Assembly: GCA_949298985.1 (NCBI GenBank)
Contig: CASFYV010000021.1
Location: 124,001-188,000 of the forward strand
From: an uncultured bacterium
Lineage (GTDB): Bacteria > Cyanobacteriota > Vampirovibrionia > Gastranaerophilales > Gastranaerophilaceae
Length of the DNA stretch: 64,000 nucleotides
Direction of reading: 5' to 3'
Of this stretch, positions 1 through 64,000 are shown one piece after another. The notes under the pieces were generated by a model. The model did not search any database. It worked only from the letters and a program-made list of their open reading frames with translations, and was not told where the DNA came from. Within the stretch, counting starts at the first letter, position 1. Every line of letters begins with the position of its first letter. The position numbers were made by a program, and so were the translations under genes.

Positions 1-2
1 TG

Positions 3-737
3 AACATATCATTACCACCGCTAGAAATCCAAGAGAAGATAGCTCGTATTTTGTCGAGTTTGGATGATAAGATTGAGTTGAATAATAAGATTAATCAAAA
101 TTTAGAACAGCAAGCAGATTTGTTATTTAATGATTTGTTTTTAGAAGATAAAGATTGTATTAAATTATCTGAAGTAATATCTACAACCTCAGGGGGAACT
201 CCCTCAAGAAAAAATCTAAATTTTTATACTAATGGTTCTTTTTGTTGGGTTAAATCAAAAGAATTAAATGGGACATTTATTACTGAAACAGAAGAAAAAA
301 TTAATCAATTGGCAATAGAAAAATCATCAGCTAAATTATTACCTCCATATAGTGTGTTGTTAGCTATGTATGGAGCTACTGTAGGAGAGTATGCAATAAT
401 AAGTAAACAAATGACTTGTAATCAGGCCATTTGTGCAATTATACCAAATGAAAAATATCCTTATACGTATATTTATGAATATATTAAACTTTCAAAAGAA
501 AGAATTAAAACTTTAGCAATTGGTTCCGCACAACAAAATATAAGTCAAGTTCTTATAAAGGATTTATTAGTCCACAAAAATATAAATAAAATTAAAGAAT
601 ATCATTTTAAAACAAGATATTTGTTTGAATTGATTAAAAATAATCAAATAGAAAATGAAAAACTAAAACAACTACGTGACACGCTTTTGCCAAAACTCAT
701 GTCTGGTGAAATTGATGTCGATAAAGTGGAGATATAA
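3..737 (+). CDS. hsdS: Type I restriction enzyme specificity subunit HsdS, 3' part
   Basis: DNA-recognition subunit of a type I restriction-modification enzyme. The frame is open from the window edge, so the gene begins upstream; an internal TTG at 51 is not the start. The first visible residues include PPLEIQEKIARIL followed by LDDKIELNNKIN, the conserved coiled-coil spacer after the first target-recognition domain. Next comes the second recognition domain (with a typical SGGTPSR start) and the terminal coiled coil ending QLRDTLLPKLMSGEIDV, a hallmark HsdS C-terminus. Only one of the two half-site domains is visible, so target specificity cannot be read. It is followed after 2 nt by the next gene, in one operon with hsdR; hsdM is presumably upstream. 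Confidence 0.93.
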   Translation, partial: NISLPPLEIQEKIARILSSLDDKIELNNKINQNLEQQADLLFNDLFLEDKDCIKLSEVISTTSGGTPSRKNLNFYTNGSFCWVKSKELNGTFITETEEKINQLAIEKSSAKLLPPYSVLLAMYGATVGEYAIISKQMTCNQAICAIIPNEKYPYTYIYEYIKLSKERIKTLAIGSAQQNISQVLIKDLLVHKNINKIKEYHFKTRYLFELIKNNQIENEKLKQLRDTLLPKLMSGEIDVDKVEI

Positions 738-739
738 GA

Positions 740-1594
740 ATGTCAAGAAGAAATATATTTGAGCTTCTAAAAGAAAAATATAATGTTCCTAATGAAATGG
801 AAAAAATTGTTACACTTTATAATAGTAAATTGTTTTATTACAATGGAGATTTTGACAGAGGAAATTATACTCCAGAAGAAATATTTGAACATAAACTTTT
901 AAAAAAATGGAAACATCGAGGAAGTTATTTAAATTGTAGAGAAATAAAAGATGTCCTAGGGATACCAAAGTTTTTCACCTTTGAAACTCCAATTGAAGAT
1001 GTATTAAATACTCTTGAATATTATGAAAATCTATCTTACCTATTAGTAAATAAACTAAATATTTTAAAAAATTATAAATATAACGTTTCTGATAATTTTA
1101 AAATTTTGTTAGAAAATATGCAAATATTACTAGATCATTTAAACTATGAGTTTAAAATTTTTGACAAAGAAGAAAAGCTAATTCTTATCCCTAAAAATCC
1201 TGTGGCTTCATCAGTTGCAGAAATCTCGGATGAAGAAACCGCAATGGCTATTTTGATGTACAATCACCACACATTGAAAGGTGATATAGAGGCAAAACGG
1301 GAGCTGTTAAATTCAATAGCGAGAACTTATGAACCTTTATTGAAAAGCCCTATCGAAGGATATAAAGATTTTTACGAAAAAACTAACCAATTATTAAATA
1401 ATTTACATATAAGACACAATAATTTTGAGGAAGAAAATAATAAAAATCTAGTAATTAATATTGATGACAAAACTTTAGAACATTGGTATGATGAATTATA
1501 TCAATTATTGTTATTTTGCGTGCTAATTGATGATAATTTAAAACGAAAAAAAGAGGCTGGGGAATTTTTGAAACAATTAAAACAAGGAGCATAG
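740..1594 (+). CDS. Uncharacterised protein between hsdS and hsdR
   Basis: A 284-residue soluble protein I do not recognise. It sits 2 nt after hsdS and its stop abuts the hsdR start, so it is co-transcribed and probably translationally coupled with the restriction genes. The sequence is Lys/Glu/Asn-rich and looks largely helical. The C-terminal third contains NNLHIRHNN and then HWYDELYQLLLF, a helical segment faintly like the C-terminal domains of some abortive-infection (HEPN-like) proteins; that resemblance is only an impression. No signal peptide or membrane segment. An accessory anti-phage or R-M regulatory role is inferred from position alone. Confidence 0.75.
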   Translation: MSRRNIFELLKEKYNVPNEMEKIVTLYNSKLFYYNGDFDRGNYTPEEIFEHKLLKKWKHRGSYLNCREIKDVLGIPKFFTFETPIEDVLNTLEYYENLSYLLVNKLNILKNYKYNVSDNFKILLENMQILLDHLNYEFKIFDKEEKLILIPKNPVASSVAEISDEETAMAILMYNHHTLKGDIEAKRELLNSIARTYEPLLKSPIEGYKDFYEKTNQLLNNLHIRHNNFEEENNKNLVINIDDKTLEHWYDELYQLLLFCVLIDDNLKRKKEAGEFLKQLKQGA

Positions 1595-4500
1595 ATGACA
1601 GTTACATTCACAGAAGCAAGTTATGAAAATTCTATAATCGAACTTTTTCAAGATATGGGATACAACCACATCTATGGTCCTGATATTGAAAGAGATTATA
1701 CAAGTCCTTTGTATGAGGAGGTTCTTGTTGATTCTTTGTATCGTATTAACCCCAAGTTATGCGATGATGCGATAAAAGATGCTATATACAAGCTCAAAAA
1801 CTTTGAAATAGGTGAGCTTGTACAAAAGAATGATATTTTTATGGATTATTTGCAAAACGGGATTGAGGTTAGGTATCTAAAAGACGGAGAAGAACATTCT
1901 GACATTGCTTATCTTGTTGATTATGAGAATGTAGAAAATAATTCATTCATTATTGCTAACCAGTGGACTTTTATCGAAAATTCTGAAAAAAGGCCTGATG
2001 TAATTCTGTTTTTAAATGGTTTGCCTGTTGTAATAATGGAATTGAAATCACCTTCAAGAGAAGAAACTGACGCATCAGAGGCTTATCGTCAATTAAAGAA
2101 TTATATGCACGAAATCCCTTCTATGTTTATTTATAACGCAATCTGTGTAATGTCTGATCAATTAACCTCAAAAGCCGGGACTATTACATCTGATGAAACT
2201 CGTTTTATGGCTTGGAAAACAAAAGATGGTGATTATGAAAATACACAATATGCACAGTTTGATACATTCTTTGAAGGGATTTTCCAAAAAGAAAGATTGT
2301 TAGACATAATCAAAAACTTTATTTGTTTTTCAAAAGACGGGTTAGATATTTTCAAAATCCTTGCAGGATATCATCAATATTTCGCTGTAAAAAAAGCTGT
2401 TCAATCAACAAAACGAGCAGTTGAAACTGACGGGAAAGGTGGGGTTTTCTGGCATACGCAAGGTAGCGGAAAATCTTTATCAATGGTGTTTTATGCCCAT
2501 CTTTTACAAAACGCATTGAATAGTCCGACTATTGTCGTGATTACGGATAGAAATGATTTAGATAATCAGTTATATACTCAATTTGCAAAATGTAAGGACT
2601 TTTTAAGACAAGAGCCTGTCCAAGCATCAAGTAGAGAAAACTTAAAAGAACTTTTAGACGGTAGAGAAGCTAATGGAATAATCTTTACCACAATGCAGAA
2701 GTTTGAAGAATCAGCGGAGCCATTATCTACTAGAAGAAATATTATTGTTATGGCTGATGAAGCTCATCGAGGACAGTATGGATTAGCTGAAAAAGTAGAT
2801 TCTAAAACTGGTGAAATCAAAGTCGGAACAGCAAGAATTATCAGAAATTGTCTTCCAAACGCAACATTTATAGGGTTTACCGGAACTCCCGTTTCTATAA
2901 AAGATAGAAACACAAGAGAAGTCTTTGGGGATTATATTGATGTATATGATATGACACAAGCTGTTGAAGATGGTGCAACTCGTCCCGTATATTATGAAAG
3001 CAGGGTTGTAAAACTTCAACTTGATGAGCCTACATTAAGACTTATCGACAAAGAATATGAGCTTATGGCTCACAAGGCTGATCCTGAAGTAATCGAAAAA
3101 AGCAAACGAGAACTTGGACAAATGGAAGCTATTTTAGGCAATCCAAGTACTATAAATTCTCTAGTTACGGATATTATTGAACATTACGAAACAAATATAG
3201 CCGATAAGTTGACAGGAAAAGCTATGATTGTTGCTTATTCAAGAACTATTGCTTTAGATATTTATCATAAAATACTTGAGTTAAGACCTGATTGGACAGA
3301 AAAAGTTAAGGTTGTAATGACAGAAAGTAACAATGATCCTGAAGAGTGGCGAAAAATTATCGGAAACAAACATCATAGAGATGAACTGGCAAAAGATTTT
3401 AAAAAGAACGATTCTGAGTTTAAAATTGTAATTGTTGTCGATATGTGGCTTACCGGATTTGATGTTCCATCCTTAGCTACAATGTATGTTTATAAGCCAA
3501 TGTCAGGTTATAATTTGATGCAGGCAATCGCAAGAGTTAATAGAGTTTTTGAGGATAAAGAAGGCGGACTTGTTGTAGATTATGTAGGTATAGCTTCTGC
3601 TTTAAAACAAGCAATGAATGATTATACTGTGAGAGATAGAAAAAATTATGGTGATCCGAATATTGAAACTTCTGCTTACCCTAAATTCCTTGAAAAATTA
3701 GAAGTTTGCCGCGATATTATGCATGGATTTAATTACTCAAAATTCAATAACGGTACTGATTTAGAAAGAGGAAGACTAATTAGTGGTGGTATGAACTTCT
3801 TAATCGGAGTAGAAAATGAAAAACTTAAAGAACGATTTATAAAAGAAGCTCTACTTCTTCATCAAGCATTATCCTTATGCTCGTCACTAGTTGCGAGAGA
3901 TAACAGAATAGAAGCAGCATTTTTCGAAGCTGTAAGAGTACTTGTTGTTCGTTATATGAATGAAGGGTCCGAAAAGAAAATTTCATTAAAAGAAATGAAT
4001 CAAAAAATTAATGAATTACTTAAGCAAAGTATCAAAAGTGATGGAGTTATTAATCTTTTTCAAGATGTGAAAGAAGAGTTTTCTCTTTTTGACCCAAAAT
4101 TTTTAGATGAAATTTCTAAAATGAAAGAAAAAAATGTTGCAGTAGAAGTATTAAAAAAATTACTTGCAGAGCAAGTATCAATTTATAAAAGAACAAATTT
4201 TGTAAAATCAGAAAAATTCAGTGAAATTATTAAAGCTGCAATGAATAGATACATAAATGGAATGATAACTAATGAAGAAGTTATTGAAGAACTATTAAAT
4301 ATTGCAAAACAAATAGCAAAAGCAAAAGAAGAAGGAAACGAATTAGGCCTAACGGTTGATGAATTAGCATTCTATGATGCTTTAACAAAACCGGCTGCAA
4401 TTAAAGATTTTTATGAAAATGATGAGTTAATTGCAATTACAAAAGAATTGACAGACACTCTTAGAAAAAATAAAACCATAGATTGGCAGAAAAAAGCTTC

Positions 4501-4636
4501 TGCAAGAGCTACTATGCGAATGATGATTAAAAAACTTTTAAAAGCCCATAAATATCCCCCAGAAGGTATGGATGATGCAGTCCAAACAGTTATGACACAA
4601 TGTGAGCTTTGGTCAGATAATGAATTAGAAAATTAA
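1595..4636 (+). CDS. hsdR: Type I restriction enzyme motor/endonuclease subunit HsdR
   Basis: ATP-dependent translocase and nuclease subunit of the type I R-M complex; cuts unmethylated foreign DNA away from the recognition site. At 1013 residues it has the normal length. The N-terminal PD-(D/E)xK nuclease shows D135 and the E149-x-K151 pair (VVIMELKSP). Superfamily 2 motor motifs follow: Walker A at about 287-294 (TQGSGKS), DEAH at 388-391, and TGTP shortly after. The C-terminal part is helical, as expected for assembly with HsdS/HsdM. The ATG directly follows the stop of the upstream gene, indicating coupling. No truncation or frameshift visible. Confidence 0.96.
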   Translation: MTVTFTEASYENSIIELFQDMGYNHIYGPDIERDYTSPLYEEVLVDSLYRINPKLCDDAIKDAIYKLKNFEIGELVQKNDIFMDYLQNGIEVRYLKDGEEHSDIAYLVDYENVENNSFIIANQWTFIENSEKRPDVILFLNGLPVVIMELKSPSREETDASEAYRQLKNYMHEIPSMFIYNAICVMSDQLTSKAGTITSDETRFMAWKTKDGDYENTQYAQFDTFFEGIFQKERLLDIIKNFICFSKDGLDIFKILAGYHQYFAVKKAVQSTKRAVETDGKGGVFWHTQGSGKSLSMVFYAHLLQNALNSPTIVVITDRNDLDNQLYTQFAKCKDFLRQEPVQASSRENLKELLDGREANGIIFTTMQKFEESAEPLSTRRNIIVMADEAHRGQYGLAEKVDSKTGEIKVGTARIIRNCLPNATFIGFTGTPVSIKDRNTREVFGDYIDVYDMTQAVEDGATRPVYYESRVVKLQLDEPTLRLIDKEYELMAHKADPEVIEKSKRELGQMEAILGNPSTINSLVTDIIEHYETNIADKLTGKAMIVAYSRTIALDIYHKILELRPDWTEKVKVVMTESNNDPEEWRKIIGNKHHRDELAKDFKKNDSEFKIVIVVDMWLTGFDVPSLATMYVYKPMSGYNLMQAIARVNRVFEDKEGGLVVDYVGIASALKQAMNDYTVRDRKNYGDPNIETSAYPKFLEKLEVCRDIMHGFNYSKFNNGTDLERGRLISGGMNFLIGVENEKLKERFIKEALLLHQALSLCSSLVARDNRIEAAFFEAVRVLVVRYMNEGSEKKISLKEMNQKINELLKQSIKSDGVINLFQDVKEEFSLFDPKFLDEISKMKEKNVAVEVLKKLLAEQVSIYKRTNFVKSEKFSEIIKAAMNRYINGMITNEEVIEELLNIAKQIAKAKEEGNELGLTVDELAFYDALTKPAAIKDFYENDELIAITKELTDTLRKNKTIDWQKKASARATMRMMIKKLLKAHKYPPEGMDDAVQTVMTQCELWSDNELEN

Positions 4637-4666
4637 CTTGATTTTATTTCTGTTTTAAGTGATGAA

Positions 4667-4692
4667 TACGACAACCTGAAAAGGAGGTCGTA
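4667..4692 (+). promoter_or_regulatory. Hairpin sequestering the ribosome binding site of the 4692 gene
   Basis: TACGAC (4667-4672) pairs with GTCGTA (4687-4692), and CCT (4675-4677) pairs with AGG (4682-4684) across a GAAA tetraloop (4678-4681). The whole AAGGAGG Shine-Dalgarno and the first base of the start codon lie inside the stem-loop, so translation initiation may be controlled by structure. Read directly from sequence; function is inferred. Confidence 0.5.
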
Positions 4693-4916
4693 TGGAAAAA
4701 GTTATTGTTTATCAGATTAAGCAAGTTGATTTTGAAAAATTAGAAAAATTAGCTGAGCGGATTTACAATACAGTCACTGTAATTGATTATTTTTGCAGGA
4801 CACAACAAGAAATTGAAGAGCTATATAATCTTGCCCCAATCGTAGAAAATTTAAGGCGAGATACTGATACAGTAAACGCTTATTTTATAAATTATCCTGA
4901 CAACAAGAATTTTTAA
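4692..4916 (+). CDS. Small hypothetical protein (74 aa)
   Basis: Unrecognised 74-residue acidic, probably helical protein starting MEKVIVYQIK. It has a very strong AAGGAGG ribosome binding site, enclosed in a hairpin. It lies 55 nt after hsdR, at the edge of an accessory region. No signal peptide, membrane segment or known motif; a single Cys is present. The strong ribosome binding site argues for a real gene, but I cannot assign a function. Confidence 0.65.
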   Translation: MEKVIVYQIKQVDFEKLEKLAERIYNTVTVIDYFCRTQQEIEELYNLAPIVENLRRDTDTVNAYFINYPDNKNF

Positions 4917-5003
4917 ATGGTATTTAACTCCTGTTTAAATAGCGTTCAAAAAGTGTTCAAAAAATGGATTGTGTCTGAATGATACATTTTGAAAGAGTTT
5001 GCT

Positions 5004-5036
5004 TGACATTTTACTCATTAAGAGTGATGAATGTCA
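5004..5036. promoter_or_regulatory. Nested inverted repeat upstream of a small-ORF cluster
   Basis: TGACATT (5004-5010) and AATGTCA (5030-5036) form a 7-bp inverted repeat; inside it ACTC (5013-5016) and GAGT (5022-5025) form a second. It overlaps a TTGACA hexamer (5003-5008) with no convincing -10 box at 17 nt. It could be an operator or leader hairpin for the 5056-5688 ORFs. Confidence 0.35.
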
Positions 5037-5055
5037 TTGCTGATAAGAGGTAACA

Positions 5056-5271
5056 ATGATTGAATTAGGCAAAAAATACAAGCTTAAAAAGATTAAAGGT
5101 TTTAAGAGCTCTGATAATGAGTATTACAAAGTAATTGGCTTCTACAATTTCGACACTGTAATTTGTGAAAACACTTGCGGAGAAAGGTTTGTATTTATGA
5201 AAGAGTTTTTAATAGACCCACGAAAGCCTGATGATATCTATTCAGATTTGATACTTGAAAGGAATAAATAA
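5056..5271 (+). CDS. Small hypothetical protein (71 aa)
   Basis: Unrecognised 71-residue basic protein with alternating beta-like segments (KYKLKKIKGF, YYKVIGFYNF). A ribosome binding site (AGAGG) precedes the ATG. The stop codon shares a base with the next start (TAATG), so this is the first gene of a three-gene overlapping cluster of tiny ORFs. Such clusters are common in mobile or phage-derived DNA, but nothing here identifies a phage. Confidence 0.6.
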   Translation: MIELGKKYKLKKIKGFKSSDNEYYKVIGFYNFDTVICENTCGERFVFMKEFLIDPRKPDDIYSDLILERNK

Positions 5272-5471
5272 TGACAGAAAAAGACTATGCACTTTATGGA
5301 ACAAAGGTTTTAAACTTAAAAACTCAAGAAATCGACTTGTTAATTTGTATTTGGAAAAATAAATTTGCTGATGCAGAGATAGATTACGCAACTTGTGTTG
5401 ATAAGCAAGGCAAAAAATACAACATAGAACTTGATAATATAAGAGGGTTTGAAGATGATTTTGAAAAATAA
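5271..5471 (+). CDS. Small hypothetical protein (66 aa)
   Basis: Second gene of the overlapping cluster; its ATG overlaps the preceding stop by one base and its 3' end overlaps the next gene by 17 nt. The 66-residue product is acidic with two Cys and has no recognised domain. Translational coupling with both neighbours is the main evidence that it is real. Confidence 0.6.
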   Translation: MTEKDYALYGTKVLNLKTQEIDLLICIWKNKFADAEIDYATCVDKQGKKYNIELDNIRGFEDDFEK

Positions 5472-5688
5472 GCTAACAGGAGAATCTTTAGAAATAACTT
5501 ATCCTGAATTTAGAAAAAAGTTTGCAAAAGAAATCAGGATAGCTTTTGAAAGTTATCGTAGAATACAATTAAATAAGTATTCTTACAACTTTAAGGATGA
5601 TAACTCAATGGAATACAATTTCTACTTCCAATTACAATGGAACTTCAATCACTTTGGAAATTCTAATTGGTATATTGAGAAAATGTAA
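5455..5688 (+). CDS. Small hypothetical protein (77 aa)
   Basis: Third gene of the cluster. I place the start at the ATG at 5455 because AAGAGGG lies 7 nt upstream; a TTG at 5449 is less likely. The product begins MILKNKLTGESLEITYPEF and has an aromatic, Asn-rich C-terminal half (NFYFQLQWNFNHFGNSNWY). The 'tgesleity.eF' opening resembles phage or mobile-element proteins in style, but I cannot name a family. Confidence 0.6.
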   Translation: MILKNKLTGESLEITYPEFRKKFAKEIRIAFESYRRIQLNKYSYNFKDDNSMEYNFYFQLQWNFNHFGNSNWYIEKM

Positions 5689-5707
5689 TATTGTTTTAGA
5701 GCAAAGT

Positions 5708-5736
5708 TTTACAAAAGCTCAATATTAATATATAAT
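5708..5736 (+). promoter_or_regulatory. Sigma70-type promoter of cassette copy A
   Basis: TTTACA (5708-5713), a 17-nt spacer and a perfect TATAAT (5731-5736), 24 nt before the start of the 89-residue gene. The same arrangement is kept in the other two copies, which supports it strongly. Confidence 0.75.
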
Positions 5737-5760
5737 AAACCTATAAAAGGAGTGTGTGTG

Positions 5761-6030
5761 ATGAAAATTAATCCAATAGTAAATTCTAATCCTAGTCAAA
5801 CAAATTTTAAAGCTGTTAATCAAAAGTATTTAAAATGGGCAGAAAAAGACTATAAAGTAGTTAAAAATATAAGCGGACATTTATTGGAATCTTTAAGAGA
5901 TGACGTTTGTCTGTTTGGAGATATTTCTCCTAAAGATGGTGTTGATACTATGAATGCCATTAGAAAATATATGGCTCCCGAAGGTAGAGATTTTTTTGAA
6001 CATGTATTAGACAATATCAGGAATGCTTAA
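5761..6030 (+). CDS. Cassette small protein, copy A (89 aa)
   Basis: Soluble 89-residue protein of unknown function, one of three near-identical paralogues. The start is the ATG at 5761, 8 nt after AAAAGGAG; the GTG at 5752 overlaps the ribosome binding site. The N-terminus MKINPIVNSNPSQTNFKAV carries the F-K-A variant of an N-terminal motif seen in other proteins here. Residues 30-40 and 68-78 vary between copies while the rest is fixed (LLESLRDDVCLFGDIS is invariant). Its TAA lies in TTAA, shared with the stop of the opposing gene. In this copy the partner gene is only a remnant. Confidence 0.75.
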   Translation: MKINPIVNSNPSQTNFKAVNQKYLKWAEKDYKVVKNISGHLLESLRDDVCLFGDISPKDGVDTMNAIRKYMAPEGRDFFEHVLDNIRNA

Positions 6031-6192
6031 TCTAATAGTTTAGAAACTTGGTTACCAGCAATAGCACCTAAGCCCATACCGACAAGAGAACCGACCGGAC
6101 CTAAGTATTTAGCTCCGATAGCGCCACCATATCCAATACCTGCAATTGAACTAACAAGGTTTATTGCAGATTCTGCAGTAGATTTTAATTAC
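6027..6192 (-). pseudogene. Remnant of the cassette large gene (3' end only)
   Basis: The minus strand encodes the last ~55 residues of the 282-residue cassette protein (glycine-rich end with GPVGSLVGMGLGAIAG and a KLLD-type terminus). The similarity ends at about 6192 and unrelated AT-rich sequence follows, so the gene lacks its first four fifths. This marks copy A as a truncated duplication product. Confidence 0.8.
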
Positions 6193-6922
6193 AGAACTTT
6201 GCATTTATTTCTAGAGTATGTTTTGTTTTATTAGGATCATATTGAGGTAACAATAAACTAAAAAACGATACCAAAAGTTATTAAAATTTTTATGACAGAA
6301 GCTCCATATGCGCTCGAAGTTGATAAGGAATCCTTAAAAACTATGAGAGTGGATATTATGATTATTCCACCACATAGGAAGGTGAACAGAATTCTTCTTT
6401 GAGAAAAATTGGTATATAATGTAAACCTTACTCAGATAGCAACAAGAGGCTTCTACTTCCATAAATTAGAGGAAGAAAACTGTTTGACAACGAAACAAGT
6501 TATCTTAGAAAATTTATGACACTAAGATTTTGCCTCCGAAACTCGTTGAAGATATTCTGAACTATAAACAAGAGCCTTCATCAACAATTGACCAGTTATC
6601 AGAGATGGCTAGAGGTAAAAACTGGAGATAGTGAGAGGGGTAATTGTTGTCAACTTAATACATATCTTTTGCAATTATAGCTTAGTATTTCAGAATAAAA
6701 ATAGCACCTAACCCTTATAACCATTGTTTCTTGGGTTAAGATGTAAAATTCTTGTTACAATCAACTAGTAGTTTTATAAAAACTTGTATAATAACTTATG
6801 AAAAATCTGGAAACAAAGTTTATTTCACCAAGTAATTGAAACTGCGTAGGAAAGATTACATATTATCCCAAGAGCCTTTTTCAAGGCTTAGTTTATTTTG
6901 CGAAAAAAAGAAAGGAAGAATT
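6193..6922. other. Degenerate intergenic DNA with short coding relics
   Basis: No intact gene. Two stretches look like decayed coding sequence on the plus strand: one opening at 6292 (MTEAPYALEVDKESL, ending at a TGA after 36 codons) and one around 6525-6632 that reads LPPKLVEDILNYKQEPSS and stops after GKNWR. They are in different frames without proper starts. A TATAAT at 6787-6792 may belong to the interrupted lipase gene downstream. This region replaces the missing 5' part of the cassette large gene. Confidence 0.5.
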
Positions 6923-7762
6923 ATGGCAAAGCGAAAAAATGACACAAAATACCACGAAATTTTAAAACAAGCATCTGGTTATAGCTATAAAAAAGGGGAT
7001 CCTATACCAGATGGATATAAAGTTATCAAATCTGTTGATAATAAAAATACCTGATTTCATGCAGAAGTCCTTTCAAAAGGAAATGATGTAATTGTTGCAT
7101 ATAGAGGCACTGATAAAATATTCGGACAAGATGGTAGAAATGATTTTGCAATGAATAGAGGTAAGATACCTGCCCAAGCAACAGAGGCTATAAAATTATA
7201 TGACCAAGTAAAGCAAGAAAATCCAAATTCTGACATTACTGTTACTGGACATTCATTAGGTGGAAGTTTATCACAAATAGTATCTGGAATTAGAGGTTGC
7301 GCTGCGGTTACTTTTAATGCTTATGGTGTTAAAGATATGTTTAAAGACCCTGCAAATATTAAAGAAGATAACGTTGTAAATTATGTTAATGAATGGGACC
7401 CTATTGCTATGAGTAATGCTGAAAATCAAGTAGGTGAAACATATGCTGTTAAAGGTGAGGCAATGAGAGATCCTCATAAACTTGAAACAATGACAGATCT
7501 AGAAAGTAGAGAATACAGAACTCCTGAAAATCTTAAAGAACGAAAAAACATTATAAATCGAATTGAAAATAAAGTTGAATATACAACCTCAAAAGTTAAA
7601 GAAATAACAAGAGAAATTCTAAATAAAAGAAAGGAAAATGAAAGTACTAATAAAGGTTCAAGTACCTGCGTTGGTTCATATTCTGTAAGCGGCTATACAA
7701 GAAGTGATGGAACTAAAATTGGTGATTATACACGAACCTGTGGTGCTAAGCATAGTAATTAA
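6923..7762 (+). pseudogene. Class 3-type lipase gene interrupted by one in-frame TGA
   Basis: Reading through a single TGA at 7052-7054 gives one continuous 279-codon frame from an ATG at 6923 (AAGGAAG upstream). The lipase core follows: AYRGTD (oxyanion region), GHSLGG with the nucleophile Ser, then an Asp in NEWDPIA and a His in RDPHKLE as candidate triad residues. The C-terminus carries SGYTRSDGTKIGDYTR, a short repeat-like tail. The downstream piece from an ATG at 7151 lacks the oxyanion strand and a ribosome binding site, so an active enzyme is unlikely. Neighbouring genes use TGA as a true stop, so recoding is not supported. The stop overlaps that of the convergent membrane protein gene. 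Confidence 0.75.
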
Positions 7763-8379
7763 GAAAACGATTTGAATAAAAAAAGACCAATTAAAAGTAA
7801 TAAAATTTCTATAATTCCAAATAAAATAAAACCGTATAAAAAGAAAAATTTTAAACATTTTTTATAGTATTTGTTCTTAATTAAAATAGAATTGGTTAGT
7901 TGAAAATTTTTATTATTTTCTTTGAAATATAAAAATAGATAGATCATAAAAGTTCCAATAGGAAGCCAAAAGAAAATAAATGGAATAAAAATTATGTATA
8001 TTGATGTACCAGTATTAAAATTAAAAAATGGAATAACTAAAATATAAATTATTAATAAAATGATAGATATTGTTATCAAATTACGATTAAACTTTTTAGA
8101 ATTATTAGTTGTTAATAATTTTCTATAACTATAAAGTGAAATAAAGCTTAAAATGCAAGATATTGGTAAAAAAGCAATAGCATAAAAAATAATATACAAC
8201 GGAAGTTCAAAAAGTGGTATTAATGAATCCTTAGTTCCTAAAATTTCGTAAATAATTGTTGAAATAGAACCTATTATAGCGAGTAAAAGATTATTAAAAG
8301 CCAAGTATGCCAAAAAATTAGCAGACCATCGATTAGGCAAATCTTTTAAGTATTGTGTTATAAAATTTTTGATTTTCAC
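7759..8379 (-). CDS. Hypothetical polytopic membrane protein (206 aa)
   Basis: About five hydrophobic helices (around residues 25-45, 55-80, 100-122, 126-150 and 180-203) in a basic protein without recognisable family motifs. The start is a GTG at 8379 with no clear Shine-Dalgarno, so the exact N-terminus is uncertain. It is convergent with the lipase frame and the two stops overlap within one TTAA (7759-7762). An immunity-like role against the lipase is conceivable because toxic enzymes are often paired with small membrane proteins, but this is inference from position only. Confidence 0.65.
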   Translation of the reverse strand: MKIKNFITQYLKDLPNRWSANFLAYLAFNNLLLAIIGSISTIIYEILGTKDSLIPLFELPLYIIFYAIAFLPISCILSFISLYSYRKLLTTNNSKKFNRNLITISIILLIIYILVIPFFNFNTGTSIYIIFIPFIFFWLPIGTFMIYLFLYFKENNKNFQLTNSILIKNKYYKKCLKFFFLYGFILFGIIEILLLLIGLFLFKSFS

Positions 8380-8423
8380 AAAGGAATTGTAACATATTGA
8401 ATAAAAAATAGAAAGGGAAAATT

Positions 8424-8561
8424 ATGAATAAAGAAAATGAAAAAGAACTAGTCTGGGGCAAAATCAAAGTCCAAGATTTGCTAAAGAGCTTATATAAAGG
8501 AAAGTCTCTTAATCAAATGTCAGAACAAGAGGTTGATAGAATGCTAGAAGATTTGATATAA
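8424..8561 (+). CDS. Small hypothetical protein (45 aa)
   Basis: A 45-residue charged ORF beginning MNKENEKELVWGKIKVQDLL and ending VDRMLEDLI, with a purine-rich AAAGGGAAA ribosome binding site 6 nt upstream. Predicted to be mostly helical. It lies between the membrane protein gene and cassette copy B. The composition is plausible for a real protein, but there is no family evidence. Confidence 0.45.
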   Translation: MNKENEKELVWGKIKVQDLLKSLYKGKSLNQMSEQEVDRMLEDLI

Positions 8562-8685
8562 GTAATGTTGAAAAAACATTAAGAACAGTGGTCAATAAGA
8601 AATAAATTTGGTTATTTCAGAAACAAAGACTTTTTCTAAAAGTTTTAAAAAGTCACTTGGTTAGAGGATTGGTTTTAGTTACAAA

Positions 8686-8714
8686 TTTACAACTATTAAA
8701 TATTGATGTATAAT
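8686..8714 (+). promoter_or_regulatory. Sigma70-type promoter of cassette copy B
   Basis: TTTACA (8686-8691), 17-nt spacer, TATAAT (8709-8714), 25 nt before the ATG at 8740. Same boxes and spacing as in copies A and C although the spacer differs from copy A. Confidence 0.75.
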
Positions 8715-8739
8715 AAACCTATAAAAAGGAGTGTGTGTA

Positions 8740-9009
8740 ATGAAAATTAATCCAATTGTAAATTCTAACCCTAGTCAAACAAATTTTAAAGCTGTTAATC
8801 AAAAGTATTTGAAATGGGCTGAAAAAGATTATAAAAGAATAAAGGATGTAAGTAGTGAATTACTTGAATCATTAAGAGATGATGTATGTTTATTTGGAGA
8901 TATTTCTTCTAAAGATGGTGTTGATACGATGAATGCTATTAGAAAATATTCAAAACCTTCTGGTAAAGATGTTTTTGAACATGTTTTAGATAATATCAGA
9001 AATGCTTAA
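8740..9009 (+). CDS. Cassette small protein, copy B (89 aa)
   Basis: Paralogue of the 5761 protein, with the same MKINPIVNSNP start and F-K-A motif. The ATG at 8740 follows AAAAAGGAG by 8-9 nt; the upstream GTG at 8731 lies in the ribosome binding region. It differs from the other copies mainly at YKRIKDVSSE (residues ~31-40) and KYSKPSGKDV. The stop shares TTAA (9006-9009) with the convergent 282-residue gene. Function unknown; it may act with the opposing gene product. Confidence 0.75.
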   Translation: MKINPIVNSNPSQTNFKAVNQKYLKWAEKDYKRIKDVSSELLESLRDDVCLFGDISSKDGVDTMNAIRKYSKPSGKDVFEHVLDNIRNA

Positions 9010-9854
9010 TCTAATAGTTTAGCAACTTTATTTCCTGCAATAGCACCTAAGCCCATACCGACAAGAGAACCGACCGGACCTAAGTATTTAGCTCCGATAG
9101 CACCGCCATAGCCAATACCTGCGATTGAGCTAACAATGTTTATTGCAGATTTTGCAGTAGATTTTATAGCATTCTCTCCATCTGAAATTTCTTTTACTAA
9201 ATGAGCAGCTTCAAGTCCACCCAATACTGCTGTCCCTATTTTTGTCGTTCTTGTCATTGCTCTTGCTGTTAATTCTCCAAATGTAGATTTTGTTACGAAG
9301 TTTTTTGCTATGATATATGAAGGTTTTGTTTCTGTGTGCGTTATATTTTTGATATTAGTTTTAATTCGATTTTCATCAATATTAAATTTTTTTATTACCA
9401 TTTGTCCAATTTTAGTATTCCATAATGTTGTATCATTTTTCAAAAGCCATTTAGCAAGCTTAGGACAAGGACTTGTTTTAGGATTTACAAACTTGTGCAA
9501 CAAAGTTCCTCTAAAAAATGAGAACGGATGTTGAGCAATTTTATAATCATAGGAAGGGGTAAATGGTTTGTTCGTTAGTTTTGATTTTATTTGTGTATAA
9601 GCAGATTTCATATCTCTCCAATCCTCAGGAGCATTAAGAACTGCAAGAGCAACAAGACCACTTGCTGGAACAAAGTCTGAATTTTCAATTTTATCCGGTA
9701 CTTTCTCAATCCTTCTGAAGGTAGGTATAACATCGAATACAGAAGGAAGCTTGTTCTCTTTATCAACACAATCTTTTACACCCTCATAATCTTGTTGGAT
9801 TTGAGGAAGCTTATCTGCTTGGTATTGATACATTATTGGATTAGCTGCACACAT
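9006..9854 (-). CDS. Cassette large protein, copy B (282 aa)
   Basis: Unrecognised 282-residue protein with a soluble N-terminal two thirds and a glycine/alanine-rich, zipper-like hydrophobic C-terminus (about residues 235-280, with GIGYGGAIGAKYLGPVG and GMGLGAIAG). Such a C-terminus could insert into a membrane or pack as a helical hairpin. The ATG at 9854 has AGAAGGTAG upstream. Compared with copy C it is nearly identical except for about residues 148-180, where many residues differ. Convergent with the 89-residue gene. A membrane-active effector paired with the small protein is one hypothesis; nothing in the sequence proves it. Confidence 0.75.
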   Translation of the reverse strand: MCAANPIMYQYQADKLPQIQQDYEGVKDCVDKENKLPSVFDVIPTFRRIEKVPDKIENSDFVPASGLVALAVLNAPEDWRDMKSAYTQIKSKLTNKPFTPSYDYKIAQHPFSFFRGTLLHKFVNPKTSPCPKLAKWLLKNDTTLWNTKIGQMVIKKFNIDENRIKTNIKNITHTETKPSYIIAKNFVTKSTFGELTARAMTRTTKIGTAVLGGLEAAHLVKEISDGENAIKSTAKSAINIVSSIAGIGYGGAIGAKYLGPVGSLVGMGLGAIAGNKVAKLLD

Positions 9855-9919
9855 TAATACTACCTTCTATATATACAAAGTATTTTGTGCATGAAAAATT
9901 GCTATTTTACGAAAAATTT

Positions 9920-9937
9920 GATTAATTTTAATTAATC
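9920..9937. promoter_or_regulatory. Palindrome upstream of the large gene, copy B
   Basis: GATTAAT (9920-9926) and ATTAATC (9931-9937) around a TTTA loop. It lies about 65 nt upstream of the minus-strand start and is conserved at the same place in copy C, so it may be an operator. Confidence 0.4.
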
Positions 9938-10009
9938 GGATCTCTGTAAAGAGTCACATGGTTTGAGTATTTAGTTCAAATGGTTTGAGTATTTTGGGCT
10001 AGTTAAAAA

Positions 10010-10038
10010 TTTACAACTATTAAATGTTGATGTATAAT
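10010..10038 (+). promoter_or_regulatory. Sigma70-type promoter of cassette copy C
   Basis: TTTACA (10010-10015), 17-nt spacer and TATAAT (10033-10038), 25 nt before the ATG at 10064. Confidence 0.75.
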
Positions 10039-10063
10039 AAACCTATAAAAAGGAGTGTGTGTA

Positions 10064-10333
10064 ATGAAAATTAATCCAATTGTAAATTCTAATCCTAGTC
10101 AAACAAATTTTAAAGCCGTTAATCAAAAGTATTTGAAATGGGCTGAAAAAGACTATAAACTCGTTAAAGATATCAGTGGAGAGCTTTTAGAATCTTTACG
10201 AGATGATGTGTGTTTATTTGGTGATATTTCTTCTAAAGATGGTGTTGATACGATGAATGCTATTAGAAAATATATGAATCCAGGAAGTAAAGAAGTTTTT
10301 GAACATGTATTAGATAATATCAAAAACGCTTAA
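10064..10333 (+). CDS. Cassette small protein, copy C (89 aa)
   Basis: Third paralogue, same N-terminal MKINPIVNSNP and F-K-A motif, ATG 8-9 nt after AAAAAGGAG. Differences from copy B cluster at YKLVKDISGE and KYMNPGSKEV. The stop shares TTAA (10330-10333) with the convergent gene. Function unknown. Three expressed-looking copies next to two intact and one decayed partner suggest that the small gene can persist without its partner. Confidence 0.75.
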   Translation: MKINPIVNSNPSQTNFKAVNQKYLKWAEKDYKLVKDISGELLESLRDDVCLFGDISSKDGVDTMNAIRKYMNPGSKEVFEHVLDNIKNA

Positions 10334-11178
10334 TCTAATAGTTTAGAAACTTGGTTCCCTGCAATAGCACCTAAGCCCATACCTACAAGAGATCCTACCG
10401 GACCTAAGTGCTTAGCTCCAATCGCACCACCATAACCAATCCCTGCAATTGAACTAAAAAGGTTTATTGCAGATTTTGCAGTAGATTTTATAGCATCTTC
10501 ACCATCTGAAATTTCTTTTACTAAATGAGCAGCTTCAAGTCCACCCAGTACTATTGTTCCAATTTTTGTTGTTCTTGTCATTGCTCTTGCTGTTAATTCT
10601 CCAAAAGTAGATTTTGTTATAAAATTTTTTGCAATAATATAAGAAGGGTTTTCTTTGGTATGTATAATATTTTTAATCTTTGTTGAAATTTTCTTTTCTT
10701 TTATATTAAATTTTTTAGTAACGCAAGCTTTTAACTTGGTATCCCATAAAGTTGTATCATTCTTCAATATCCATTTAGCAAGCTTAGGACAAGGACTTGT
10801 TTTAGGATTTACAAATTTGTGTAATAAAGTTCCTCTAAAAAACGAGAATGGGTGCTGTGCAATTTTGTAATTATAGGAAGGGATAAATGGTTTGTTCGTT
10901 AGCCCTGATTTTATTTGAGAATATGCAGATTTCATATCTCTCCAATCCTCAGGAGCATTAAGAACTGCAAGAGCAACAAGACCGCTTGCTGGAACAAAAT
11001 CCGAGTTCTCAATTTTATCCGGTACTTTCTCAATTCTTCTGAAGGTAGGTATTACATCAAATACAGAAGGAAGCTTGTTTTCTTTATCAACACTACCTTT
11101 TACCTCCTCATAATCTTGTTGGATTTGAGGAAGTTTATCTGTTTGATATTGATACATTATTGGATTAACTGCGCACAT
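10330..11178 (-). CDS. Cassette large protein, copy C (282 aa)
   Basis: Paralogue of the 9006-9854 product with the same length, N-terminal domain and glycine-zipper C-terminus. Start at ATG 11178, preceded by AGAAGGTAG. The middle block around residues 148-180 differs clearly from copy B (LKACVTKKFNIKEKK versus IGQMVIKKFNIDENR), while flanking regions are almost unchanged. No known domain. The minus-strand upstream region holds a plausible TTTTCA-N16-TATATA promoter, conserved in copy B. Confidence 0.75.
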   Translation of the reverse strand: MCAVNPIMYQYQTDKLPQIQQDYEEVKGSVDKENKLPSVFDVIPTFRRIEKVPDKIENSDFVPASGLVALAVLNAPEDWRDMKSAYSQIKSGLTNKPFIPSYNYKIAQHPFSFFRGTLLHKFVNPKTSPCPKLAKWILKNDTTLWDTKLKACVTKKFNIKEKKISTKIKNIIHTKENPSYIIAKNFITKSTFGELTARAMTRTTKIGTIVLGGLEAAHLVKEISDGEDAIKSTAKSAINLFSSIAGIGYGGAIGAKHLGPVGSLVGMGLGAIAGNQVSKLLD

Positions 11179-11240
11179 TAATACTACCTTCTATATATAC
11201 AAAGTATTTTGTGCATGAAAAATTGCCAACTTACGAAAAA

Positions 11241-11264
11241 TTTGATTAATTTTAATTAATCAAA
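11241..11264. promoter_or_regulatory. Perfect 10-bp palindrome upstream of the large gene, copy C
   Basis: TTTGATTAAT (11241-11250) and ATTAATCAAA (11255-11264) around TTTA. Copy B keeps only the inner 7 bp. Candidate operator for the large cassette gene or a hairpin at the cassette end. Confidence 0.45.
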
Positions 11265-11283
11265 TCTCCCCTACTCGAAATGT

Positions 11284-11351
11284 AAAAAGAGAATTTGCTC
11301 GATAAATGCATGTAAAATCTACTAATATTCTTTAAATAAAATTCTCTTTTT
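11284..11351. repeat. 13-bp long-range inverted repeat
   Basis: AAAAAGAGAATTT (11284-11296) is the exact reverse complement of 11339-11351, separated by 42 nt. It lies just before a strong terminator and could be the closing stem of a small RNA, or the edge of a mobile segment. No promoter was identified with confidence. Confidence 0.4.
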
Positions 11352-11362
11352 ATACTTATATA

Positions 11363-11392
11363 GCGAAAAACGCCCTAGTCGGGCGCTTTTTT
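11363..11392. terminator. Bidirectional intrinsic terminator
   Basis: CGCCC (11371-11375), loop TAGTC, GGGCG (11381-11385), followed on the plus strand by CTTTTTT and on the minus strand by TTTTT. It lies downstream of the tRNA-Ser gene on the minus strand and would end its transcript. Confidence 0.75.
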
Positions 11393-11433
11393 AATTCTAA
11401 TCTCCACTTATTCTCTTTTAGTGGACTTAAATA

Positions 11434-11520
11434 CAGAGGGGATGGGATTCGAACCCACGGTGGGCTTACGCTCACACAACCTTTCCAAGATTGCACCTTA
11501 AACCGCTCGGACACCCCTCT
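11434..11520 (-). tRNA. serT: tRNA-Ser(GGA)
   Basis: The minus strand folds as a class II tRNA: acceptor AGAGGGG (11514-11520) pairs with CCCCTCT (11435-11441), D arm TCCGAGCGG, anticodon stem CAATC/GGTTG with loop TTGGAAA (anticodon GGA), a long variable arm (GTGAGCGTAAGC) and T arm with GGTTCGAATCC. The discriminator is G and CCA is not encoded. Its 3' end faces the accessory cassette region. Confidence 0.95.
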
Positions 11521-11533
11521 TTAAACTATTTCA

Positions 11534-11562
11534 ATTATACACAACTTAGATTTGATTGTAAA
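11534..11562 (-). promoter_or_regulatory. Promoter of tRNA-Ser
   Basis: On the minus strand: TTTACA (11557-11562), 17-nt spacer, TATAAT (11534-11539), 13 nt upstream of the tRNA 5' end. Textbook spacing. Confidence 0.8.
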
Positions 11563-11682
11563 TATACAACTTTAGTTATAGAAATAATTATAATAAGAAT
11601 CATCTATTCTAATGATTTATTTTACTTTACATATTGTTAGACTATAAATGTAAAGTTATCTGAGAAAATAGAAAGGAAGCAT

Positions 11683-12279
11683 ATGAGAATTGACAATCTA
11701 GGTCTTAAAATCGGACAAAAAAGTGTTAATCCTTTTAAAACATCTCGCAATTCAACTACTAACCCTTTTCAAAATGTCAGTTTTGAAGGCAATACTTTGG
11801 AATGTGCTGATGTTTTCGAAAAGTTTAAACCAAAAAATTCAAGTAAATTTAAAATGATTTCAGCTTCTGTTGTTGGAAGTATGAACAAACTTCGTTCTAG
11901 ATTTACTGAACCTATCGTAAATTTTGTAAATAGAGTAAGAGAAAATGTTTCTAGTGCTTGGGATTATGCAAAAAATACGAATATTTCAGATATTGCAGGT
12001 ATTAAAAACATCTCAGAAGCTTGGAATAATACTATGAATAGAGATGTTCTTGATATTGGAAAAGATATTTCTAACTCTATTTCCGGAATAGGAAAAAACA
12101 TCTCTGAAAAAATGAGTTTCTTAAATACTGATGTTTTAGATTTAGGAAAAGGTATTTCTGAAAAATGGTCTAATCTAATCAGCAAAATTAATCATAACAA
12201 AATTACTAAAGATACTTCAGTTAATGAATTAAGAGCAATGTGGGAAAATGAAATTGCTTTAGAAAAGGCGGTGGCATAA
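11683..12279 (+). CDS. Lineage-specific protein with N-terminal F-E-G motif (198 aa)
   Basis: Unrecognised 198-residue protein. An Asn/Ser/Thr-rich N-terminus ends in VSFEGN (F34-E35-G36), matching the N-terminal F-x-G/A motif of other proteins here. The middle contains an internal repeat with alternating 'I/L-x-D-I/L-G-K-x-I-S' units (RDVLDIGKDIS, TDVLDLGKGIS, KNISEAWNN, SEKWSNL), suggesting a repetitive amphipathic helical rod. Ribosome binding site GAAAGGAAG. The stop overlaps the start of the 12279 gene (TAATG), so the two are translationally coupled and probably act together. Confidence 0.7.
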   Translation: MRIDNLGLKIGQKSVNPFKTSRNSTTNPFQNVSFEGNTLECADVFEKFKPKNSSKFKMISASVVGSMNKLRSRFTEPIVNFVNRVRENVSSAWDYAKNTNISDIAGIKNISEAWNNTMNRDVLDIGKDISNSISGIGKNISEKMSFLNTDVLDLGKGISEKWSNLISKINHNKITKDTSVNELRAMWENEIALEKAVA

Positions 12280-12635
12280 TGAATAAAAATGTTGCTGAAA
12301 TTATTGATGCACTTGCTGCACATCAAGATAATGCATCTATTGAAGTATTAGAAGAATTAGGAACTAACTCTCCTGACAACGAAGTAAGAGAATACACTTC
12401 TCGAGCTTTGGTTAGAAAAAATGTTCATGATTCATTAAAAATTGTTATTATTAATCAAGGGAAAGGCATAAACGATCTTTCTCCTGCAGTTGCAATGAGT
12501 ACTATTAATGAAATCTTAGCCTTGAAAGATAAATCTGAAGTAATTAGAATTTTAGATGATACTATCAATATGCACTCTGATGAAGCTGTAAAAGAAAATG
12601 CTCGTTCAGTTAAATCTCTACTTGCATTAAGTTAA
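12279..12635 (+). CDS. HEAT-like small helical protein (118 aa)
   Basis: A 118-residue all-helical acidic protein. Paired helices of the type 'NEVREYTSRALVRKN' and 'DEAVKENARSVKSLLAL' look like HEAT/ARM-type repeats, which mediate protein-protein contacts. No signal peptide. Overlaps the preceding F-E-G protein gene by one base and is followed by a strong terminator, so it ends a two-gene operon. The function is unknown; a partner-binding role is inferred from the fold guess. Confidence 0.65.
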   Translation: MNKNVAEIIDALAAHQDNASIEVLEELGTNSPDNEVREYTSRALVRKNVHDSLKIVIINQGKGINDLSPAVAMSTINEILALKDKSEVIRILDDTINMHSDEAVKENARSVKSLLALS

Positions 12636-12660
12636 ATATATTTTTATAATTTTTAAATAA

Positions 12661-12690
12661 AAAGAAGGTTTTAATAAAACCTTCTTTTTT
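12661..12690. terminator. Intrinsic terminator
   Basis: AAAGAAGGTTTT (12661-12672), loop AAT, AAAACCTTCTTT (12676-12687) with a T run. It serves the upstream operon and, being A/T symmetric, also the convergent rubrerythrin gene. Confidence 0.85.
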
Positions 12691-12713
12691 TATTTATATT
12701 TTCATAAATTCAT

Positions 12714-13283
12714 CTAAAATTTTTCTACAAAGATTTCAAAATATCCTTGAGGATGTTTGCACACAGGACAAATACAAGGAGCTTCTTGAGAAATTTGAGT
12801 ATGACCACATTTTCTACAAAGCCATTGCGTTAATTCACTTTTCTTAAAAATTTCTTCATTATTCAAATTTTTAGCTAATTCCATAAATCTATGGGAATGT
12901 CTTTTTTCGATTTCTAAAATATTTTTAAATAAATATGAAATCTCTTCAAACCCTTCTTCTCGAGCAACTTCTGCAGAATTTTTATAGATTATCTCCCATT
13001 CCTCTCTTTCTCCCTCAAAGCTTGATATCAAATTTTCATAAGTGTTTCCCCAAAAAAATGGGTAATTTGCTTCTACTAGATAATGATTATTAGGAATATG
13101 TTTGTAAAATAATTTAGCATGCTCTTTTTCATTTTCTGATGTCATATAAAAAATTTCGCTAATTTTTTCATAACCTTCTTCTTTTGCAATTTTTGAAAAG
13201 AATGTATATCGATTTCTAGCCTGTGATTCCCCTGCAAATGCATTTACAAGACATTTTAAAGTTTTTGTGTTTTCTATATTCAT
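12714..13283 (-). CDS. rbr: Rubrerythrin
   Basis: Cytoplasmic peroxide-reducing non-haem iron protein of anaerobes. The N-terminal ferritin-like four-helix domain carries the diiron Glu/His ligand motifs (FAGESQARNRY, ENEKEHAKLF, EVAREEGFEEIS, EIEKRHSHRF). The C-terminal rubredoxin-like iron site has two CxxC pairs (LCRKCGH and CICPVCKHP). Length of 189 residues is typical. Convergent with the 12279 gene, sharing its terminator. It supports an anaerobic lifestyle with oxidative-stress defence, together with the nearby glutaredoxin. Confidence 0.95.
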   Translation of the reverse strand: MNIENTKTLKCLVNAFAGESQARNRYTFFSKIAKEEGYEKISEIFYMTSENEKEHAKLFYKHIPNNHYLVEANYPFFWGNTYENLISSFEGEREEWEIIYKNSAEVAREEGFEEISYLFKNILEIEKRHSHRFMELAKNLNNEEIFKKSELTQWLCRKCGHTQISQEAPCICPVCKHPQGYFEIFVEKF

Positions 13284-13496
13284 AACAGATTCTCCTTTTA
13301 AATATAGAATATAAAAATTTTATAATATTTTAACTTGTATAACAGGATATATATTTAGGATTATTTTTCTACAACTAAAGTTAGAAAAAATAAAATTTTT
13401 CTCTGTTTAGTAAAAAAATAAGCAGATTAAAATGCAGAATTTATAACCGTTTCTAAACTTATATCCTCTAAATGGAGTATTCTATAACTAAAGTTA

Positions 13497-13523
13497 TAAA
13501 GTTATTTATTTTTTTACCGTAAA
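13497..13523 (+). promoter_or_regulatory. Candidate sigma28 (FliA) promoter of flagellin
   Basis: TAAAGTTA (13497-13504), exactly 11 nt, then ACCGTAAA (13516-13523); the FliA consensus is TAAAGTTT-N11-GCCGATAA. Seven of eight -35 bases and five of eight -10 bases match, 46 nt before the flagellin ATG. Confidence 0.55.
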
Positions 13524-13569
13524 GCATGGAAGAAAGGCAAAATATAAATTTATTGAAAGGAAATTTATT

Positions 13570-14700
13570 ATGGGTGCGACATCATCAATTACAATTAACA
13601 CAAATTTGGCGTCATTAACCTGTCAGTCTTATCTTAGAGATGCAACTAAAGGTATGAACACGGCAATGGAAAGATTATCAACCGGCTTCAGAATTAATTC
13701 CGCTGCTGATGACGCCGCAGGATACGCTGTATCTGCTGGAATGGAAGCCAAAATTAACGGTTATGATATCATTGAAACTAATGCTCAAATGGGTTTAGAT
13801 ATGTTAACAACTCAAGAAGGTATTCTTGATATCATTAATGACTATCTGCAAAGAGTTAGAGACTTGACTATGCAAGCTGCTAACGGAACTTATGGTTCTG
13901 CATCGTTAGATGCTATTAAAACTGAAGTCGTTCAAAGAATGGATGAAATAAATCGTCTTTGTCAAATTACAGATTTCAATGATACTTATCTTCTTGACGG
14001 TTCTAGAACTACAGATATAAATTTACAAGTTGGATTATATTCTGATGCAAGATGCGTAATTAAAATGGATGCATTCTTATTTGCAAGTGCAGAGTCATCT
14101 GTGATTTTTGGATTTGGATCTGCAGGTGTCAAAAATCCTGATGGGACTTCTCAAGGATATTTAGATTTAACAGCTAGAGATGATAAAGATGAAGCAAATG
14201 GATACATTTATCAAGCTAGAATTATTGATGCAAACGGACAGCCTGTTCTTGATGCAGATGGTAATATTCAATATAAAGCAGGTTATTATAAATCAGCATT
14301 AGCTGCTGCTTTAGCAGAAAATGGCACAATCGAATATGCAGGAGGCGGAGCTAGTGCAACTCTTGCTGCTGGGAAAACATTCTCTATAGAAGACATGTGC
14401 AGTGCTATCTATAGAAACGATTCATCTGCTCGTGAATTTATTGATCAAATTGACTTAGCTATTGACAACATTTCATTAAGATCAACAAAAATAGGTGCTT
14501 ATATGAACAGATTAGAATCAGCTATTGATTCTACTGATGTTCAAAGAGAAAACTTAACAGAAGCAAATTCAACAATTAAAGATGCTGATGTTGCAACTGA
14601 ATCGTCTAATTACATTAAGTACCAAATTTTACAACAATCTACGGCAACATTATTATCAACAGCAAATCAAATGCCTTCAATTGCTTTGAATTTAATTTAA
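13570..14700 (+). CDS. fliC: Flagellin
   Basis: Filament subunit of the flagellum. The N-terminal D0/D1 region is classic (SITINTNLASL, RLSTGFRINSAADDAAGYAVS) and the C-terminal D0 helix ends LLSTANQMPSIALNLI. The 376-residue length implies a short surface domain (about residues 165-285). LQRVRDLTMQ at about 93-102 matches the TLR5-binding site of activating flagellins. Unusually there are four cysteines (C18, C131, C162, C277), whereas flagellins normally avoid Cys. Strong AAAGGAAA ribosome binding site and a FliA-like promoter. No other flagellar gene is in the window, so it is a solitary flagellin locus. Confidence 0.95.
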   Translation: MGATSSITINTNLASLTCQSYLRDATKGMNTAMERLSTGFRINSAADDAAGYAVSAGMEAKINGYDIIETNAQMGLDMLTTQEGILDIINDYLQRVRDLTMQAANGTYGSASLDAIKTEVVQRMDEINRLCQITDFNDTYLLDGSRTTDINLQVGLYSDARCVIKMDAFLFASAESSVIFGFGSAGVKNPDGTSQGYLDLTARDDKDEANGYIYQARIIDANGQPVLDADGNIQYKAGYYKSALAAALAENGTIEYAGGGASATLAAGKTFSIEDMCSAIYRNDSSAREFIDQIDLAIDNISLRSTKIGAYMNRLESAIDSTDVQRENLTEANSTIKDADVATESSNYIKYQILQQSTATLLSTANQMPSIALNLI

Positions 14701-14746
14701 TAATAATCAAAAATAATAATAGAGATAATAAAGGTCCTTTCAATTT

Positions 14747-14775
14747 CTCTCAGTACTTTGTGCTGAGAGTTTGCC
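14747..14775 (+). terminator. Intrinsic terminator after flagellin
   Basis: CTCTCAGTAC (14747-14756), loop TTT, GTGCTGAGAG (14760-14769), one G-T pair, then TTTGCCTT. Weak T run but a strong stem. Confidence 0.65.
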
Positions 14776-14778
14776 TTA

Positions 14779-15009
14779 TTAAATAATTGTTTTTACATAC
14801 TCTATAATATCATTAGATTCATACATTTGTATATTTCTATCCGTATCTATTAAAAATGGTACTTGTCTTTTACCGCCCATTTTTATTAAAACTTCCTCAT
14901 TATTTTTTTCTTTTATATCAATCTTATTATATGAGACATTATTATTTTCAAAAAAATTCATAACTTTCAAACAATATGGACAAGTATCTAACACATATAA
15001 ATTAAGCAT
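14779..15009 (-). CDS. Glutaredoxin-like protein
   Basis: A 76-residue thioredoxin-fold protein with the dithiol active site CPYC near the N-terminus (MLNLYVLDTCPYCLKV), the cis-Pro loop QVPFLI and a C-terminal helix starting ESNDIIEYV. I start at 15009 because AAGGAGG lies directly upstream; the longer frame from 15063 lacks a site. Likely a cytoplasmic thiol-disulfide reductant. Divergent from panD. Whether glutathione is its reductant in this organism cannot be told. Confidence 0.88.
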   Translation of the reverse strand: MLNLYVLDTCPYCLKVMNFFENNNVSYNKIDIKEKNNEEVLIKMGGKRQVPFLIDTDRNIQMYESNDIIEYVKTII

Positions 15010-15108
15010 ATTCCCTCCTTTTTCTAATATTATGAACTTAAAAAAACTACATACATTAGCCATATATATAATATTTTTGTGTTAGTATTTTTAACGAGAG
15101 GTTTTGTT

Positions 15109-15459
15109 ATGTTAAGACAATTTTTAAATTCAAAAATTCATAGAGCAACAGTTACCGATGCAAATTTAAACTATGTTGGCTCAATTACTATAGACGAAGA
15201 TTTTTTAGATAAAGCTAATATTTTGGAATGGGAAAAAGTTGAAATTTTAAATATAAATAACGGAGAGAGATTTCAAACTTATGCCCTAAAAGGTAAAAGA
15301 GGCTCTAAATGTTTTTGTCTAAACGGAGCTGCTGCTAGAAAAGCTCAAATTGGTGATAGAATCATAGTTGTTACTTATGCAGATTTAACTCCAGAAGAAA
15401 TAAAAGAGCACAAACCAACAATTGTTCAAGTTGGAGAAAACAATGAAATCATCTGCTAA
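15109..15459 (+). CDS. panD: Aspartate 1-decarboxylase
   Basis: Pyruvoyl enzyme that converts L-aspartate to beta-alanine for pantothenate and CoA synthesis. The proenzyme self-cleaves at the Gly-Ser bond in [10 protein letters not shown] (Ser25 becomes the pyruvoyl group). Other family segments: [12 protein letters not shown] at the N-terminus and [20 protein letters not shown] near the C-terminus. With the start at ATG 15109 (GAGAGG upstream) the 116-residue length is standard. A small ORF overlaps its 3' end. Confidence 0.95.
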
Positions 15460-15592
15460 TAACCCTTATAAACCTAAGAAAAAAAAGAAATTTTCTATAG
15501 ATATAAAAAATATGGGGGTTAATATTGACAAGAATGAGTATTTTGAAATAATAAAATCAAATTCTGCTCATCCTGAACAAGGTTTAAAGTAA
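15443..15592 (+). CDS. Small basic hypothetical protein overlapping panD (49 aa)
   Basis: Begins inside panD (17-nt overlap, +1 frame) with GGAG 6 nt upstream of ATG 15443. The 49-residue product opens with a Lys-rich stretch ([15 protein letters not shown]) and then an acidic-neutral tail. The overlap and ribosome binding site suggest translational coupling to panD. Similar short overlapping ORFs can be spurious, so I rate it moderate. Confidence 0.5.
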
Positions 15593-15710
15593 GATTTTAT
15601 ACTTTTTTATTAACCTATTATATCTACTCTATCTGAGTATTTGTATTATTGAAATAAGTTTATAATATATTAGAATTGACCATGTGTATACAAAAGTGGA
15701 GTAACGCTTT

Positions 15711-16898
15711 ATGACTATTGATAAGAAAAAACTAACTATACAAATTTTAGCAATTATCGGGCTTATTTTATCAATAAAATTAGCTTTCATATATTATGTA
15801 GCAAATTATGAAAAATATGCTCTTTCAAGCTTTTGTTCAATAAATGATTTTATTGATTGTGATGGTGCAGCTCGTTCTTCTGTTTCACAATTTTGGGGTA
15901 TTCCTTTAGCATATTGGGGAATTCTGTTTTATATTTTAGTATTATTTTTAACTTTTGTTGATAAATTAAAACAAATCAAATTTTTAAAATTCTTAGAAGT
16001 TTTTGAAAAACCAATGAGTTATATTGCAGCATTAGGGACTATTGCTTTTGCAATTTCTATGATTTTAGCAGGACTCAGTTTATTTAAAATACATAAACTT
16101 TGTATTTTATGTTTAATTACATATTTTCTAGATTTAACAATAGCTTCAATTGCTTCAAGTGGTCAATTTAGATTACTAGTTCAAGCTTTTAAACAAACTA
16201 TATTAGATTTTATTGACGGAGCAAAAAAATATACCAAAACATTTATTGTATTAATGATATTAGGAATATCTTTTTTATGTTATAGCGGAATTACATATAA
16301 TTTTGTTCCACATGTAAAGCGTCAAAAATCTATTATGAAATATCACGATATTAAATTTAATCCGTATAGAGTTAAAGGAAATCTATTAGGAAAAGAAAAT
16401 GCTGATGTTGTAATAGAGCTATATTCTGATTATGTATGTCCAATTTGTTACACAAATAACATTATGTTACATCAAGCAGTAAAAGAATTTTCTAATATAA
16501 AAATTATTCACTATAATTATCCGTTTGATAAAGAATGCAATCCTTATATTTCAGTAAATATGCATCCAAATGCTTGTTTTATGGCAAAAGCGGCTATTGC
16601 ATCAAGAAATCAGGGGAATTATTGGGAAATGAACTCTTTATTATATGAAAATCAACCTAAAAGCAAAGAAGATATTTTAAAATTAACTGACAAATTGGGT
16701 TTTGATAAAACAAAATTTATGACGGATTTTAATTCAAAAGCAACAGAAAATGAACTTGAAAAAGAATTAAAAAAAGCCATAAAATTAGGTATAGATGGTA
16801 CTCCTACAATGTATATCAATGGTGATAGATATGTTGGAGTAAAACCTTATTATGAATTAAAGGAAATATTAATTGAACACGGAGCAAGAAAAAAATAA
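15711..16898 (+). CDS. VKOR-thioredoxin fusion (disulfide bond formation)
   Basis: Membrane enzyme that introduces disulfides into exported proteins, the cyanobacterial equivalent of DsbB plus DsbA. The N-terminal VKOR domain (about residues 1-165, four to five helices) has loop cysteines in FCSINDFIDCDG and the quinone-proximal CILC. After a further helix near 180-200 comes a periplasmic thioredoxin-like domain with CPIC and the cis-Pro loop GTPTMYI. 395 residues, normal for the fusion. The following queH gene overlaps its end by 26 nt. Confidence 0.95.
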   Translation: MTIDKKKLTIQILAIIGLILSIKLAFIYYVANYEKYALSSFCSINDFIDCDGAARSSVSQFWGIPLAYWGILFYILVLFLTFVDKLKQIKFLKFLEVFEKPMSYIAALGTIAFAISMILAGLSLFKIHKLCILCLITYFLDLTIASIASSGQFRLLVQAFKQTILDFIDGAKKYTKTFIVLMILGISFLCYSGITYNFVPHVKRQKSIMKYHDIKFNPYRVKGNLLGKENADVVIELYSDYVCPICYTNNIMLHQAVKEFSNIKIIHYNYPFDKECNPYISVNMHPNACFMAKAAIASRNQGNYWEMNSLLYENQPKSKEDILKLTDKLGFDKTKFMTDFNSKATENELEKELKKAIKLGIDGTPTMYINGDRYVGVKPYYELKEILIEHGARKK

Positions 16899-17421
16899 TA
16901 AAATCTTAATACACGCTTGTTGTGGAATATGTTCAGGATATCCTATTTCTTTATTAAAAGAAATGGGATATGAACCTGTTGTTTATTTTTGTAATCCTAA
17001 TTTAGATACAAAAGAAGAATTTGAAAAACGTCTTGAAGCTCAAAAGATAATTTGCATGTTTCATTGGGTAGATTTAATTGTTGAAGAATATAATCATCAA
17101 GATTTTTTATTAGTAGCAAAAGGGCTAGAGAATGAGCCTGAAAAAGGTCTAAGATGTGATAAATGTATTGAATTACGTCTTAAAGAAACTGCCCAAAAGG
17201 CAAAAGAGCTTGGAATATCAAAATTTACAACATCTTTAGTAATTAGTCCGCATAAAAATTTTGACAAAATAACAAAAATTGCTAAAAGTGTTAATAAAGA
17301 TTTAGAATATATTGCAATAGATTTTAAAAAGAAAGATGGTTTTTTAAAAACTAATAAATTATCAAAAGAGCTCGGAATATATAGACAAAATTATTGTGGC
17401 TGTGAATATAGTAAACGTTAG
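16873..17421 (+). CDS. queH: Epoxyqueuosine reductase QueH
   Basis: Converts epoxyqueuosine to queuosine in tRNA, the last step of queuosine synthesis; QueH is the cobalamin-independent type. Seen: the Cys-Cys and CxxC iron-sulfur ligands in HACCGICSGYP and LRCDKCIELR, the conserved TTSLVISPHKNF, and the C-terminal YRQNYCGCEYS. 182 residues, typical. The start is TTG at 16873 with AAGGAA upstream, inside the end of the VKOR gene. QueA is encoded at 47160, so the pathway is supported twice in this window. Confidence 0.93.
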   Translation: MNTEQEKNNKILIHACCGICSGYPISLLKEMGYEPVVYFCNPNLDTKEEFEKRLEAQKIICMFHWVDLIVEEYNHQDFLLVAKGLENEPEKGLRCDKCIELRLKETAQKAKELGISKFTTSLVISPHKNFDKITKIAKSVNKDLEYIAIDFKKKDGFLKTNKLSKELGIYRQNYCGCEYSKR

Positions 17422-17439
17422 AAATAGAGGTTATAAAAT

Positions 17440-17646
17440 ATGGAATGTAAGAAAGAAGAAAATTTATTGGAATGTACTTGTTCTGCTACTACTTGTAAAA
17501 ATAGAGGAGTGTGTTGTGAATGCGTAAGACATCATAGAGAAGCCGGACAAATTCCGGGATGTTTTTTTCCTAAAAGTGCTGAACTAACTCACAATCGTTC
17601 TATTGAATATTTTATAGAAGTTTATTCTAAAATCCTTAATAAGTAA
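17440..17646 (+). CDS. Cys-rich DUF6485-type protein
   Basis: A 68-residue protein with eight Cys and conserved His residues (ECTCSATTC, GVCCECVRHHR) that probably binds a metal or iron-sulfur cluster. The tail SIEYFIEVYSKIL matches the small family annotated as DUF6485 in anaerobes. It follows queH by 18 nt and may be in the same operon. Biochemical role unknown. Confidence 0.8.
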   Translation: MECKKEENLLECTCSATTCKNRGVCCECVRHHREAGQIPGCFFPKSAELTHNRSIEYFIEVYSKILNK

Positions 17647-17950
17647 AATATTTGTCGAAATCAACATCTTCAAAGTTACATAAAAGATGGAAAATATCAT
17701 CATCGTCATCAAGACGATGAAAATTATATTCATCAAAAAGCCAGTATTTCGGATTAATCCCTTTTACTCTTACAATATTTTTATCTTTTAAAATCTGAAG
17801 CTTCTTTTTCACTTCATCAACAGGGAGTTCAACAAGTTTAGCAAGTTCAACCGCAGTAATCCCATCAGGATGACTGTATTTTTCAGGGGTAAGAAACATC
17901 AATTCCAATCCAACCATTTTCAAATTAGTATCTTCATAAACTTGTTCCAT
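17636..17950 (-). CDS. Winged-helix-like hypothetical protein (104 aa)
   Basis: Small acidic protein whose middle (GITAVELAKLVELPVDEVKKKLQILKDKNIVRVKGI) reads like a winged helix-turn-helix: recognition-type helices followed by a turn and a beta wing. The C-terminus is very acidic (DDDDDIF). A TATAAT on the minus strand (17957-17962) lies only 6 nt before the ATG, with no Shine-Dalgarno, so the mRNA may be leaderless. Its 3' end overlaps the convergent Cys-rich gene by 11 nt. Confidence 0.7.
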   Translation of the reverse strand: MEQVYEDTNLKMVGLELMFLTPEKYSHPDGITAVELAKLVELPVDEVKKKLQILKDKNIVRVKGINPKYWLFDEYNFHRLDDDDDIFHLLCNFEDVDFDKYFTY

Positions 17951-18191
17951 ATCTGTATTATAGCGTATTAATTAAAAAAGTGAATAGCGACAAATCATTT
18001 TAAAATATATTTATTATTAATTCTAGCATACCATATTCCCCTTACCATACAATTTATTTTTTATCAAAAAAATTCAAAATACCTGCAAAAACTAAATATC
18101 CTTAACAATACTTAACAAAGATAGCAAATTCCCTTATAAATTAGATTTTATTAATATAGTATAATAGATGTAAGATTAGAAAGGATTAATC

Positions 18192-18812
18192 ATGTCAAAT
18201 TGGTTTGGTAAAATATTCGAAATTAGTTCTAAAAAAATCCCACAACAAATACAAAAAACAAACCACATTCAACAAGTCGCTTCAAATATTGAAAAAAAAT
18301 CAGAACCTGTTGTTAAACAAGCTAGAAACTCATACTCTCGTTCATTAAAAGATCAACTATCTTATGGTAAATGGTACTATGGAATTGATGAAAATGTTCA
18401 ACCTCAAGTAAAAAGAACTTTTGGAGGAATTGAAAAAATCTACCCTTGTAGAGATGGCGGAGAAGTTGTTGTTAATTATATTAGTCGCCCTGATAAATCT
18501 TCTAGTTTATATATAACAAAAACTGGAAATCCTAATGATATTAATAAAGGAGATTGGTATCGAGGATTTTATTCTGAAACAGCTGTAAAACATTATAAAG
18601 ATGCATTTGGTGATGATGCAACAAAAATAGTTAAGAAAAAAGGTGGCAGAAAACAAATTTTGAGTACGCAAAATGGTCAGGCTACAGAAGAAGTTCATGT
18701 TCCACTAAAGAGATGGCAACGTGTTATAGAAACATTTGGAATAAACGGAAAGAAAGAATCCAGTTTTATAAATCCAAACAATCCAAAAGATTTTGATAGA
18801 TTTTGTGATTAA
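18192..18812 (+). CDS. Hypothetical protein (206 aa)
   Basis: Unrecognised soluble protein with a polar, Gln/Lys-rich N-terminus (MSNWFGKIFEISSKKIPQQ), then a compact domain rich in Trp and Tyr (YGKWYYGIDEN, KGDWYRGFY) and the motif KTYPCRDGGE-like IYPCRDGGEVVV. Good ribosome binding site (AGAAAGGA) and a TATAAT at 18160-18165 upstream. Followed by a strong terminator, so it is a single-gene unit. No family assigned. Confidence 0.7.
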   Translation: MSNWFGKIFEISSKKIPQQIQKTNHIQQVASNIEKKSEPVVKQARNSYSRSLKDQLSYGKWYYGIDENVQPQVKRTFGGIEKIYPCRDGGEVVVNYISRPDKSSSLYITKTGNPNDINKGDWYRGFYSETAVKHYKDAFGDDATKIVKKKGGRKQILSTQNGQATEEVHVPLKRWQRVIETFGINGKKESSFINPNNPKDFDRFCD

Positions 18813-18818
18813 TAATGT

Positions 18819-18856
18819 AAAAGCGGTAAATTAAAATTACCGCTTTTACATTTTTT
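18819..18856. terminator. Intrinsic terminator
   Basis: AAAAGCGGTAA (18819-18829) pairs with TTACCGCTTTT (18837-18847) around ATTAAAA, followed by a T-rich stretch. Confidence 0.85.
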
Positions 18857-18869
18857 ATTTTCGTTCAAG

Positions 18870-18898
18870 TTGAAGAGAATTTGGGTTTGAAATATAAT
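18870..18898 (+). promoter_or_regulatory. Promoter just upstream of the MFS gene
   Basis: TTGAAG (18870-18875), 17-nt spacer, TATAAT (18893-18898). Only 8 nt separate the -10 box from the ATG at 18907, so transcription should start at or within 1-2 nt of the start codon. Confidence 0.65.
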
Positions 18899-18906
18899 TT
18901 TGTTGT

Positions 18907-20073
18907 ATGGAAAAAGGGATTCAAAATTCAAAAAATGCGATAATTTGGCTTTGTGCAGCACATTTAACCTGTGATGTTTATGGAGGATTTCTAAATCCGA
19001 TTATGCCTTTTATTGCTCAAAAATTAGGCTTTACAATGGCGATTGCAACAATAATAATAAGTATTTCACATATTTGTTCATCAATGTTACAGCCGATATT
19101 TGGATTTTTTGCTGACAATATCTTAAAACGATTTTTTATTTTTTGGGGTGTAATTTTAGCATCACTATTTATTCCACTAACTCCTGCTGCACAAAACATT
19201 TTTATACTTGTTATTTTTATGATTTTAGGGAGCCTTGGCGGGAGTTTTTTCCACCCTCAAGCTATGGGGTTTGTAAATCATTTTTCCGGTAAAAATTGTT
19301 CTGATAATATGGGAATTTTTATAAGTATGGGGTCATTAGGCTTTGCTTTTGGGCCTTTACTTGCAGCTTTAATTACTCAAATTTTAGGATTAGATAAATT
19401 ACCTTTTGCATCTATTTTTGGACTATTTCTCGCTTCTATAATGTTTTTATTTGTTCCAAAATTATCAAAAATAGAAAAAAAACCTGAACATAAAGAATTT
19501 TTCAAATCTTTTAAAGAAATTCTTGATAATCGACAAATGAATTTTTTAATGCTAATTGCAATAATGAAATCTTTAATTACGAATAGTTCTTGTATTCTAT
19601 TACCGTTTTTATGGAAATCAATGAATTATTCTCCATTTTATATTGGATTTGCATTATTCTTATTCGTATTTGCAGGTTCTATCGGTTCTTTTTTAAGTCC
19701 AAAAGTAGAGAAAAGATTAGGACAAAAACCTATCATTTATTTTTCAATGTGGGCAACATTCCCTATGATGTTATTATTTGGATTTATTTATAAGACCTCT
19801 CCGATTTTATCATTAATGATATTTTTCATAATAGGATTTACAACTATGCTGGCTCAACCTGTAACTATGGTTTGGGCTCAAAGACTTTTACCTAAATACA
19901 AAAGTATAGTTGCAGGATTCATAAACGGTTTCTGTTGGGGAATTGTAGCTCTTCTAATGTCTGTTTTAGGTGCTGTTGCTCAAAAATATGGAATTATGAA
20001 TATTTTAATTCTATTAAGTATTTTCCCTGCTATTTCTTCTTATTTTGTAAAATATTTGAAAGAAATTAAATAA
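18907..20073 (+). CDS. MFS exporter, fosmidomycin-resistance (Fsr) type
   Basis: Inner-membrane proton-coupled exporter with about 12 helices in 388 residues. The early CAAHLTCDVYGGFLNPIMPF and the GSFFHPQAMGFV loop are typical of the Fsr group, which exports small toxic compounds. There is no Shine-Dalgarno before the ATG; the promoter sits so close that a leaderless transcript is likely. The natural substrate cannot be inferred. Confidence 0.85.
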   Translation: MEKGIQNSKNAIIWLCAAHLTCDVYGGFLNPIMPFIAQKLGFTMAIATIIISISHICSSMLQPIFGFFADNILKRFFIFWGVILASLFIPLTPAAQNIFILVIFMILGSLGGSFFHPQAMGFVNHFSGKNCSDNMGIFISMGSLGFAFGPLLAALITQILGLDKLPFASIFGLFLASIMFLFVPKLSKIEKKPEHKEFFKSFKEILDNRQMNFLMLIAIMKSLITNSSCILLPFLWKSMNYSPFYIGFALFLFVFAGSIGSFLSPKVEKRLGQKPIIYFSMWATFPMMLLFGFIYKTSPILSLMIFFIIGFTTMLAQPVTMVWAQRLLPKYKSIVAGFINGFCWGIVALLMSVLGAVAQKYGIMNILILLSIFPAISSYFVKYLKEIK

Positions 20074-20118
20074 GAATTATAATTTTTTTGGTATAATACT
20101 TTCGGAGCTGTATTAATT

Positions 20119-21246
20119 TTGAATAATTGGATAAAAAATATTATATATGAATTAAAAAACATGAAAATGCTTGATAAGTATATTCTTAAGCAAGTAATTG
20201 AAATGTTTATAATGGGAGTATTAGTATTTACTTCAATTATATTTGCTTCTGATACTTTTATTACTTTGATTAAACAAATTTCTATGTATGGTATTCCTTT
20301 TAAAATAGCATTTTTAATTATAATTTTACATTTACCTGCAGTATTTGTAATGACAATTCCAATGGGTGTTCTATTAGCAACCGTAATGACATTAAACGGA
20401 CTTAGCTTAAGTTCTGAAATAACTGTTATGAGAGCTTGTGGAATTGGATTAAATAGAATTGCAAAACCTATTTTTATATTTTCAATTATTATGGCTTGTG
20501 TTAGTTTTGTTTTGAATGAAACAGTCGTTCCTATTATGACAAAACAATCTACAGATTTAGCTTTATATGCTTTTAGTAAAAAAAATATTCCGGAAGGGAA
20601 GCATAATTTTACTTTTAAAGAGGTAAAAGAGGGTGGTCTTTTAAAACGTTTATTTTATGTTGGAGATTGTACAGATAAACAGTTACATAATATTACAGTC
20701 CTTGATGCTTCAAAAGAAGGTACAATACAAATTTTACAAGCAAAAGAAGGTACAACAACCCCGGAGGGCTGGAACTTTAAAAACGGAGCTATTTATACAG
20801 TATCAGATAATGGCAAAACTCTTGATACAACACTTTTTGGAGATTCTGTAATAAAATTCGGCATGGATTTATCTAAAGAAATGAACAGAAATTTAGCTAA
20901 TGAATATAATTTTATTCAATTATGTAAACACTTAGCCCAGCCTAATATAGAGAATAAAAATATATTACGAATAAATTTATTTGATAAAATAGCTCTACCA
21001 TTAACAACTATAGTATTGGTTTTAATAGGAGTTCCATTAGCAATTACTCCACCTCGAGTTAGGTATAATAGAGGTTTTTTATTTAGTATTTTAATTATTT
21101 TTGCATATTATTTAATTAGAGCTTTATCAATTTCTTTTGGTGAAGCTGGATCTTTGATTCCAATTTTAGCAGCTTTTATGCCAAATATTATATTAACAAT
21201 AGCTGGGGTTGGATTATACTATAGAAAAGTATACACAATTTGTTAA
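20119..21246 (+). CDS. LPS export permease LptF/LptG family
   Basis: Inner-membrane permease of the LptB2FG transporter that extracts lipopolysaccharide and passes it to LptC/A. Six helices in two triplets flank a periplasmic beta-jellyroll (about residues 140-280). Family features: MLDKYILKQVIEMF start, IPMGVLLATVMTLNGLSLSSEI with the coupling helix, and MRACGIG. 375 residues. A TTG start at 20119 has GGAG 11 nt upstream; an internal ATG at 20161 is the alternative. Only one LptF/G-type gene is in the window, as in cyanobacteria-related genomes where one form may suffice. It implies an outer membrane. Confidence 0.88.
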   Translation: MNNWIKNIIYELKNMKMLDKYILKQVIEMFIMGVLVFTSIIFASDTFITLIKQISMYGIPFKIAFLIIILHLPAVFVMTIPMGVLLATVMTLNGLSLSSEITVMRACGIGLNRIAKPIFIFSIIMACVSFVLNETVVPIMTKQSTDLALYAFSKKNIPEGKHNFTFKEVKEGGLLKRLFYVGDCTDKQLHNITVLDASKEGTIQILQAKEGTTTPEGWNFKNGAIYTVSDNGKTLDTTLFGDSVIKFGMDLSKEMNRNLANEYNFIQLCKHLAQPNIENKNILRINLFDKIALPLTTIVLVLIGVPLAITPPRVRYNRGFLFSILIIFAYYLIRALSISFGEAGSLIPILAAFMPNIILTIAGVGLYYRKVYTIC

Positions 21247-21258
21247 TTTGGAGTAATT

Positions 21259-22032
21259 ATGTATAGGTACTCTTATTTAAGGCTTGCTTTATCTTTAGTA
21301 GCGATAATTATTTATTTATTTTTCATGCATCCAATGTTTGCAATAATTTGTTCTATTTTAATAGTAGGCGGATATATTCTTATTAATAAAGTTCGCGAAA
21401 GCAGTATTATTGATGACGGAAGAATAATGAGAAGAAAAGCCGCCTTAAGAGCTGCAAAAATTTATCTTAATCCATATCAAGATATTTGGAAAAATTTAAG
21501 ACTCTCTAATAAATATTGTTCTATAAAACTTGGAAGAGATGGACATACTATTACGGTAAAAGAAAATTTAAAAAAATCTTCTATGAGTCGAACTTTTAGA
21601 ATAATTGAAACCCGAATTCATAGTTTTGAAGATTTATGGAATATGTTTTGCATAAATTTTGATAATAATAAAACTTATGATGGTTTATTGGATGATTGCA
21701 GAAAATATAAAGTTACTGTAATAGAAGACAAAATCATAAACTCTTATACCCCAAAAGCATTAACAAAAAAAATTGAAAATTCTAAAAAAATAGATATTAA
21801 TAACTGTTCAGAAGTTGAACTTACAGCTCTTCCAGGAATCAGCATTGTAATGTCAAAAAAAATTATAAAAAAACGAGAAGAAATTGGCGGATTTAAAAAT
21901 ACAAATGATTTTTTCCTATTTTTAAAATTAAAACCACATATGCAAAAACAACTTGAGAATTTAATTTGCGTAAATAAAATGAAAGGTATAATAAAGATAG
22001 AAAAAACAAAAGAGAGAAGCGTCGATTTGTGA
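21259..22032 (+). CDS. Membrane-anchored helix-hairpin-helix protein (ComEA-like end)
   Basis: Two N-terminal membrane segments (about residues 8-42), a central cytoplasmic domain I do not recognise, and a C-terminal HhH domain at about 175-230: DINNCSEVELTALPGISIVMSKKI followed by GGFKNTNDFF, the typical ComEA-type DNA-binding hairpin. It is not a standard ComEA, which has the HhH directly behind one helix. It follows the LptF/G-like gene by 12 nt and overlaps the next start by 4 nt (GTGA), so it is in an operon. Confidence 0.8.
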   Translation: MYRYSYLRLALSLVAIIIYLFFMHPMFAIICSILIVGGYILINKVRESSIIDDGRIMRRKAALRAAKIYLNPYQDIWKNLRLSNKYCSIKLGRDGHTITVKENLKKSSMSRTFRIIETRIHSFEDLWNMFCINFDNNKTYDGLLDDCRKYKVTVIEDKIINSYTPKALTKKIENSKKIDINNCSEVELTALPGISIVMSKKIIKKREEIGGFKNTNDFFLFLKLKPHMQKQLENLICVNKMKGIIKIEKTKERSVDL

Positions 22033-22625
22033 AACTGAGAGTATTTAATATTATAAAAAAAACTAAAGTTGAAGGTCCGGAATTGCGTTATTGCATTTGG
22101 GTACAAGGTTGCTCAAGACATTGCAAAGGTTGTCAAGCAGTCCATACTTGGCCGCATTCCGGTGGTAAATTATTTAATGTTATAGATATTATTAACGATA
22201 TTAAATCTCAAAAAGGAATAGAAGGAGTGACATTTCTAGGGGGAGAACCTTTTGAACAGGCAGAAGCTTTAGGATTAATTGCAGAAGAAGTACAAAAATT
22301 AGGTTTAGGAGTTTTGTGTTTTACAGGAGATTTAATTGAAAATTTAAAAAAAGAAGAAAAAAATAAAAAATTACTAGAAAACATTGATTTGCTTATAGAT
22401 GGAGAATTTAAAATAGACGAAGTTGATTATTCTCGTCCTTGGTGCGGTTCAAAAAATCAAAGATATCATTTTTTAACAAACAGATATAATGAAGAAATCT
22501 TTGAAAAGTATAAGAATAAAGTTGAAGTTAATATTTCCACAAATGGTAATGTATTTATAAATGGAATGGGGAATTTTGATGAGATACTTCAAAAGATTGA
22601 TTTAAGCCCAATTAAAAAATGCTAG
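22029..22625 (+). CDS. Radical-SAM activase-like protein (NrdG-type 4Fe-4S domain)
   Basis: A 198-residue radical-SAM protein with the cluster motif C-x3-C-x2-C in VQGCSRHCKGCQ, the SAM-binding VTFLGGEPFEQAEAL, and a short TIM-barrel half like NrdG and other glycyl-radical activases. The GTG start overlaps the preceding stop by 4 nt. No glycyl-radical enzyme gene is adjacent, so it may not be the canonical NrdG; the neighbour is the Ycf46 ATPase gene 25 nt downstream. Confidence 0.85.
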   Translation: MKLRVFNIIKKTKVEGPELRYCIWVQGCSRHCKGCQAVHTWPHSGGKLFNVIDIINDIKSQKGIEGVTFLGGEPFEQAEALGLIAEEVQKLGLGVLCFTGDLIENLKKEEKNKKLLENIDLLIDGEFKIDEVDYSRPWCGSKNQRYHFLTNRYNEEIFEKYKNKVEVNISTNGNVFINGMGNFDEILQKIDLSPIKKC

Positions 22626-22650
22626 AATATCCTCAATAAGGAAGGTTAAA

Positions 22651-24264
22651 ATGTGTGCTTATAAATTATCAAATTTAATTAGGGCTCGATTTCCGTTGAT
22701 ATATATGACAACTTTTGAAGAGGATAGAGCTACAAAATATATTAAATCAATTGTAACAGATGAAAAACAAGTAAAAGTAGCAAGAGAAGTTTTTACTTGG
22801 ACTCAAACGAATGGACTTTATAATGATTCGGTTGGAAAAACAGTAACTGATACAACTTGTCCTTGTAAAATGCTAGAATATATTAGAAGGTATGAAAAGG
22901 ATGCTGTTTTTATAATTTATGATTTTCATGTGAATTTTGGACCTAAAAACAGAACTCCTGATTATAATGTAATAAGAAAAATAAGAGATATAATTCCTGA
23001 TTTAAAATTAGGAACAGTTAGAAAAACAGTATTTTTTATCTCACCAGAATTGTTGATTCCGGAGGCTTTACAAAAAGAAATTACAATATTTGATTTTCCA
23101 TTACCGAATCTTGAGGAAATAAAAGCAAAATTTGACAGTATGCTTAATCAAAATTCTTCAGTAGAAGCTAATTTAAATGAAGAAGAAAAAGATAAACTCT
23201 GTAAAGCTGCATTAGGTTTAACATTGCAAGAAGCTGAAAGTGCATTTGCTCTTTCAATGGTAAATGATGGCAAAATAAGTATTAAAGATTTATCTGTAAT
23301 TTTAGAAGAAAAAGTTCAAGTAATTAAAAAGACCGGAATATTAGAATTTATTAAGTCTGATTATACGATAAAAGATATTGGTGGCTTAGATAATTTAAAA
23401 AACTGGTTATTAAAACGCAATAATTCTTGGTCGGAACAGGCAAAAAAATATTGTATTCCATCGCCAAAAGGCGTTTTAGTAACCGGAGTCCCCGGCTGCG
23501 GTAAAAGTCTTACTGCAAAAGCTATGAGTACAATTTGGCAGTTACCACTTTTAAAATTGGATTTTGGCAAAGTTTTTTCAGGTTTAGTAGGAAGTTCAGA
23601 AGAAAATATGCGAAGAGCTCTTGCTACTGCCGAAGCCGTTGCACCTTCGATTTTATGGATTGATGAAATTGAAAAAGGGCTGAGCGGTTTAGGCTCAAAT
23701 GGTGATAGTGGAGTTTCTTCAAGAATTTTTGGACAGTTTTTAACCTGGATGCAAGAAAAAGAATCTCCTGTATTTGTTATTGCAACTGCCAATAATATTA
23801 GTAATCTTCCGCCAGAACTTTTAAGAAAAGGTCGTTTTGATGAAATCTTTTTTGTAGATTTACCTACGGTTCAAGAAAGAAAAGAAATTTTCAAACTTCA
23901 TTTGGAAAAAAGATTAAAAGATAAAGATGTTGCAAGTGAAATAATTGGAGTTAAAAATCTCTGTTCAGAGCTTGCAAAAATGACAGAAGGCTTTATTGGA
24001 TCAGAAATTGAACAAGTTGTTATTTCATCTCTTTGCGATGCGTTTTTTGAAAATAGAGCTTTGAAATTTGAAGATTTAGCAAAAAATATTGCTAATACAG
24101 TTCCACTTTCAATGACACAAAGAGAACAAATATTAGCACTAAGATCTTGGGCAAATGTTAGAGCAGTTTCTGCTACTAAAACTTCAAATTTAAAACAGTA
24201 TAAAAAAGAAACTAATGAAGAGAATGTTTCTTTAAGCAGAGGTGGAAGAACTTTAGATTTTTAA
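22651..24264 (+). CDS. Ycf46-type AAA ATPase
   Basis: AAA+ ATPase of the family first named in plastid genomes. The N-terminal half (about residues 1-240, opening SNLIRARFPLIYMTTFEE) is the Ycf46-specific region. The AAA module follows with Walker A GVPGCGKS at 279-286, Walker B ILWIDE at 334-339 and sensor/arginine region ELLRKGRFDEIF. 537 residues, close to family length. Next to DUF1257 and DUF2997 genes as in cyanobacteria. In photosynthetic relatives it is tied to carbon metabolism, but here photosynthesis is absent, so its client is unknown. Confidence 0.88.
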   Translation: MCAYKLSNLIRARFPLIYMTTFEEDRATKYIKSIVTDEKQVKVAREVFTWTQTNGLYNDSVGKTVTDTTCPCKMLEYIRRYEKDAVFIIYDFHVNFGPKNRTPDYNVIRKIRDIIPDLKLGTVRKTVFFISPELLIPEALQKEITIFDFPLPNLEEIKAKFDSMLNQNSSVEANLNEEEKDKLCKAALGLTLQEAESAFALSMVNDGKISIKDLSVILEEKVQVIKKTGILEFIKSDYTIKDIGGLDNLKNWLLKRNNSWSEQAKKYCIPSPKGVLVTGVPGCGKSLTAKAMSTIWQLPLLKLDFGKVFSGLVGSSEENMRRALATAEAVAPSILWIDEIEKGLSGLGSNGDSGVSSRIFGQFLTWMQEKESPVFVIATANNISNLPPELLRKGRFDEIFFVDLPTVQERKEIFKLHLEKRLKDKDVASEIIGVKNLCSELAKMTEGFIGSEIEQVVISSLCDAFFENRALKFEDLAKNIANTVPLSMTQREQILALRSWANVRAVSATKTSNLKQYKKETNEENVSLSRGGRTLDF

Positions 24265-24276
24265 AAAGGAGAAAAT

Positions 24277-24825
24277 ATGTCTTGTACAGTATTTGCTTTG
24301 CCATATGCAATAGCGTGGGTTGTTGGAGCTTTAGCAACAGGGGCACTTCATGCGGCTGAAATAAACAATGAATTAAAAGATGAAATCTCATATTTTGATA
24401 ATAATATTTCTGATAATATTAAAAAAACTTGTGATGATATACAAATAATCAATCAAAATCATTTTTTAGAAAAAAGTTTTGAAACAAATTTTATGGATAA
24501 AAGTATTCTAATGAAAACTTTAGAAGAGCATGGGGTTCAAAATATATCAGAAAATGAGTATGGTCAAATTTCAGGTAATATCGACAGTTATGTACTAAAT
24601 TTTGAGAGAATGGAATGTGATAAACCTTATTTTGTGAAAATTTCGTGTCTTGAATCTGATAATGCAAAAGAAAAATTTGAAGATTTAACTTCGGAATATA
24701 CACTTAATGTACAAGAAGAATCATATTTAAGTATTGTTAATAAATTAAAAGAAAATAATATGGAAATAGAAGACGAAGAAGTTATGGAAGATAACACAAT
24801 CGTCCTTACCGTAAATCTTGATTAA
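24277..24825 (+). CDS. Ycf35-like (DUF1257) protein
   Basis: A 182-residue protein 12 nt after the Ycf46 gene. The region MDKSILMKTLEEHGVQ to the acidic C-terminus with YLSIVNKLKENNMEIEDEE follows the DUF1257 pattern, in which a short helical start precedes two ferredoxin-like alpha/beta units. Unusually it begins with a hydrophobic segment (AIAWVVGALATGALHAA, residues 10-26) that could anchor it in the membrane; canonical Ycf35 lacks this. The assignment rests partly on the gene neighbourhood. Confidence 0.7.
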   Translation: MSCTVFALPYAIAWVVGALATGALHAAEINNELKDEISYFDNNISDNIKKTCDDIQIINQNHFLEKSFETNFMDKSILMKTLEEHGVQNISENEYGQISGNIDSYVLNFERMECDKPYFVKISCLESDNAKEKFEDLTSEYTLNVQEESYLSIVNKLKENNMEIEDEEVMEDNTIVLTVNLD

Positions 24826-24838
24826 TTGGAGAATATTA

Positions 24839-25051
24839 ATGTCAGATAAAAAAATGAAAATAAAATTATTGCCAAATGGTGAAATTCAAATGGAAACAAT
24901 TGGAGTAAAAGGCAAAAAATGTTTGGACTACATAGAAGTATTAAAAAAACTTGTTGATGTAAAAATTACAGATACTCAATTATCCCAAGAATATTATGAA
25001 ACAGATTCTGAAGTTCTTAATACAGAAAACGCAGAAATAAGATTAGATTAA
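24839..25051 (+). CDS. DUF2997-like small protein
   Basis: A 70-residue protein with the DUF2997 pattern: KIKLLPNGEIQMETIGVKGKKC followed by a conserved Cys and an acidic tail. The start is ATG 24839, with GGAG upstream; the 24818 start would overlap the previous gene. It completes the Ycf46-Ycf35-DUF2997 trio, which suggests one functional complex. No structure or reaction is known to me. Confidence 0.75.
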   Translation: MSDKKMKIKLLPNGEIQMETIGVKGKKCLDYIEVLKKLVDVKITDTQLSQEYYETDSEVLNTENAEIRLD

Positions 25052-25061
25052 TTTTTTTTAA

Positions 25062-25090
25062 TTGCACTAGTTATTTTTTTATGTTAAAAT
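25062..25090 (+). promoter_or_regulatory. Promoter of the ATP synthase operon
   Basis: TTGCAC (25062-25067), 17-nt spacer, TAAAAT (25085-25090), 27 nt before the atpB ATG. Confidence 0.7.
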
Positions 25091-25116
25091 CGACTTGAAA
25101 AGAGAGAGGTCATTCA

Positions 25117-25815
25117 ATGAGTGAAGGACATTGGATTGTAAACAAGGTTATTGCAGGACATAGTTTAAATTTTAATGCAGATACGATTTTAACTATGTGG
25201 GCGGCAATGGCTTTTTTGCTTGTTATATCTTTCATCGCAACAAGAAATCTTACAATATTTCCTAATAGATTACAATTAATTTTAGAAGGAATCTTGGGCT
25301 ATTTTAGGGATTTAGTAAACAATATGATGCCAAAAGAAGGGAATAAACATTTTCCTTTAATTGCTTCATTATTTTTATTCATCGTAACTGCAAATTTGAT
25401 GGGGCAGTTACCTTTAAAAATGATTGAATTAAAACACGGAGAAATGGCTTCTCCTACAAATGACATAAACCTAACGGCAGCGTTGGCTATAATTGTTTTA
25501 ATTTATTACGTTACAGCAGGAATTATTAAAAAGAAATTCAAATTCTTTTTACATGGTTTCTCACTTGTTGCAATAATTTCGGCTTTAGTTGAAATTTTGG
25601 AATTATTTACGAGACCTCTAACGCTTGCACTACGTTTATTTGGTAATATTTTAGCAGGAGAAATTTTAATAACGGCATTATTAGGAATTTGTGCTTGGGG
25701 CTTACCTTTACCGATTATGTTTTTTGAAATCTTGGTAGCTTGCGTACAAGCACTTGTTTTTACAATGCTAACAACAGTTTATATCGCTTCTGCAGTAAAT
25801 GAAGAACAACATTAA
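25117..25815 (+). CDS. atpB: ATP synthase subunit a
   Basis: Membrane stator subunit that forms the ion half-channels against the c-ring. Five to six helices in 232 residues. The essential arginine is in LALRLFGNILAGE, and QALVFTMLTTVYIASAV is the conserved last helix. First gene of the operon; there is no atpI before it. The strong AGAGAGG ribosome binding site and upstream promoter fit high expression. Confidence 0.96.
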   Translation: MSEGHWIVNKVIAGHSLNFNADTILTMWAAMAFLLVISFIATRNLTIFPNRLQLILEGILGYFRDLVNNMMPKEGNKHFPLIASLFLFIVTANLMGQLPLKMIELKHGEMASPTNDINLTAALAIIVLIYYVTAGIIKKKFKFFLHGFSLVAIISALVEILELFTRPLTLALRLFGNILAGEILITALLGICAWGLPLPIMFFEILVACVQALVFTMLTTVYIASAVNEEQH

Positions 25816-25842
25816 TAAAATAAATAAAAAAGGAGAATTAAA

Positions 25843-26088
25843 ATGGAAGAAGTAAAAACAATTTCAGATTTAGCACAATTAGGTGCAGGTATTGCAATCG
25901 GTTTTGGTGCAATTGGTGCAGGATTAGGAGTTGGTGTTGCAACAAAAGGTCTTTTAGAATCAATTTCAAGACAACCTGAAATCGCAGGCAAAGCAGTTGG
26001 TTTCTTCTTAGTTGGTGCAGCTATGGCTGAAGCTTGTGCTATTTACGCTTTCGTTATCGCAATGAAATTATGCGGTATGATGGGCTAG
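25843..26088 (+). CDS. atpE: ATP synthase subunit c
   Basis: Proteolipid of the rotor ring, 81 residues, two helices with the RQPE loop (SRQPEIAG). The ion-carrying Glu lies in AMAEACAIYAFV. The first helix has GLGVGVATKG, with Val where sodium-binding rings have Gln (GxGQG), and Ala-Cys follows the Glu instead of Ser-Thr. This favours proton rather than sodium coupling. AAGGAGAA ribosome binding site. Confidence 0.96.
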   Translation: MEEVKTISDLAQLGAGIAIGFGAIGAGLGVGVATKGLLESISRQPEIAGKAVGFFLVGAAMAEACAIYAFVIAMKLCGMMG

Positions 26089-26185
26089 GGGTAATTTTAA
26101 ATAATGCTCCTTATGTATTTATTTGAATGAGAGACAAATAAATACTTTTAAAATAAGAAAAGTTCTCTCTATAAATAGGTCAGAA

Positions 26186-26656
26186 ATGGAATTTAATGCT
26201 ACATTTTTAGTTACAATAATATCTTTTATAGTTTTTGTTTATTTAATGAACAAAATTTTGTACTCTCCTATTCAAAAAATTGTTACTGAAAGGGAAGATT
26301 TTGTTAATTCAAATTTAAAAGATGCAGAAACTAATAATGATAAGGCTAAAGCTTTGTCTGAAGATAGAGATAATAAAATTTCAAATGCTAGAAATGATGC
26401 AAGATTAGTTTATATTGATTCTTTAAATGGTTATAAAAAACAAAAAGATGATTATATTCACAATACTCAAGAAGATGTGAATAATGAACTTAATAGTGCA
26501 TATCAAGGTTTGGAAAATTTATCCAATGAAACTAAAGAAGGTTTAAAAGGTAAAATGACAGATCTAGCAAATGACATTGTAGAAAAAATGTTGGGTTATA
26601 GAAGTGAAGTTCCATATTTTGATAACGATAAAGTAAATAAAATTTTATACCACTAG
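26186..26656 (+). CDS. atpF': ATP synthase subunit b'
   Basis: First of two diverged b-type peripheral stalk subunits; having b' plus b is typical of cyanobacteria, plastids and some phototrophs. One N-terminal helix (FLVTIISFIVFVYLMNKILY) followed by a long charged coiled coil. I start at ATG 26186, which puts the membrane helix at the N-terminus and has AGGT upstream; the longer frame from 26123 adds 21 polar residues. 156 residues. Confidence 0.9.
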   Translation: MEFNATFLVTIISFIVFVYLMNKILYSPIQKIVTEREDFVNSNLKDAETNNDKAKALSEDRDNKISNARNDARLVYIDSLNGYKKQKDDYIHNTQEDVNNELNSAYQGLENLSNETKEGLKGKMTDLANDIVEKMLGYRSEVPYFDNDKVNKILYH

Positions 26657-26668
26657 GAAGGTCGAGCA

Positions 26669-27172
26669 ATGTTGGGTGCAATATTAGATTACATAAGCAG
26701 AACTAATTTATTCAATTTTATTATATTTTTCTCAATAATAGTTTTTATTTGTAGAAAAATTAACTTGGGTACAAAATTAGATGATGCAAAAAATGTAATA
26801 AAACAAAGGGTTGAAGATTCTAAAACAGAAAAAGAAAATTCTGAGAAAAATTTAAAAAATATTGAGGATACCGTTGCTCACTTATCAGAAAAAATTGATG
26901 AAATAATAGAAAAATCCAAAATTAATGCGAAATTAGTAGGAGAAAAAATATTAGAAGATGCAAATAATCTTGCTAATGGTATAAGAGAAAATTCAAAAAA
27001 ATTAGTAGAAAATAAAACAGCTCTTTTAAAAAATGATTTGTTAAGAAAAGCTTCAAAGGCTTCAATTGAAGTAGCTAAAAATCATATAATAAATGAGCTA
27101 AACAATAATTATGAATTACATAATCGTTTAATAGACGAAAGTGTTGATGCTATAAGCGAGGTGAATTTATAA
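26669..27172 (+). CDS. atpF: ATP synthase subunit b
   Basis: Second peripheral stalk subunit: a membrane helix at residues about 10-28 (FNFIIFFSIIVFICRKI) and a long Lys/Glu-rich coiled coil. 167 residues. It follows b' by 12 nt and precedes atpH by one base. It pairs with b' as a heterodimer in related enzymes. Confidence 0.92.
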   Translation: MLGAILDYISRTNLFNFIIFFSIIVFICRKINLGTKLDDAKNVIKQRVEDSKTEKENSEKNLKNIEDTVAHLSEKIDEIIEKSKINAKLVGEKILEDANNLANGIRENSKKLVENKTALLKNDLLRKASKASIEVAKNHIINELNNNYELHNRLIDESVDAISEVNL

Positions 27173-27173
27173 T

Positions 27174-27737
27174 ATGGCAGCTGTAGTAAAACAAAATTCT
27201 GAATTAATTGCAAGAAGATGGGCTAAAGCCTTAATGGAGTTAGCTGCTGAAAATGATGGAATATCTAAAGAAGATATTTTAGATGATTTAAAAGAAGTAA
27301 GTGAAAATATTAATTCTTCACAGGCTTTGAAAGAAGCAATTAATAATCCTTCGATTTCAGTTGAAGAAAAACAAATTACTCTTTGTAAATTATTTCAAAG
27401 TAAATTAATGCCTATCGTATATAATTTTTTAATTGCTTTAAATTTAAAAAAGAGAATAAACATAATAGATGTAATTGCTCAAGAATTCGAAAAAGAATTA
27501 GAGGAAATAAAAAATATTGTTAGAGTAAAAGTTACATCTGCAATTGAGATTAATGAAGAAAAGAAAAATGAAATAAGAAATAGAATTTCTGAAAAATTAC
27601 AAAAGAATACCATAATAGAATGGAATATAGATGCGAATATTATTGCAGGATTAATTTTTAATATTAATGAAACGATTATAGACAATAGTATAAAGCATAA
27701 GTTAGAGAATTTAAGTAAGAATATAATAAAGGGATAA
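27174..27737 (+). CDS. atpH: ATP synthase subunit delta
   Basis: Connects the b/b' stalk to the F1 head (OSCP homologue). The N-terminal helical domain begins LIARRWAKALMELAAEND, and the C-terminal part contains NIVRVKVTSAIEINEEKK and IDANIIAGLIF, matching the family pattern. 187 residues, normal length. It directly follows atpF and precedes atpA by 15 nt. Confidence 0.93.
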   Translation: MAAVVKQNSELIARRWAKALMELAAENDGISKEDILDDLKEVSENINSSQALKEAINNPSISVEEKQITLCKLFQSKLMPIVYNFLIALNLKKRINIIDVIAQEFEKELEEIKNIVRVKVTSAIEINEEKKNEIRNRISEKLQKNTIIEWNIDANIIAGLIFNINETIIDNSIKHKLENLSKNIIKG

Positions 27738-27752
27738 ATGAAAGGATAAAAA

Positions 27753-29264
27753 ATGACAGTAATAAATCCTGATGAAATTAGCTCTATTTTAAAGGAAAGT
27801 ATCCGAAATTATGAAACAAAAGCTGAAATTTCAAATATCGGAAGTGTCCTTGAAGTAGGTGATGGTATTGCAAGAATATACGGATTACGCAATGTTATGT
27901 CAAACGAACTTGTAGAGTTTGAAGACGGTAAAGGAACTTTAGGTATAACTTTAAACTTAGAAGAAGATAACGTTGGTGTTGTAATCCTTGGAGAATATAC
28001 TCATATAAAAGAAGGTATGACAGTAAAAACAACCGGAAGAATTGCATCAGTTCCAGTAGGAGAAGCTCTTATCGGTAGAATTATAAATCCAACGGGGAAA
28101 CCAATAGATGGTAAAGGTGAGATTATAACTGATAAAACAAGACCAATAGAGCGTGTAGCTCCTGGTATCGTTGCAAGAAAATCAGTTCATCAACCATTAC
28201 AAACCGGTCTTACAGCAATTGACGCCTTAACACCAATCGGAAGAGGGCAGCGTGAGCTTATTATTGGAGATAGACAAACCGGTAAAACCGCAATTGCAAT
28301 TGATACAATTTTAAACCAAAAAGGCGGAGATGTAATTTGTATTTATGTAGCAGTTGGTCAAAAAGCTTCTACGGTTGCACAATTAGCCAAAACTTTGGAA
28401 AAACACGGTGCAATGGATTATTCAATTATTGTATCAGCAACAGCAAATGAACCCGCTCCATTACAATATATTGCACCTTTTGCAGGTGTTGCAATTGCAG
28501 AAGAATTTATGGAACAAGGTAAACACGTTTTAATAGTATATGATGATTTGACTAAGCACGCTCAAGCATATCGTGCGATGAGTTTGCTATTAAAAAGACC
28601 ACCAGGACGTGAAGCTTATCCTGGAGATGTTTTCTATCTTCACTCAAGATTATTGGAAAGAGCGGTTAAATTATCTGATGAATTAGGTGGTGGAAGTATT
28701 ACAGCACTTCCAATTATCGAAACACAAGCCGGAGACGTTTCTGCGTATATTCCAACAAACGTAATCTCTATTACTGATGGACAAATATTCTTAGAAACAT
28801 CTTTATTCAATTCAGGTGTAAGACCTGCAATTAATGCCGGTATATCAGTATCTCGTGTAGGTGGTGCTGCTCAAACTAAGGGTATTAAACAAGTTGCCGG
28901 TAAATTGCGTTTGGATTTAGCCCAATTTAGAGAATTAGAAGCGTTTGCACAATTTGCTTCAGATTTGGATGCTGCAACTAAGAAACAACTTCTTAGAGGT
29001 CAAAAATTGACTGAAGTATTAAAACAGCCTCAGTATAAACCATTAACAGTTGCTCAACAAGTTACAATACTTTTTGCAGCAAATGAAGGTTTCTTAGATG
29101 AAATTGATAATAAGAAAATCAATGAATATAAAAATGGTTGGTTTGAATATTTTGAAGCAAATATGCCGGAACTTAATAAGTCTTTAAATGAGGGTGCTAA
29201 ATTATCTGATGAAGACATTTCAGCTTTAAAAACTCAATTAGAAGCATATGGTAAAACTTTATAG
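27753..29264 (+). CDS. atpA: ATP synthase subunit alpha
   Basis: Regulatory nucleotide-binding subunit of the F1 head. P-loop [14 protein letters not shown] at about residues 170-183, and the conserved [26 protein letters not shown] and [17 protein letters not shown] segments. 503 residues, full length. The beta subunit is not in this window, consistent with a separate atpD-atpC locus as in cyanobacteria. Confidence 0.98.
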
Positions 29265-29275
29265 AGGTGTTATAA

Positions 29276-30187
29276 ATGCCAAATTTAAAGGACATAAAAA
29301 GTAGAATCGGTAGTGTTCAAAATACTAAAAAGATAACAAAAGCAATGAAAATGGTTGCAGCTGCAAAGGTTAAAAAAGCTGAATCAACAGTAAAAGCTGC
29401 AAGACCTTTTTCAGATGAATTGTTACATCTTTTTAGAAAGATGTTAGCTACTGTTGGAGAATATTCTCTTGACGGTTTAAAAGTTGAGAGAGGTTTGGAT
29501 AATTATCCTGAACTTTTAAGACGCAGAGATGTTAAAACTGAAGGGCTTTTGGTTATAACTTCTAATAAAGGTTTAGCAGGTGCTTATAATGCTAATATAA
29601 TAAAAGCCGCTTTAAAAAGAATTAAAGATAACGCTCTACAAGGCATAAAAACTGTTATTTATCCTGTAGGACAAAAAGCAATTTCAGCATTTAAACATAA
29701 AGCAGGTAATTATATTTTAAAAGATGGTTATATAGCAATAGCTAATGATCCAACAGCAACAGGTGCTAATTTGATTTCAGAAGATATAGCAAATGATTTT
29801 GTGTCAGGTGAAATTGATAGAATTGATATTATTACTACTCATTTCAATAATATGATGTCATATAATGTTGTATCTTGGGAAGTTTTACCAGTAAAAGTTG
29901 AAAAAGCTGAAGAACACGAAATTGAACCTGTAATGGAATTTGAACCTTCTGCTAATGGAGTTTTACAGCAAATAGTTCCAATGTATATAACAAATTCTAT
30001 TTATCAAGCATTATTGGAAGCAAATGCGAGTGAACTTGCTTCAAGAATGACAGCGATGTCTGCAGCTTCAAATAACGCAGAAGAGATGATTACAACTTTA
30101 ACTATTGATTATAATAAAGCTCGTCAAGCTGCTATTACTCAAGAATTAGTAGAAATTGTATCAGGTGCTCAAGGAGTTAATGGCTAA
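29276..30187 (+). CDS. atpG: ATP synthase subunit gamma
   Basis: Central rotor shaft. Terminal helices are typical: DIKSRIGSVQNTKKITKAMKM at the start and ASRMTAMSAASNNAEEMI and ITQELVEIVSGA at the end. 303 residues. The regulatory insertion of about 30-40 residues found in photosynthetic cyanobacteria, located before the C-terminal helix, is not seen; the region from LPVKVEKAEEHEIEP to VPMYITN is short and continuous. Last gene of the operon, followed by a strong terminator. Confidence 0.96.
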   Translation: MPNLKDIKSRIGSVQNTKKITKAMKMVAAAKVKKAESTVKAARPFSDELLHLFRKMLATVGEYSLDGLKVERGLDNYPELLRRRDVKTEGLLVITSNKGLAGAYNANIIKAALKRIKDNALQGIKTVIYPVGQKAISAFKHKAGNYILKDGYIAIANDPTATGANLISEDIANDFVSGEIDRIDIITTHFNNMMSYNVVSWEVLPVKVEKAEEHEIEPVMEFEPSANGVLQQIVPMYITNSIYQALLEANASELASRMTAMSAASNNAEEMITTLTIDYNKARQAAITQELVEIVSGAQGVNG

Positions 30188-30203
30188 AATTTATTTATAA
30201 ATA

Positions 30204-30239
30204 AAAAGCGGTCCGACTTATAAAAGTCGGACCGCTTTT
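30204..30239. terminator. Strong bidirectional terminator of the atp operon
   Basis: Perfect 16-bp stem, AAAAGCGGTCCGACTT (30204-30219) with AAGTCGGACCGCTTTT (30224-30239), loop ATAA. Serves atpG on the plus strand and the 30241 gene on the minus strand. Confidence 0.92.
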
Positions 30240-30240
30240 A

Positions 30241-30621
30241 TTATGCTTCAAAAAATATTTCTTTTGCCCTATTTTGCTCTAAAATTTTATTTTGTTGATT
30301 TTGAATATATTTTCCGCTTCCAAACATAGCTGCAATTGCACATCCTACACCAGCTGCAGTATTTAATACAAATTTTAATAATTTATTATTCATCTTCTTT
30401 GTTAGAGCATTTGCTCCAAATACACCAACTAAAATTGAAGCTCCAAATGCTGTATTTGTTATCCAAGAAGCTTTTTTATCTTGCTTTTTATATTGTTTTA
30501 TAAAATTATCAGCATTATTTTTAGGAACTTGATAGTACCTTGTTCTAGCATTTTTAGATGAAATATCGACTTGAACATTATTATTATCAATTACTCTTGA
30601 AATTTTTGCATCTACACTCAT
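30241..30621 (-). CDS. Small membrane protein, hypothetical (126 aa)
   Basis: N-terminal soluble part of about 50 residues (MSVDAKISRVIDNNNVQVD), then two hydrophobic segments around residues 52-72 and 82-105 (GASILVGVFGAN, FVLNTAAGVGCAIAAMFG). Good ribosome binding site (AAAGGAG on the minus strand). No family recognised. Shares the strong terminator with the ATP synthase operon. Confidence 0.7.
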   Translation of the reverse strand: MSVDAKISRVIDNNNVQVDISSKNARTRYYQVPKNNADNFIKQYKKQDKKASWITNTAFGASILVGVFGANALTKKMNNKLLKFVLNTAAGVGCAIAAMFGSGKYIQNQQNKILEQNRAKEIFFEA

Positions 30622-30761
30622 ACTAACAACTCCTTTTAACTCCTATAAAACCAATGAATATTTAAAATTGCTTTTATATTTAAATAACTTAACAATTATT
30701 TACTTTAGAGATATTGATAAAATTAAAACAATAAGTTATAATCCGACTAGGAAGTGAAAAT

Positions 30762-31484
30762 ATGGTTAGTGGAATTAGTATCACAAATAGTCGTTACCCT
30801 TACTTAGAAAAACTGGATTCATACCCCGAATACGGTGATAAAAATTTTAATTCTAAAAATACTTCTGCAGTAGCTCCTCTTATTGCAAGAAGACATAAAG
30901 CCTATGAACGTAAAATTACTATGCCTGATAGAATTAAAGCAGGAATTGGTGCTGCAATAGGAACGATTTTACCAATGATGTATCTTATGAAAAAAAAGAA
31001 AATTAAAAATCCTTTAAAATTAGATTATGAATTAAAAGATATGATATTACTTTCAGCATCTTCCATCGTCGGTGGTGTTGGAATTGGAATGATTGGAGAA
31101 AATAAAAAAACAAATGAAAACAAATTAAAAGAGGGGTTATTTCAATTTTTAAATGCTTCAATTCCAACTTGGATAGTTGGAGGGGTTTTAAAATTATGCG
31201 AAGAAAGTAAAAACTTTAATAATGTTCCGGGTAAAATTATGTCTATTGCTGGAGGTTTACTTGTTGGAATGTTTGGAGCTGCGGCTTTAGCGAACATTAT
31301 AAGTGATCCTCATGATAAACAACCTGATAGAAAATTAACTTTAAAAGATTGTTTAATCAATATTGACGATGCTTTAGGGGTTTTAGTTTTAGCAAAATTC
31401 CCTTGTGCTAATAAACTACACCCAGAAAGATTATTACCTCCAATATTTGCATATTGTGGATATAGAGCCGGCAAAAGTAACTAA
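30762..31484 (+). CDS. Hypothetical multi-pass membrane protein (240 aa)
   Basis: A polar N-terminus of about 55 residues precedes four or five glycine-rich hydrophobic segments (IGAAIGTILPMMYL, LLSASSIVGGVGIGMIG, TWIVGGVLKL, IMSIAGGLLVGMFGAAALANI, IDDALGVLVLAKF). Divergent from the 30241 membrane gene. The glycine-spaced helices resemble those in that neighbour. No family or activity recognised. Confidence 0.7.
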   Translation: MVSGISITNSRYPYLEKLDSYPEYGDKNFNSKNTSAVAPLIARRHKAYERKITMPDRIKAGIGAAIGTILPMMYLMKKKKIKNPLKLDYELKDMILLSASSIVGGVGIGMIGENKKTNENKLKEGLFQFLNASIPTWIVGGVLKLCEESKNFNNVPGKIMSIAGGLLVGMFGAAALANIISDPHDKQPDRKLTLKDCLINIDDALGVLVLAKFPCANKLHPERLLPPIFAYCGYRAGKSN

Positions 31485-31489
31485 TAAGT

Positions 31490-33007
31490 TTATAAATCAA
31501 TATTTGATTCTTTTATAGGAGCTCCTATAACCCTTTCCAGTTCTGCTGCATTAATATTATAATTTAATAAATTATTATAATAATCTAATTGAGCATTTAA
31601 ATAAGTATTTTCAGAATCTTTAAATTCAATTGCATCTCCTAACCCTACTTGATATCTTCTAAATGCAAGATATTGACGTTCTTTAGCTTGTTGTAAAGCA
31701 AGTTTTGAAACATCTAAACTATCGTGAGAATTTAAAAGACTTATATAAGCACTTTTTACTTCTAAATAAACATTTTGTTTTTGTTGTTCATAGTCAGCCA
31801 CATACTTGTTATAAGTAGCTTTCGCTTCATCCACTTGTTTTTTTAGAAGCATTAAATTTAATGCCGTATAGTTAAGTTGTAACCCAAATTGATATCCATA
31901 ATCACTATCAATTTGTCTTCCCCCGTGATCATATCCGGCAAACCCACTTAAATCAGGAGTAAAAGCTCTTTTAGCAGCCCTTACATTTAATTCTGCGGCA
32001 TCCATAGCTTTTTTAGCTGATAATAATGCAGGTCTTGATTCTTGTGCTGTTTTTATTAAATCAGGAAAATTCACATCATATTTTTTATTATTCATTTTAT
32101 CTTTTAGAATAACATTTTCTAATTCCGGAATCCCAACTGCGTTTGCTAATTCAACTGCTGCAAGTTCAAGAGTATTTTTTGCTTTAATCAGATTAACTTT
32201 CGCATTTCCTAAGTTATATTCTGCAGTTGTTACATCTATTTTTGCTTTTTTACCAATTTCATAATAAGCTTTTGCTTGTTTTAACTGTAACTCAAAATCT
32301 TTAACGGTTTCCTCATAAACGGATTTTTGAATTTCTGCAAAGACCATATTATAATATGCAACTTTTACATTATAAATAACTGTCTCAATACTTGATTCCG
32401 CATCATATCTTGAAGCTTCATAATTTCTTTTAGCCATATCAGCGTTTGCTTTAGTTTTTCCAAAATCAAACAAGAGCATATTAGCAGAAAGTGTTGGGAC
32501 ATAAAACATATTATATCTTTGAGTCATCATCCTTGACATGTTAGACGGCATATTAGACATAAGCATATCGTTTCTGGAATAACTAACTCCTGCACCAATT
32601 GTTGGAAAGTAATTTGACCAAGCTTGCCCTATTCTGGTTTTATAGATTTCAGAATTGCTAATCGCTGACATAATAGTAGGATGATGGGAAATTGCTAATT
32701 TAATACAATCACTTAAAGTAACCTCACCATTCATTTCAGCATATTCAATTCCACTAGTTATTTCAGGGAATTTTGTTTCATACATTCCCTTGGCTTCTTT
32801 TGATGTTTCTTTTTGTACTTGTTCTTTATTTAAACTTCTTTTCTTTTCAAGTCTTTTATTAACCTTTGTTTTTTCAGGTTTTACAATCTGTATTTGCTCA
32901 GATTTTTTAACTTTTTCTTTTTTTTCTATCTTATCTTTAGCAAACACTTGAGTGGAAGCAACAGATAATAAAGAACATATTAATAATATATTTAAAACCT
33001 TCTTCAT
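31490..33007 (-). CDS. tolC: TolC-family outer-membrane efflux protein
   Basis: Outer-membrane channel of the tripartite pump encoded upstream. Signal peptide MKKVLNILLICSLLSVASTQVFA, a Lys/Glu-rich linker, then two OEP repeats with long helical hairpins (SNSEIYKTRIGQAWSNYFP and LLNSHDSLDVSKLALQQAKERQYLAF). I start at ATG 33007, because GGAG precedes it and it exposes the signal peptide; the 33061 start overlaps the pump gene. The ATG lies one base after the stop of the RND gene. 505 residues. Confidence 0.92.
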   Translation of the reverse strand: MKKVLNILLICSLLSVASTQVFAKDKIEKKEKVKKSEQIQIVKPEKTKVNKRLEKKRSLNKEQVQKETSKEAKGMYETKFPEITSGIEYAEMNGEVTLSDCIKLAISHHPTIMSAISNSEIYKTRIGQAWSNYFPTIGAGVSYSRNDMLMSNMPSNMSRMMTQRYNMFYVPTLSANMLLFDFGKTKANADMAKRNYEASRYDAESSIETVIYNVKVAYYNMVFAEIQKSVYEETVKDFELQLKQAKAYYEIGKKAKIDVTTAEYNLGNAKVNLIKAKNTLELAAVELANAVGIPELENVILKDKMNNKKYDVNFPDLIKTAQESRPALLSAKKAMDAAELNVRAAKRAFTPDLSGFAGYDHGGRQIDSDYGYQFGLQLNYTALNLMLLKKQVDEAKATYNKYVADYEQQKQNVYLEVKSAYISLLNSHDSLDVSKLALQQAKERQYLAFRRYQVGLGDAIEFKDSENTYLNAQLDYYNNLLNYNINAAELERVIGAPIKESNIDL

Positions 33008-33008
33008 C

Positions 33009-36000
33009 TTATATCTCCAAGTCTTTTTCAGTAATTTTTTTAGTTGGGAATCTATCAACAAACTCTTGAACGATTACGTAAAAAGCAGGTGTCAAAACAG
33101 CACCTAAAGTTGCTGCAGCAATCATACCGCCAAAAACAGTTGAACCAACAGAAATTCTTGAATTAGCACCGGCTCCTGATGCAAACAGCATCGGCATAAC
33201 ACCAATAATAAATGCTAACTCTGTCATCATAATAGCTCTAAACCTTAATTTCGCAGCTTTTATTGCAGCATCTTTTACAGAAAGTCCATGTTTTTCATGT
33301 TCTTCTTTCGCAAATTCAACAATCAAAATAGATTGTTTAGCTGCAAGTCCAACAAGAGTAATCATACCAACTTGAGAATAAATATCAAACGATTGATTAA
33401 TCATCATTTGGAATATTAAAGCACCTAAAGCTGCAATAGGAGAAATTAATAATACCGCTACAGGTATTGTATAGCTTTCATATAATGCAACTAAGAATAA
33501 ATATACAAATATCAAAGCCATTCCTACAATCATAGCCGTTTGTCCAGAAGCTTCTCTTTCTTGTGCTGAAGTTCCAGACCAATCATAAGAAATATCAGAC
33601 GGAAGAATTGATTTAGCAACATCTTCCATAGCATTCATAGCATCTCCTGAACTTTTTCCAGCACCTTGTTGGCCTTGTATTTGTACAGATTTATATTGAT
33701 TATATCTTGTTATTGAAGCTGTACCAATTGTTTGTCTTAATTTCATTATTGATAATACAGGAACCATAACACCATTATTATTCTTTACATATATTCCTGA
33801 CAAATCTGTGGCCTTATCTCTGAAATCACTTTCAGCCTGCATTTGTACTTTAAATACTCTGTCATACTTATTAAAATCATTTACATAATAAGTTCCAAGC
33901 ATGGAAGCAAGGGTAGAATATAATTCTTGCAAATCAACATTTTGAGCAAGAGCTTTTTCATAATCAATATCAATAATATACTGCGGAACATTTGCCTGAA
34001 ATGATGTATTTACACTCGATAAACTAGGATTTTGATTTGCTGCTGAAATAAGTTTATTAGCCCAAGTTTCCAATTCTTGCGGAGTATATTCCCCTTTTGA
34101 AAGCATTTGAAACTCAAACCCACCCATCATACTCATACCACTAATTGCAGGAGGTGAAAAAGAAATAATTGAAGCTTCTTTTACACTTGCACCTATCATT
34201 CTTATTTTATTTAATATTGCAACATGAGATAGATCAGTTGCTTGACCTTTTATTTTTCTTATTATCCAATCAAAAACTCCAACTTTTCTATCTTTATATT
34301 CATCTAATTGAATAATTACAGTTGCTTGGTTTACGGCTCCATCTCCACCAAATACTGTTAATTTTTCTTTATTTACTCCATCTATTTTTGCAACCTCTGC
34401 AGTAAATTTTCTAGCTACATCTTCAGTTCTTGATAAAGACGCTCCATCCGGAAGTGTTATTTGTGCTAAAAGTACTCCTTGATCTTCATCTGGAATAAAT
34501 CCTGTAGAAATTGTTCTGAAAGAAATTAAAGTAAGTAGTAATATTCCAATATAAAAAGTTGCAACTAATTTTTTATCATTAACAAATTTAGTTACATATT
34601 CCATATAAAAATCTTCAACTTTTGAAAAACCTTCATTAAATTTTTTAACAATAATATTTGCTTCTTCATTTATTTTTACTAATAATTTGTTTTTAATTTC
34701 TTTAGGTTTTTGTCCAAGAAAATGAGAACACATAGCAGGAGAAAGTGATAACGCACATATTGCAGAAATAGCAATTGAAACAGCAATACATACAGCAAAT
34801 TGCTTATACATAACTCCTGTCATACCACCCATAAATATAATAGGAACAAATACCGCCATAAGAACCATTGCCATTGCAACAAGTGAAGGACCAACTTCTT
34901 CCATTGTTAATTGTGTTGCAATAATTGCAGATTTTCCCTCGTCAATATGTCTTTTAACATTTTCTATAACAACAATCGCATCATCTACTACCACACCAAC
35001 TGCCAATACTAATGCAAATAATGTCAAAAGATTAATAGACATTCCCATAGCTTTCAATGCAAAAAACGTACCAATTAATGAAACTGGAATCGTAGCGCAA
35101 GGTACTAATGTCGCCATTCCATCGCCTAAAAATAAAAATATAATAACTACAACAATAAAAGCTGTAAGTAAAATAGTAAATTCTACTTCTTTCATTGATT
35201 CGTGTATAAAATCGGCATCATTTTTTACATACATAATTTTGATGCCATTAGACATTTTTTCATTAAGCTCATTAACTTTAGCTTCAACAGCTTTTGATAA
35301 ATTTAATATATTGGCATCAGGCAGTTGTGATATTACAACAACCGCAGATGGTTTTCCATTTACTAAACCAAGATTTGAATAAGATTGAGCGCCTAATTCT
35401 ACTCTTGCAATATCTTTAATTTTAACATTTGAACCATCCATATTTGAACGGATTATTATATTTTCAAAGTCTTTAACATCTTCTAAACGCCCTTTTGTTT
35501 TTAATGTTAATTGAAGAGCGTTTTTCTCTTTTGTCGGTAATTGCCCTAAAGCACCTGCTGTTACTTGAGTATTTTGAGATGTAATTGCTGATTTTACTTC
35601 ACTTGTTGAAATATTTAAACCTGCCATTTTTTGTGGATCAAGCCAAATTCTCATTGAATAATCGCCACCACCAAATACATTTACATCAGCAACTCCATCA
35701 ATACGTTTCAATTCATCTTTAATATATATTGAACCGTAATTCGTTAAATCTAATTGATTCCAATCTCCATATTCAGGATAAAGTGTTAAAATAATTGCCC
35801 CCGAGCCTGAAGTTCTGCTAATCGCAGTCACACCAGTTCTTTGTACATCTTCAGGTAACTGTGATTGTACTTGTTGAATACGATTTTGAACATTCATTAA
35901 ATTTATATTTTTATCAGAACCTACTTTAAAATAAAGAGTTAAAGAATAACTACCATCATAAGAAGTTGATGTCATATAAGTCATATCTTCAACACCATTT

Positions 36001-36230
36001 AATTTATTTTCTAATACAGTAGCTACAGTAGATTCAATAACTTCTGCACTTGCTCCTTGATAAGATGCTGAAACTCTCACCTGAGGCGGTGTAACATCAG
36101 GATAACTTTCTTGTTTTAAGCCTAATATTGATATTATACCTAAAATTACAATACAAACCGATATTACCAATGCAAATCTTGGTTTTTGTATAAAAAAGTA
36201 TAATTTATCTTTATCAAAAATCTGTTTCAT
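33009..36230 (-). CDS. RND (HAE1-type) efflux pump
   Basis: Inner-membrane proton/drug antiporter of the AcrB/MexB family, 1073 residues, 12 helices and two large periplasmic loops. The proton-relay aspartates are in [14 protein letters not shown] of helix 4. Other signatures: [14 protein letters not shown] at the start, [36 protein letters not shown], and [18 protein letters not shown]. Its ATG overlaps the adaptor stop (TAATG). Likely exports hydrophobic toxins such as bile salts or antibiotics, inferred from the family. Confidence 0.96.
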
Positions 36231-37378
36231 TATTTTTTACTCTTATTTTCTTCCACAACTTTTAATTTTTGTCCATCCATTGTAATATTTTGAATTCCTG
36301 AAACCACGATAGTATCATTTAAATCTAACCCATCTGTTACAATCCAATTATTATCAATATCATCTGAAACTTTTATATTCTTTCTTACAGCTTTATTATT
36401 TTCAACAGCCCAAACATAATACCCGCTCATAGCATCACCCTTTGTACAAGATTGCGGAATTGTCATAAAATCTACTTTTTTAGGTGCTGTTAATTGAACT
36501 TTCATATATCCGCCAGGAACTAGCCAAGCTTTTGAATTATCAAATGTCGCTCTCATATTTACAGAACCGGAATCTTTATCGATCTTATTGTCAACAAAAT
36601 TTATTGTTCCAATTTTGTCATACCATTTGCCATCATTAAATTGTACTCTAACTTCTACATCCTTAAACCTATCGCTAGCTTTTAATAGCTTTAAAAAATC
36701 ATCACCTTTTAAATTAAAAGAAACATAAACTGGTGAAATACTTGCAACATTAACCAAAGATCCAGATGTCGCTGTAACATAATTCCCTTCAGTAATATTA
36801 ACCTTTCCAATTCTTCCATCTATTGGTGATTTTATTGATGTATAACTCAAATTAACTTTTGCTAATTCTAATTGTTGATTAGCCGCATCCAATAACGCCT
36901 TATTTTGATTTCTTGTTGCTAAACTAGAATCTACATCTGAACGACTTATTAAATCTTCTTTTACAAGAGCGTTTGCTCTATTCCATTCTTGTTGAGCATT
37001 AGTATACAACGCACTATATTGATTTACAGCTGCTCTAGAATTATTTACTGATAATTGATATTCTCGAGGATCTATCTGAAAAAGAAGTTGACCTTTTTTA
37101 ACAAAATCACCTTCATTAAAATATTTTTTTATTAAAAATCCCGGAACTCTCGCTATAACGTCAATAGAATATTGAGCCTCAACACGCCCTGTTACTTCTG
37201 CAGAAACATTTATTGACTCCATTTGCGGATGACCTACCAATACTTCTTTTGGCATTTTCATTGCTTGTTGTTGTATCAAACCACTTATAAAACCAAAAGT
37301 TTTATTATATACAATAGGTACCACTATTATAAGCAACACAATAATTCCAAGTTGTTTTCTTGTTAATTTTATATTCAT
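36230..37378 (-). CDS. RND periplasmic adaptor (membrane fusion protein)
   Basis: Adaptor linking pump and TolC. The N-terminal membrane anchor ([16 protein letters not shown]) precedes the lipoyl domain split around a helical hairpin ([18 protein letters not shown] ... [20 protein letters not shown]), then beta-barrel and membrane-proximal domains. I start at ATG 37378, with GGAGAGAGG upstream. 382 residues. First gene of the three-gene efflux operon; no regulator gene is adjacent. Confidence 0.93.
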
Positions 37379-37512
37379 ACCTCTCTCCATTTTATCTTTT
37401 ACGACAATATTAAATGGTTTATATAAGATTATCAATCATTTAAAAATACGAAAATTAAAAAGCAAAAAATTTTTTCAGTTGTTTTATATAGAATACTAAT
37501 AACGGAGAAACT

Positions 37513-38787
37513 ATGTTAAACATTTCACCAATTACCTCTACAAACAAAAATAAAAAATATCATCATAAAATTAAAAATAATAACAATACAAAATTCAACG
37601 AAAAAAAACTAGAGCAGGAACTATTACAGATTAGTAATTCAAACAAAAATTTAATAAGTTTCAAAGGCGGTTTTACATTTAACAAAAAAGACTTATTGTT
37701 TATTTCATCACTTGCAGGAGCATTAAATATAACAAATAATCAATTGGAAAATCTTAAAGATATATTTTCCCGTTTTATAAAACAAGAAAATATTGATAAT
37801 TTAGACAACTTAAATATCGACGATGATGAAGAAAAACTTCAATCATTGGGACTTGAAATTATTGAAAAATACAACCTAAATGATAAACAAATCGATATTT
37901 TAGCAGATTATTTTTATGAAAAATTTAACAATCTCCCCAAAACAGAAAAAAAAGTTTTAAGCGAAGAAGAAATTTTAGCTAAAGAAAAAGAAATAGATTT
38001 GGATTTTTTAAATGCCCTATGTAAAACTTACAAATTCTCAAAAGAAGATAGTGAAAATTTTAAAAATATAATTTACTCATATCTTACCCAACATAAAATT
38101 AAAAACCTTAAAAATATTTTTGCAGAAGATTTAAGCCATTTATTAACAATATTAATAGAAGAATTTAATCTAAATAAAGAACAAGAAAATTTATTTATCA
38201 GAGAACATTCTAATAGAGTTTTTTCAGATGATTATAAAGCTAATTTTAATGCATTAAACCTTAATGAAGATTACTATAAAACAGACTTTATAATTTTTGA
38301 ACACCTAATGAAAAAATATAATATAGATATAAAAAATTCTAAAAAATTACTAGATGCAATAAAAGATGATTGCTTAAATAACAACTTCAATAGTATTATT
38401 GATATGTTTTGCGACTCTAAAAATTACTCTAATTATAAGAAAACAATAAGTGTTTTAAATGAAAAAGAATTTATTAATATAAAAAATGACTTACTAATGG
38501 ATTTAATTACTATATCTAAAAATAAATACGATATAGCCAAACAAATAGACGAAAAAGATTCTAAACAGTATGAAAAATCTTTAAAGAAAACAGAAATTTG
38601 TAATAAAATAAGCTCTTATTTAAATTTTTCATCACAAGAGTATCTAGAACTTATGAGATATTTAAATAACATAAATGATGAATTAAACTCCTGGGAAATT
38701 GCATATAACGTTACAGAAAAATATAATTTAGACTTAAATTCTTGCAAATCAATTGTCAAAATTATCGAAAACATAAGTAATAAATAA
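37513..38787 (+). CDS. Helical-repeat protein with N-terminal F-K-G motif (424 aa)
   Basis: Asn/Lys-rich N-terminus ending LISFKGG (F50-K51-G52), then about four diverged repeats of 80-90 residues, each with a pattern like 'L-x-x-L-x-K-x-Y-N/K-(6)-L/F-x-N-I-I/F' (examples: LNALCKTYKFSKEDSENFK, FEHLMKKYNIDIKNSKKLL, AYNVTEKYNLDLNSCKSI). This suggests an all-helical solenoid. No signal peptide. Ribosome binding site CGGAGAA. Family unknown; the F-x-G motif links it to other lineage-specific proteins here. Confidence 0.7.
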   Translation: MLNISPITSTNKNKKYHHKIKNNNNTKFNEKKLEQELLQISNSNKNLISFKGGFTFNKKDLLFISSLAGALNITNNQLENLKDIFSRFIKQENIDNLDNLNIDDDEEKLQSLGLEIIEKYNLNDKQIDILADYFYEKFNNLPKTEKKVLSEEEILAKEKEIDLDFLNALCKTYKFSKEDSENFKNIIYSYLTQHKIKNLKNIFAEDLSHLLTILIEEFNLNKEQENLFIREHSNRVFSDDYKANFNALNLNEDYYKTDFIIFEHLMKKYNIDIKNSKKLLDAIKDDCLNNNFNSIIDMFCDSKNYSNYKKTISVLNEKEFINIKNDLLMDLITISKNKYDIAKQIDEKDSKQYEKSLKKTEICNKISSYLNFSSQEYLELMRYLNNINDELNSWEIAYNVTEKYNLDLNSCKSIVKIIENISNK

Positions 38788-38788
38788 C

Positions 38789-39526
38789 TTAAGAACTTAT
38801 TACGTCTGAAACTATTTTATACGCCATAAAAATACCTGCACAAGAAGCTACAAAAGGTGTTGAAGCAGGAATTATTTTATTAAACTGAATTTTCTCTCCG
38901 GAATTTGTAATAACATTTTCAACTTCTGATATTTTTTCTCTAGAAAAAGGTTTTTCATCACTGGTTACAACACTAATTCCTGATGTTATTCCTAATTTTT
39001 TTAATTGATATAAAATATTTGAAACAAAAGGCGCCTTTTTATCATGAATTTCAGAAATATCTGAAATATATAACCTTGTCGGATCAACTCTATTTCCCGC
39101 ACCCATTGATGAAATTAATGGAATACTCTTTTCATAGCAAATTCTCATTAAATTAACTTTAGAACGCATTGTATCAATCGCATCTGCTACATAATCAATA
39201 TTGTCAAAATTAAAATCTTCAATATAAAAATCATTAACTACATTAAGCTTAAGATTAGGATTTATATCTAATAATCTTTGTTTGAATAAATCGGTTTTAT
39301 AACTACCAATAGTTGAATTTAATGCAATCAGTTGTCGATTAATATTTGAAATTGAAACTTTATCAAAATCAATTATTGTTAATTCGCCAACCCCACTTCT
39401 AGCCAAAGTCTCAGCACAAAAACCACCGACTCCGCCAAGTCCCAAAACTGCAATATGAGAATTTATTATCTTATTTTGGGATTCTTCTCCCCAAAATAAG
39501 ATATTCCTTGAAAAAAATTCTTCCAT
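38789..39526 (-). CDS. tcdA: tRNA threonylcarbamoyladenosine dehydratase
   Basis: E1/ThiF-like ATP-dependent enzyme that cyclises t6A to ct6A at tRNA position 37. Nucleotide-binding GLGGVGGFCAETLARSGVG near residue 30, followed by IIDFDKVSISNINRQ and YVADAIDTMRSKV; the ADPTRLYISDISE-like RVDPTRLYISDIS and the FEREKI-type FSREKI match TcdA rather than MoeB or ThiF. 245 residues. One base before secG, probably the same operon. Confidence 0.9.
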   Translation of the reverse strand: MEEFFSRNILFWGEESQNKIINSHIAVLGLGGVGGFCAETLARSGVGELTIIDFDKVSISNINRQLIALNSTIGSYKTDLFKQRLLDINPNLKLNVVNDFYIEDFNFDNIDYVADAIDTMRSKVNLMRICYEKSIPLISSMGAGNRVDPTRLYISDISEIHDKKAPFVSNILYQLKKLGITSGISVVTSDEKPFSREKISEVENVITNSGEKIQFNKIIPASTPFVASCAGIFMAYKIVSDVISS

Positions 39527-39751
39527 TTATTTAATAATGCCAAAGCCTAATAAAAATACACAAATAATAAATACTAACGCAACAATACCTGTAAGTTTAT
39601 TAAGTCCTTTTTCTGCACTTTTCTGTGAAGAAAACATTTGAGCAGCATTTCCAATCCCTGCAATACCATCACCTTTTGGAGAATGCATTAGTATTAATAC
39701 GATAAGTAATAGTGCTGATATGACTTGTATAGTCCAAATTAATGTTAACAT
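39527..39751 (-). CDS. secG: Protein translocase subunit SecG
   Basis: Small subunit of the SecYEG channel. 74 residues with two membrane helices, and the family loop MHSPKGDGIAG followed by QMFSSQKSAEKGLNKLT. It overlaps the end of the Nudix-type gene by 7 nt and is followed immediately by tcdA. Confidence 0.92.
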   Translation of the reverse strand: MLTLIWTIQVISALLLIVLILMHSPKGDGIAGIGNAAQMFSSQKSAEKGLNKLTGIVALVFIICVFLLGFGIIK

Positions 39752-40425
39752 TTATTCTCCTTTTTAATAAAATGAGCCCTTTTTGAGTTTAATTTAATAT
39801 TATCAAAAGTATATAATCTAGCCGGTCGCTTAGAAGATGATTTTGAAAACTCATTTAACTCTCTAAGGCCATCAGTTGTTATAACTTTTTTTCTAAAATT
39901 ACGCTTATCTAATTTCTTTTCCATAATCATTTCATAAGCTTTTTGCATCTCTGTAAGCGTAAATTTTTCATTTAATAACTGATACGCAACCGGACACATT
40001 TCAAGACGTTCTCTTGTACGTTTCAAAGAATATTGAATAATTTCTTTATGGTCAAAAGCTAAAGGTGGTAAATCAAAAACTTTATGCCAAGCAAGATCAG
40101 GAGTTGTTACAACATTAAAGTCTTCTGCTCTAATCAAAGCAAAATAAGCACAAGTAATAACTCTTGAAACAGGATGTCTTAGAGGATCACCGAAAGTGTA
40201 CAACTGTTCCAAATAGATATTATCAACATTAGTTTTTTCTTTTAAAACTCTCATTGCTGCTTCATCTAAATTTTCAGACATTCTTACATAACCACCGGGA
40301 ATTGCCCATTTATCTTTAAACGGTTCATTATTTCTTTTAACTAGTAAAACTTGCAAAGCATCATCTTTAATAGTTAAAATAACAATGTCTACAGTAATTT
40401 CATGAGTTTTTATTTCGTTGTACAT
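39745..40425 (-). CDS. Nudix-fold protein with C-terminal winged helix, NrtR-like
   Basis: N-terminal Nudix fold (about residues 1-135) with PGGYVRMSENLDEAAMRVLKE. The catalytic REUxEExG part reads RVLKEKTN, so one catalytic Glu and the Gly are lost. C-terminal part (about 150-215) has a winged helix with RNFRKKVITTDGLREL, as in NrtR-type regulators that sense ADP-ribose or NAD metabolites. 226 residues. The degenerate active site argues for a sensor/repressor rather than a hydrolase. Probably first gene of the secG-tcdA operon. Confidence 0.82.
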   Translation of the reverse strand: MYNEIKTHEITVDIVILTIKDDALQVLLVKRNNEPFKDKWAIPGGYVRMSENLDEAAMRVLKEKTNVDNIYLEQLYTFGDPLRHPVSRVITCAYFALIRAEDFNVVTTPDLAWHKVFDLPPLAFDHKEIIQYSLKRTRERLEMCPVAYQLLNEKFTLTEMQKAYEMIMEKKLDKRNFRKKVITTDGLRELNEFSKSSSKRPARLYTFDNIKLNSKRAHFIKKENKC

Positions 40426-40608
40426 CTTTCACCTCAATAGCTATTGTATAATAAAGATAATAAAAATGTAAGTTTTGATTTCTACAACAATTTAATTGTT
40501 ACATTTTAAAATTTTAGTTCAAAGCTTAATAATACATTTAATAAAGGATTGGCAAAATGAGAAAAATATATTATTATGTGAGAGATATGTATTAGAAGGA
40601 GAGAGTTA

Positions 40609-41013
40609 ATGAAAAAGATCTTTTTAACAATTACTTGTGCTATCGCAATTCAAAATTTCGTTTTTGCAGACGGTAATGCTTTTACTCCACTTGATTTTAA
40701 TGATACAAGCTACGGGACAACAAGTACAACATCAGCACCTGCCGTTTCAACAAAAACTGCAACAACATCATCATTAGAAGGAGACGCTGTTGGCAATGGA
40801 AATATTCAAAATGCTATTTTACAATTAGATAATGCTCAAGTTGATATTAGAAATGATTTATTAAATTGTAAAACTAAATATGCTGATGTAGATGCACAAT
40901 ATAAATTAATCAAAACCGAAAGACAAGCACTAAAAAAACAAGTTTCAGCAATCGAAAAAAGAATAAAAGAAATAGACAAAGCAAAAGAAAAAATCAGAAA
41001 AAATATGTTATAA
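40609..41013 (+). CDS. Small exported coiled-coil protein (134 aa)
   Basis: Signal peptide MKKIFLTITCAIAIQNFVFA with likely cleavage after Ala, a Thr/Ser-rich linker (TTSTTSAPAVSTKTATT), then a coiled coil (about residues 75-134: AQVDIRNDLLNCKTKYADV, KTERQALKKQVSAIEKRI). Likely periplasmic. Strong GGAGAGAG ribosome binding site and its own terminator. Reminiscent of small coiled-coil envelope proteins, but no family is assigned. Confidence 0.75.
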   Translation: MKKIFLTITCAIAIQNFVFADGNAFTPLDFNDTSYGTTSTTSAPAVSTKTATTSSLEGDAVGNGNIQNAILQLDNAQVDIRNDLLNCKTKYADVDAQYKLIKTERQALKKQVSAIEKRIKEIDKAKEKIRKNML

Positions 41014-41040
41014 AAAAAACTCCCTAATGGGAGTTTTTTA
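41014..41040. terminator. Intrinsic terminator
   Basis: AAAAAACTCCC pairs with GGGAGTTTTTT around TAAT (41014-41039). Positioned between two convergent genes, usable on both strands. Confidence 0.88.
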
Positions 41041-41361
41041 TTGTTTTGGCTGCTGAAACAATGGCGTACTTCGATTTTGTAAACAAACCCCAAATTGACA
41101 ACTGGAATTATAATTGAAATATGTATCAGAAGGGGTAAACCCCTTCATTTGCTCTACAATATCTCCACGATTAAGAGGTTTCAACCTAGCCTCCGGAGAG
41201 CTTGAAAATTCACTTATTCCAGCTCTAGGCGAATAAATTGGAGCGACTTGTTCTCTAAAACCTGGTAATGAACATACTGCATTTTCACTATCAATTGGGC
41301 AAGTTGCATAAATCGGATTGACGATTAGAAACAAGAAAATTATTAAATTTATTATTTTCAT
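41038..41361 (-). CDS. Small exported protein with four cysteines (107 aa)
   Basis: Signal peptide MKIINLIIFLFLIVNPIYA, then a mature part with Cys in ATCPIDSENAVC near the start and SSCQFGVC near the end, which fits two disulfides formed in the periplasm. AAAGGAGAAAGAT ribosome binding site on the minus strand. Function unknown. The VKOR fusion at 15711 could be its oxidant. Confidence 0.72.
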   Translation of the reverse strand: MKIINLIIFLFLIVNPIYATCPIDSENAVCSLPGFREQVAPIYSPRAGISEFSSSPEARLKPLNRGDIVEQMKGFTPSDTYFNYNSSCQFGVCLQNRSTPLFQQPKQ

Positions 41362-41523
41362 ATCTTTCTCCTTTTTACTTTATTTTAAAATTTATTTTTT
41401 GATTAACATTACCCACTTGTATTACTATATAAGTAGTGATTTAATAAAAAATCTAAATTCCACTTTTTGAAGGATGTTGATATTATATTTAAGATGCTAA
41501 CATTTATTTGGAGGGGATTGTAA

Positions 41524-42720
41524 GTGTACGCATATCAAAAACAAAAAACAGAACCAAGACGTTTGCACGTTGTTAAACCAAATAACAACAAACAAATTCT
41601 AAACAGAAAATATCAAAAAACTAAGAAAAAAAACACTGCTATAGAATTAATACGTTCTTTTGTTTCAATAACATTCTTATTACTTTTTGCATATTACATT
41701 TTTCCAACTGCGTACAATAACTTAATAAAACAAGTTTTTTATCCTAATAAAATAGCTATTAATACAAATGCTCCTTCAAATTTAGCTATGATAAATACAG
41801 ACAAAATTAATGATGTTGATATCTATTCTATTGCTAATCCTGTAACAAATTATCTTAGCAACGACTTATTTAAAAACAGACTTTTATTAACACCGACAAT
41901 TCAGAAAGCTCATAGTGAAATTACAACTATGTACCAAAGTTCAGAAATCGGAGCTTTAAAATATCAATTAACTAATTTAATGAAAGAATACCCGTCAATT
42001 AAACCTTCTATATATGTATGGGAATACGAAAACGGGAAATATGTAGATATTAATTCAGAAGAATTATATTCTGCAGCAAGTATTATCAAATTACCTGTAC
42101 TTGTTCGTTTATTCAAATCAATTGAAGCTGGTCAAACGACTATATATGATGAAATGACATTGACAAATTATTATCAATCATCAGGATCAGGAGATTTGCA
42201 ATATGCTCAAACAGGTAGAAAATATTCTCTTGATCAATTAGCAAAGACCATGATTCAAGATTCTGACAATACAGCTACCAATATGTTAATGTCAAAAATG
42301 GGAGGAATGGATGACGTAAATATAGGTCTTAGAGATTGGGGCATATCAAAAACATATGTAAGAACGTGGTTACCTGATTTAAAAGGTACAAATAAAACAA
42401 CCGCGAAAGACATAGCAAAAATTTTATATAATTTAGATAATCCAGGCTTTTTAAACATCAATTCCAGAGAGTATATCATTGATTATTTAAGTCACGTAAA
42501 AAACAATCGTTTAATAGCAGCAGGTTTAGGAGAAAACGCACTTTTCTTACATAAAACCGGAGATATCGGTACAATGTTAGGAGACGCAGGAATTGTATTT
42601 GCACCAAACGGTAAAAAATATATCGTAGTAATTTTAGCAAATCGCCCTCATAATTCGCCGCTAGGAAAAGATTTTATCGTAAAAGCATCAAGTCTCATAT
42701 ATAAGTCAATCGTCGGTTAA
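41524..42720 (+). CDS. Membrane-anchored serine hydrolase, class A beta-lactamase/PBP fold
   Basis: N-terminal basic region, one membrane helix at about residues 42-61 and a periplasmic penicilloyl-serine-transferase domain. Active-site motifs: SIIK at 186-189 (SxxK), SDN at 247-249 and KTG at 344-346 (HKTGD). The omega-loop Glu motif of true class A beta-lactamases (ExxLN) is absent; the equivalent region reads WLPDLKGTNKTT. So penicillin binding or cell-wall hydrolysis is more likely than antibiotic hydrolysis. Start GTG 41524 with GGAGGGG upstream. Length 398 residues. Confidence 0.85.
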   Translation: MYAYQKQKTEPRRLHVVKPNNNKQILNRKYQKTKKKNTAIELIRSFVSITFLLLFAYYIFPTAYNNLIKQVFYPNKIAINTNAPSNLAMINTDKINDVDIYSIANPVTNYLSNDLFKNRLLLTPTIQKAHSEITTMYQSSEIGALKYQLTNLMKEYPSIKPSIYVWEYENGKYVDINSEELYSAASIIKLPVLVRLFKSIEAGQTTIYDEMTLTNYYQSSGSGDLQYAQTGRKYSLDQLAKTMIQDSDNTATNMLMSKMGGMDDVNIGLRDWGISKTYVRTWLPDLKGTNKTTAKDIAKILYNLDNPGFLNINSREYIIDYLSHVKNNRLIAAGLGENALFLHKTGDIGTMLGDAGIVFAPNGKKYIVVILANRPHNSPLGKDFIVKASSLIYKSIVG

Positions 42721-43350
42721 ACATTGCACACAAGAAATAATCGAAACAGAAAAAATGAAACGATTACACTACCTTACCCAATCAAATTAAATAAAATAAT
42801 AATACTTCAAGGCAAGGAATTAACAATAAAAAATAATAAAAGATTAGATTGAAGAGTAAATTCCATATCAAAGAACTCTTTATTATAGCCGTAAAAAATT
42901 CTGGCTTGAAGTCTTAATTACAGATTCATAAGAAAATAAAAAACTTAATATTAAATTATTTTTTATAAACCATCTGCAAGTTATGAGAACGATACAAAGA
43001 AAAGATTAATGAACTAATTAGAATATTCTTAGAATAAATAAAATAATTTTATAATGAATAAAAACAAAAATAAGTTAAAGTAAAAAAAATAACCGTGCAT
43101 ACAATATTAAAGTAAAAGAACACGAATGTTAAAAATTGGATTAATAATAGAGCGATAAAAATTCTTAATTATTTGACACCTGAACAAGTTTTTCAACTTC
43201 ATAGTATTACGATTGCTTCTTGAATTCACCTAAAGCATTTTGTAAACTTTTGTAAAAAAAAAGTTATATACTCTAAAGAAAAAAAAATATATGTCGTTAT
43301 ACTTATTGAGTTAAATATTAGCTAATATAAATACAAAGAAAGGATGTTTT
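42721..43350. other. AT-rich intergenic region
   Basis: No supported gene on either strand. It holds one copy of a 26-bp repeat (43205-43230) whose partner lies at 44952-44977. The rest is AT-rich with frequent stops in all frames, possibly decayed DNA. Confidence 0.6.
43205..43230. repeat. 26-bp direct repeat, copy 1
   Basis: Matches 44952-44977 at 25 of 26 positions (TATT[A/G]CGATTGCTTC...). Weaker similarity continues downstream in both copies (GCATT, then TTTGTAAAA). The pair flanks the three genes at 43351-44571. Confidence 0.65.
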
Positions 43351-43713
43351 ATGCAAAAAAATAGTTTTAATGAGTTTCAATTCAAAGAATATGAGTCCAT
43401 AATGAAACTCAATGCGAATCAAGATGATAAATTAGAGGGAGTTCAAGTTGATAGTTTAGAAGAACGAATAGAAACGGTATCTAACTTTTTAAAGTATAGA
43501 GAATTACTATCATTAATTGCTTCTAATAATACTTTTAAAGAATTTTCTTTAAATAACGGTACACGAGTTAAAGTTTTTTCAAAAAATGGACTTATTAATA
43601 TTTCAGAGAAAACAAGTAATGGAGAAATTATTAATATCGTAGTATCTACTATAGATGCAAGTGCTACGGCTGAAACATTATATCAAATTGCAACTGAAGT
43701 AAAAAATAAATAA
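43351..43713 (+). CDS. Hypothetical protein (120 aa)
   Basis: Acidic 120-residue soluble protein beginning MQKNSFNEFQFKEYES, with a helical N-terminal half and a beta-rich C-terminal half (TRVKVFSKNGLINISEKTS, NIVVSTIDASATAETLYQI). AAAGGAT ribosome binding site. It precedes the 57-residue peptide gene by 10 nt and probably shares its transcript. In peptide-biosynthesis loci such a small acidic protein could be a chaperone or carrier; no family evidence supports that. Confidence 0.65.
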   Translation: MQKNSFNEFQFKEYESIMKLNANQDDKLEGVQVDSLEERIETVSNFLKYRELLSLIASNNTFKEFSLNNGTRVKVFSKNGLINISEKTSNGEIINIVVSTIDASATAETLYQIATEVKNK

Positions 43714-43723
43714 GGAGGAATTT

Positions 43724-43897
43724 ATGAGTTGGTTTAGCAATTATTGTGCAAATGTAAAATCACATTTTTTAGAAAACACCTGGATGACAAGAGAAGCAAT
43801 GAATGGTGCTGCAGGGGGGTTGGGATGTGATGAATGCGCTGGTTGGGCTTATATGGTAGGTGGTGTTGCCGCCTGCATACAAGCATTATTTGATTAG
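43724..43897 (+). CDS. Cys/Gly-rich short peptide with double-glycine motif (57 aa)
   Basis: Excellent AAGGAGG ribosome binding site 5 nt upstream. The 57-residue product opens MSWFSNYCANVKSHFLENTW, continues TREAMNGAAGG and ends with a hydrophobic 25-residue segment LGCDECAGWAYMVGGVAAC plus IQALFD. Four Cys (residues 8, 35, 38, 51), a Gly-Gly where leader peptidases of bacteriocin exporters often cut, and a small hydrophobic core give it the look of a bacteriocin or modified-peptide precursor. No modification enzyme or ABC peptidase transporter is adjacent. The alternative is a small membrane protein. Confidence 0.6.
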   Translation: MSWFSNYCANVKSHFLENTWMTREAMNGAAGGLGCDECAGWAYMVGGVAACIQALFD

Positions 43898-43911
43898 AAG
43901 CGAGGTTTATT

Positions 43912-44571
43912 TTGGTTAAAAGTATTAACAGTATAAAATCTAATAATATAAAAGATAACAATATTAATAGTAGCAATATTCCATCTTCAAAATCAAATTC
44001 TATTTTTGATGTTAATGGAGATGGAATAATATCCGGATATGAAAAAATGATTCGAGAAAAATCAGAAGTCGAAACAACAAAAAATGGTGTTCGAATAAAA
44101 GTAGATGCTTTGATAATTAATCTTGAAGGGGATATTGATAACTTTAAATTAGATTTGAGTAAGGGTGCCCCTTATGATTATGTTATAACAAATACTAAAA
44201 CAAACACTAAAATACGATTTGATGATGCTTTAATTGGTGATGAACAAATTAAGTATGGAAATTTTTTAATAAAATATGATGAAAAATCTTCTACAGAAGT
44301 AATATCTATAGATAATTATCTAAAAGGTAATGCTCCATTAGATGACGGATTAACAATTAATGTAGGACAAGTAAAAAATTCTGAAATTAATATTAAAGAT
44401 AGTTCTATAAGAAAAATTGATACTACTAATGCCGCAAATGCTGACATAAAGTTGTTTAATTGTACTGGCGATGGAATTTTTCTCTTTAATGGTAAAATTT
44501 CTTGTAATAAAAAAGAAGATATAAAATTATTAGAGAAATGCTCTAATATAAATATAGAGTATAAAAACTGA
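43912..44571 (+). CDS. Protein with EF-hand-like calcium loop (219 aa)
   Basis: Starts at TTG 43912 with GAGG upstream, 14 nt after the peptide gene. An Asn/Ser-rich N-terminus is followed by FDVNGDGIISGYEKM (about residues 33-46), a canonical DxNxDGxIxxxE EF-hand/dockerin-type calcium loop. The rest is beta-rich with repeated NINIKDSSIRKID-type strands, like a small beta-helix or jellyroll. No signal peptide. Possibly an extracellular or structural partner of the upstream peptide; unknown family. Confidence 0.7.
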   Translation: MVKSINSIKSNNIKDNNINSSNIPSSKSNSIFDVNGDGIISGYEKMIREKSEVETTKNGVRIKVDALIINLEGDIDNFKLDLSKGAPYDYVITNTKTNTKIRFDDALIGDEQIKYGNFLIKYDEKSSTEVISIDNYLKGNAPLDDGLTINVGQVKNSEINIKDSSIRKIDTTNAANADIKLFNCTGDGIFLFNGKISCNKKEDIKLLEKCSNINIEYKN

Positions 44572-45010
44572 TTAAAAAATACTGTTTTCTTTATTTAAAT
44601 CAGATATTTTATCAATTGGTGGGTTATTAATCGTAAGAGAACCCATCATTTTTATTATAAACTATTAATTAAAACTTTAAGCCAGAAATTTTTATTCCTA
44701 TTATTTTTTCGTATTTGAAGACCTTTTATTCATTCTCAATATATTATAACAAACTAATAAATAAACTATTAAGAATAAATACATATATCTCCTTCAAAAT
44801 ATCTATTTAAGAACATATATTTTACTCCTATAATAAAAATTTTCTGAATGATTTAAATCTCCTAATATTGCATTTAGTGTTTTGCCTAATTCTTTTATTA
44901 TTATTTTATTTCATTCGATAGCGTAAGATGTTATAATTGTTTCATCTTTACTATTGCGATTGCTTCTTGAATTCACCAATTAGGCATTGTTAATATTTGT
45001 AAAATTTTAT
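44572..45010. other. AT-rich intergenic region
   Basis: No supported gene. Contains the second copy of the 26-bp repeat (44952-44977) and a weak imperfect hairpin (GGTGGGTT about 44617 and AACCCATC about 44639) that may end the 43912 transcript. Confidence 0.55.
44952..44977. repeat. 26-bp direct repeat, copy 2
   Basis: Partner of 43205-43230, one mismatch. Lies 34 nt before an intrinsic terminator. Confidence 0.65.
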
Positions 45011-45046
45011 AAAATATTTGCGTTTTTCTTCGCAAATATTTTTTTT
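45011..45046 (+). terminator. Intrinsic terminator upstream of the exoprotein gene
   Basis: AAAATATTTGCG (45011-45022) pairs with CGCAAATATTTT (45031-45042) around a T-rich loop, followed by more T. A TATAAT at 45063-45068 lies downstream, so the terminator insulates the 45097 gene from upstream transcripts. Confidence 0.8.
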
Positions 45047-45096
45047 ACAAGTTTTATCATGTTATAATATATAAACTAAATTGAAGGGCGTGGTGT

Positions 45097-47079
45097 ATGA
45101 AAAAAAAGAGTATTAAATTTTTATCATTTGTTTTAGCAACAATGTTTGCTTCAATGCCATTATCTTATGCTTCTATTGACACAGGATTAGGAAACGGCCT
45201 TGGCGGAGCTGTTATTGACAATGTACAAGGAGGATTCGTTGGAATTGATAAAGGAAATGGTTCAGCAGATTTGAATTTTAATGGAGATTCTATTGTAAAT
45301 TGGGATTCTCTAAACGTAAACAAAGGAGAAAATCTTAATTTTAATGCTGTAAATGGCTCTAATAATTTAACGATCCTAAACACAGTAAACAATGGAATGT
45401 CAACGATATATGGACAAATTAGTGCAAATAGCGGTATTGGGAAATTAATCATTTCAAACCCTAATGGTATGTTATTTGACGGTTCAACTTTCACAACTGC
45501 TGGAGATGTAATGTTAACAACTCAAGACATGTCAGGTCTTGGAATTAATGATTTATCTCAAGCAAAATTTACACAAATTTATGATAAATCAGGCAATATA
45601 ATTGGAATAAACATACAAAATGGTGCTTTATTTGACATTGGAGGAGAATATAGTATCATAGCTCCTTCAATTAATGCTTCAAATTCTACTATAAATGCAA
45701 ATTCTCTAAAATTAATAACTGCAAATGGGCAAGATTATTTATCTTTGGGAGCAAATGCTCCAACCAACAAACCTGTTGTAAGACTAGAAGCAATGAATAT
45801 TAACGGAGATGTTTATATAGTTTCAGGTCCAGGAGCTGTAAGCACTGTAAATGGTGGTAAAATTAACGGCAATTTAGATATCAAATCAGAAGGAAATGTC
45901 GGATTAAATTACAAAACAGACAGTCAAAAATTAATAGTGACTGGAGATGTTAATGTAATAAGTAACGGCGAAGGCATGTTTATGAGAGATGCTGAAATTG
46001 GCGGTAACTTATCAATGACAAACGGAAAAGGTTTCGTAGATGTCGGAGATATCACAGTAACAGGTAATGCAATTCTAAAAACTACAAATGTTGAAAACGG
46101 TGCTTACAAACACTTTGTTCACGTTATTGGAGATACAGTTATCGGTGGCAATTTAACTATTGATTCTGAAAATAACATTCACATTGGTGGTTATGATTAT
46201 GATGCAGGTAAATTGGCGGATGGTAGTTTAACAGTTGGCGGCACAATTGATGCATACGCAAACAATGGAACAATAGCTGTTACAATAGATACAACTGCTG
46301 ATTCAATAAAATTAAAATCTGAAAATTTAAATATAATTACAGACGGAAAAGCACTTTTGAAAGCTAATAATTATGATTTTAGTGCAAAAGGATACATTGG
46401 AGGTCTTCAAACAACTAAAAATTCTACAGTAGATGAACAAATCATCTGTACTATGGAAGATTATAAATTATTAAATAATCCAAGCAGTCATACAAATATG
46501 AATATTGCAGGAGGTGAAATTACAAATATTTCAACAGATGCGTATGCATATATAGAATCAGCTGGCGATTTAAAAGTTACAGGCGCAAATGCAAATAAAG
46601 TTTACTTAACCGCTCCTGACAAAACAATTGAAATCACAGGTGATAAAGTTCACGCTGATACTATTACAATTGGCAATAAAACTGAAAATTTAAAAGTTGA
46701 TTTCCCTTCAAGAGATTACAATTTAAAATACACAAATATTCGTGATGCAAAAGAAGTTACAATAAATGGTGACCAAGAAATCACATATGAATTAACAAAT
46801 GGTGAAAATGGATACAATATTAGCGACAACCGTCAAGATGATACTACATACTTATATGGTCCTAGTGATGAAAATCCAACAGAACCACCTATATTACCAG
46901 ATGGTGATGATAGTATGAAAGTTTTAAGAAGTTATGAAAAACAAACTGTAAATATGTCTCAAGTTTATACTCCAGTTGCTTATGCTGCAGACTTAGACGA
47001 TGACCATATTGATAGAGGCGTTAGAAAAAATGTTGACGGATCTGTAACTGTTGTTAAAGCTTTCCCTATGGTAAATTAA
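45097..47079 (+). CDS. Two-partner-secretion exoprotein (filamentous haemagglutinin N-domain)
   Basis: Signal peptide MKKKSIKFLSFVLATMFASMPLSYA, then a TPS domain (about residues 26-160) with the diagnostic LNFNAVNGSNNLTILNTV and ISNPNGMLFDGS. A beta-helix-like region with repeated NGDVYI/GNLDI/GNAIL rungs follows to about 560, then a Pro/Asp-rich tail. Such proteins pass the outer membrane through a TpsB partner, and act as adhesins or toxins. No tpsB is in the window. 660 residues, short for the family and without a large toxin tail. Confidence 0.87.
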   Translation: MKKKSIKFLSFVLATMFASMPLSYASIDTGLGNGLGGAVIDNVQGGFVGIDKGNGSADLNFNGDSIVNWDSLNVNKGENLNFNAVNGSNNLTILNTVNNGMSTIYGQISANSGIGKLIISNPNGMLFDGSTFTTAGDVMLTTQDMSGLGINDLSQAKFTQIYDKSGNIIGINIQNGALFDIGGEYSIIAPSINASNSTINANSLKLITANGQDYLSLGANAPTNKPVVRLEAMNINGDVYIVSGPGAVSTVNGGKINGNLDIKSEGNVGLNYKTDSQKLIVTGDVNVISNGEGMFMRDAEIGGNLSMTNGKGFVDVGDITVTGNAILKTTNVENGAYKHFVHVIGDTVIGGNLTIDSENNIHIGGYDYDAGKLADGSLTVGGTIDAYANNGTIAVTIDTTADSIKLKSENLNIITDGKALLKANNYDFSAKGYIGGLQTTKNSTVDEQIICTMEDYKLLNNPSSHTNMNIAGGEITNISTDAYAYIESAGDLKVTGANANKVYLTAPDKTIEITGDKVHADTITIGNKTENLKVDFPSRDYNLKYTNIRDAKEVTINGDQEITYELTNGENGYNISDNRQDDTTYLYGPSDENPTEPPILPDGDDSMKVLRSYEKQTVNMSQVYTPVAYAADLDDDHIDRGVRKNVDGSVTVVKAFPMVN

Positions 47080-47100
47080 TCAACATATTATATTAATAAA

Positions 47101-47141
47101 AAAAAGAACAATATCTTTGGTTTTGATATTGTTCTTTTTTT
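47101..47141. terminator. Bidirectional intrinsic terminator
   Basis: AAAAAGAACAATATC (47101-47115) pairs with GATATTGTTCTTTTT (47125-47139), 15 bp, loop TTTGGTTTT. Separates the exoprotein gene from convergent queA. Confidence 0.88.
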
Positions 47142-47159
47142 ATTCAAAAATTAAAAACA

Positions 47160-48203
47160 TTAATTTATAAACATGCAATCGCCATAACTATAAAAACGAT
47201 ATTTTTCTTTAATAGCTTCATCATATGCTTCAAATATAAAATCTTTTCCTGCTAAAGCACTTACAAGCATCAATAATGTTGATTTTGGAAGATGAAAATT
47301 TGTAATCAATTTATCAACAACTTTAAATTCATATGGTGGATAAATAAAAAGTTCTGAAGCTGACCTACAAGCTTTTATTTCTCCAAATTGTTGGAACGCT
47401 GTCTCAAGAGTTCTTACTGTAGTTGTACCTACTGCTATTAACTTTTTCCCTTCTGACTTTGCTTTATTTATTAAATTAGCAGTTTCTTCGCTAATTTCAA
47501 AAGCTTCAGAATCCATTTTATGCTCCAAAACGTTTTCACATTTTACAGGTCTAAATGTTCCTATTCCCACATTTAAAGTTACATATCCAATTTGAACACC
47601 TTTATTTTTTAATTTTTCTAAAATCTCTTGAGTAAAATGTAATCCCGCGGTAGGAGCTGCAACAGAACCTTCGTCTTTTGCATAGACTGTCTGATATCTT
47701 TCAAAGTCTAATTTTTTCAACTCTTCATTAGACATTTTTCTTTCAATATACGGTGGAAGTGGAATATTTCCTACTCTATGCAAGATTTCAAAAATATCAC
47801 CTTCATAAATCATTTTAACAAGCCATTTTCCATCATCTGGTAAAGACTCTAAAACTTCACAAGATAGCTCATCCGAAATTTTAACAACAGTTCCAACTTT
47901 TACTCTTTTAGAAGGTTTTATTAAAACTTCCCAATTATGATTATCTCTCTCTTTTAATAAAAATACCTCAATTTTTGCTCCGGTATCTTTATATCCATAT
48001 AATCTTGCAGGGATAACTTTTGTATTATTCAATATCAAAATACAATTATCATCAATCAAATCTACAATGTCATAAAAGTGTTTATGCAAAATTTTATGTT
48101 CACGAGGGTTAAGTACAAGCATTTTTGAATTTTCACGTTTATCGCTTGGTCTTTGAGCTATTAATTCTTCCGGCAATTGATAATCAAATTCTGATAATAA
48201 CAT
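47160..48203 (-). CDS. queA: S-adenosylmethionine:tRNA ribosyltransferase-isomerase QueA
   Basis: Transfers the ribosyl part of SAM to preQ1-modified tRNA, giving epoxyqueuosine. The family signatures DYQLPEELIAQRPSDKRENS, EGSVAAPTAGLHFT, VTLNVGIGTFRPV and ITNFHLPKSTLLMLV are all present. 347 residues, full length. QueH at 16873 performs the next step. Confidence 0.97.
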   Translation of the reverse strand: MLLSEFDYQLPEELIAQRPSDKRENSKMLVLNPREHKILHKHFYDIVDLIDDNCILILNNTKVIPARLYGYKDTGAKIEVFLLKERDNHNWEVLIKPSKRVKVGTVVKISDELSCEVLESLPDDGKWLVKMIYEGDIFEILHRVGNIPLPPYIERKMSNEELKKLDFERYQTVYAKDEGSVAAPTAGLHFTQEILEKLKNKGVQIGYVTLNVGIGTFRPVKCENVLEHKMDSEAFEISEETANLINKAKSEGKKLIAVGTTTVRTLETAFQQFGEIKACRSASELFIYPPYEFKVVDKLITNFHLPKSTLLMLVSALAGKDFIFEAYDEAIKEKYRFYSYGDCMFIN

Positions 48204-48289
48204 TTTTAAATCCTTTTTTTACTATCCTAACATAAACTAAATACTTATGTTTATCATTTCTAGCTATTATAAATTTAAAATTTAAAATA

Positions 48290-48502
48290 TTAATTAGATT
48301 TTTTATTTATTTCAATTTCATATCCTAAAAGGTCTGCAATAGTTTTTACCTCATCATATCTAAAAGAACTCAAAGAAATTTTATGTAATAAACTTTGTTG
48401 AGTATAATGTTTACCTGTTTTTTCTACTAATAATTGTGCAAGAGCTTTTGCAGTAAGTCGTTCTCTCATCATCATTATTTTTACCTGTTCTTTAGAATTC
48501 AT
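48290..48502 (-). CDS. Small HTH-like protein (70 aa)
   Basis: A 70-residue protein with an Xre-like helix-turn-helix pattern: MRERLTAKALAQLLVEKTGK, then a turn, QQSLLHKISLSSFRYDEVKTIADLLGYEI. The last part matches the final helices of lambda-repressor-like domains. Likely a minimal DNA-binding regulator. AAGGAG upstream on the minus strand. Similar one-domain HTH proteins are common in Firmicutes and phages; its target is unknown. Confidence 0.72.
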   Translation of the reverse strand: MNSKEQVKIMMMRERLTAKALAQLLVEKTGKHYTQQSLLHKISLSSFRYDEVKTIADLLGYEIEINKKSN

Positions 48503-48558
48503 ATTAACTCCTTATTTTAAATAATTATACCTTAACAAAAATACATTCAACAATTAAT

Positions 48559-48596
48559 AAAAGAACTCCCAATAAAAACTTATTGGGAGTTCTTTT
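48559..48596. terminator. Bidirectional intrinsic terminator
   Basis: 17-bp perfect stem, AAAAGAACTCCCAATAA (48559-48575) with TTATTGGGAGTTCTTTT (48580-48596). It follows yidC on the minus strand. Confidence 0.9.
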
Positions 48597-48610
48597 ATAC
48601 TATTTAAAAG

Positions 48611-49693
48611 TTATTTTTCTTGAATTTTTTTAGCATTTGCTAAATCAATATCATCAACTTTATTAGCTTTCTTTTCATCCTCTGCTTCTAGCTGTTTATT
48701 AATAATAACAGTTTGAATTACTTGGAAAATATTACTTGAAATCAAGTATAATAAAACACCGGCAGGAATTGGAATAATTATGAATGTGAAAGTAAGCATA
48801 ATAGGCATAAACGTATTCATAGATTTTTGCATAGCCTTTTGAGCTTCATCCTGTTCAGCATTTTTATTCATTGCCATCATTGCTTTTTGTGAGAACACCA
48901 TCGTTACTGCAAACAATGCAATTAGCAACAATACATCATAATGAAAAGCTGTTTTTACTTCTATTGTAGGAATAGAACTAATCAAAATTCCATCTTTTCT
49001 TACAAAAGTCATTTTTTCTGTTTCTTTTGTCTGAACATCTGTTACATTGATTTCAGCTTTTTCAATTTGATCTAATTGACTAAATTTTAAATTTAAACTA
49101 TCTAAACTAACTTTAAAATCAGCAGTTTCGCCAGGAATTAAATCGCCTTGAACTTCTACAGCTTTTGTAGGTTTTTCTATTTTTACATTATCAAGAGGCT
49201 CATCAACACCTTTTAAATATACTTTTGCAGTCTTACCTGCCATAAATGTATCATATTTTGATACTCCTAAAGTTCCATTTTGAGAAATTCCCGCAGATGT
49301 TTTTAAAGTAGCATCCAATCTTTTTATAAATAAAAATGGTGAATCACCTGCTATTTGAATAAATTGCGGACTCATCAATGTTGAATACAACAAAATAAAT
49401 ATCGGCATTTGTATAAGAAGCGGAAAACATCCAGCCATAGGGTTAAATTTATGCTCTTTATAAAATTCCATCATTTTTTGTTGCATAACCTGAGGGTTAC
49501 TTTTGTATCTTTCTTGAATAGCTTTCATTTTTGGTTGCAACAATTGCATTGTTCTCATTGAACGTTGTTGTGAAAGCCCTAGTGGCCACATTGCAGCTCT
49601 TACAATTATTGTTAGTAAAATAATTCCTAATCCGTAACTTCCTGCAAAAGAAAGCATTTTTAAAACTTTAATGGTTAGTGTAGTAAAATCCAT
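48611..49693 (-). CDS. yidC: Membrane protein insertase YidC
   Basis: Inserts membrane proteins with or without SecYEG. Begins LSFAGSYGLGIILLTIIVRAAMWPLGLSQQ-type first core helix with the essential Arg (VRAAMWPL), a cytoplasmic hairpin (QERYKSNPQVMQQKMMEFYKEH), GCFPLLIQMPIFILLYSTL, a periplasmic insert of about 120 residues (130-250), and the last helices ending in a Lys-rich tail. 360 residues. The large periplasmic domain after the third rather than the first helix is unusual for Gram-negative YidC. Not linked to rnpA-rpmH here. Confidence 0.93.
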   Translation of the reverse strand: MDFTTLTIKVLKMLSFAGSYGLGIILLTIIVRAAMWPLGLSQQRSMRTMQLLQPKMKAIQERYKSNPQVMQQKMMEFYKEHKFNPMAGCFPLLIQMPIFILLYSTLMSPQFIQIAGDSPFLFIKRLDATLKTSAGISQNGTLGVSKYDTFMAGKTAKVYLKGVDEPLDNVKIEKPTKAVEVQGDLIPGETADFKVSLDSLNLKFSQLDQIEKAEINVTDVQTKETEKMTFVRKDGILISSIPTIEVKTAFHYDVLLLIALFAVTMVFSQKAMMAMNKNAEQDEAQKAMQKSMNTFMPIMLTFTFIIIPIPAGVLLYLISSNIFQVIQTVIINKQLEAEDEKKANKVDDIDLANAKKIQEK

Positions 49694-49810
49694 ATTCTCT
49701 TCCCTAAATTATCTAGTACTATTATAAAGTGTACAAATGTACACTTCTCAAAATACTTTAAATATACCCCATAGTCAATATTAACAAAGGTATTATAAAC
49801 ATTTCTTTAC

Positions 49811-49845
49811 TTTTATAAAAAAAGAAAACCGAGCTTTCGCTCGGT
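49811..49845 (-). terminator. Intrinsic terminator upstream of yidC
   Basis: On the minus strand ACCGAGC, GNRA loop GAAA, GCTCGGT (49828-49845) followed by TTTTCTTTTTTT. It ends the GH13 transcript. Confidence 0.88.
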
Positions 49846-49949
49846 GAATCCCTATATTACTTAATCGTAGTTTACTTAATCGTAAATTATACTCCTAGGG
49901 GCAAATATAATTTTCTGTTGAAACTTATATTTCCCGTTTTTTATAAAAA

Positions 49950-52226
49950 CTATTTAATTACTGTAAAGAATTTAAATTCTCCTGGCATCAATTTCCCAAA
50001 AGAAAGGGAATTAGTTGCAGCTACAAATTTTTCTTCAATGTAGTCAACCCCATCAAATCTAAATTCAGAAACAATTGAATAATCGCAAGAAAGTTCAATT
50101 GTTTTATCAAATACTTCTCTTCCTTCAACAATTTCTGACCAAGAATTTCCATTTTCTTCCTTCAAGATTTTTTCGGTTGGGGAATGGAAATTAGCAACTA
50201 CCAAGATAGAATTTTTCAAACCTTCTTTTTGAATTTGCCATACTACAAAGCCATCATCATCTTGTCTGATTATATGAGCTTCACCATCTGTTATAACAGG
50301 AGAATTCTTAACAAATCTATCTAATGCATCAAATTTAGAGAAGAAATCATAATCTTTTTCTCTTTTCATTGAAACTTCGTTTCCGATTACGTATTCCATA
50401 CCACCATTTGTAAATGATTCATCTCCATCAATATACATAACCGGTCTTTGAGCGTGACGGCCTCCTGGAAGGAATTTATATTTAAACCATTTAAATAATG
50501 CACCTTGTTGTCCTAATTGTGCAGGATATCTGTCAATTGCTTCAAATTCACCATCTTGGTTATTGTATGATTTCAAAATTGATAGTGGAGTAGATTTTTT
50601 TACAGATACGTTATAATTTGAAAGATTTAAATTATCTTCTGCAATCGCTTCTGGAGTTTTGTAGCTTTGTGAAACAATATCATTTCCCCACAATAAATCA
50701 AAGTTCATATCTTGGTGATATTCTTTGAAATAATTGTCCCATAGCATGTATTCAGCTAACGTTGCAAAATATGGAACTTTTTCTTTCATTGCAGTATTTA
50801 ACATTCCAAGAACTTTTCTTGGAGCTCTATAACTTATAGGTGTTCCATCTTCCTCTGAAACTCTATCTACAATATGATCAATATGATCTACTCTAAAGCC
50901 ATCAAAATTATATTCCTCTTGTAAATTCTTCATATAATCAATGAAAAATTTAACAACATCATTGTTATATTTACCATTTTCAAGACATACAAAATAATAT
51001 GGGGTTTGACAATCTAAATTAGCATACTTAGAAACATCAATTCCATCGTATTTGTAATGTTTAAATGTTGGATAAGAAGCTCCTTCGCTCATCTTATCAA
51101 AAACAGGAACACCTGCAGAACACCAAGCCCCACCCGGAGCTGGCCACATTCCTTCCGTAATCAAACCTTGAATTATTTCGTTTTGGTTGAAAATATCTTT
51201 TTCAGACATTTTTTTACCACGATTATTTTTTGCAAATTTATTAATCAAAGTACGAGCTTTTTTATGTAATTTATCTTGAATACTTTTTTCTAACATTGAA
51301 TTTGATAAGAAGATTTTTGTCTGTTTCAGTTTTTCATTAATTTCATCAAAAATTTTCTTATAGTGTTCAGTTAAATCACCATAGCTTTCGCCTTTAATAT
51401 CTTTTTTGTAAATATTGCTTACAATTTCTAAATCTTCTTTTGAATATTTTTCAGAAAGTTCTGATACAACTTTATCTACATTCTTTAAAAGTTCTTCAAT
51501 AATAGCATTAATATCAAACCATCTTGCACAATCAGGATTTGTTAAAACTATTTTAGAAAAACGACCTGTTTGCGGAAGTATATCATAAATTACAGGATGA
51601 CCAGCTAATTGAGTTAATTGAATAAACATTTTAACTTGTTCATCAGCATTCAAACCTGTTTTATCTTTTATAACACTATCTTCTAAATTTGGACTTACAC
51701 AACTAGCAGTTGGTAAATAAGCACACCCAAATTCTCTAGGATGAAATGGAATTAGATACATTGTTGTAGAAAATATGTTGTTTTCTAAATTCCCGCTTGG
51801 AAGAATTAATAATTGTCTCATCCAATCCATAAATTTTCCACAGTCTTTGGAATTATTTCCATTTCCTAAACCTGCTAAATTTGTAAGCTTTATATTATGA
51901 CCTTCTTTTTGTAACCAAGAAGAATCTTTTACATTGTTTCTTGCAAGAACACTTGCTTTTGTAAAATTAAAACTTCCATCTTTAAATACGCCATTCAATT
52001 CCCATTTTGTCTCTAAAGCATAAAGAACTTCTGCATTTGTTAATTCTTCTAAAGCCTTAACTTGTGGATAAGGAAGATACCCGTATTTTTGAACTGTTGA
52101 TTTTAAATATTCTTTTCTTTCTTCTGAAATATTTTTATCTGGATATAAATTTTTTAACTTAGAATAAAAATTGTTTAAATTATCACAAGAGCTTGTAGTC
52201 TCTTTTTTAAACAAAAAATCTAACAT
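49950..52226 (-). CDS. GH13 (alpha-amylase family) glycoside hydrolase
   Basis: Cytoplasmic alpha-glucan enzyme, 758 residues, no signal peptide. The nucleophile Asp is in FDGFRVDHIDHI and the acid/base Glu in ATLAEYMLWD, both conserved GH13 regions; the third catalytic Asp was not located with certainty. The N-terminal half (about residues 1-350) contains a long helical insertion (about 255-340) that breaks the usual barrel, so it may be a subfamily of its own. Ribosome binding site AAGGAGAG. Likely acts in glycogen or maltodextrin metabolism; the exact reaction is unknown. Confidence 0.82.
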   Translation of the reverse strand: MLDFLFKKETTSSCDNLNNFYSKLKNLYPDKNISEERKEYLKSTVQKYGYLPYPQVKALEELTNAEVLYALETKWELNGVFKDGSFNFTKASVLARNNVKDSSWLQKEGHNIKLTNLAGLGNGNNSKDCGKFMDWMRQLLILPSGNLENNIFSTTMYLIPFHPREFGCAYLPTASCVSPNLEDSVIKDKTGLNADEQVKMFIQLTQLAGHPVIYDILPQTGRFSKIVLTNPDCARWFDINAIIEELLKNVDKVVSELSEKYSKEDLEIVSNIYKKDIKGESYGDLTEHYKKIFDEINEKLKQTKIFLSNSMLEKSIQDKLHKKARTLINKFAKNNRGKKMSEKDIFNQNEIIQGLITEGMWPAPGGAWCSAGVPVFDKMSEGASYPTFKHYKYDGIDVSKYANLDCQTPYYFVCLENGKYNNDVVKFFIDYMKNLQEEYNFDGFRVDHIDHIVDRVSEEDGTPISYRAPRKVLGMLNTAMKEKVPYFATLAEYMLWDNYFKEYHQDMNFDLLWGNDIVSQSYKTPEAIAEDNLNLSNYNVSVKKSTPLSILKSYNNQDGEFEAIDRYPAQLGQQGALFKWFKYKFLPGGRHAQRPVMYIDGDESFTNGGMEYVIGNEVSMKREKDYDFFSKFDALDRFVKNSPVITDGEAHIIRQDDDGFVVWQIQKEGLKNSILVVANFHSPTEKILKEENGNSWSEIVEGREVFDKTIELSCDYSIVSEFRFDGVDYIEEKFVAATNSLSFGKLMPGEFKFFTVIK

Positions 52227-52361
52227 AGGGTACTCTCCTTTATATAATATTTGTGATTAATCGGATTTGTATAAAAATCATATCACGCATATATATTTTT
52301 TACAAATGATTGTAAAGTTATATTAATAAAAATAACAAATTTTATTTTTAGAAGTTTTATC

Positions 52362-53012
52362 GTGAATATGATAAGTTTTAGAAGTAGAAATGAACATATA
52401 AGAATGGCGGATATAATAACAAGAAAAGCTCATTCTCAATACCCACATATTTCTGTAAGTAGAAATCATTATTTAATAAATAAATCTGAGGCGAATAGAT
52501 TTTTTTGGGAAAATATGGATATGAGGGATTCTTTAAAATTAGCTTCTCATCGTATGAATATAGAAATGGATGAAAAAAATTCATATAAACATATAATAAA
52601 TTGTTTACAAAATAAATTGGGAAATTGTTCTGAAGAATCCAAACTGGCAGAATTAATTGCAAAAATTAATGGACAAAAAAATATTTATGTCGGAAAAATT
52701 TTTGCAGGAAAAGGTTTTGAAAAACATGAAGTTGCTTTTATTACTAATACGAAAATTGAGCCAAATAAGAAATATTCTTTTAAAAGTAAAGAAGCTCTAG
52801 TAATTGATCCTTGGCTTGGTGTGACGGAATATGCCGGAAATTATTTTAAATTAATAAAAACAAACTTTGGAAATTTATTAGGAATAAGAGGGAATTCAAA
52901 ACCAAAAATTCAAGCGGATTTTTCTGGAAAATTATCAACTAGAAAAATAAATGAATTAAAAAATAAGTATCCAGAATTAATGATAAAAGATTATAAAAAA
53001 ATTGTTTTATAA
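52362..53012 (+). CDS. Putative Cys-His-Asp enzyme (protease/transglutaminase-like fold, 216 aa)
   Basis: Unrecognised protein with the pattern LGNCSEES (Cys89), FEKHEVAF (His122), LVIDPWLG (Asp149), which matches the Cys-His-Asp order and context (GNC-E, H-v, vDPW) of papain-like/transglutaminase-fold cysteine enzymes, including secreted effectors. N-terminus MNMISFRSRNEH is short and may carry a variant of the F-x-G/A motif. Start is GTG 52362 or ATG 52368, neither with a good ribosome binding site. Followed after 5 nt by a radical-SAM gene. Confidence 0.6.
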   Translation: MNMISFRSRNEHIRMADIITRKAHSQYPHISVSRNHYLINKSEANRFFWENMDMRDSLKLASHRMNIEMDEKNSYKHIINCLQNKLGNCSEESKLAELIAKINGQKNIYVGKIFAGKGFEKHEVAFITNTKIEPNKKYSFKSKEALVIDPWLGVTEYAGNYFKLIKTNFGNLLGIRGNSKPKIQADFSGKLSTRKINELKNKYPELMIKDYKKIVL

Positions 53013-53017
53013 AACTT

Positions 53018-54235
53018 ATGATTATAACAGAATATTCCATTAAAAATAATATTAATAATTTAAAAATAAATAAGGCAAATCAACAAAATTTAAATAGGGC
53101 TTCTTATTCAGATGATAGAGTTGTTCTATCTTTTAATGGATATCAAGAAGCTTTAGTTTATGCCAAGAAATCAAAATTTAAAAACAGGCTTTTTAATAAA
53201 AAATTATGTAATTTAAATTTTGAAAAATATGAAGGAATTCAGAAAGGTTTAAAAACTTTTGAAGGGCTTTCATTAAAACAAATAGCATTTGCTTTGACTG
53301 ATTTACATTCTATAAACTTAATAACCGGATGTAAAAATCATTGTCTACATTGTTATGCAAATGCTCAACCATTTATTAAACAATATCCATTCGAAGATTT
53401 AGTACAAATTTGTAATGATATAAAAGAATTAAAAAATCGTCTTGGAGTAAGTCCAACTTATCACCATAGTATTTCTTATACTGATTGTTCTTTTGATTCA
53501 GATGCCTTAGATTGTCATTTATTTGATAAAAATGGGAATAAACATGATTTTGTAGAAATAGCAAAATTGATGAAAGAAAATTTGGGTGCTGCTCCTGTTT
53601 TTGATACAAATGGCTGGAAAAGGAAAGATAAAGAAAAACAAAAAATAGCAGAAGAATATGTTGAAAAACTATTAAAAGATAATAACTACAAAAATTTTTA
53701 TCAAATTAATATTTCTATTAATCCCTTTAGACCTGAGTATGTGAGGATTTTGAAATCCGGTTATTCTCTTGATGAACTCTATCAGCCAATAAGAAAAGTT
53801 GGAGATGATTTTGAACAGGAAGAAGCTTTACTATCTGATGATTATAAAAAGTACAGAGATTTATATACTGATTACGTTAAAGATGTTGCAAATACTTTAA
53901 TAACTTTTAAACCTCTTTTAAAAACTAAAAAACTTCAAACAATAATAAGGGCATTAGATAACAATATAGAAGAAATGAAAGGTTTTAGAATTAATGATTT
54001 TCGAGAAACATTAAAACATATTATGCAAGAGTTGTATTTAAGAAGTTTGTGTGGGCTCTTAAATAAAAATGATTTAAAAGAGTTTCAAAAAATATTAAGT
54101 AAATATAATACGCGAATATTCATCGCATCAGGAAGGATGGAAAATTTTTATAAACATAAAAATCCAAATGGTTTTAAAAATATAAAGAGAATCGATCCTG
54201 AAAAAAACTTGCAGAATCAAATTATGAAAGAATAA
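53018..54235 (+). CDS. Radical-SAM protein with N-terminal F-N-G motif, frameshifted at the 3' end
   Basis: The cluster motif C105-x3-C109-x2-C112 (GCKNHCLHCYA) marks a radical-SAM enzyme; the SAM-contacting region lies behind it. The N-terminus carries VVLSFNGYQEA (F39-N40-G41), like other lineage-specific proteins here. The frame ends at 54235 with LQNQIMKE, but one extra A in the A7 run at 54201-54207 would extend it by about 75 residues to 54435. Either the protein is truncated or slippage makes a longer form. Five nt after the Cys-His-Asp protein gene, so likely co-transcribed. Substrate unknown. Confidence 0.78.
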   Translation: MIITEYSIKNNINNLKINKANQQNLNRASYSDDRVVLSFNGYQEALVYAKKSKFKNRLFNKKLCNLNFEKYEGIQKGLKTFEGLSLKQIAFALTDLHSINLITGCKNHCLHCYANAQPFIKQYPFEDLVQICNDIKELKNRLGVSPTYHHSISYTDCSFDSDALDCHLFDKNGNKHDFVEIAKLMKENLGAAPVFDTNGWKRKDKEKQKIAEEYVEKLLKDNNYKNFYQINISINPFRPEYVRILKSGYSLDELYQPIRKVGDDFEQEEALLSDDYKKYRDLYTDYVKDVANTLITFKPLLKTKKLQTIIRALDNNIEEMKGFRINDFRETLKHIMQELYLRSLCGLLNKNDLKEFQKILSKYNTRIFIASGRMENFYKHKNPNGFKNIKRIDPEKNLQNQIMKE

Positions 54236-54435
54236 AAACTAATAAAAAACTTTCTGCAGCATTTATGAGATATCTAAAAATGATTTCTGCAGATGGAAGA
54301 GTATACTTATATGATAATTATTCAATTATTCCAACTGATATAAAATTGAATTTATCAACAAAAGAGATTAAATCTCCTTTTAAAATACCTGTAAAAGATT
54401 TTGTAATTACAGAAGATATGATAGATTTAATTTAA
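54208..54435 (+). pseudogene. Out-of-frame 3' tail of the radical-SAM gene
   Basis: Continuous coding sequence in the next frame, reading LAESNYERIKTNKKLSAAFM and later MISADGRVYLYDNYSIIPTD, ending at a TAA at 54433-54435. Composition matches the upstream protein and there is no start codon or ribosome binding site of its own, so it is the displaced C-terminus after a one-base difference in the A7 run. Confidence 0.7.
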
Positions 54436-54459
54436 ACAAATGTAACGCTAGAACTTGCC

Positions 54460-54620
54460 AGAAAAGCATGTTTATACTAACATTTAGTTGGTTACATTGG
54501 TCGATAGGTATAACCCTAGTCGGAATAAAACAGGGAATAATAAATTCAGAAAGAATTTACTTACCCCTCCCGATGGAGCAATATAGCCCGTAGTAAGACA
54601 AGTTAGAAAAAACAAAGGAG
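54460..54620 (+). ncRNA. Candidate structured leader of rpsB
   Basis: Locally GC-richer than its surroundings (AACCCTAGTCGG, TTACCCCTCCCGATGGAGC, AGCCCGTAGTAAG). Contains a clean hairpin TAAATTC (54541-54547)/GAATTTA (54553-54559) with loop AGAAA. The position just before rpsB fits a ribosomal-protein autoregulatory leader; identity to a known Rfam class was not established. Confidence 0.4.
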
Positions 54621-54627
54621 ACAAAAG

Positions 54628-55389
54628 ATGTCAGTAGCATCACTTATTGAACTTTTAGAAGCTGGAGTTCACTTCGGACACCAAACACAACATTGGAATC
54701 CAAAAATGAAACCATATATTTATGGTGCAAGAAACGGTATTTATATTCTTGATTTAAGAAAAACTACCGATTTATTAGATGTAGCTTATGAAGCAGTTAG
54801 AGAATATGCAGCAAAAGGAAGAAATGTTCTTTTTGTTGGTACTAAAAAACAAGCAGCTGAAGTTGTTGCAGAAGAAGCTACAAGAGCAGGTGCTTACTAT
54901 ATTAACAGAAGATGGTTAGGCGGTATGCTAACTAACTTTGAAACAATTAGAGGTAGAGTTAACAAATTAAGAGAATTAGAAGATTTCATTAACTCAGGTC
55001 ACGCTGAAAAATTACCTAAAAAAGAACAAGCTCAATTAAACAGACAATTAGCAAAATTAAGCAAAACTTTAGGCGGTATTAAAGAAATGCGTGGTTTACC
55101 TGATATTATCTTCGTTGTAGACCAAGCTAAAGAAGATATCGCAATAGCAGAAGCTAACAAGTTAAATATTCCTGTTATTTGTTTAGCTGATACAAATGCT
55201 AATCCTGATGGAATTAACTACATCATCCCTGGTAATGATGATGCTATCCGTTCTATCAAATTAATTGCTTCTAAACTTGCTGATGCAGTATTAGAAGGAA
55301 AACAATTAAAAGAAAACAATGCTAATACAAAGAAAATTGAATCTATAACAGCTGCTGATGCTGGTGTAGAAGAAGTAGCATCTGTATAA
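54628..55389 (+). CDS. rpsB: 30S ribosomal protein S2
   Basis: Small-subunit protein, 253 residues. Signatures [53 protein letters not shown] and [13 protein letters not shown]. Strong AAAGGAG ribosome binding site. Followed by tsf as in most bacteria. Confidence 0.98.
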
Positions 55390-55463
55390 TTACAACAAAA
55401 AAGAATGATAATTAATAACTGTAAATTTTTAACTACAAATATTGAAATAGAGTTGTGATTTAG

Positions 55464-55497
55464 GAATAGTGAATAAGATAATATCTATTCACTATTC
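55464..55497. repeat. 12-bp inverted repeat between rpsB and tsf
   Basis: GAATAGTGAATA (55464-55475) and TATTCACTATTC (55486-55497), loop AGATAATATC, followed by further ACTATTC units to about 55507. No T run, so it is not a standard terminator. Could be a processing or attenuation structure, or a small dispersed repeat. Confidence 0.55.
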
Positions 55498-55540
55498 ACT
55501 ATTCATTCCTCACTTGTTCAAAAAATAAGGAGAATTATAA

Positions 55541-56404
55541 ATGAATATTACAGCTACAATGGTAAAAGAACTTCGTGATAAAACTGGTGCTGGCATGATG
55601 GATGCTAAAAAAGCATTAGTAGAAGTAGATGGTGATATGGAAAAAGCAATGGAAGTTTTACGTCAAAAAGGTATTGCTTCTGCTGATAAGAAAATGGGAA
55701 GAATTGCTGCTGAAGGTAGAATTGGTTCATTCGTTTCTGATTCAGTTGGTGCAATGATTGAAGTTAACTGTGAAACAGATTTCGTTGCAAAAAATGAAGA
55801 ATTTATTGAATTAACAAATGGTCTTGCAGAATTAGTAGCAACAGCTAACCCAGCTGATGTTGAAGCTTTATTAGCTACAAATTGTCCTAAATGCGGTAAA
55901 ACTGTAGAAGAAGCTATTAAAGAAAAAATCGCTTCTATCGGTGAAAAAATTACTGTAAGAAGATTTGTTAGATATGAAGGTAATACTGCTACTTACATTC
56001 ACAACGGTAAAATCGGTGTTCTTTTAGAAACTAGTGCAAAAGACGAAGCTCTTGCTAAAGATATTTGTTTACATATTGCATCTTCAGCTCCAGAATTCGT
56101 TTCAAGAAAAGATATTCCTCAATCAGTAATTGATGAAGAAACAAGAATTGAAATGGGTAAAGAAGATTTAGCTAACAAACCTGAACAAATCAGAGCTAAA
56201 ATCGTAGAAGGTCGTGTTAATAAATTAATGGCTCACAGATGTTTAATTGAGCAACCATTTGTTAAAAACCCTGATCAAACTATTGAACAATTAATCTCTG
56301 GAAAATTCGACATTGTTAAATTTGACAGATTTGTTCTTGGTGAAGGTTTAGAAAAAAGAAACGATAACTTTGCTGATGAAGTTATGAGCCAATTAAACAA
56401 ATAA
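55541..56404 (+). CDS. tsf: Elongation factor Ts
   Basis: Nucleotide exchange factor of EF-Tu. Family signatures VKELRDKTGAGMMDAKKAL, DMEKAMEVLRQKGI, EVNCETDFVAKNEEF and HIASSAPEFVS. 287 residues. A CPKCGKT segment near residue 118 (NCPKCGKTVEEA) is an unusual Cys pair in the core insertion. Ends in a strong terminator. Confidence 0.97.
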   Translation: MNITATMVKELRDKTGAGMMDAKKALVEVDGDMEKAMEVLRQKGIASADKKMGRIAAEGRIGSFVSDSVGAMIEVNCETDFVAKNEEFIELTNGLAELVATANPADVEALLATNCPKCGKTVEEAIKEKIASIGEKITVRRFVRYEGNTATYIHNGKIGVLLETSAKDEALAKDICLHIASSAPEFVSRKDIPQSVIDEETRIEMGKEDLANKPEQIRAKIVEGRVNKLMAHRCLIEQPFVKNPDQTIEQLISGKFDIVKFDRFVLGEGLEKRNDNFADEVMSQLNK

Positions 56405-56425
56405 GTTTAATAAATTATAATAAAT

Positions 56426-56460
56426 AAAACAGGATAAAGATTTTTCTTTATCCTGTTTTT
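56426..56460 (+). terminator. Intrinsic terminator of rpsB-tsf
   Basis: AAAACAGGATAAAG (56426-56439) pairs with CTTTATCCTGTTTT (56446-56459), followed by a T run. Confidence 0.88.
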
Positions 56461-56528
56461 TTATTAAATAATTAATTAATAATTAAAAAATCTTGATTTT
56501 TTTTAAATAGCATTAAAATAAAATTAGT

Positions 56529-56561
56529 GGGTAAAATTAAAAATATAAAATATATTTACCC
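56529..56561. promoter_or_regulatory. Inverted repeat upstream of clpB
   Basis: GGGTAAA (56529-56535) and TTTACCC (56555-56561) with a 19-nt AT-rich spacer, ending 17 nt before the clpB ATG. It does not match CIRCE (TTAGCACTC-N9-GAGTGCTAA). Candidate operator for a heat-shock repressor. Confidence 0.4.
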
Positions 56562-56578
56562 CAAACGGAGTTAAAACT

Positions 56579-59176
56579 ATGATTAATTTTGAAAAATTTA
56601 CTAATTATTCGCAAGAAATTATATTTGCGGCAAATGCTAAAAAAGATTTTTATAAAAACACCGAAGTTCAGCCGGAACATATTGTTATGGCGATGATTGA
56701 GGATAAAGGTATTGCAAAAGATTATTTGGAAGAATTGAAATTATTAAATCAAAATTTCATTAATTCAATAGTTACAAAAATTAAAGAGTATCCTACAATT
56801 TCATCTCCAAGTGTTTCTCAACAAGTATTTTTATCAAGGGAAACGAATTCTTTATTAGAAATTGCAACTAGTGAAGCAGAAGCTTTAAAAGATGAATTTA
56901 TAGGTATTGAATGTATCTTAATTGCAATGACTAAATTGGAAAATTCTTTTATAAAGGATTTACTAAAACGTAATAATGTCGATACAAATTCAATTTTAAA
57001 CGTTATAAAAAAAATTAGAGGTAATAAAAAAGTGGATAGTAAAAATGCAGAAGAAAATATGAAAGCTCTTGAAAAATATTCAACAGACTTAACAGAAAGG
57101 GCTAGAAAAGGGAAATTAGATCCTGTAATAGGTCGTGACGAAGAAGTTAGACGTATTATTCAGGTATTAAACAGAAGAACCAAAAACAATCCTGTTTTAA
57201 TTGGTGAACCAGGGGTTGGTAAAACTGCTATTGTTGAAGGTTTAGCACAAAGAATTATTCGAGGAGATGTTCCTGAAAGTTTAAAAGATGTTAAATTAAT
57301 ATCTCTTGATTTGGGTGCATTGGTTGCTGGTGCTAAATTTAGAGGTGAATTTGAAGAACGTCTAAAAGCTGTTTTAAAAGAAGTTCAAGATTCAAACGGT
57401 GAAATTGTAATGTTTATTGATGAGTTGCACACTGTTGTCGGAGCAGGTGCTACAGAAGGTTCTATGGATGCAGGTAACCTATTAAAACCTATGCTTGCTA
57501 GAGGCGAATTAAGAACGATTGGTGCAACTACTATTAATGAATATCGTAAATATATTGAAAAAGATCCGGCTTTAGAAAGACGTTTTCAACCTGTTTTAGT
57601 TGACGAACCTTCTGTTGAGGATACAATTTCAATTTTAAGAGGATTAAAAGAAAAATATGAAGTCCATCATGGCGTAAGAATTCTTGACAGTGCTTTAATT
57701 GCGGCGGCTCAATTATCTGATAGATATATAACAGATAGATTTCTTCCTGATAAAGCCATTGATTTAATAGATGAAGCGGCTTCTGCTTTAAGAATAGAAA
57801 TTGATTCTATGCCTGAAGAAATTGATGTTATGTTAAGACAAAAAATTCAGCTTGAAATTGAACGAGAAGCTTTGAAAAAAGAAACTTCTCCAGAATGTAT
57901 TACAAAAATTGATAAATTAACCAGTGAGATTGATGATTTAGAAAGCAAAATTTCTAAACTTAAAGCACAGTGGGAAGTTGAAAAAAATACAATTACAGGA
58001 GAAGCAGGAATTAAAGAGGAAATTGATAGAGTAAAAACTCAAATTGCTGAAGCAGAAAGAAATACTGATTTACAAACTGCTGCAGAACTTAAATACGGAA
58101 AATTAATGGAACTTGAAAAAAAATTACAATCTATTCAAGGGAAAGAAAAAAGTGAAAATCAACTTCTAAAAGAAGAAATAAGTGGCGATGATATTGCAGA
58201 AATAGTAAGTAAATGGACAGGTATTCCTGTAAATAGATTGGTTGAAAGTGAAATGCAAAAACTTCTTAGAATGGAAGATGTTTTACATAAACGATTAATT
58301 GGTCAAGATGAAGCTGTTGATACAGTATCAGATGCAATAAGACGAGCTCGTTCAGGCTTGAAAGATCCTAAACGTCCAATTGGTACTTTTATATTTCTTG
58401 GACCTACAGGTGTTGGTAAAACAGAACTTGCTAAAACTCTTGCAGAATTTTTATTCAATGATGAAGATGCAATTATTAGAATTGATATGTCAGAATACAT
58501 GGAAAAACATAACGTAGCAAGATTAGTTGGAGCTCCTCCAGGATATGTTGGATATGAAGAAGGCGGACAACTTACTGAAGCTGTTAGAAGAAAACCTTAC
58601 TCTGTTGTATTATTTGATGAAATTGAAAAAGCTCATCCTGATGTATTCAATATAATGCTTCAAATTTTTGATGATGGTAGGCTTACTGATTCTAAGGGTA
58701 GAACTGTTGATTTCAAAAATACCGTTATTATTATGACAAGTAACATCGGTAGTGAAATTATTTTAGAAGATTCTTTAAATGCAGCCGTAAATAACGGAAA
58801 TTTTGAAGAAACAAAAGAAAAAGTTATGGCTGTTATGAGAGAACGTTTTAAACCTGAATTTTTAAACAGGGTTGATGAAACGATTTTCTTTAAAGCTCTT
58901 ACTTTACAACAGTTATCAGCAATTGTTGATATACAAATGGATCATTTGAGAAGTTTATTAAAAGATAAAAATATTACTTTTGAAATCACTGATGATGCAA
59001 AAGAATTTCTTGCAACAAGAGGATTTAATCCAATTTATGGTGCAAGACCTCTTAAGCGTGTAATTCGTCAGTTAGTTGAAAATCCTTTATCTAAATTATT
59101 ACTTTCTCAAAAATTTATTGATGGAGATAATATAAAAATTGATTTAAAAAATGATGAATTGGTTTTTGAAAAATAA
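56579..59176 (+). CDS. clpB: Chaperone ClpB
   Basis: Hsp100 disaggregase, 865 residues. N-domain with double Clp-N repeat (1-145), first AAA module with Walker A GEPGVGKT at 209-216 and Walker B MFIDELH, a long coiled-coil middle domain (about 405-530, [14 protein letters not shown]) typical of ClpB rather than ClpC, second AAA module with GPTGVGKT near 600 and [14 protein letters not shown]. Works with DnaK on aggregates. Preceded by an inverted repeat and followed by a strong terminator. Confidence 0.96.
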
Positions 59177-59185
59177 TTAATTTAT

Positions 59186-59231
59186 AAAATAGGCGGGTTT
59201 TTGATTAATAATCAAAAACCCGCCTATTTTC
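59186..59231. terminator. Strong intrinsic terminator
   Basis: 21-bp perfect stem between 59186-59206 and 59210-59230 (core TAGGCGGGTTTTTGATT), loop AAT, T-rich on both sides. Confidence 0.92.
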
Positions 59232-59284
59232 GTATATCTTAATATATGTTACAATAATTAAATAAAATTAAGAAGGATAGCATT

Positions 59285-59710
59285 TTGGCAAGAAAAAAAC
59301 ATAATTCTAGAATTATACATTTCATCGTAACATTTTTGTTAATGTCAAGTGGAGTATATTATTTTTGGTTAAACTATGTTCCTCAAAAGTGGTATGAAAC
59401 ACAGAGTATGCTTCCAAATCAAAATGAAGCTTATTATGTAAATCAATGGTGTACATCAAATTTTGGAAGAAAAGAGGCTGTTTTATGGGATTTAACAAGA
59501 GTTGATTGCCTTGCAAAAGATTATGCTATTGAATTTGATTTTGCAAAAAAATGGGCAGAATCAGTCGGACAATCTCTTTATTATTCTAAAATGACCAAAA
59601 AACAACCGGCTGTAGTTTTAATTTTACAAAATATCACTGACTATATTTATGTTAACAGAATTGAAAGAATGAATTTGGGAATTAAAATATTTCTGATAAA
59701 AGCTTATTGA
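59285..59710 (+). CDS. Membrane-anchored restriction-endonuclease-like fold protein (141 aa)
   Basis: A basic N-terminus and one membrane helix (residues 11-30) are followed by a periplasmic domain with WDLTRVDCLAKDYAIEFDF and AKKWAESVGQSLYYS (D74, E83, K88, Q96). This matches a widespread Gram-negative family with a PD-(D/E)xK-like core in which the acidic residues and the WAEAxGQ helix are conserved. Nuclease activity is not established. Start TTG 59285, with AAGGATAG upstream. Confidence 0.72.
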   Translation: MARKKHNSRIIHFIVTFLLMSSGVYYFWLNYVPQKWYETQSMLPNQNEAYYVNQWCTSNFGRKEAVLWDLTRVDCLAKDYAIEFDFAKKWAESVGQSLYYSKMTKKQPAVVLILQNITDYIYVNRIERMNLGIKIFLIKAY

Positions 59711-59730
59711 TTTATTAGGTTAATTGAAAT

Positions 59731-59761
59731 AAAAAAAGAGGACATAAGTCCTCTTTTTTAT
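59731..59761. terminator. Bidirectional intrinsic terminator
   Basis: AAAAAAGAGGAC pairs with GTCCTCTTTTTT (59732-59759) around ATAA. Separates the 59285 gene from convergent serS. Confidence 0.88.
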
Positions 59762-61024
59762 TTATATCTTATCAAATCCGGTATATTTTCTTAAAACTTC
59801 CGGAATAATTATTGTTCCATCTTCTTGTTGGAAATTTTCTACTATCGCAGCAAAAGTTCTTCCAACAGCAAGTCCAGAACCATTCAAAGTATGAACAAAT
59901 CTCAATTTACCCTCTTTATCTCTATATCTGATATTGGCTCTTCTTGCTTGATAGTCACCAAAATTAGAACAACTTGAAATTTCTTTATAAGTATTATAAG
60001 AAGGTAACCAAACTTCTAAATCAAAACACTTGTTAGCACTAAAGCCAATATCAGCTGTACATAAAGCAACTCTTCTATATGGTAAACCTAATTTTTCTAA
60101 ACAAATTTCAGCATTTCTTGTAAGTTTTTCATGCTCATCTTTGCTGGTTTCCGGAGTAGTTAATTTAACCATTTCAACCTTGTTGAATTGATGAACTCTT
60201 ATTAAGCCTCTAGTATCTTTACCTGCAGAACCTGCTTCTCTTCTAAAACAAGGTGTATAAGCTGTCATATACTTAGGTAAATCGTCTTCGCTTAAAATTT
60301 CTCCTGAATAAATATTTGTAACAGGAACTTCCGCAGTAGGAATTAAGTACAAGTCTTCATCAACACATTTATACATATCTTCCGCAAACTTAGGTAATTG
60401 TCCAGTACCTGTCATTGTTGCAGCATTTGCCATAAACGGAGGTAGAATTTCTTCATAGCCGTGTTCTTCTGTATGCAAATCTAAGAAAAACTGAATAATG
60501 GCACGCTCAAGTCTAGCACCTTTTCCTCTATATAAAGTAAATCTTGATTGAGATATCTTTACCCCACGTTCAAAATCTACAATACCCTTTCCCTCACACA
60601 AATCCCAATGAGCTTTCGGAGTAAATGAAAATTCTGTTGGCTTTCCCCACTCCTTAACTGTCGGATTATCATCTTCTGAAGCTCCTATAGGAGTAGTTTC
60701 ATCAGGAATATTAGGAGTTCTTAAGAGTAAATCTCTTTGAGCATTATCTAATTCTACTTGTTTTTCTTCTAATTCTTTTATTTCATCTCCTAATTGACGA
60801 ACTTCTTCCTGTATAGAATCAGTATTTTCACCATTTTTTTTCATCATACCGATTTTTTGAGATTCATTTTTTCTTTTTGCTCTTAATTCATCTGCTTGAG
60901 CTTGTATTTTTCTTCTTTCTGCATCAATTTCTATAACTCTATCAATCGATAATTCTGGATTTCTTCTTTTTAATAATTCATTAATTTTTTCAGGATTCTC
61001 TCTTATTAATTTAATATCTAGCAT
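59762..61024 (-). CDS. serS: Seryl-tRNA synthetase
   Basis: Charges tRNA-Ser (one of which is encoded at 11434). N-terminal coiled-coil arm (about residues 30-100: [18 protein letters not shown]), class II motif 2 [15 protein letters not shown] with [10 protein letters not shown], and motif 3 [18 protein letters not shown]. 420 residues, full length. No ribosome binding site abnormality seen. Confidence 0.98.
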
Positions 61025-61103
61025 TATCCTTACCTCGCTTTATTGCTAATTTACACATAAATTTTAGCATAAAAACAGATAATGCCAATATAAATTTCCC
61101 ATT

Positions 61104-61646
61104 TTATAAAGTAAATGAAAAAATTATAATCGCTGTTAATGAAAGTACAGTTAAAACAAATGCTATTGCAACCTTTAAAAGGGGATGAAATTTTAAATTC
61201 TCTTCATCCTCTAAATCCAATTGCCTTATTATTTTTTTTGAAAAATCTTGTTTTATATTACCACTTGTTTTAGAAAAAGAATTACTCATCAACTTTCTTA
61301 TATTATAAGTATCTTCTAATTCTTTTCTTGCTTGCTTATTATTTATGGTAAATTTTCTCATCTTAATATTTTCATCACTTGGCAGTTCATTATCTATATA
61401 TGCTGATAAATTTTCTTTAAATAATCTGTATTGACTACAACTATTTTTAACACACATATCCTCACTCACATCTTGAGAAAAAGTATTTTGCATATCCACA
61501 ACCATTGTTTTAATAATGTCATACTTGGCTCTACAACAAGCACATTTTTTCAAATGTTCTTCAACCTTAGCTTTCAACGATTTACTTAATCCACCCTCTA
61601 TATAAAATGAAATTAATACATCCATCTGTGAACATGTAATTTCCAT
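61104..61646 (-). CDS. Zinc-finger anti-sigma factor
   Basis: Membrane-bound repressor of the ECF sigma factor encoded immediately upstream. The N-terminal ZAS/zf-HC2 motif is HLKKCACC (H31, C35, C38), with another Cys at 5. A second region contains SAYIDNELPSDE, a typical zinc-finger-anti-sigma repeat, and a C-terminal helix at about 156-178 anchors it. 180 residues. AAGGAGT ribosome binding site, 14 nt after the sigma gene. Confidence 0.88.
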   Translation of the reverse strand: MEITCSQMDVLISFYIEGGLSKSLKAKVEEHLKKCACCRAKYDIIKTMVVDMQNTFSQDVSEDMCVKNSCSQYRLFKENLSAYIDNELPSDENIKMRKFTINNKQARKELEDTYNIRKLMSNSFSKTSGNIKQDFSKKIIRQLDLEDEENLKFHPLLKVAIAFVLTVLSLTAIIIFSFTL

Positions 61647-61660
61647 AATTTTGATACTCC

Positions 61661-62230
61661 TTATATAAACTCTTTTAATTCATTTTTTAATCTCATTCTT
61701 GCTCTTGAAATTCTCGATTTCACAGTCCCAAGAGTAGTTTTTGTTATTTTGGCAATATCTTCATAACTTAAACCTTCATATTCTCTTAAAACAATTACGA
61801 CTCTTAAATTTTCAGGCAAACTTAACATTGCCAACTTTATTAATTTTTCCATCTCTGAAAAAAGACATTTTTCACCTGGTTCACAACCAATTTTATCTTT
61901 TATTTCTAAAAGCTTTTCATTATTAAATTCTATTTGATTATTTTTATGATTTTTCTTTAAATAATCATAAAAAGTATTAGTAATTATTTGATTCAACCAA
62001 GCTTTAAAATTTTTAATATCCTTTAACCTGGAAATATTTCTAGCCATTTTTAATAAAACATCTTGAGTTGAATCAGCTATATCTTCTCTTCTATCAATTA
62101 GATAACTAAAAACAGTAAAAATCTCTTTTTGCACTCGTTTAACAAGCTCTTCTAAAGCAGCAATATTACCACCTTGAGCTTGAATAATTATATAACTAAT
62201 ATCCCTCTTCTTTAAATTAGTCTTCGACAT
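61661..62230 (-). CDS. ECF-type RNA polymerase sigma factor
   Basis: Alternative sigma factor of the RpoE group. Region 2 with YLIDRREDIADSTQDVLLKMARNIS and FKAWLNQIITNTFYDYLKK, region 4 with LPENLRVVIVLREYEGLSYEDIAKI and GTVKSRISRARMRLK. I start at ATG 62230 (AAGGAGT upstream) rather than 62314. 189 residues. In an operon with its anti-sigma factor; its regulon and signal are unknown. Confidence 0.92.
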   Translation of the reverse strand: MSKTNLKKRDISYIIIQAQGGNIAALEELVKRVQKEIFTVFSYLIDRREDIADSTQDVLLKMARNISRLKDIKNFKAWLNQIITNTFYDYLKKNHKNNQIEFNNEKLLEIKDKIGCEPGEKCLFSEMEKLIKLAMLSLPENLRVVIVLREYEGLSYEDIAKITKTTLGTVKSRISRARMRLKNELKEFI

Positions 62231-62598
62231 TAAAAGACTCCTTCTTGGGATAATTATATTTAAACTAATAAAGAAACATATTCCCCTACTGTAGAAGACC
62301 ATCGTATAAATCAATTTAGGGAAAAAGAAAACAGGTCGGTTAAATATCCTTCCTGTTAAGATTTTACACTAGCCGAAATATAAATAGCAATATCATTGTA
62401 CATTAAAATCAATAAAAACACAAATAAATATTTACACTTGAAATTGTTTTAAATATTGAATAAAAGACTATAATCCAATCATATCTTTAAAATTTTTAAA
62501 TGAAGAAATGTAAAGTTGTGTAACATTTATATATTTTTTATATATAAACTAGTCAATTATCTTTACATACCAAACTTTATATATATGAGGCAATATAT

Positions 62599-63078
62599 AT
62601 GAATTCAAAATTTAATTCGATAGTTAGTAATACAGAAATAAATGCTCTAAAAGAAATGATACTAAAACGAGCATCAGAAAAAGCCGAACAAAAAACAGAA
62701 GAAGAGCACGTTGAAATCATGGACATGGCAAGAAATTCTTTTATAAGTAAAAATAATCCATTTTCTCAAATTGCTAACAACAATATAAACACCACTCCCA
62801 AAACATCCTCTACAGATATAACAAATATAAATGAATCAGAAGCAAAATCTTCAATTAGAAAACACGAAATTGGGTTTCCTATAAAACAACAAGACAAAAT
62901 CATTCAAACAAAAGTTTTAAATGATATAAAACAAATAACATTAAACAACAACATGCACGAAGCTCGAGCAAGCTTAAATCAAAACGCTAAGTTTAATAGT
63001 GCAATAGAATTTTTGAATAGTCAGGCACTTGTATCTCTATTAAAAGTAAAATCACAAAATTTTGAAATTTTAGTATAA
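62599..63078 (+). CDS. Hypothetical protein (159 aa)
   Basis: Polar, Asn/Lys/Thr-rich 159-residue protein without Cys or membrane segments. The N-terminal helix NALKEMILKRASEKAEQKTEEEH and C-terminal helix LNSQALVSLLKVKSQ flank a disordered-looking middle. GAGG ribosome binding site. Its 3' end is close to the GC-rich structured element at 63086. No family recognised. Confidence 0.65.
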   Translation: MNSKFNSIVSNTEINALKEMILKRASEKAEQKTEEEHVEIMDMARNSFISKNNPFSQIANNNINTTPKTSSTDITNINESEAKSSIRKHEIGFPIKQQDKIIQTKVLNDIKQITLNNNMHEARASLNQNAKFNSAIEFLNSQALVSLLKVKSQNFEILV

Positions 63079-63085
63079 ACGAGGA

Positions 63086-63130
63086 TGTGTGAGCATCAGG
63101 TCGTCTACGGGATAGCACACAACCTGATGC
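63086..63130 (+). ncRNA. GC-rich overlapping inverted-repeat element
   Basis: TGTGTG (63086-63091) can pair with CACACA (63116-63121), and GCATCAGGT (63093-63101) with ACCTGATGC (63122-63130). The two stems interleave (a1-b1-a2-b2), so they form a pseudoknot or mutually exclusive hairpins. The element is about half G+C in a region near one quarter. No T run follows. It may be a structured RNA or regulatory switch; class unknown. Confidence 0.45.
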
Positions 63131-63206
63131 GAAACCGTTCCAAGAAGTTTACGAGAAAAATGTCAATTTTACCGCAAACTCAAAAAGTAAAAATCACATT
63201 TTTTTA

Positions 63207-63235
63207 TTGACAGTAATATAGAAGTCTGTTAAAAT
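63207..63235 (+). promoter_or_regulatory. Promoter of the pilin-like gene
   Basis: Consensus TTGACA (63207-63212), 17-nt spacer, TAAAAT (63230-63235), 58 nt before the ATG. Confidence 0.78.
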
Positions 63236-63293
63236 GAGTGTAGAAGTAGAAGTTTAATAATCTTTGAATATAAGAAGAGAAAGGAATATTACA

Positions 63294-63989
63294 ATGAAGA
63301 AGACTGGTTTTACTCTTGCAGAAGTTTTGATTACCTTAGCTATCATTGGTGTAGTTGCAACATTAACACTTCCTGCATTAATGACAAACACTGCTGAGCA
63401 ACAAGCAAAAACAGCATTAAAGAAAGGTATTAATACATTAACAGAAGCAGCGCAAATGAATCAAGCTATCTCAGGTTTTGACTATGCTTCTTTAACAACT
63501 GCGATGAGTTCTACTGATAACCCAAGTCCTGATGAACAATCTTTATATGGTTTATTAGCTACAAGAACATCTATTGATTATCAAAAGTCAGGAATTAAAA
63601 AATTAATTACAAACCAAGGGACAGCTACAACAGAACCATCTGACAACTATACATTGTTCTTTAGAGATGGTTCGGCGTTAATGTTTGATCCTGCGATTGT
63701 AAGTTCAAGTACTCCAGCTGATCAAGGAACCGGAAGTGAATCAGGTACAACTTTAATGGATGACAATTTAGTATATGGTATTACTGCAATATATGACACA
63801 AATGGAACAAAAGGTCCTAATATCGTTTCCAACTGTAATGCTGCTGCTTTAGGTGTTTCAAAAGATATACATGATATCAAAGAATGTACAACTTCCAACC
63901 GTGTTATCAAAGACCAATTCGGTGTAAGATTAAGAGGCGGTTATGCTGTTCCTAACGGTGCTGCTGCTAGATGGGCATTCGAAAACTAA
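63294..63989 (+). CDS. Type IV pilin-like / pseudopilin protein
   Basis: Class III prepilin signal MKKTG-FTLAEVLITLAIIGVVATL: cleavage after Gly5 and methylated Phe expected, and Glu at +5 (mature). The hydrophobic helix is followed by NTAEQQAKTALKKGINTL and a C-terminal domain of about 180 residues with few Cys (SNCNAA and IKECTT, a possible disulfide). 231 residues. Start ATG 63294, AAAGGAA upstream. Likely surface or type II secretion-related; pilus assembly genes are not in the window. Confidence 0.85.
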   Translation: MKKTGFTLAEVLITLAIIGVVATLTLPALMTNTAEQQAKTALKKGINTLTEAAQMNQAISGFDYASLTTAMSSTDNPSPDEQSLYGLLATRTSIDYQKSGIKKLITNQGTATTEPSDNYTLFFRDGSALMFDPAIVSSSTPADQGTGSESGTTLMDDNLVYGITAIYDTNGTKGPNIVSNCNAAALGVSKDIHDIKECTTSNRVIKDQFGVRLRGGYAVPNGAAARWAFEN

Positions 63990-64000
63990 GATTTTAAATA

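What the first reader, a model, noticed from the sequence alone, without database searches (positions are those of the whole stretch)
43351..44571. Possible novel peptide locus: 57-residue Cys/Gly-rich product between an acidic protein and an EF-hand protein
The peptide has a polar leader-like half, Gly-Gly, then LGCDECAGW and a hydrophobic Gly/Ala-rich end with a further Cys. The strong ribosome binding site and tight spacing (10 and 14 nt) indicate an operon. It looks like a bacteriocin or modified-peptide precursor without the standard modification genes nearby; flanking 26-bp repeats mark the locus edges.
Basis: partly seen in the sequence, partly recalled or inferred. Interest (0 to 1): 0.6.

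Follow-up and report, generated by a model that had tools for sequence, protein, structure and literature searches.

The report
Orphan small-protein operon between IS30 remnants
The tiny peptide gene is real and sits in a three-gene operon that lies between two decayed copies of a jumping gene and is missing from the closest relatives; nothing shows that it is a bacteriocin, and what the peptide does is still unknown.

Summary
Confirmed: ORF1 (120 aa), a 57-aa Cys/Gly-rich peptide and an EF-hand-loop protein (219 aa) form a tight operon (gaps 10 and 14 nt). All three read as coding. Peptide and ORF3 have no detectable relative; ORF1 has two, in one other locus type. The "26-bp flanking repeats" are inverted-repeat ends of a decayed IS30-family insertion sequence. 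One remnant (42727-43230) lies left of the operon; another, inverted, lies right (about 44650-44977). The segment 42727-44984 is absent from three close relatives, so the operon looks like cargo of an old composite-transposon-like insertion. It has its own promoter-region motif (TTGTWAANTTTTGTAACA, 111 nt before ORF1), shared family-wide with flagellin, adhesin (TPS) and other non-Sec protein genes. Bacteriocin reading: not supported. The genome has no Peptidase_C39 exporter, no maturase was recognised nearby, and the leader consensus is only partly matched. In the one related locus, an ORF1 homologue is again next to a small Gly-rich single-helix hydrophobic peptide, in opposite gene order. 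Best guess: a membrane or exported small peptide with a dedicated cytosolic partner (ORF1). Mechanism is inference. The organism is a gut Melainabacteria-type genome.

The parts
42727..43230 (+). Decayed IS30-family copy 1: left inverted repeat with N-terminal remnant (42731-42804) to C-terminal end of the transposase (43128-43220, VKNWINNRAIKILNYLTPEQVFQLHSITIAS*) and right inverted repeat
   Evidence: tblastn match to G149 copies, C-term E 6e-14; alignment with G149 elements; HTH_38 in the G149 copy; IS30-annotated hits in plasmids
43202..43230 (+). First '26-bp repeat': right-end inverted repeat of IS30 copy 1, CGATTGCTTCTTGAATTCACC
43240..43257 (+). 18-bp promoter-region motif TTGTAAACTTTTGTAAAA (consensus TTGTWAANTTTTGTAACA), 111 nt before the ORF1 start
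   Evidence: 22 hits (<=2 mismatches) in 533 kb against 0-4 for shuffled motifs; 11 lie 75-135 nt before an ORF, against 0-1
43351..43713 (+). ORF1, 120 aa, mildly acidic, no Pfam/NCBIfam/PHROG match; homologues in one other locus type (two MAGs)
43724..43897 (+). 57-aa Cys/Gly-rich peptide, orphan; C-terminal hydrophobic helix about residues 38-56
43912..44571 (+). ORF3, 219 aa, no Sec signal seen, one exact EF-hand loop (DVNGDGIISGYE), orphan
44617..44655 (+). Probable transcription terminator after ORF3 (GGTGGGTT..AACCCATC stem, then TTTTTATT)
   Evidence: -11.5 kcal/mol, z -1.9; not listed by the consensus scan
44650..44977 (-). Partial, inverted IS30-family copy 2 (left inverted repeat at 44977 inward; transposase N-terminal remnant at 44901-44821)
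44949..44977 (+). Second '26-bp repeat': outer inverted repeat of IS30 copy 2
42727..44984 (.). Whole inserted segment, absent from the same intergenic site of G233, G094 and G247; CATTG at both junctions

Best explanation
Shown: the locus is an orphan three-gene operon lying between two decayed, oppositely oriented IS30-family copies, at an intergenic site that is empty in three close relatives. It carries a promoter-region motif that also precedes flagellin, TPS-adhesin and other surface or secreted-type genes of this bacterial family. Inferred: the operon was brought in as cargo of an IS30-type composite element and is expressed with that gene class. The 57-aa product is a small single-helix membrane-active or exported peptide, and ORF1 is its dedicated cytosolic partner (export chaperone or protector). 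ORF3 is a Ca-binding, non-Sec protein that acts with it outside the cytosol.
For: Empty site in G233, G094 and G247. IS30 identity of the repeats. 18-mer enrichment and its placement before flagellin and TPS genes. In G241/L164 and L163 the ORF1 homologue (31-32% identity) directly follows a 109-aa ORF with a Gly-rich hydrophobic helix (mean hydropathy 1.9), so small hydrophobic peptide plus ORF1 recurs with the gene order reversed. EF-hand-loop proteins recur in the 18-mer class (L122, EF-hand E about 1e-5).
Against: The window peptide and the G241 peptide are not alignable beyond chance. The hydropathy of the window helix is borderline (1.5). ORF1 has no confident model (pLDDT 47) and no fold match. 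The only FlhA hit in this genome covers the C-terminal half of the model, so a flagellar-type export route is not shown. Loss from the three relatives instead of gain is not formally excluded. The IS ends are too decayed for a firm target duplication.
Confidence: 0.4

Rival explanations
1. Class II-type bacteriocin with a double-glycine leader: cleaved after GG32 to release LGCDECAGWAYMVGGVAACIQALFD, with ORF1 as immunity protein.
For: GG at 31-32, hydrophobic residues at -7 and -12, Cys/Gly-rich hydrophobic C-terminal half, small acidic neighbour (leader pattern from own knowledge).
Against: No Peptidase_C39 in the genome. E lies at -9 and not -8, A at -4. No family match. ORF3 has no role in such loci.
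Confidence: 0.1
2. Toxin-antitoxin-like pair: the hydrophobic peptide harms the cell's own membrane and ORF1 neutralises it, which would explain retention on a mobile cargo.
For: Small hydrophobic peptide next to an ORF1-family protein in two locus types with opposite order; carried between IS remnants.
Against: No match to known families in Pfam or NCBIfam. ORF3 is unexplained. Promoter motif is of the surface-protein class. PADLOC library not searched.
Confidence: 0.15
3. Ordinary orphan small proteins of a fast-evolving surface or secreted class, with no special peptide function; the Cys/Gly pattern is incidental.
For: Shared promoter motif with many short-range, poorly conserved non-Sec proteins; ORF3 and peptide are orphans.
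Against: Recurrence of the peptide plus ORF1 arrangement in a second locus type.
Confidence: 0.3

Closest known systems
IS30-family composite transposons (e.g. Tn6330, ISApl1-mcr-1-ISApl1; PMC5821093)
   Same: Cargo genes between two IS30-family copies; IS copies can be lost afterwards.
   Different: Here both copies are decayed, inverted to each other, one is partial; cargo is an orphan small-protein operon; target duplication uncertain (CATTG).
Double-glycine (C39-processed) class II bacteriocin precursors
   Same: Small size, GG in the middle, hydrophobic Gly-rich second half.
   Different: No C39 exporter in the genome, weak leader match, no known family.
Peptide plus ORF1-homologue locus beside flhB-like and sigma-factor-like genes in Melainabacteria MAGs (L163, L164)
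   Same: ORF1 homologue next to a small Gly-rich hydrophobic peptide gene.
   Different: Peptide is 109 aa and lies upstream, no EF-hand ORF3, peptide homology not significant.

Membership tests
IS30 family (repeats and flanks) | Transposase with N-terminal HTH_38 and IS30-type C-terminus | tested here: met
   In related G149 copies: HTH_38 E 2e-13, best hits IS30/ISApl1/IS4351. In the window only remnants.
IS30 family (repeats and flanks) | Terminal inverted repeats of about 20-30 bp | tested here: met
   Two inverted ends in G149 L203, L204, L206 and in the window.
IS30 family (repeats and flanks) | Short target-site duplication | tested here: inconclusive
   CATTG on both sides, but empty sites read CAATG, TATTG and TATG, and the ends are decayed.
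Composite transposon | Two IS copies bounding cargo that moved as a unit | tested here: inconclusive
   Two copies bound the operon and the whole is absent from three relatives; movement as one unit cannot be shown.
Double-glycine bacteriocin | C39 peptidase-containing ABC exporter | tested here: not met
   No PF03412 in the genome, 94% complete.
Double-glycine bacteriocin | Leader consensus LSxxELxxIxGG | tested here: inconclusive
   MTREAMNGAAGG: -12, -11, -7 and GG fit; -8 and -4 do not (read from the sequence; consensus from own knowledge).
Modified (RiPP) peptide | Maturation enzymes nearby | tested here: inconclusive
   None recognised among the window ORFs by reading them; only selected ORFs were scanned with Pfam; not searched genome-wide.
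Toxin-antitoxin pair | Toxic small peptide and neutralising partner | not testable with these tools
   Needs expression experiments.
EF-hand protein (ORF3) | Loop DxNxDGxIxxxE | tested here: met
   DVNGDGIISGYE in the sequence; Pfam EF-hand models do not report it, so a single loop only.

The most novel reading that the evidence does not exclude
A new two-gene module in gut Melainabacteria: a short Gly-rich hydrophobic peptide with a dedicated ORF1-family partner, under the promoter motif of surface and secreted proteins and spread between lineages by IS30 elements, acting on neighbours or host.
Probability: 0.15. Interest if true: 0.6.

Novelty: new member of a known kind. Interest (0 to 1): 0.3.

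Why it matters
It corrects the reading of the repeats (mobile-element ends, not peptide-locus edges) and points to a family-wide 18-bp promoter-region motif shared by flagellin, TPS-adhesin and orphan small-protein genes in an uncultured gut lineage. That motif gives a way to list the lineage's surface and secreted proteins.

Tried and rejected
Peptide homologues: own genome, 383 genomes of the order, GTDB contigs, IMG/VR; weak hits such as L002 lie across unrelated genes, chance. ORF3 homologues: hits in M16-like peptidases and single short segments, chance; a weak PDB hit to an ADP-ribosyltransferase (E 0.002, N-terminal segment only) not followed. ORF1 against PDB: ankyrin hits are repeat-summing artefacts, no single stretch passes. 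G304 L162 as a third ORF1 homologue: scores like decoys, left open. First idea that the 26-mer is a regulatory site: rejected after its patchy, multi-copy distribution (9 of 229 genomes, 12-21 copies in three) and IS30 coding in it. Structures of ORF1 and peptide too poor to interpret.

Full report
Observation. The window lies at 124001-188000 of contig C21 of a 1.79-Mb, 94%-complete genome. The described ORFs, Shine-Dalgarno sequence and spacings are as stated. Codon use supports all three as genes. None has a significant match in Pfam, NCBIfam or PHROGs.

Taxonomy. The only named ORF1 relative lies in an uncultured Candidatus Melainabacteria MAG (L164; contig length and ORFs equal G241:C15). 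The window genome is in the same genus as G241 by the tool's kinship labels. A Gastranaerophilales placement would be my own inference.

The repeats. The right-end sequence recurs dozens of times in some genomes of the genus, often at contig ends. With one mismatch allowed it is in 9 of 229 family genomes, with 16, 12 and 21 copies in G125, G159 and G149, and only two in this genome, both in the segment. In G149, loci L203, L204 and L206 show 700-850-bp elements with two inverted ends. One of them encodes an N-terminal HTH_38 domain (E 2e-13), and the other end encodes WINNRPIKILNY.TPEQVFQLHSVAIAS; both hit IS30, ISApl1 or IS4351 transposases. The window holds the C-terminal remnant at 43128-43220 and an N-terminal remnant on the minus strand at 44901-44821. 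So the 26-bp repeats are IS30-family inverted repeats.

The insertion. In G233 (neighbour protein 95% identical), G094 and G247 the sequence runs from window 42724-42726 straight on to 44985-44988. The segment 42727-44984 is therefore an insertion here or a loss there. Its ends are the inverted IS repeats (80% over 74 nt), and CATTG stands at both junctions. Gain is favoured by the IS remnants and by the absence of peptide and ORF3 relatives from all sampled genomes, but is not proven.

The promoter-region motif. Just outside most copies of the repeat lies TTGTWAANTTTTGTAACA, about 100 nt before a start codon. It also occurs without the repeat. In 533 kb of loci not chosen by the repeat or the motif there are 22 matches with up to two mismatches (shuffled motifs 0-4), 11 of them 75-135 nt before an ORF (shuffled 0-1). 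Genes behind it include flagellins (L129, L134), TPS-like adhesins, the MGMAASQ family and an EF-hand protein. The ORF1 copy has one mismatch and lies 111 nt before its ATG; the adhesin gene at 45097 has its own, which the empty-site relatives keep. The IS thus appears to insert next to this motif (inference).

The operon products. ORF1 has real homologues only in L164/G241 (E 5e-14) and L163. There it follows a 109-aa ORF with a Gly-rich hydrophobic helix, beside an flhB-like and a sigma-factor-like gene (named from the sequence, not scanned). Helix hydropathy is 1.87 and 1.94 there and 1.5 in the window peptide. Sequence similarity of the peptides is not significant. The recurring pairing with reversed order is the only functional clue.

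Bacteriocin reading. No Peptidase_C39 and only a partial leader match. A published analysis reports that gut Melainabacteria lack a type I secretion system and that one of the analysed gut genomes lacks a complete flagellar gene set (PMC3787301). The single FlhA hit here covers only the C-terminal half of the model, so the export route is open.

Verdict. A real but obscure orphan operon, probably old IS30-borne cargo. Function is not established; the mechanism offered is inference at 0.4.

Noticed in passing
L196:11266-12744 (G000:C26, minus strand): A 493-aa protein matches only the C-terminal half of FlhA (PF00771 positions 321-655) and lies near what look like deoA, skp and bamA genes; no other FlhA hit in this genome although a flagellin gene is at window 13570-14700.
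   Followed up: partly
G125 loci L135-L142: Short IS30 inverted repeats (about 26-30 bp) stand alone next to the 18-mer, with little or no transposase left; 16 copies in one genome. Possibly kept for promoter function or spread as a miniature element.
   Followed up: partly
window 62508-62525: An 18-mer-like site (ATGTAAAGTTGTGTAACA) 91 nt before a 159-aa non-Sec ORF at 62599.
   Followed up: no
window 45097-47079: TPS-domain (PF05860) adhesin-like gene; the empty-site relatives keep its 18-mer-like site.
   Followed up: partly
window 9006-9854 and 10330-11178: Two very similar tandem 282-aa genes (MCA[AV]NPIMYQYQ[AT]DKLPQIQQDYE...).
   Followed up: no
L164:4417-4452 and 4580-4625: Long palindromic CCAATGTAACA...TGTTACATTGG repeats just before the peptide-ORF1 genes.
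   Followed up: no
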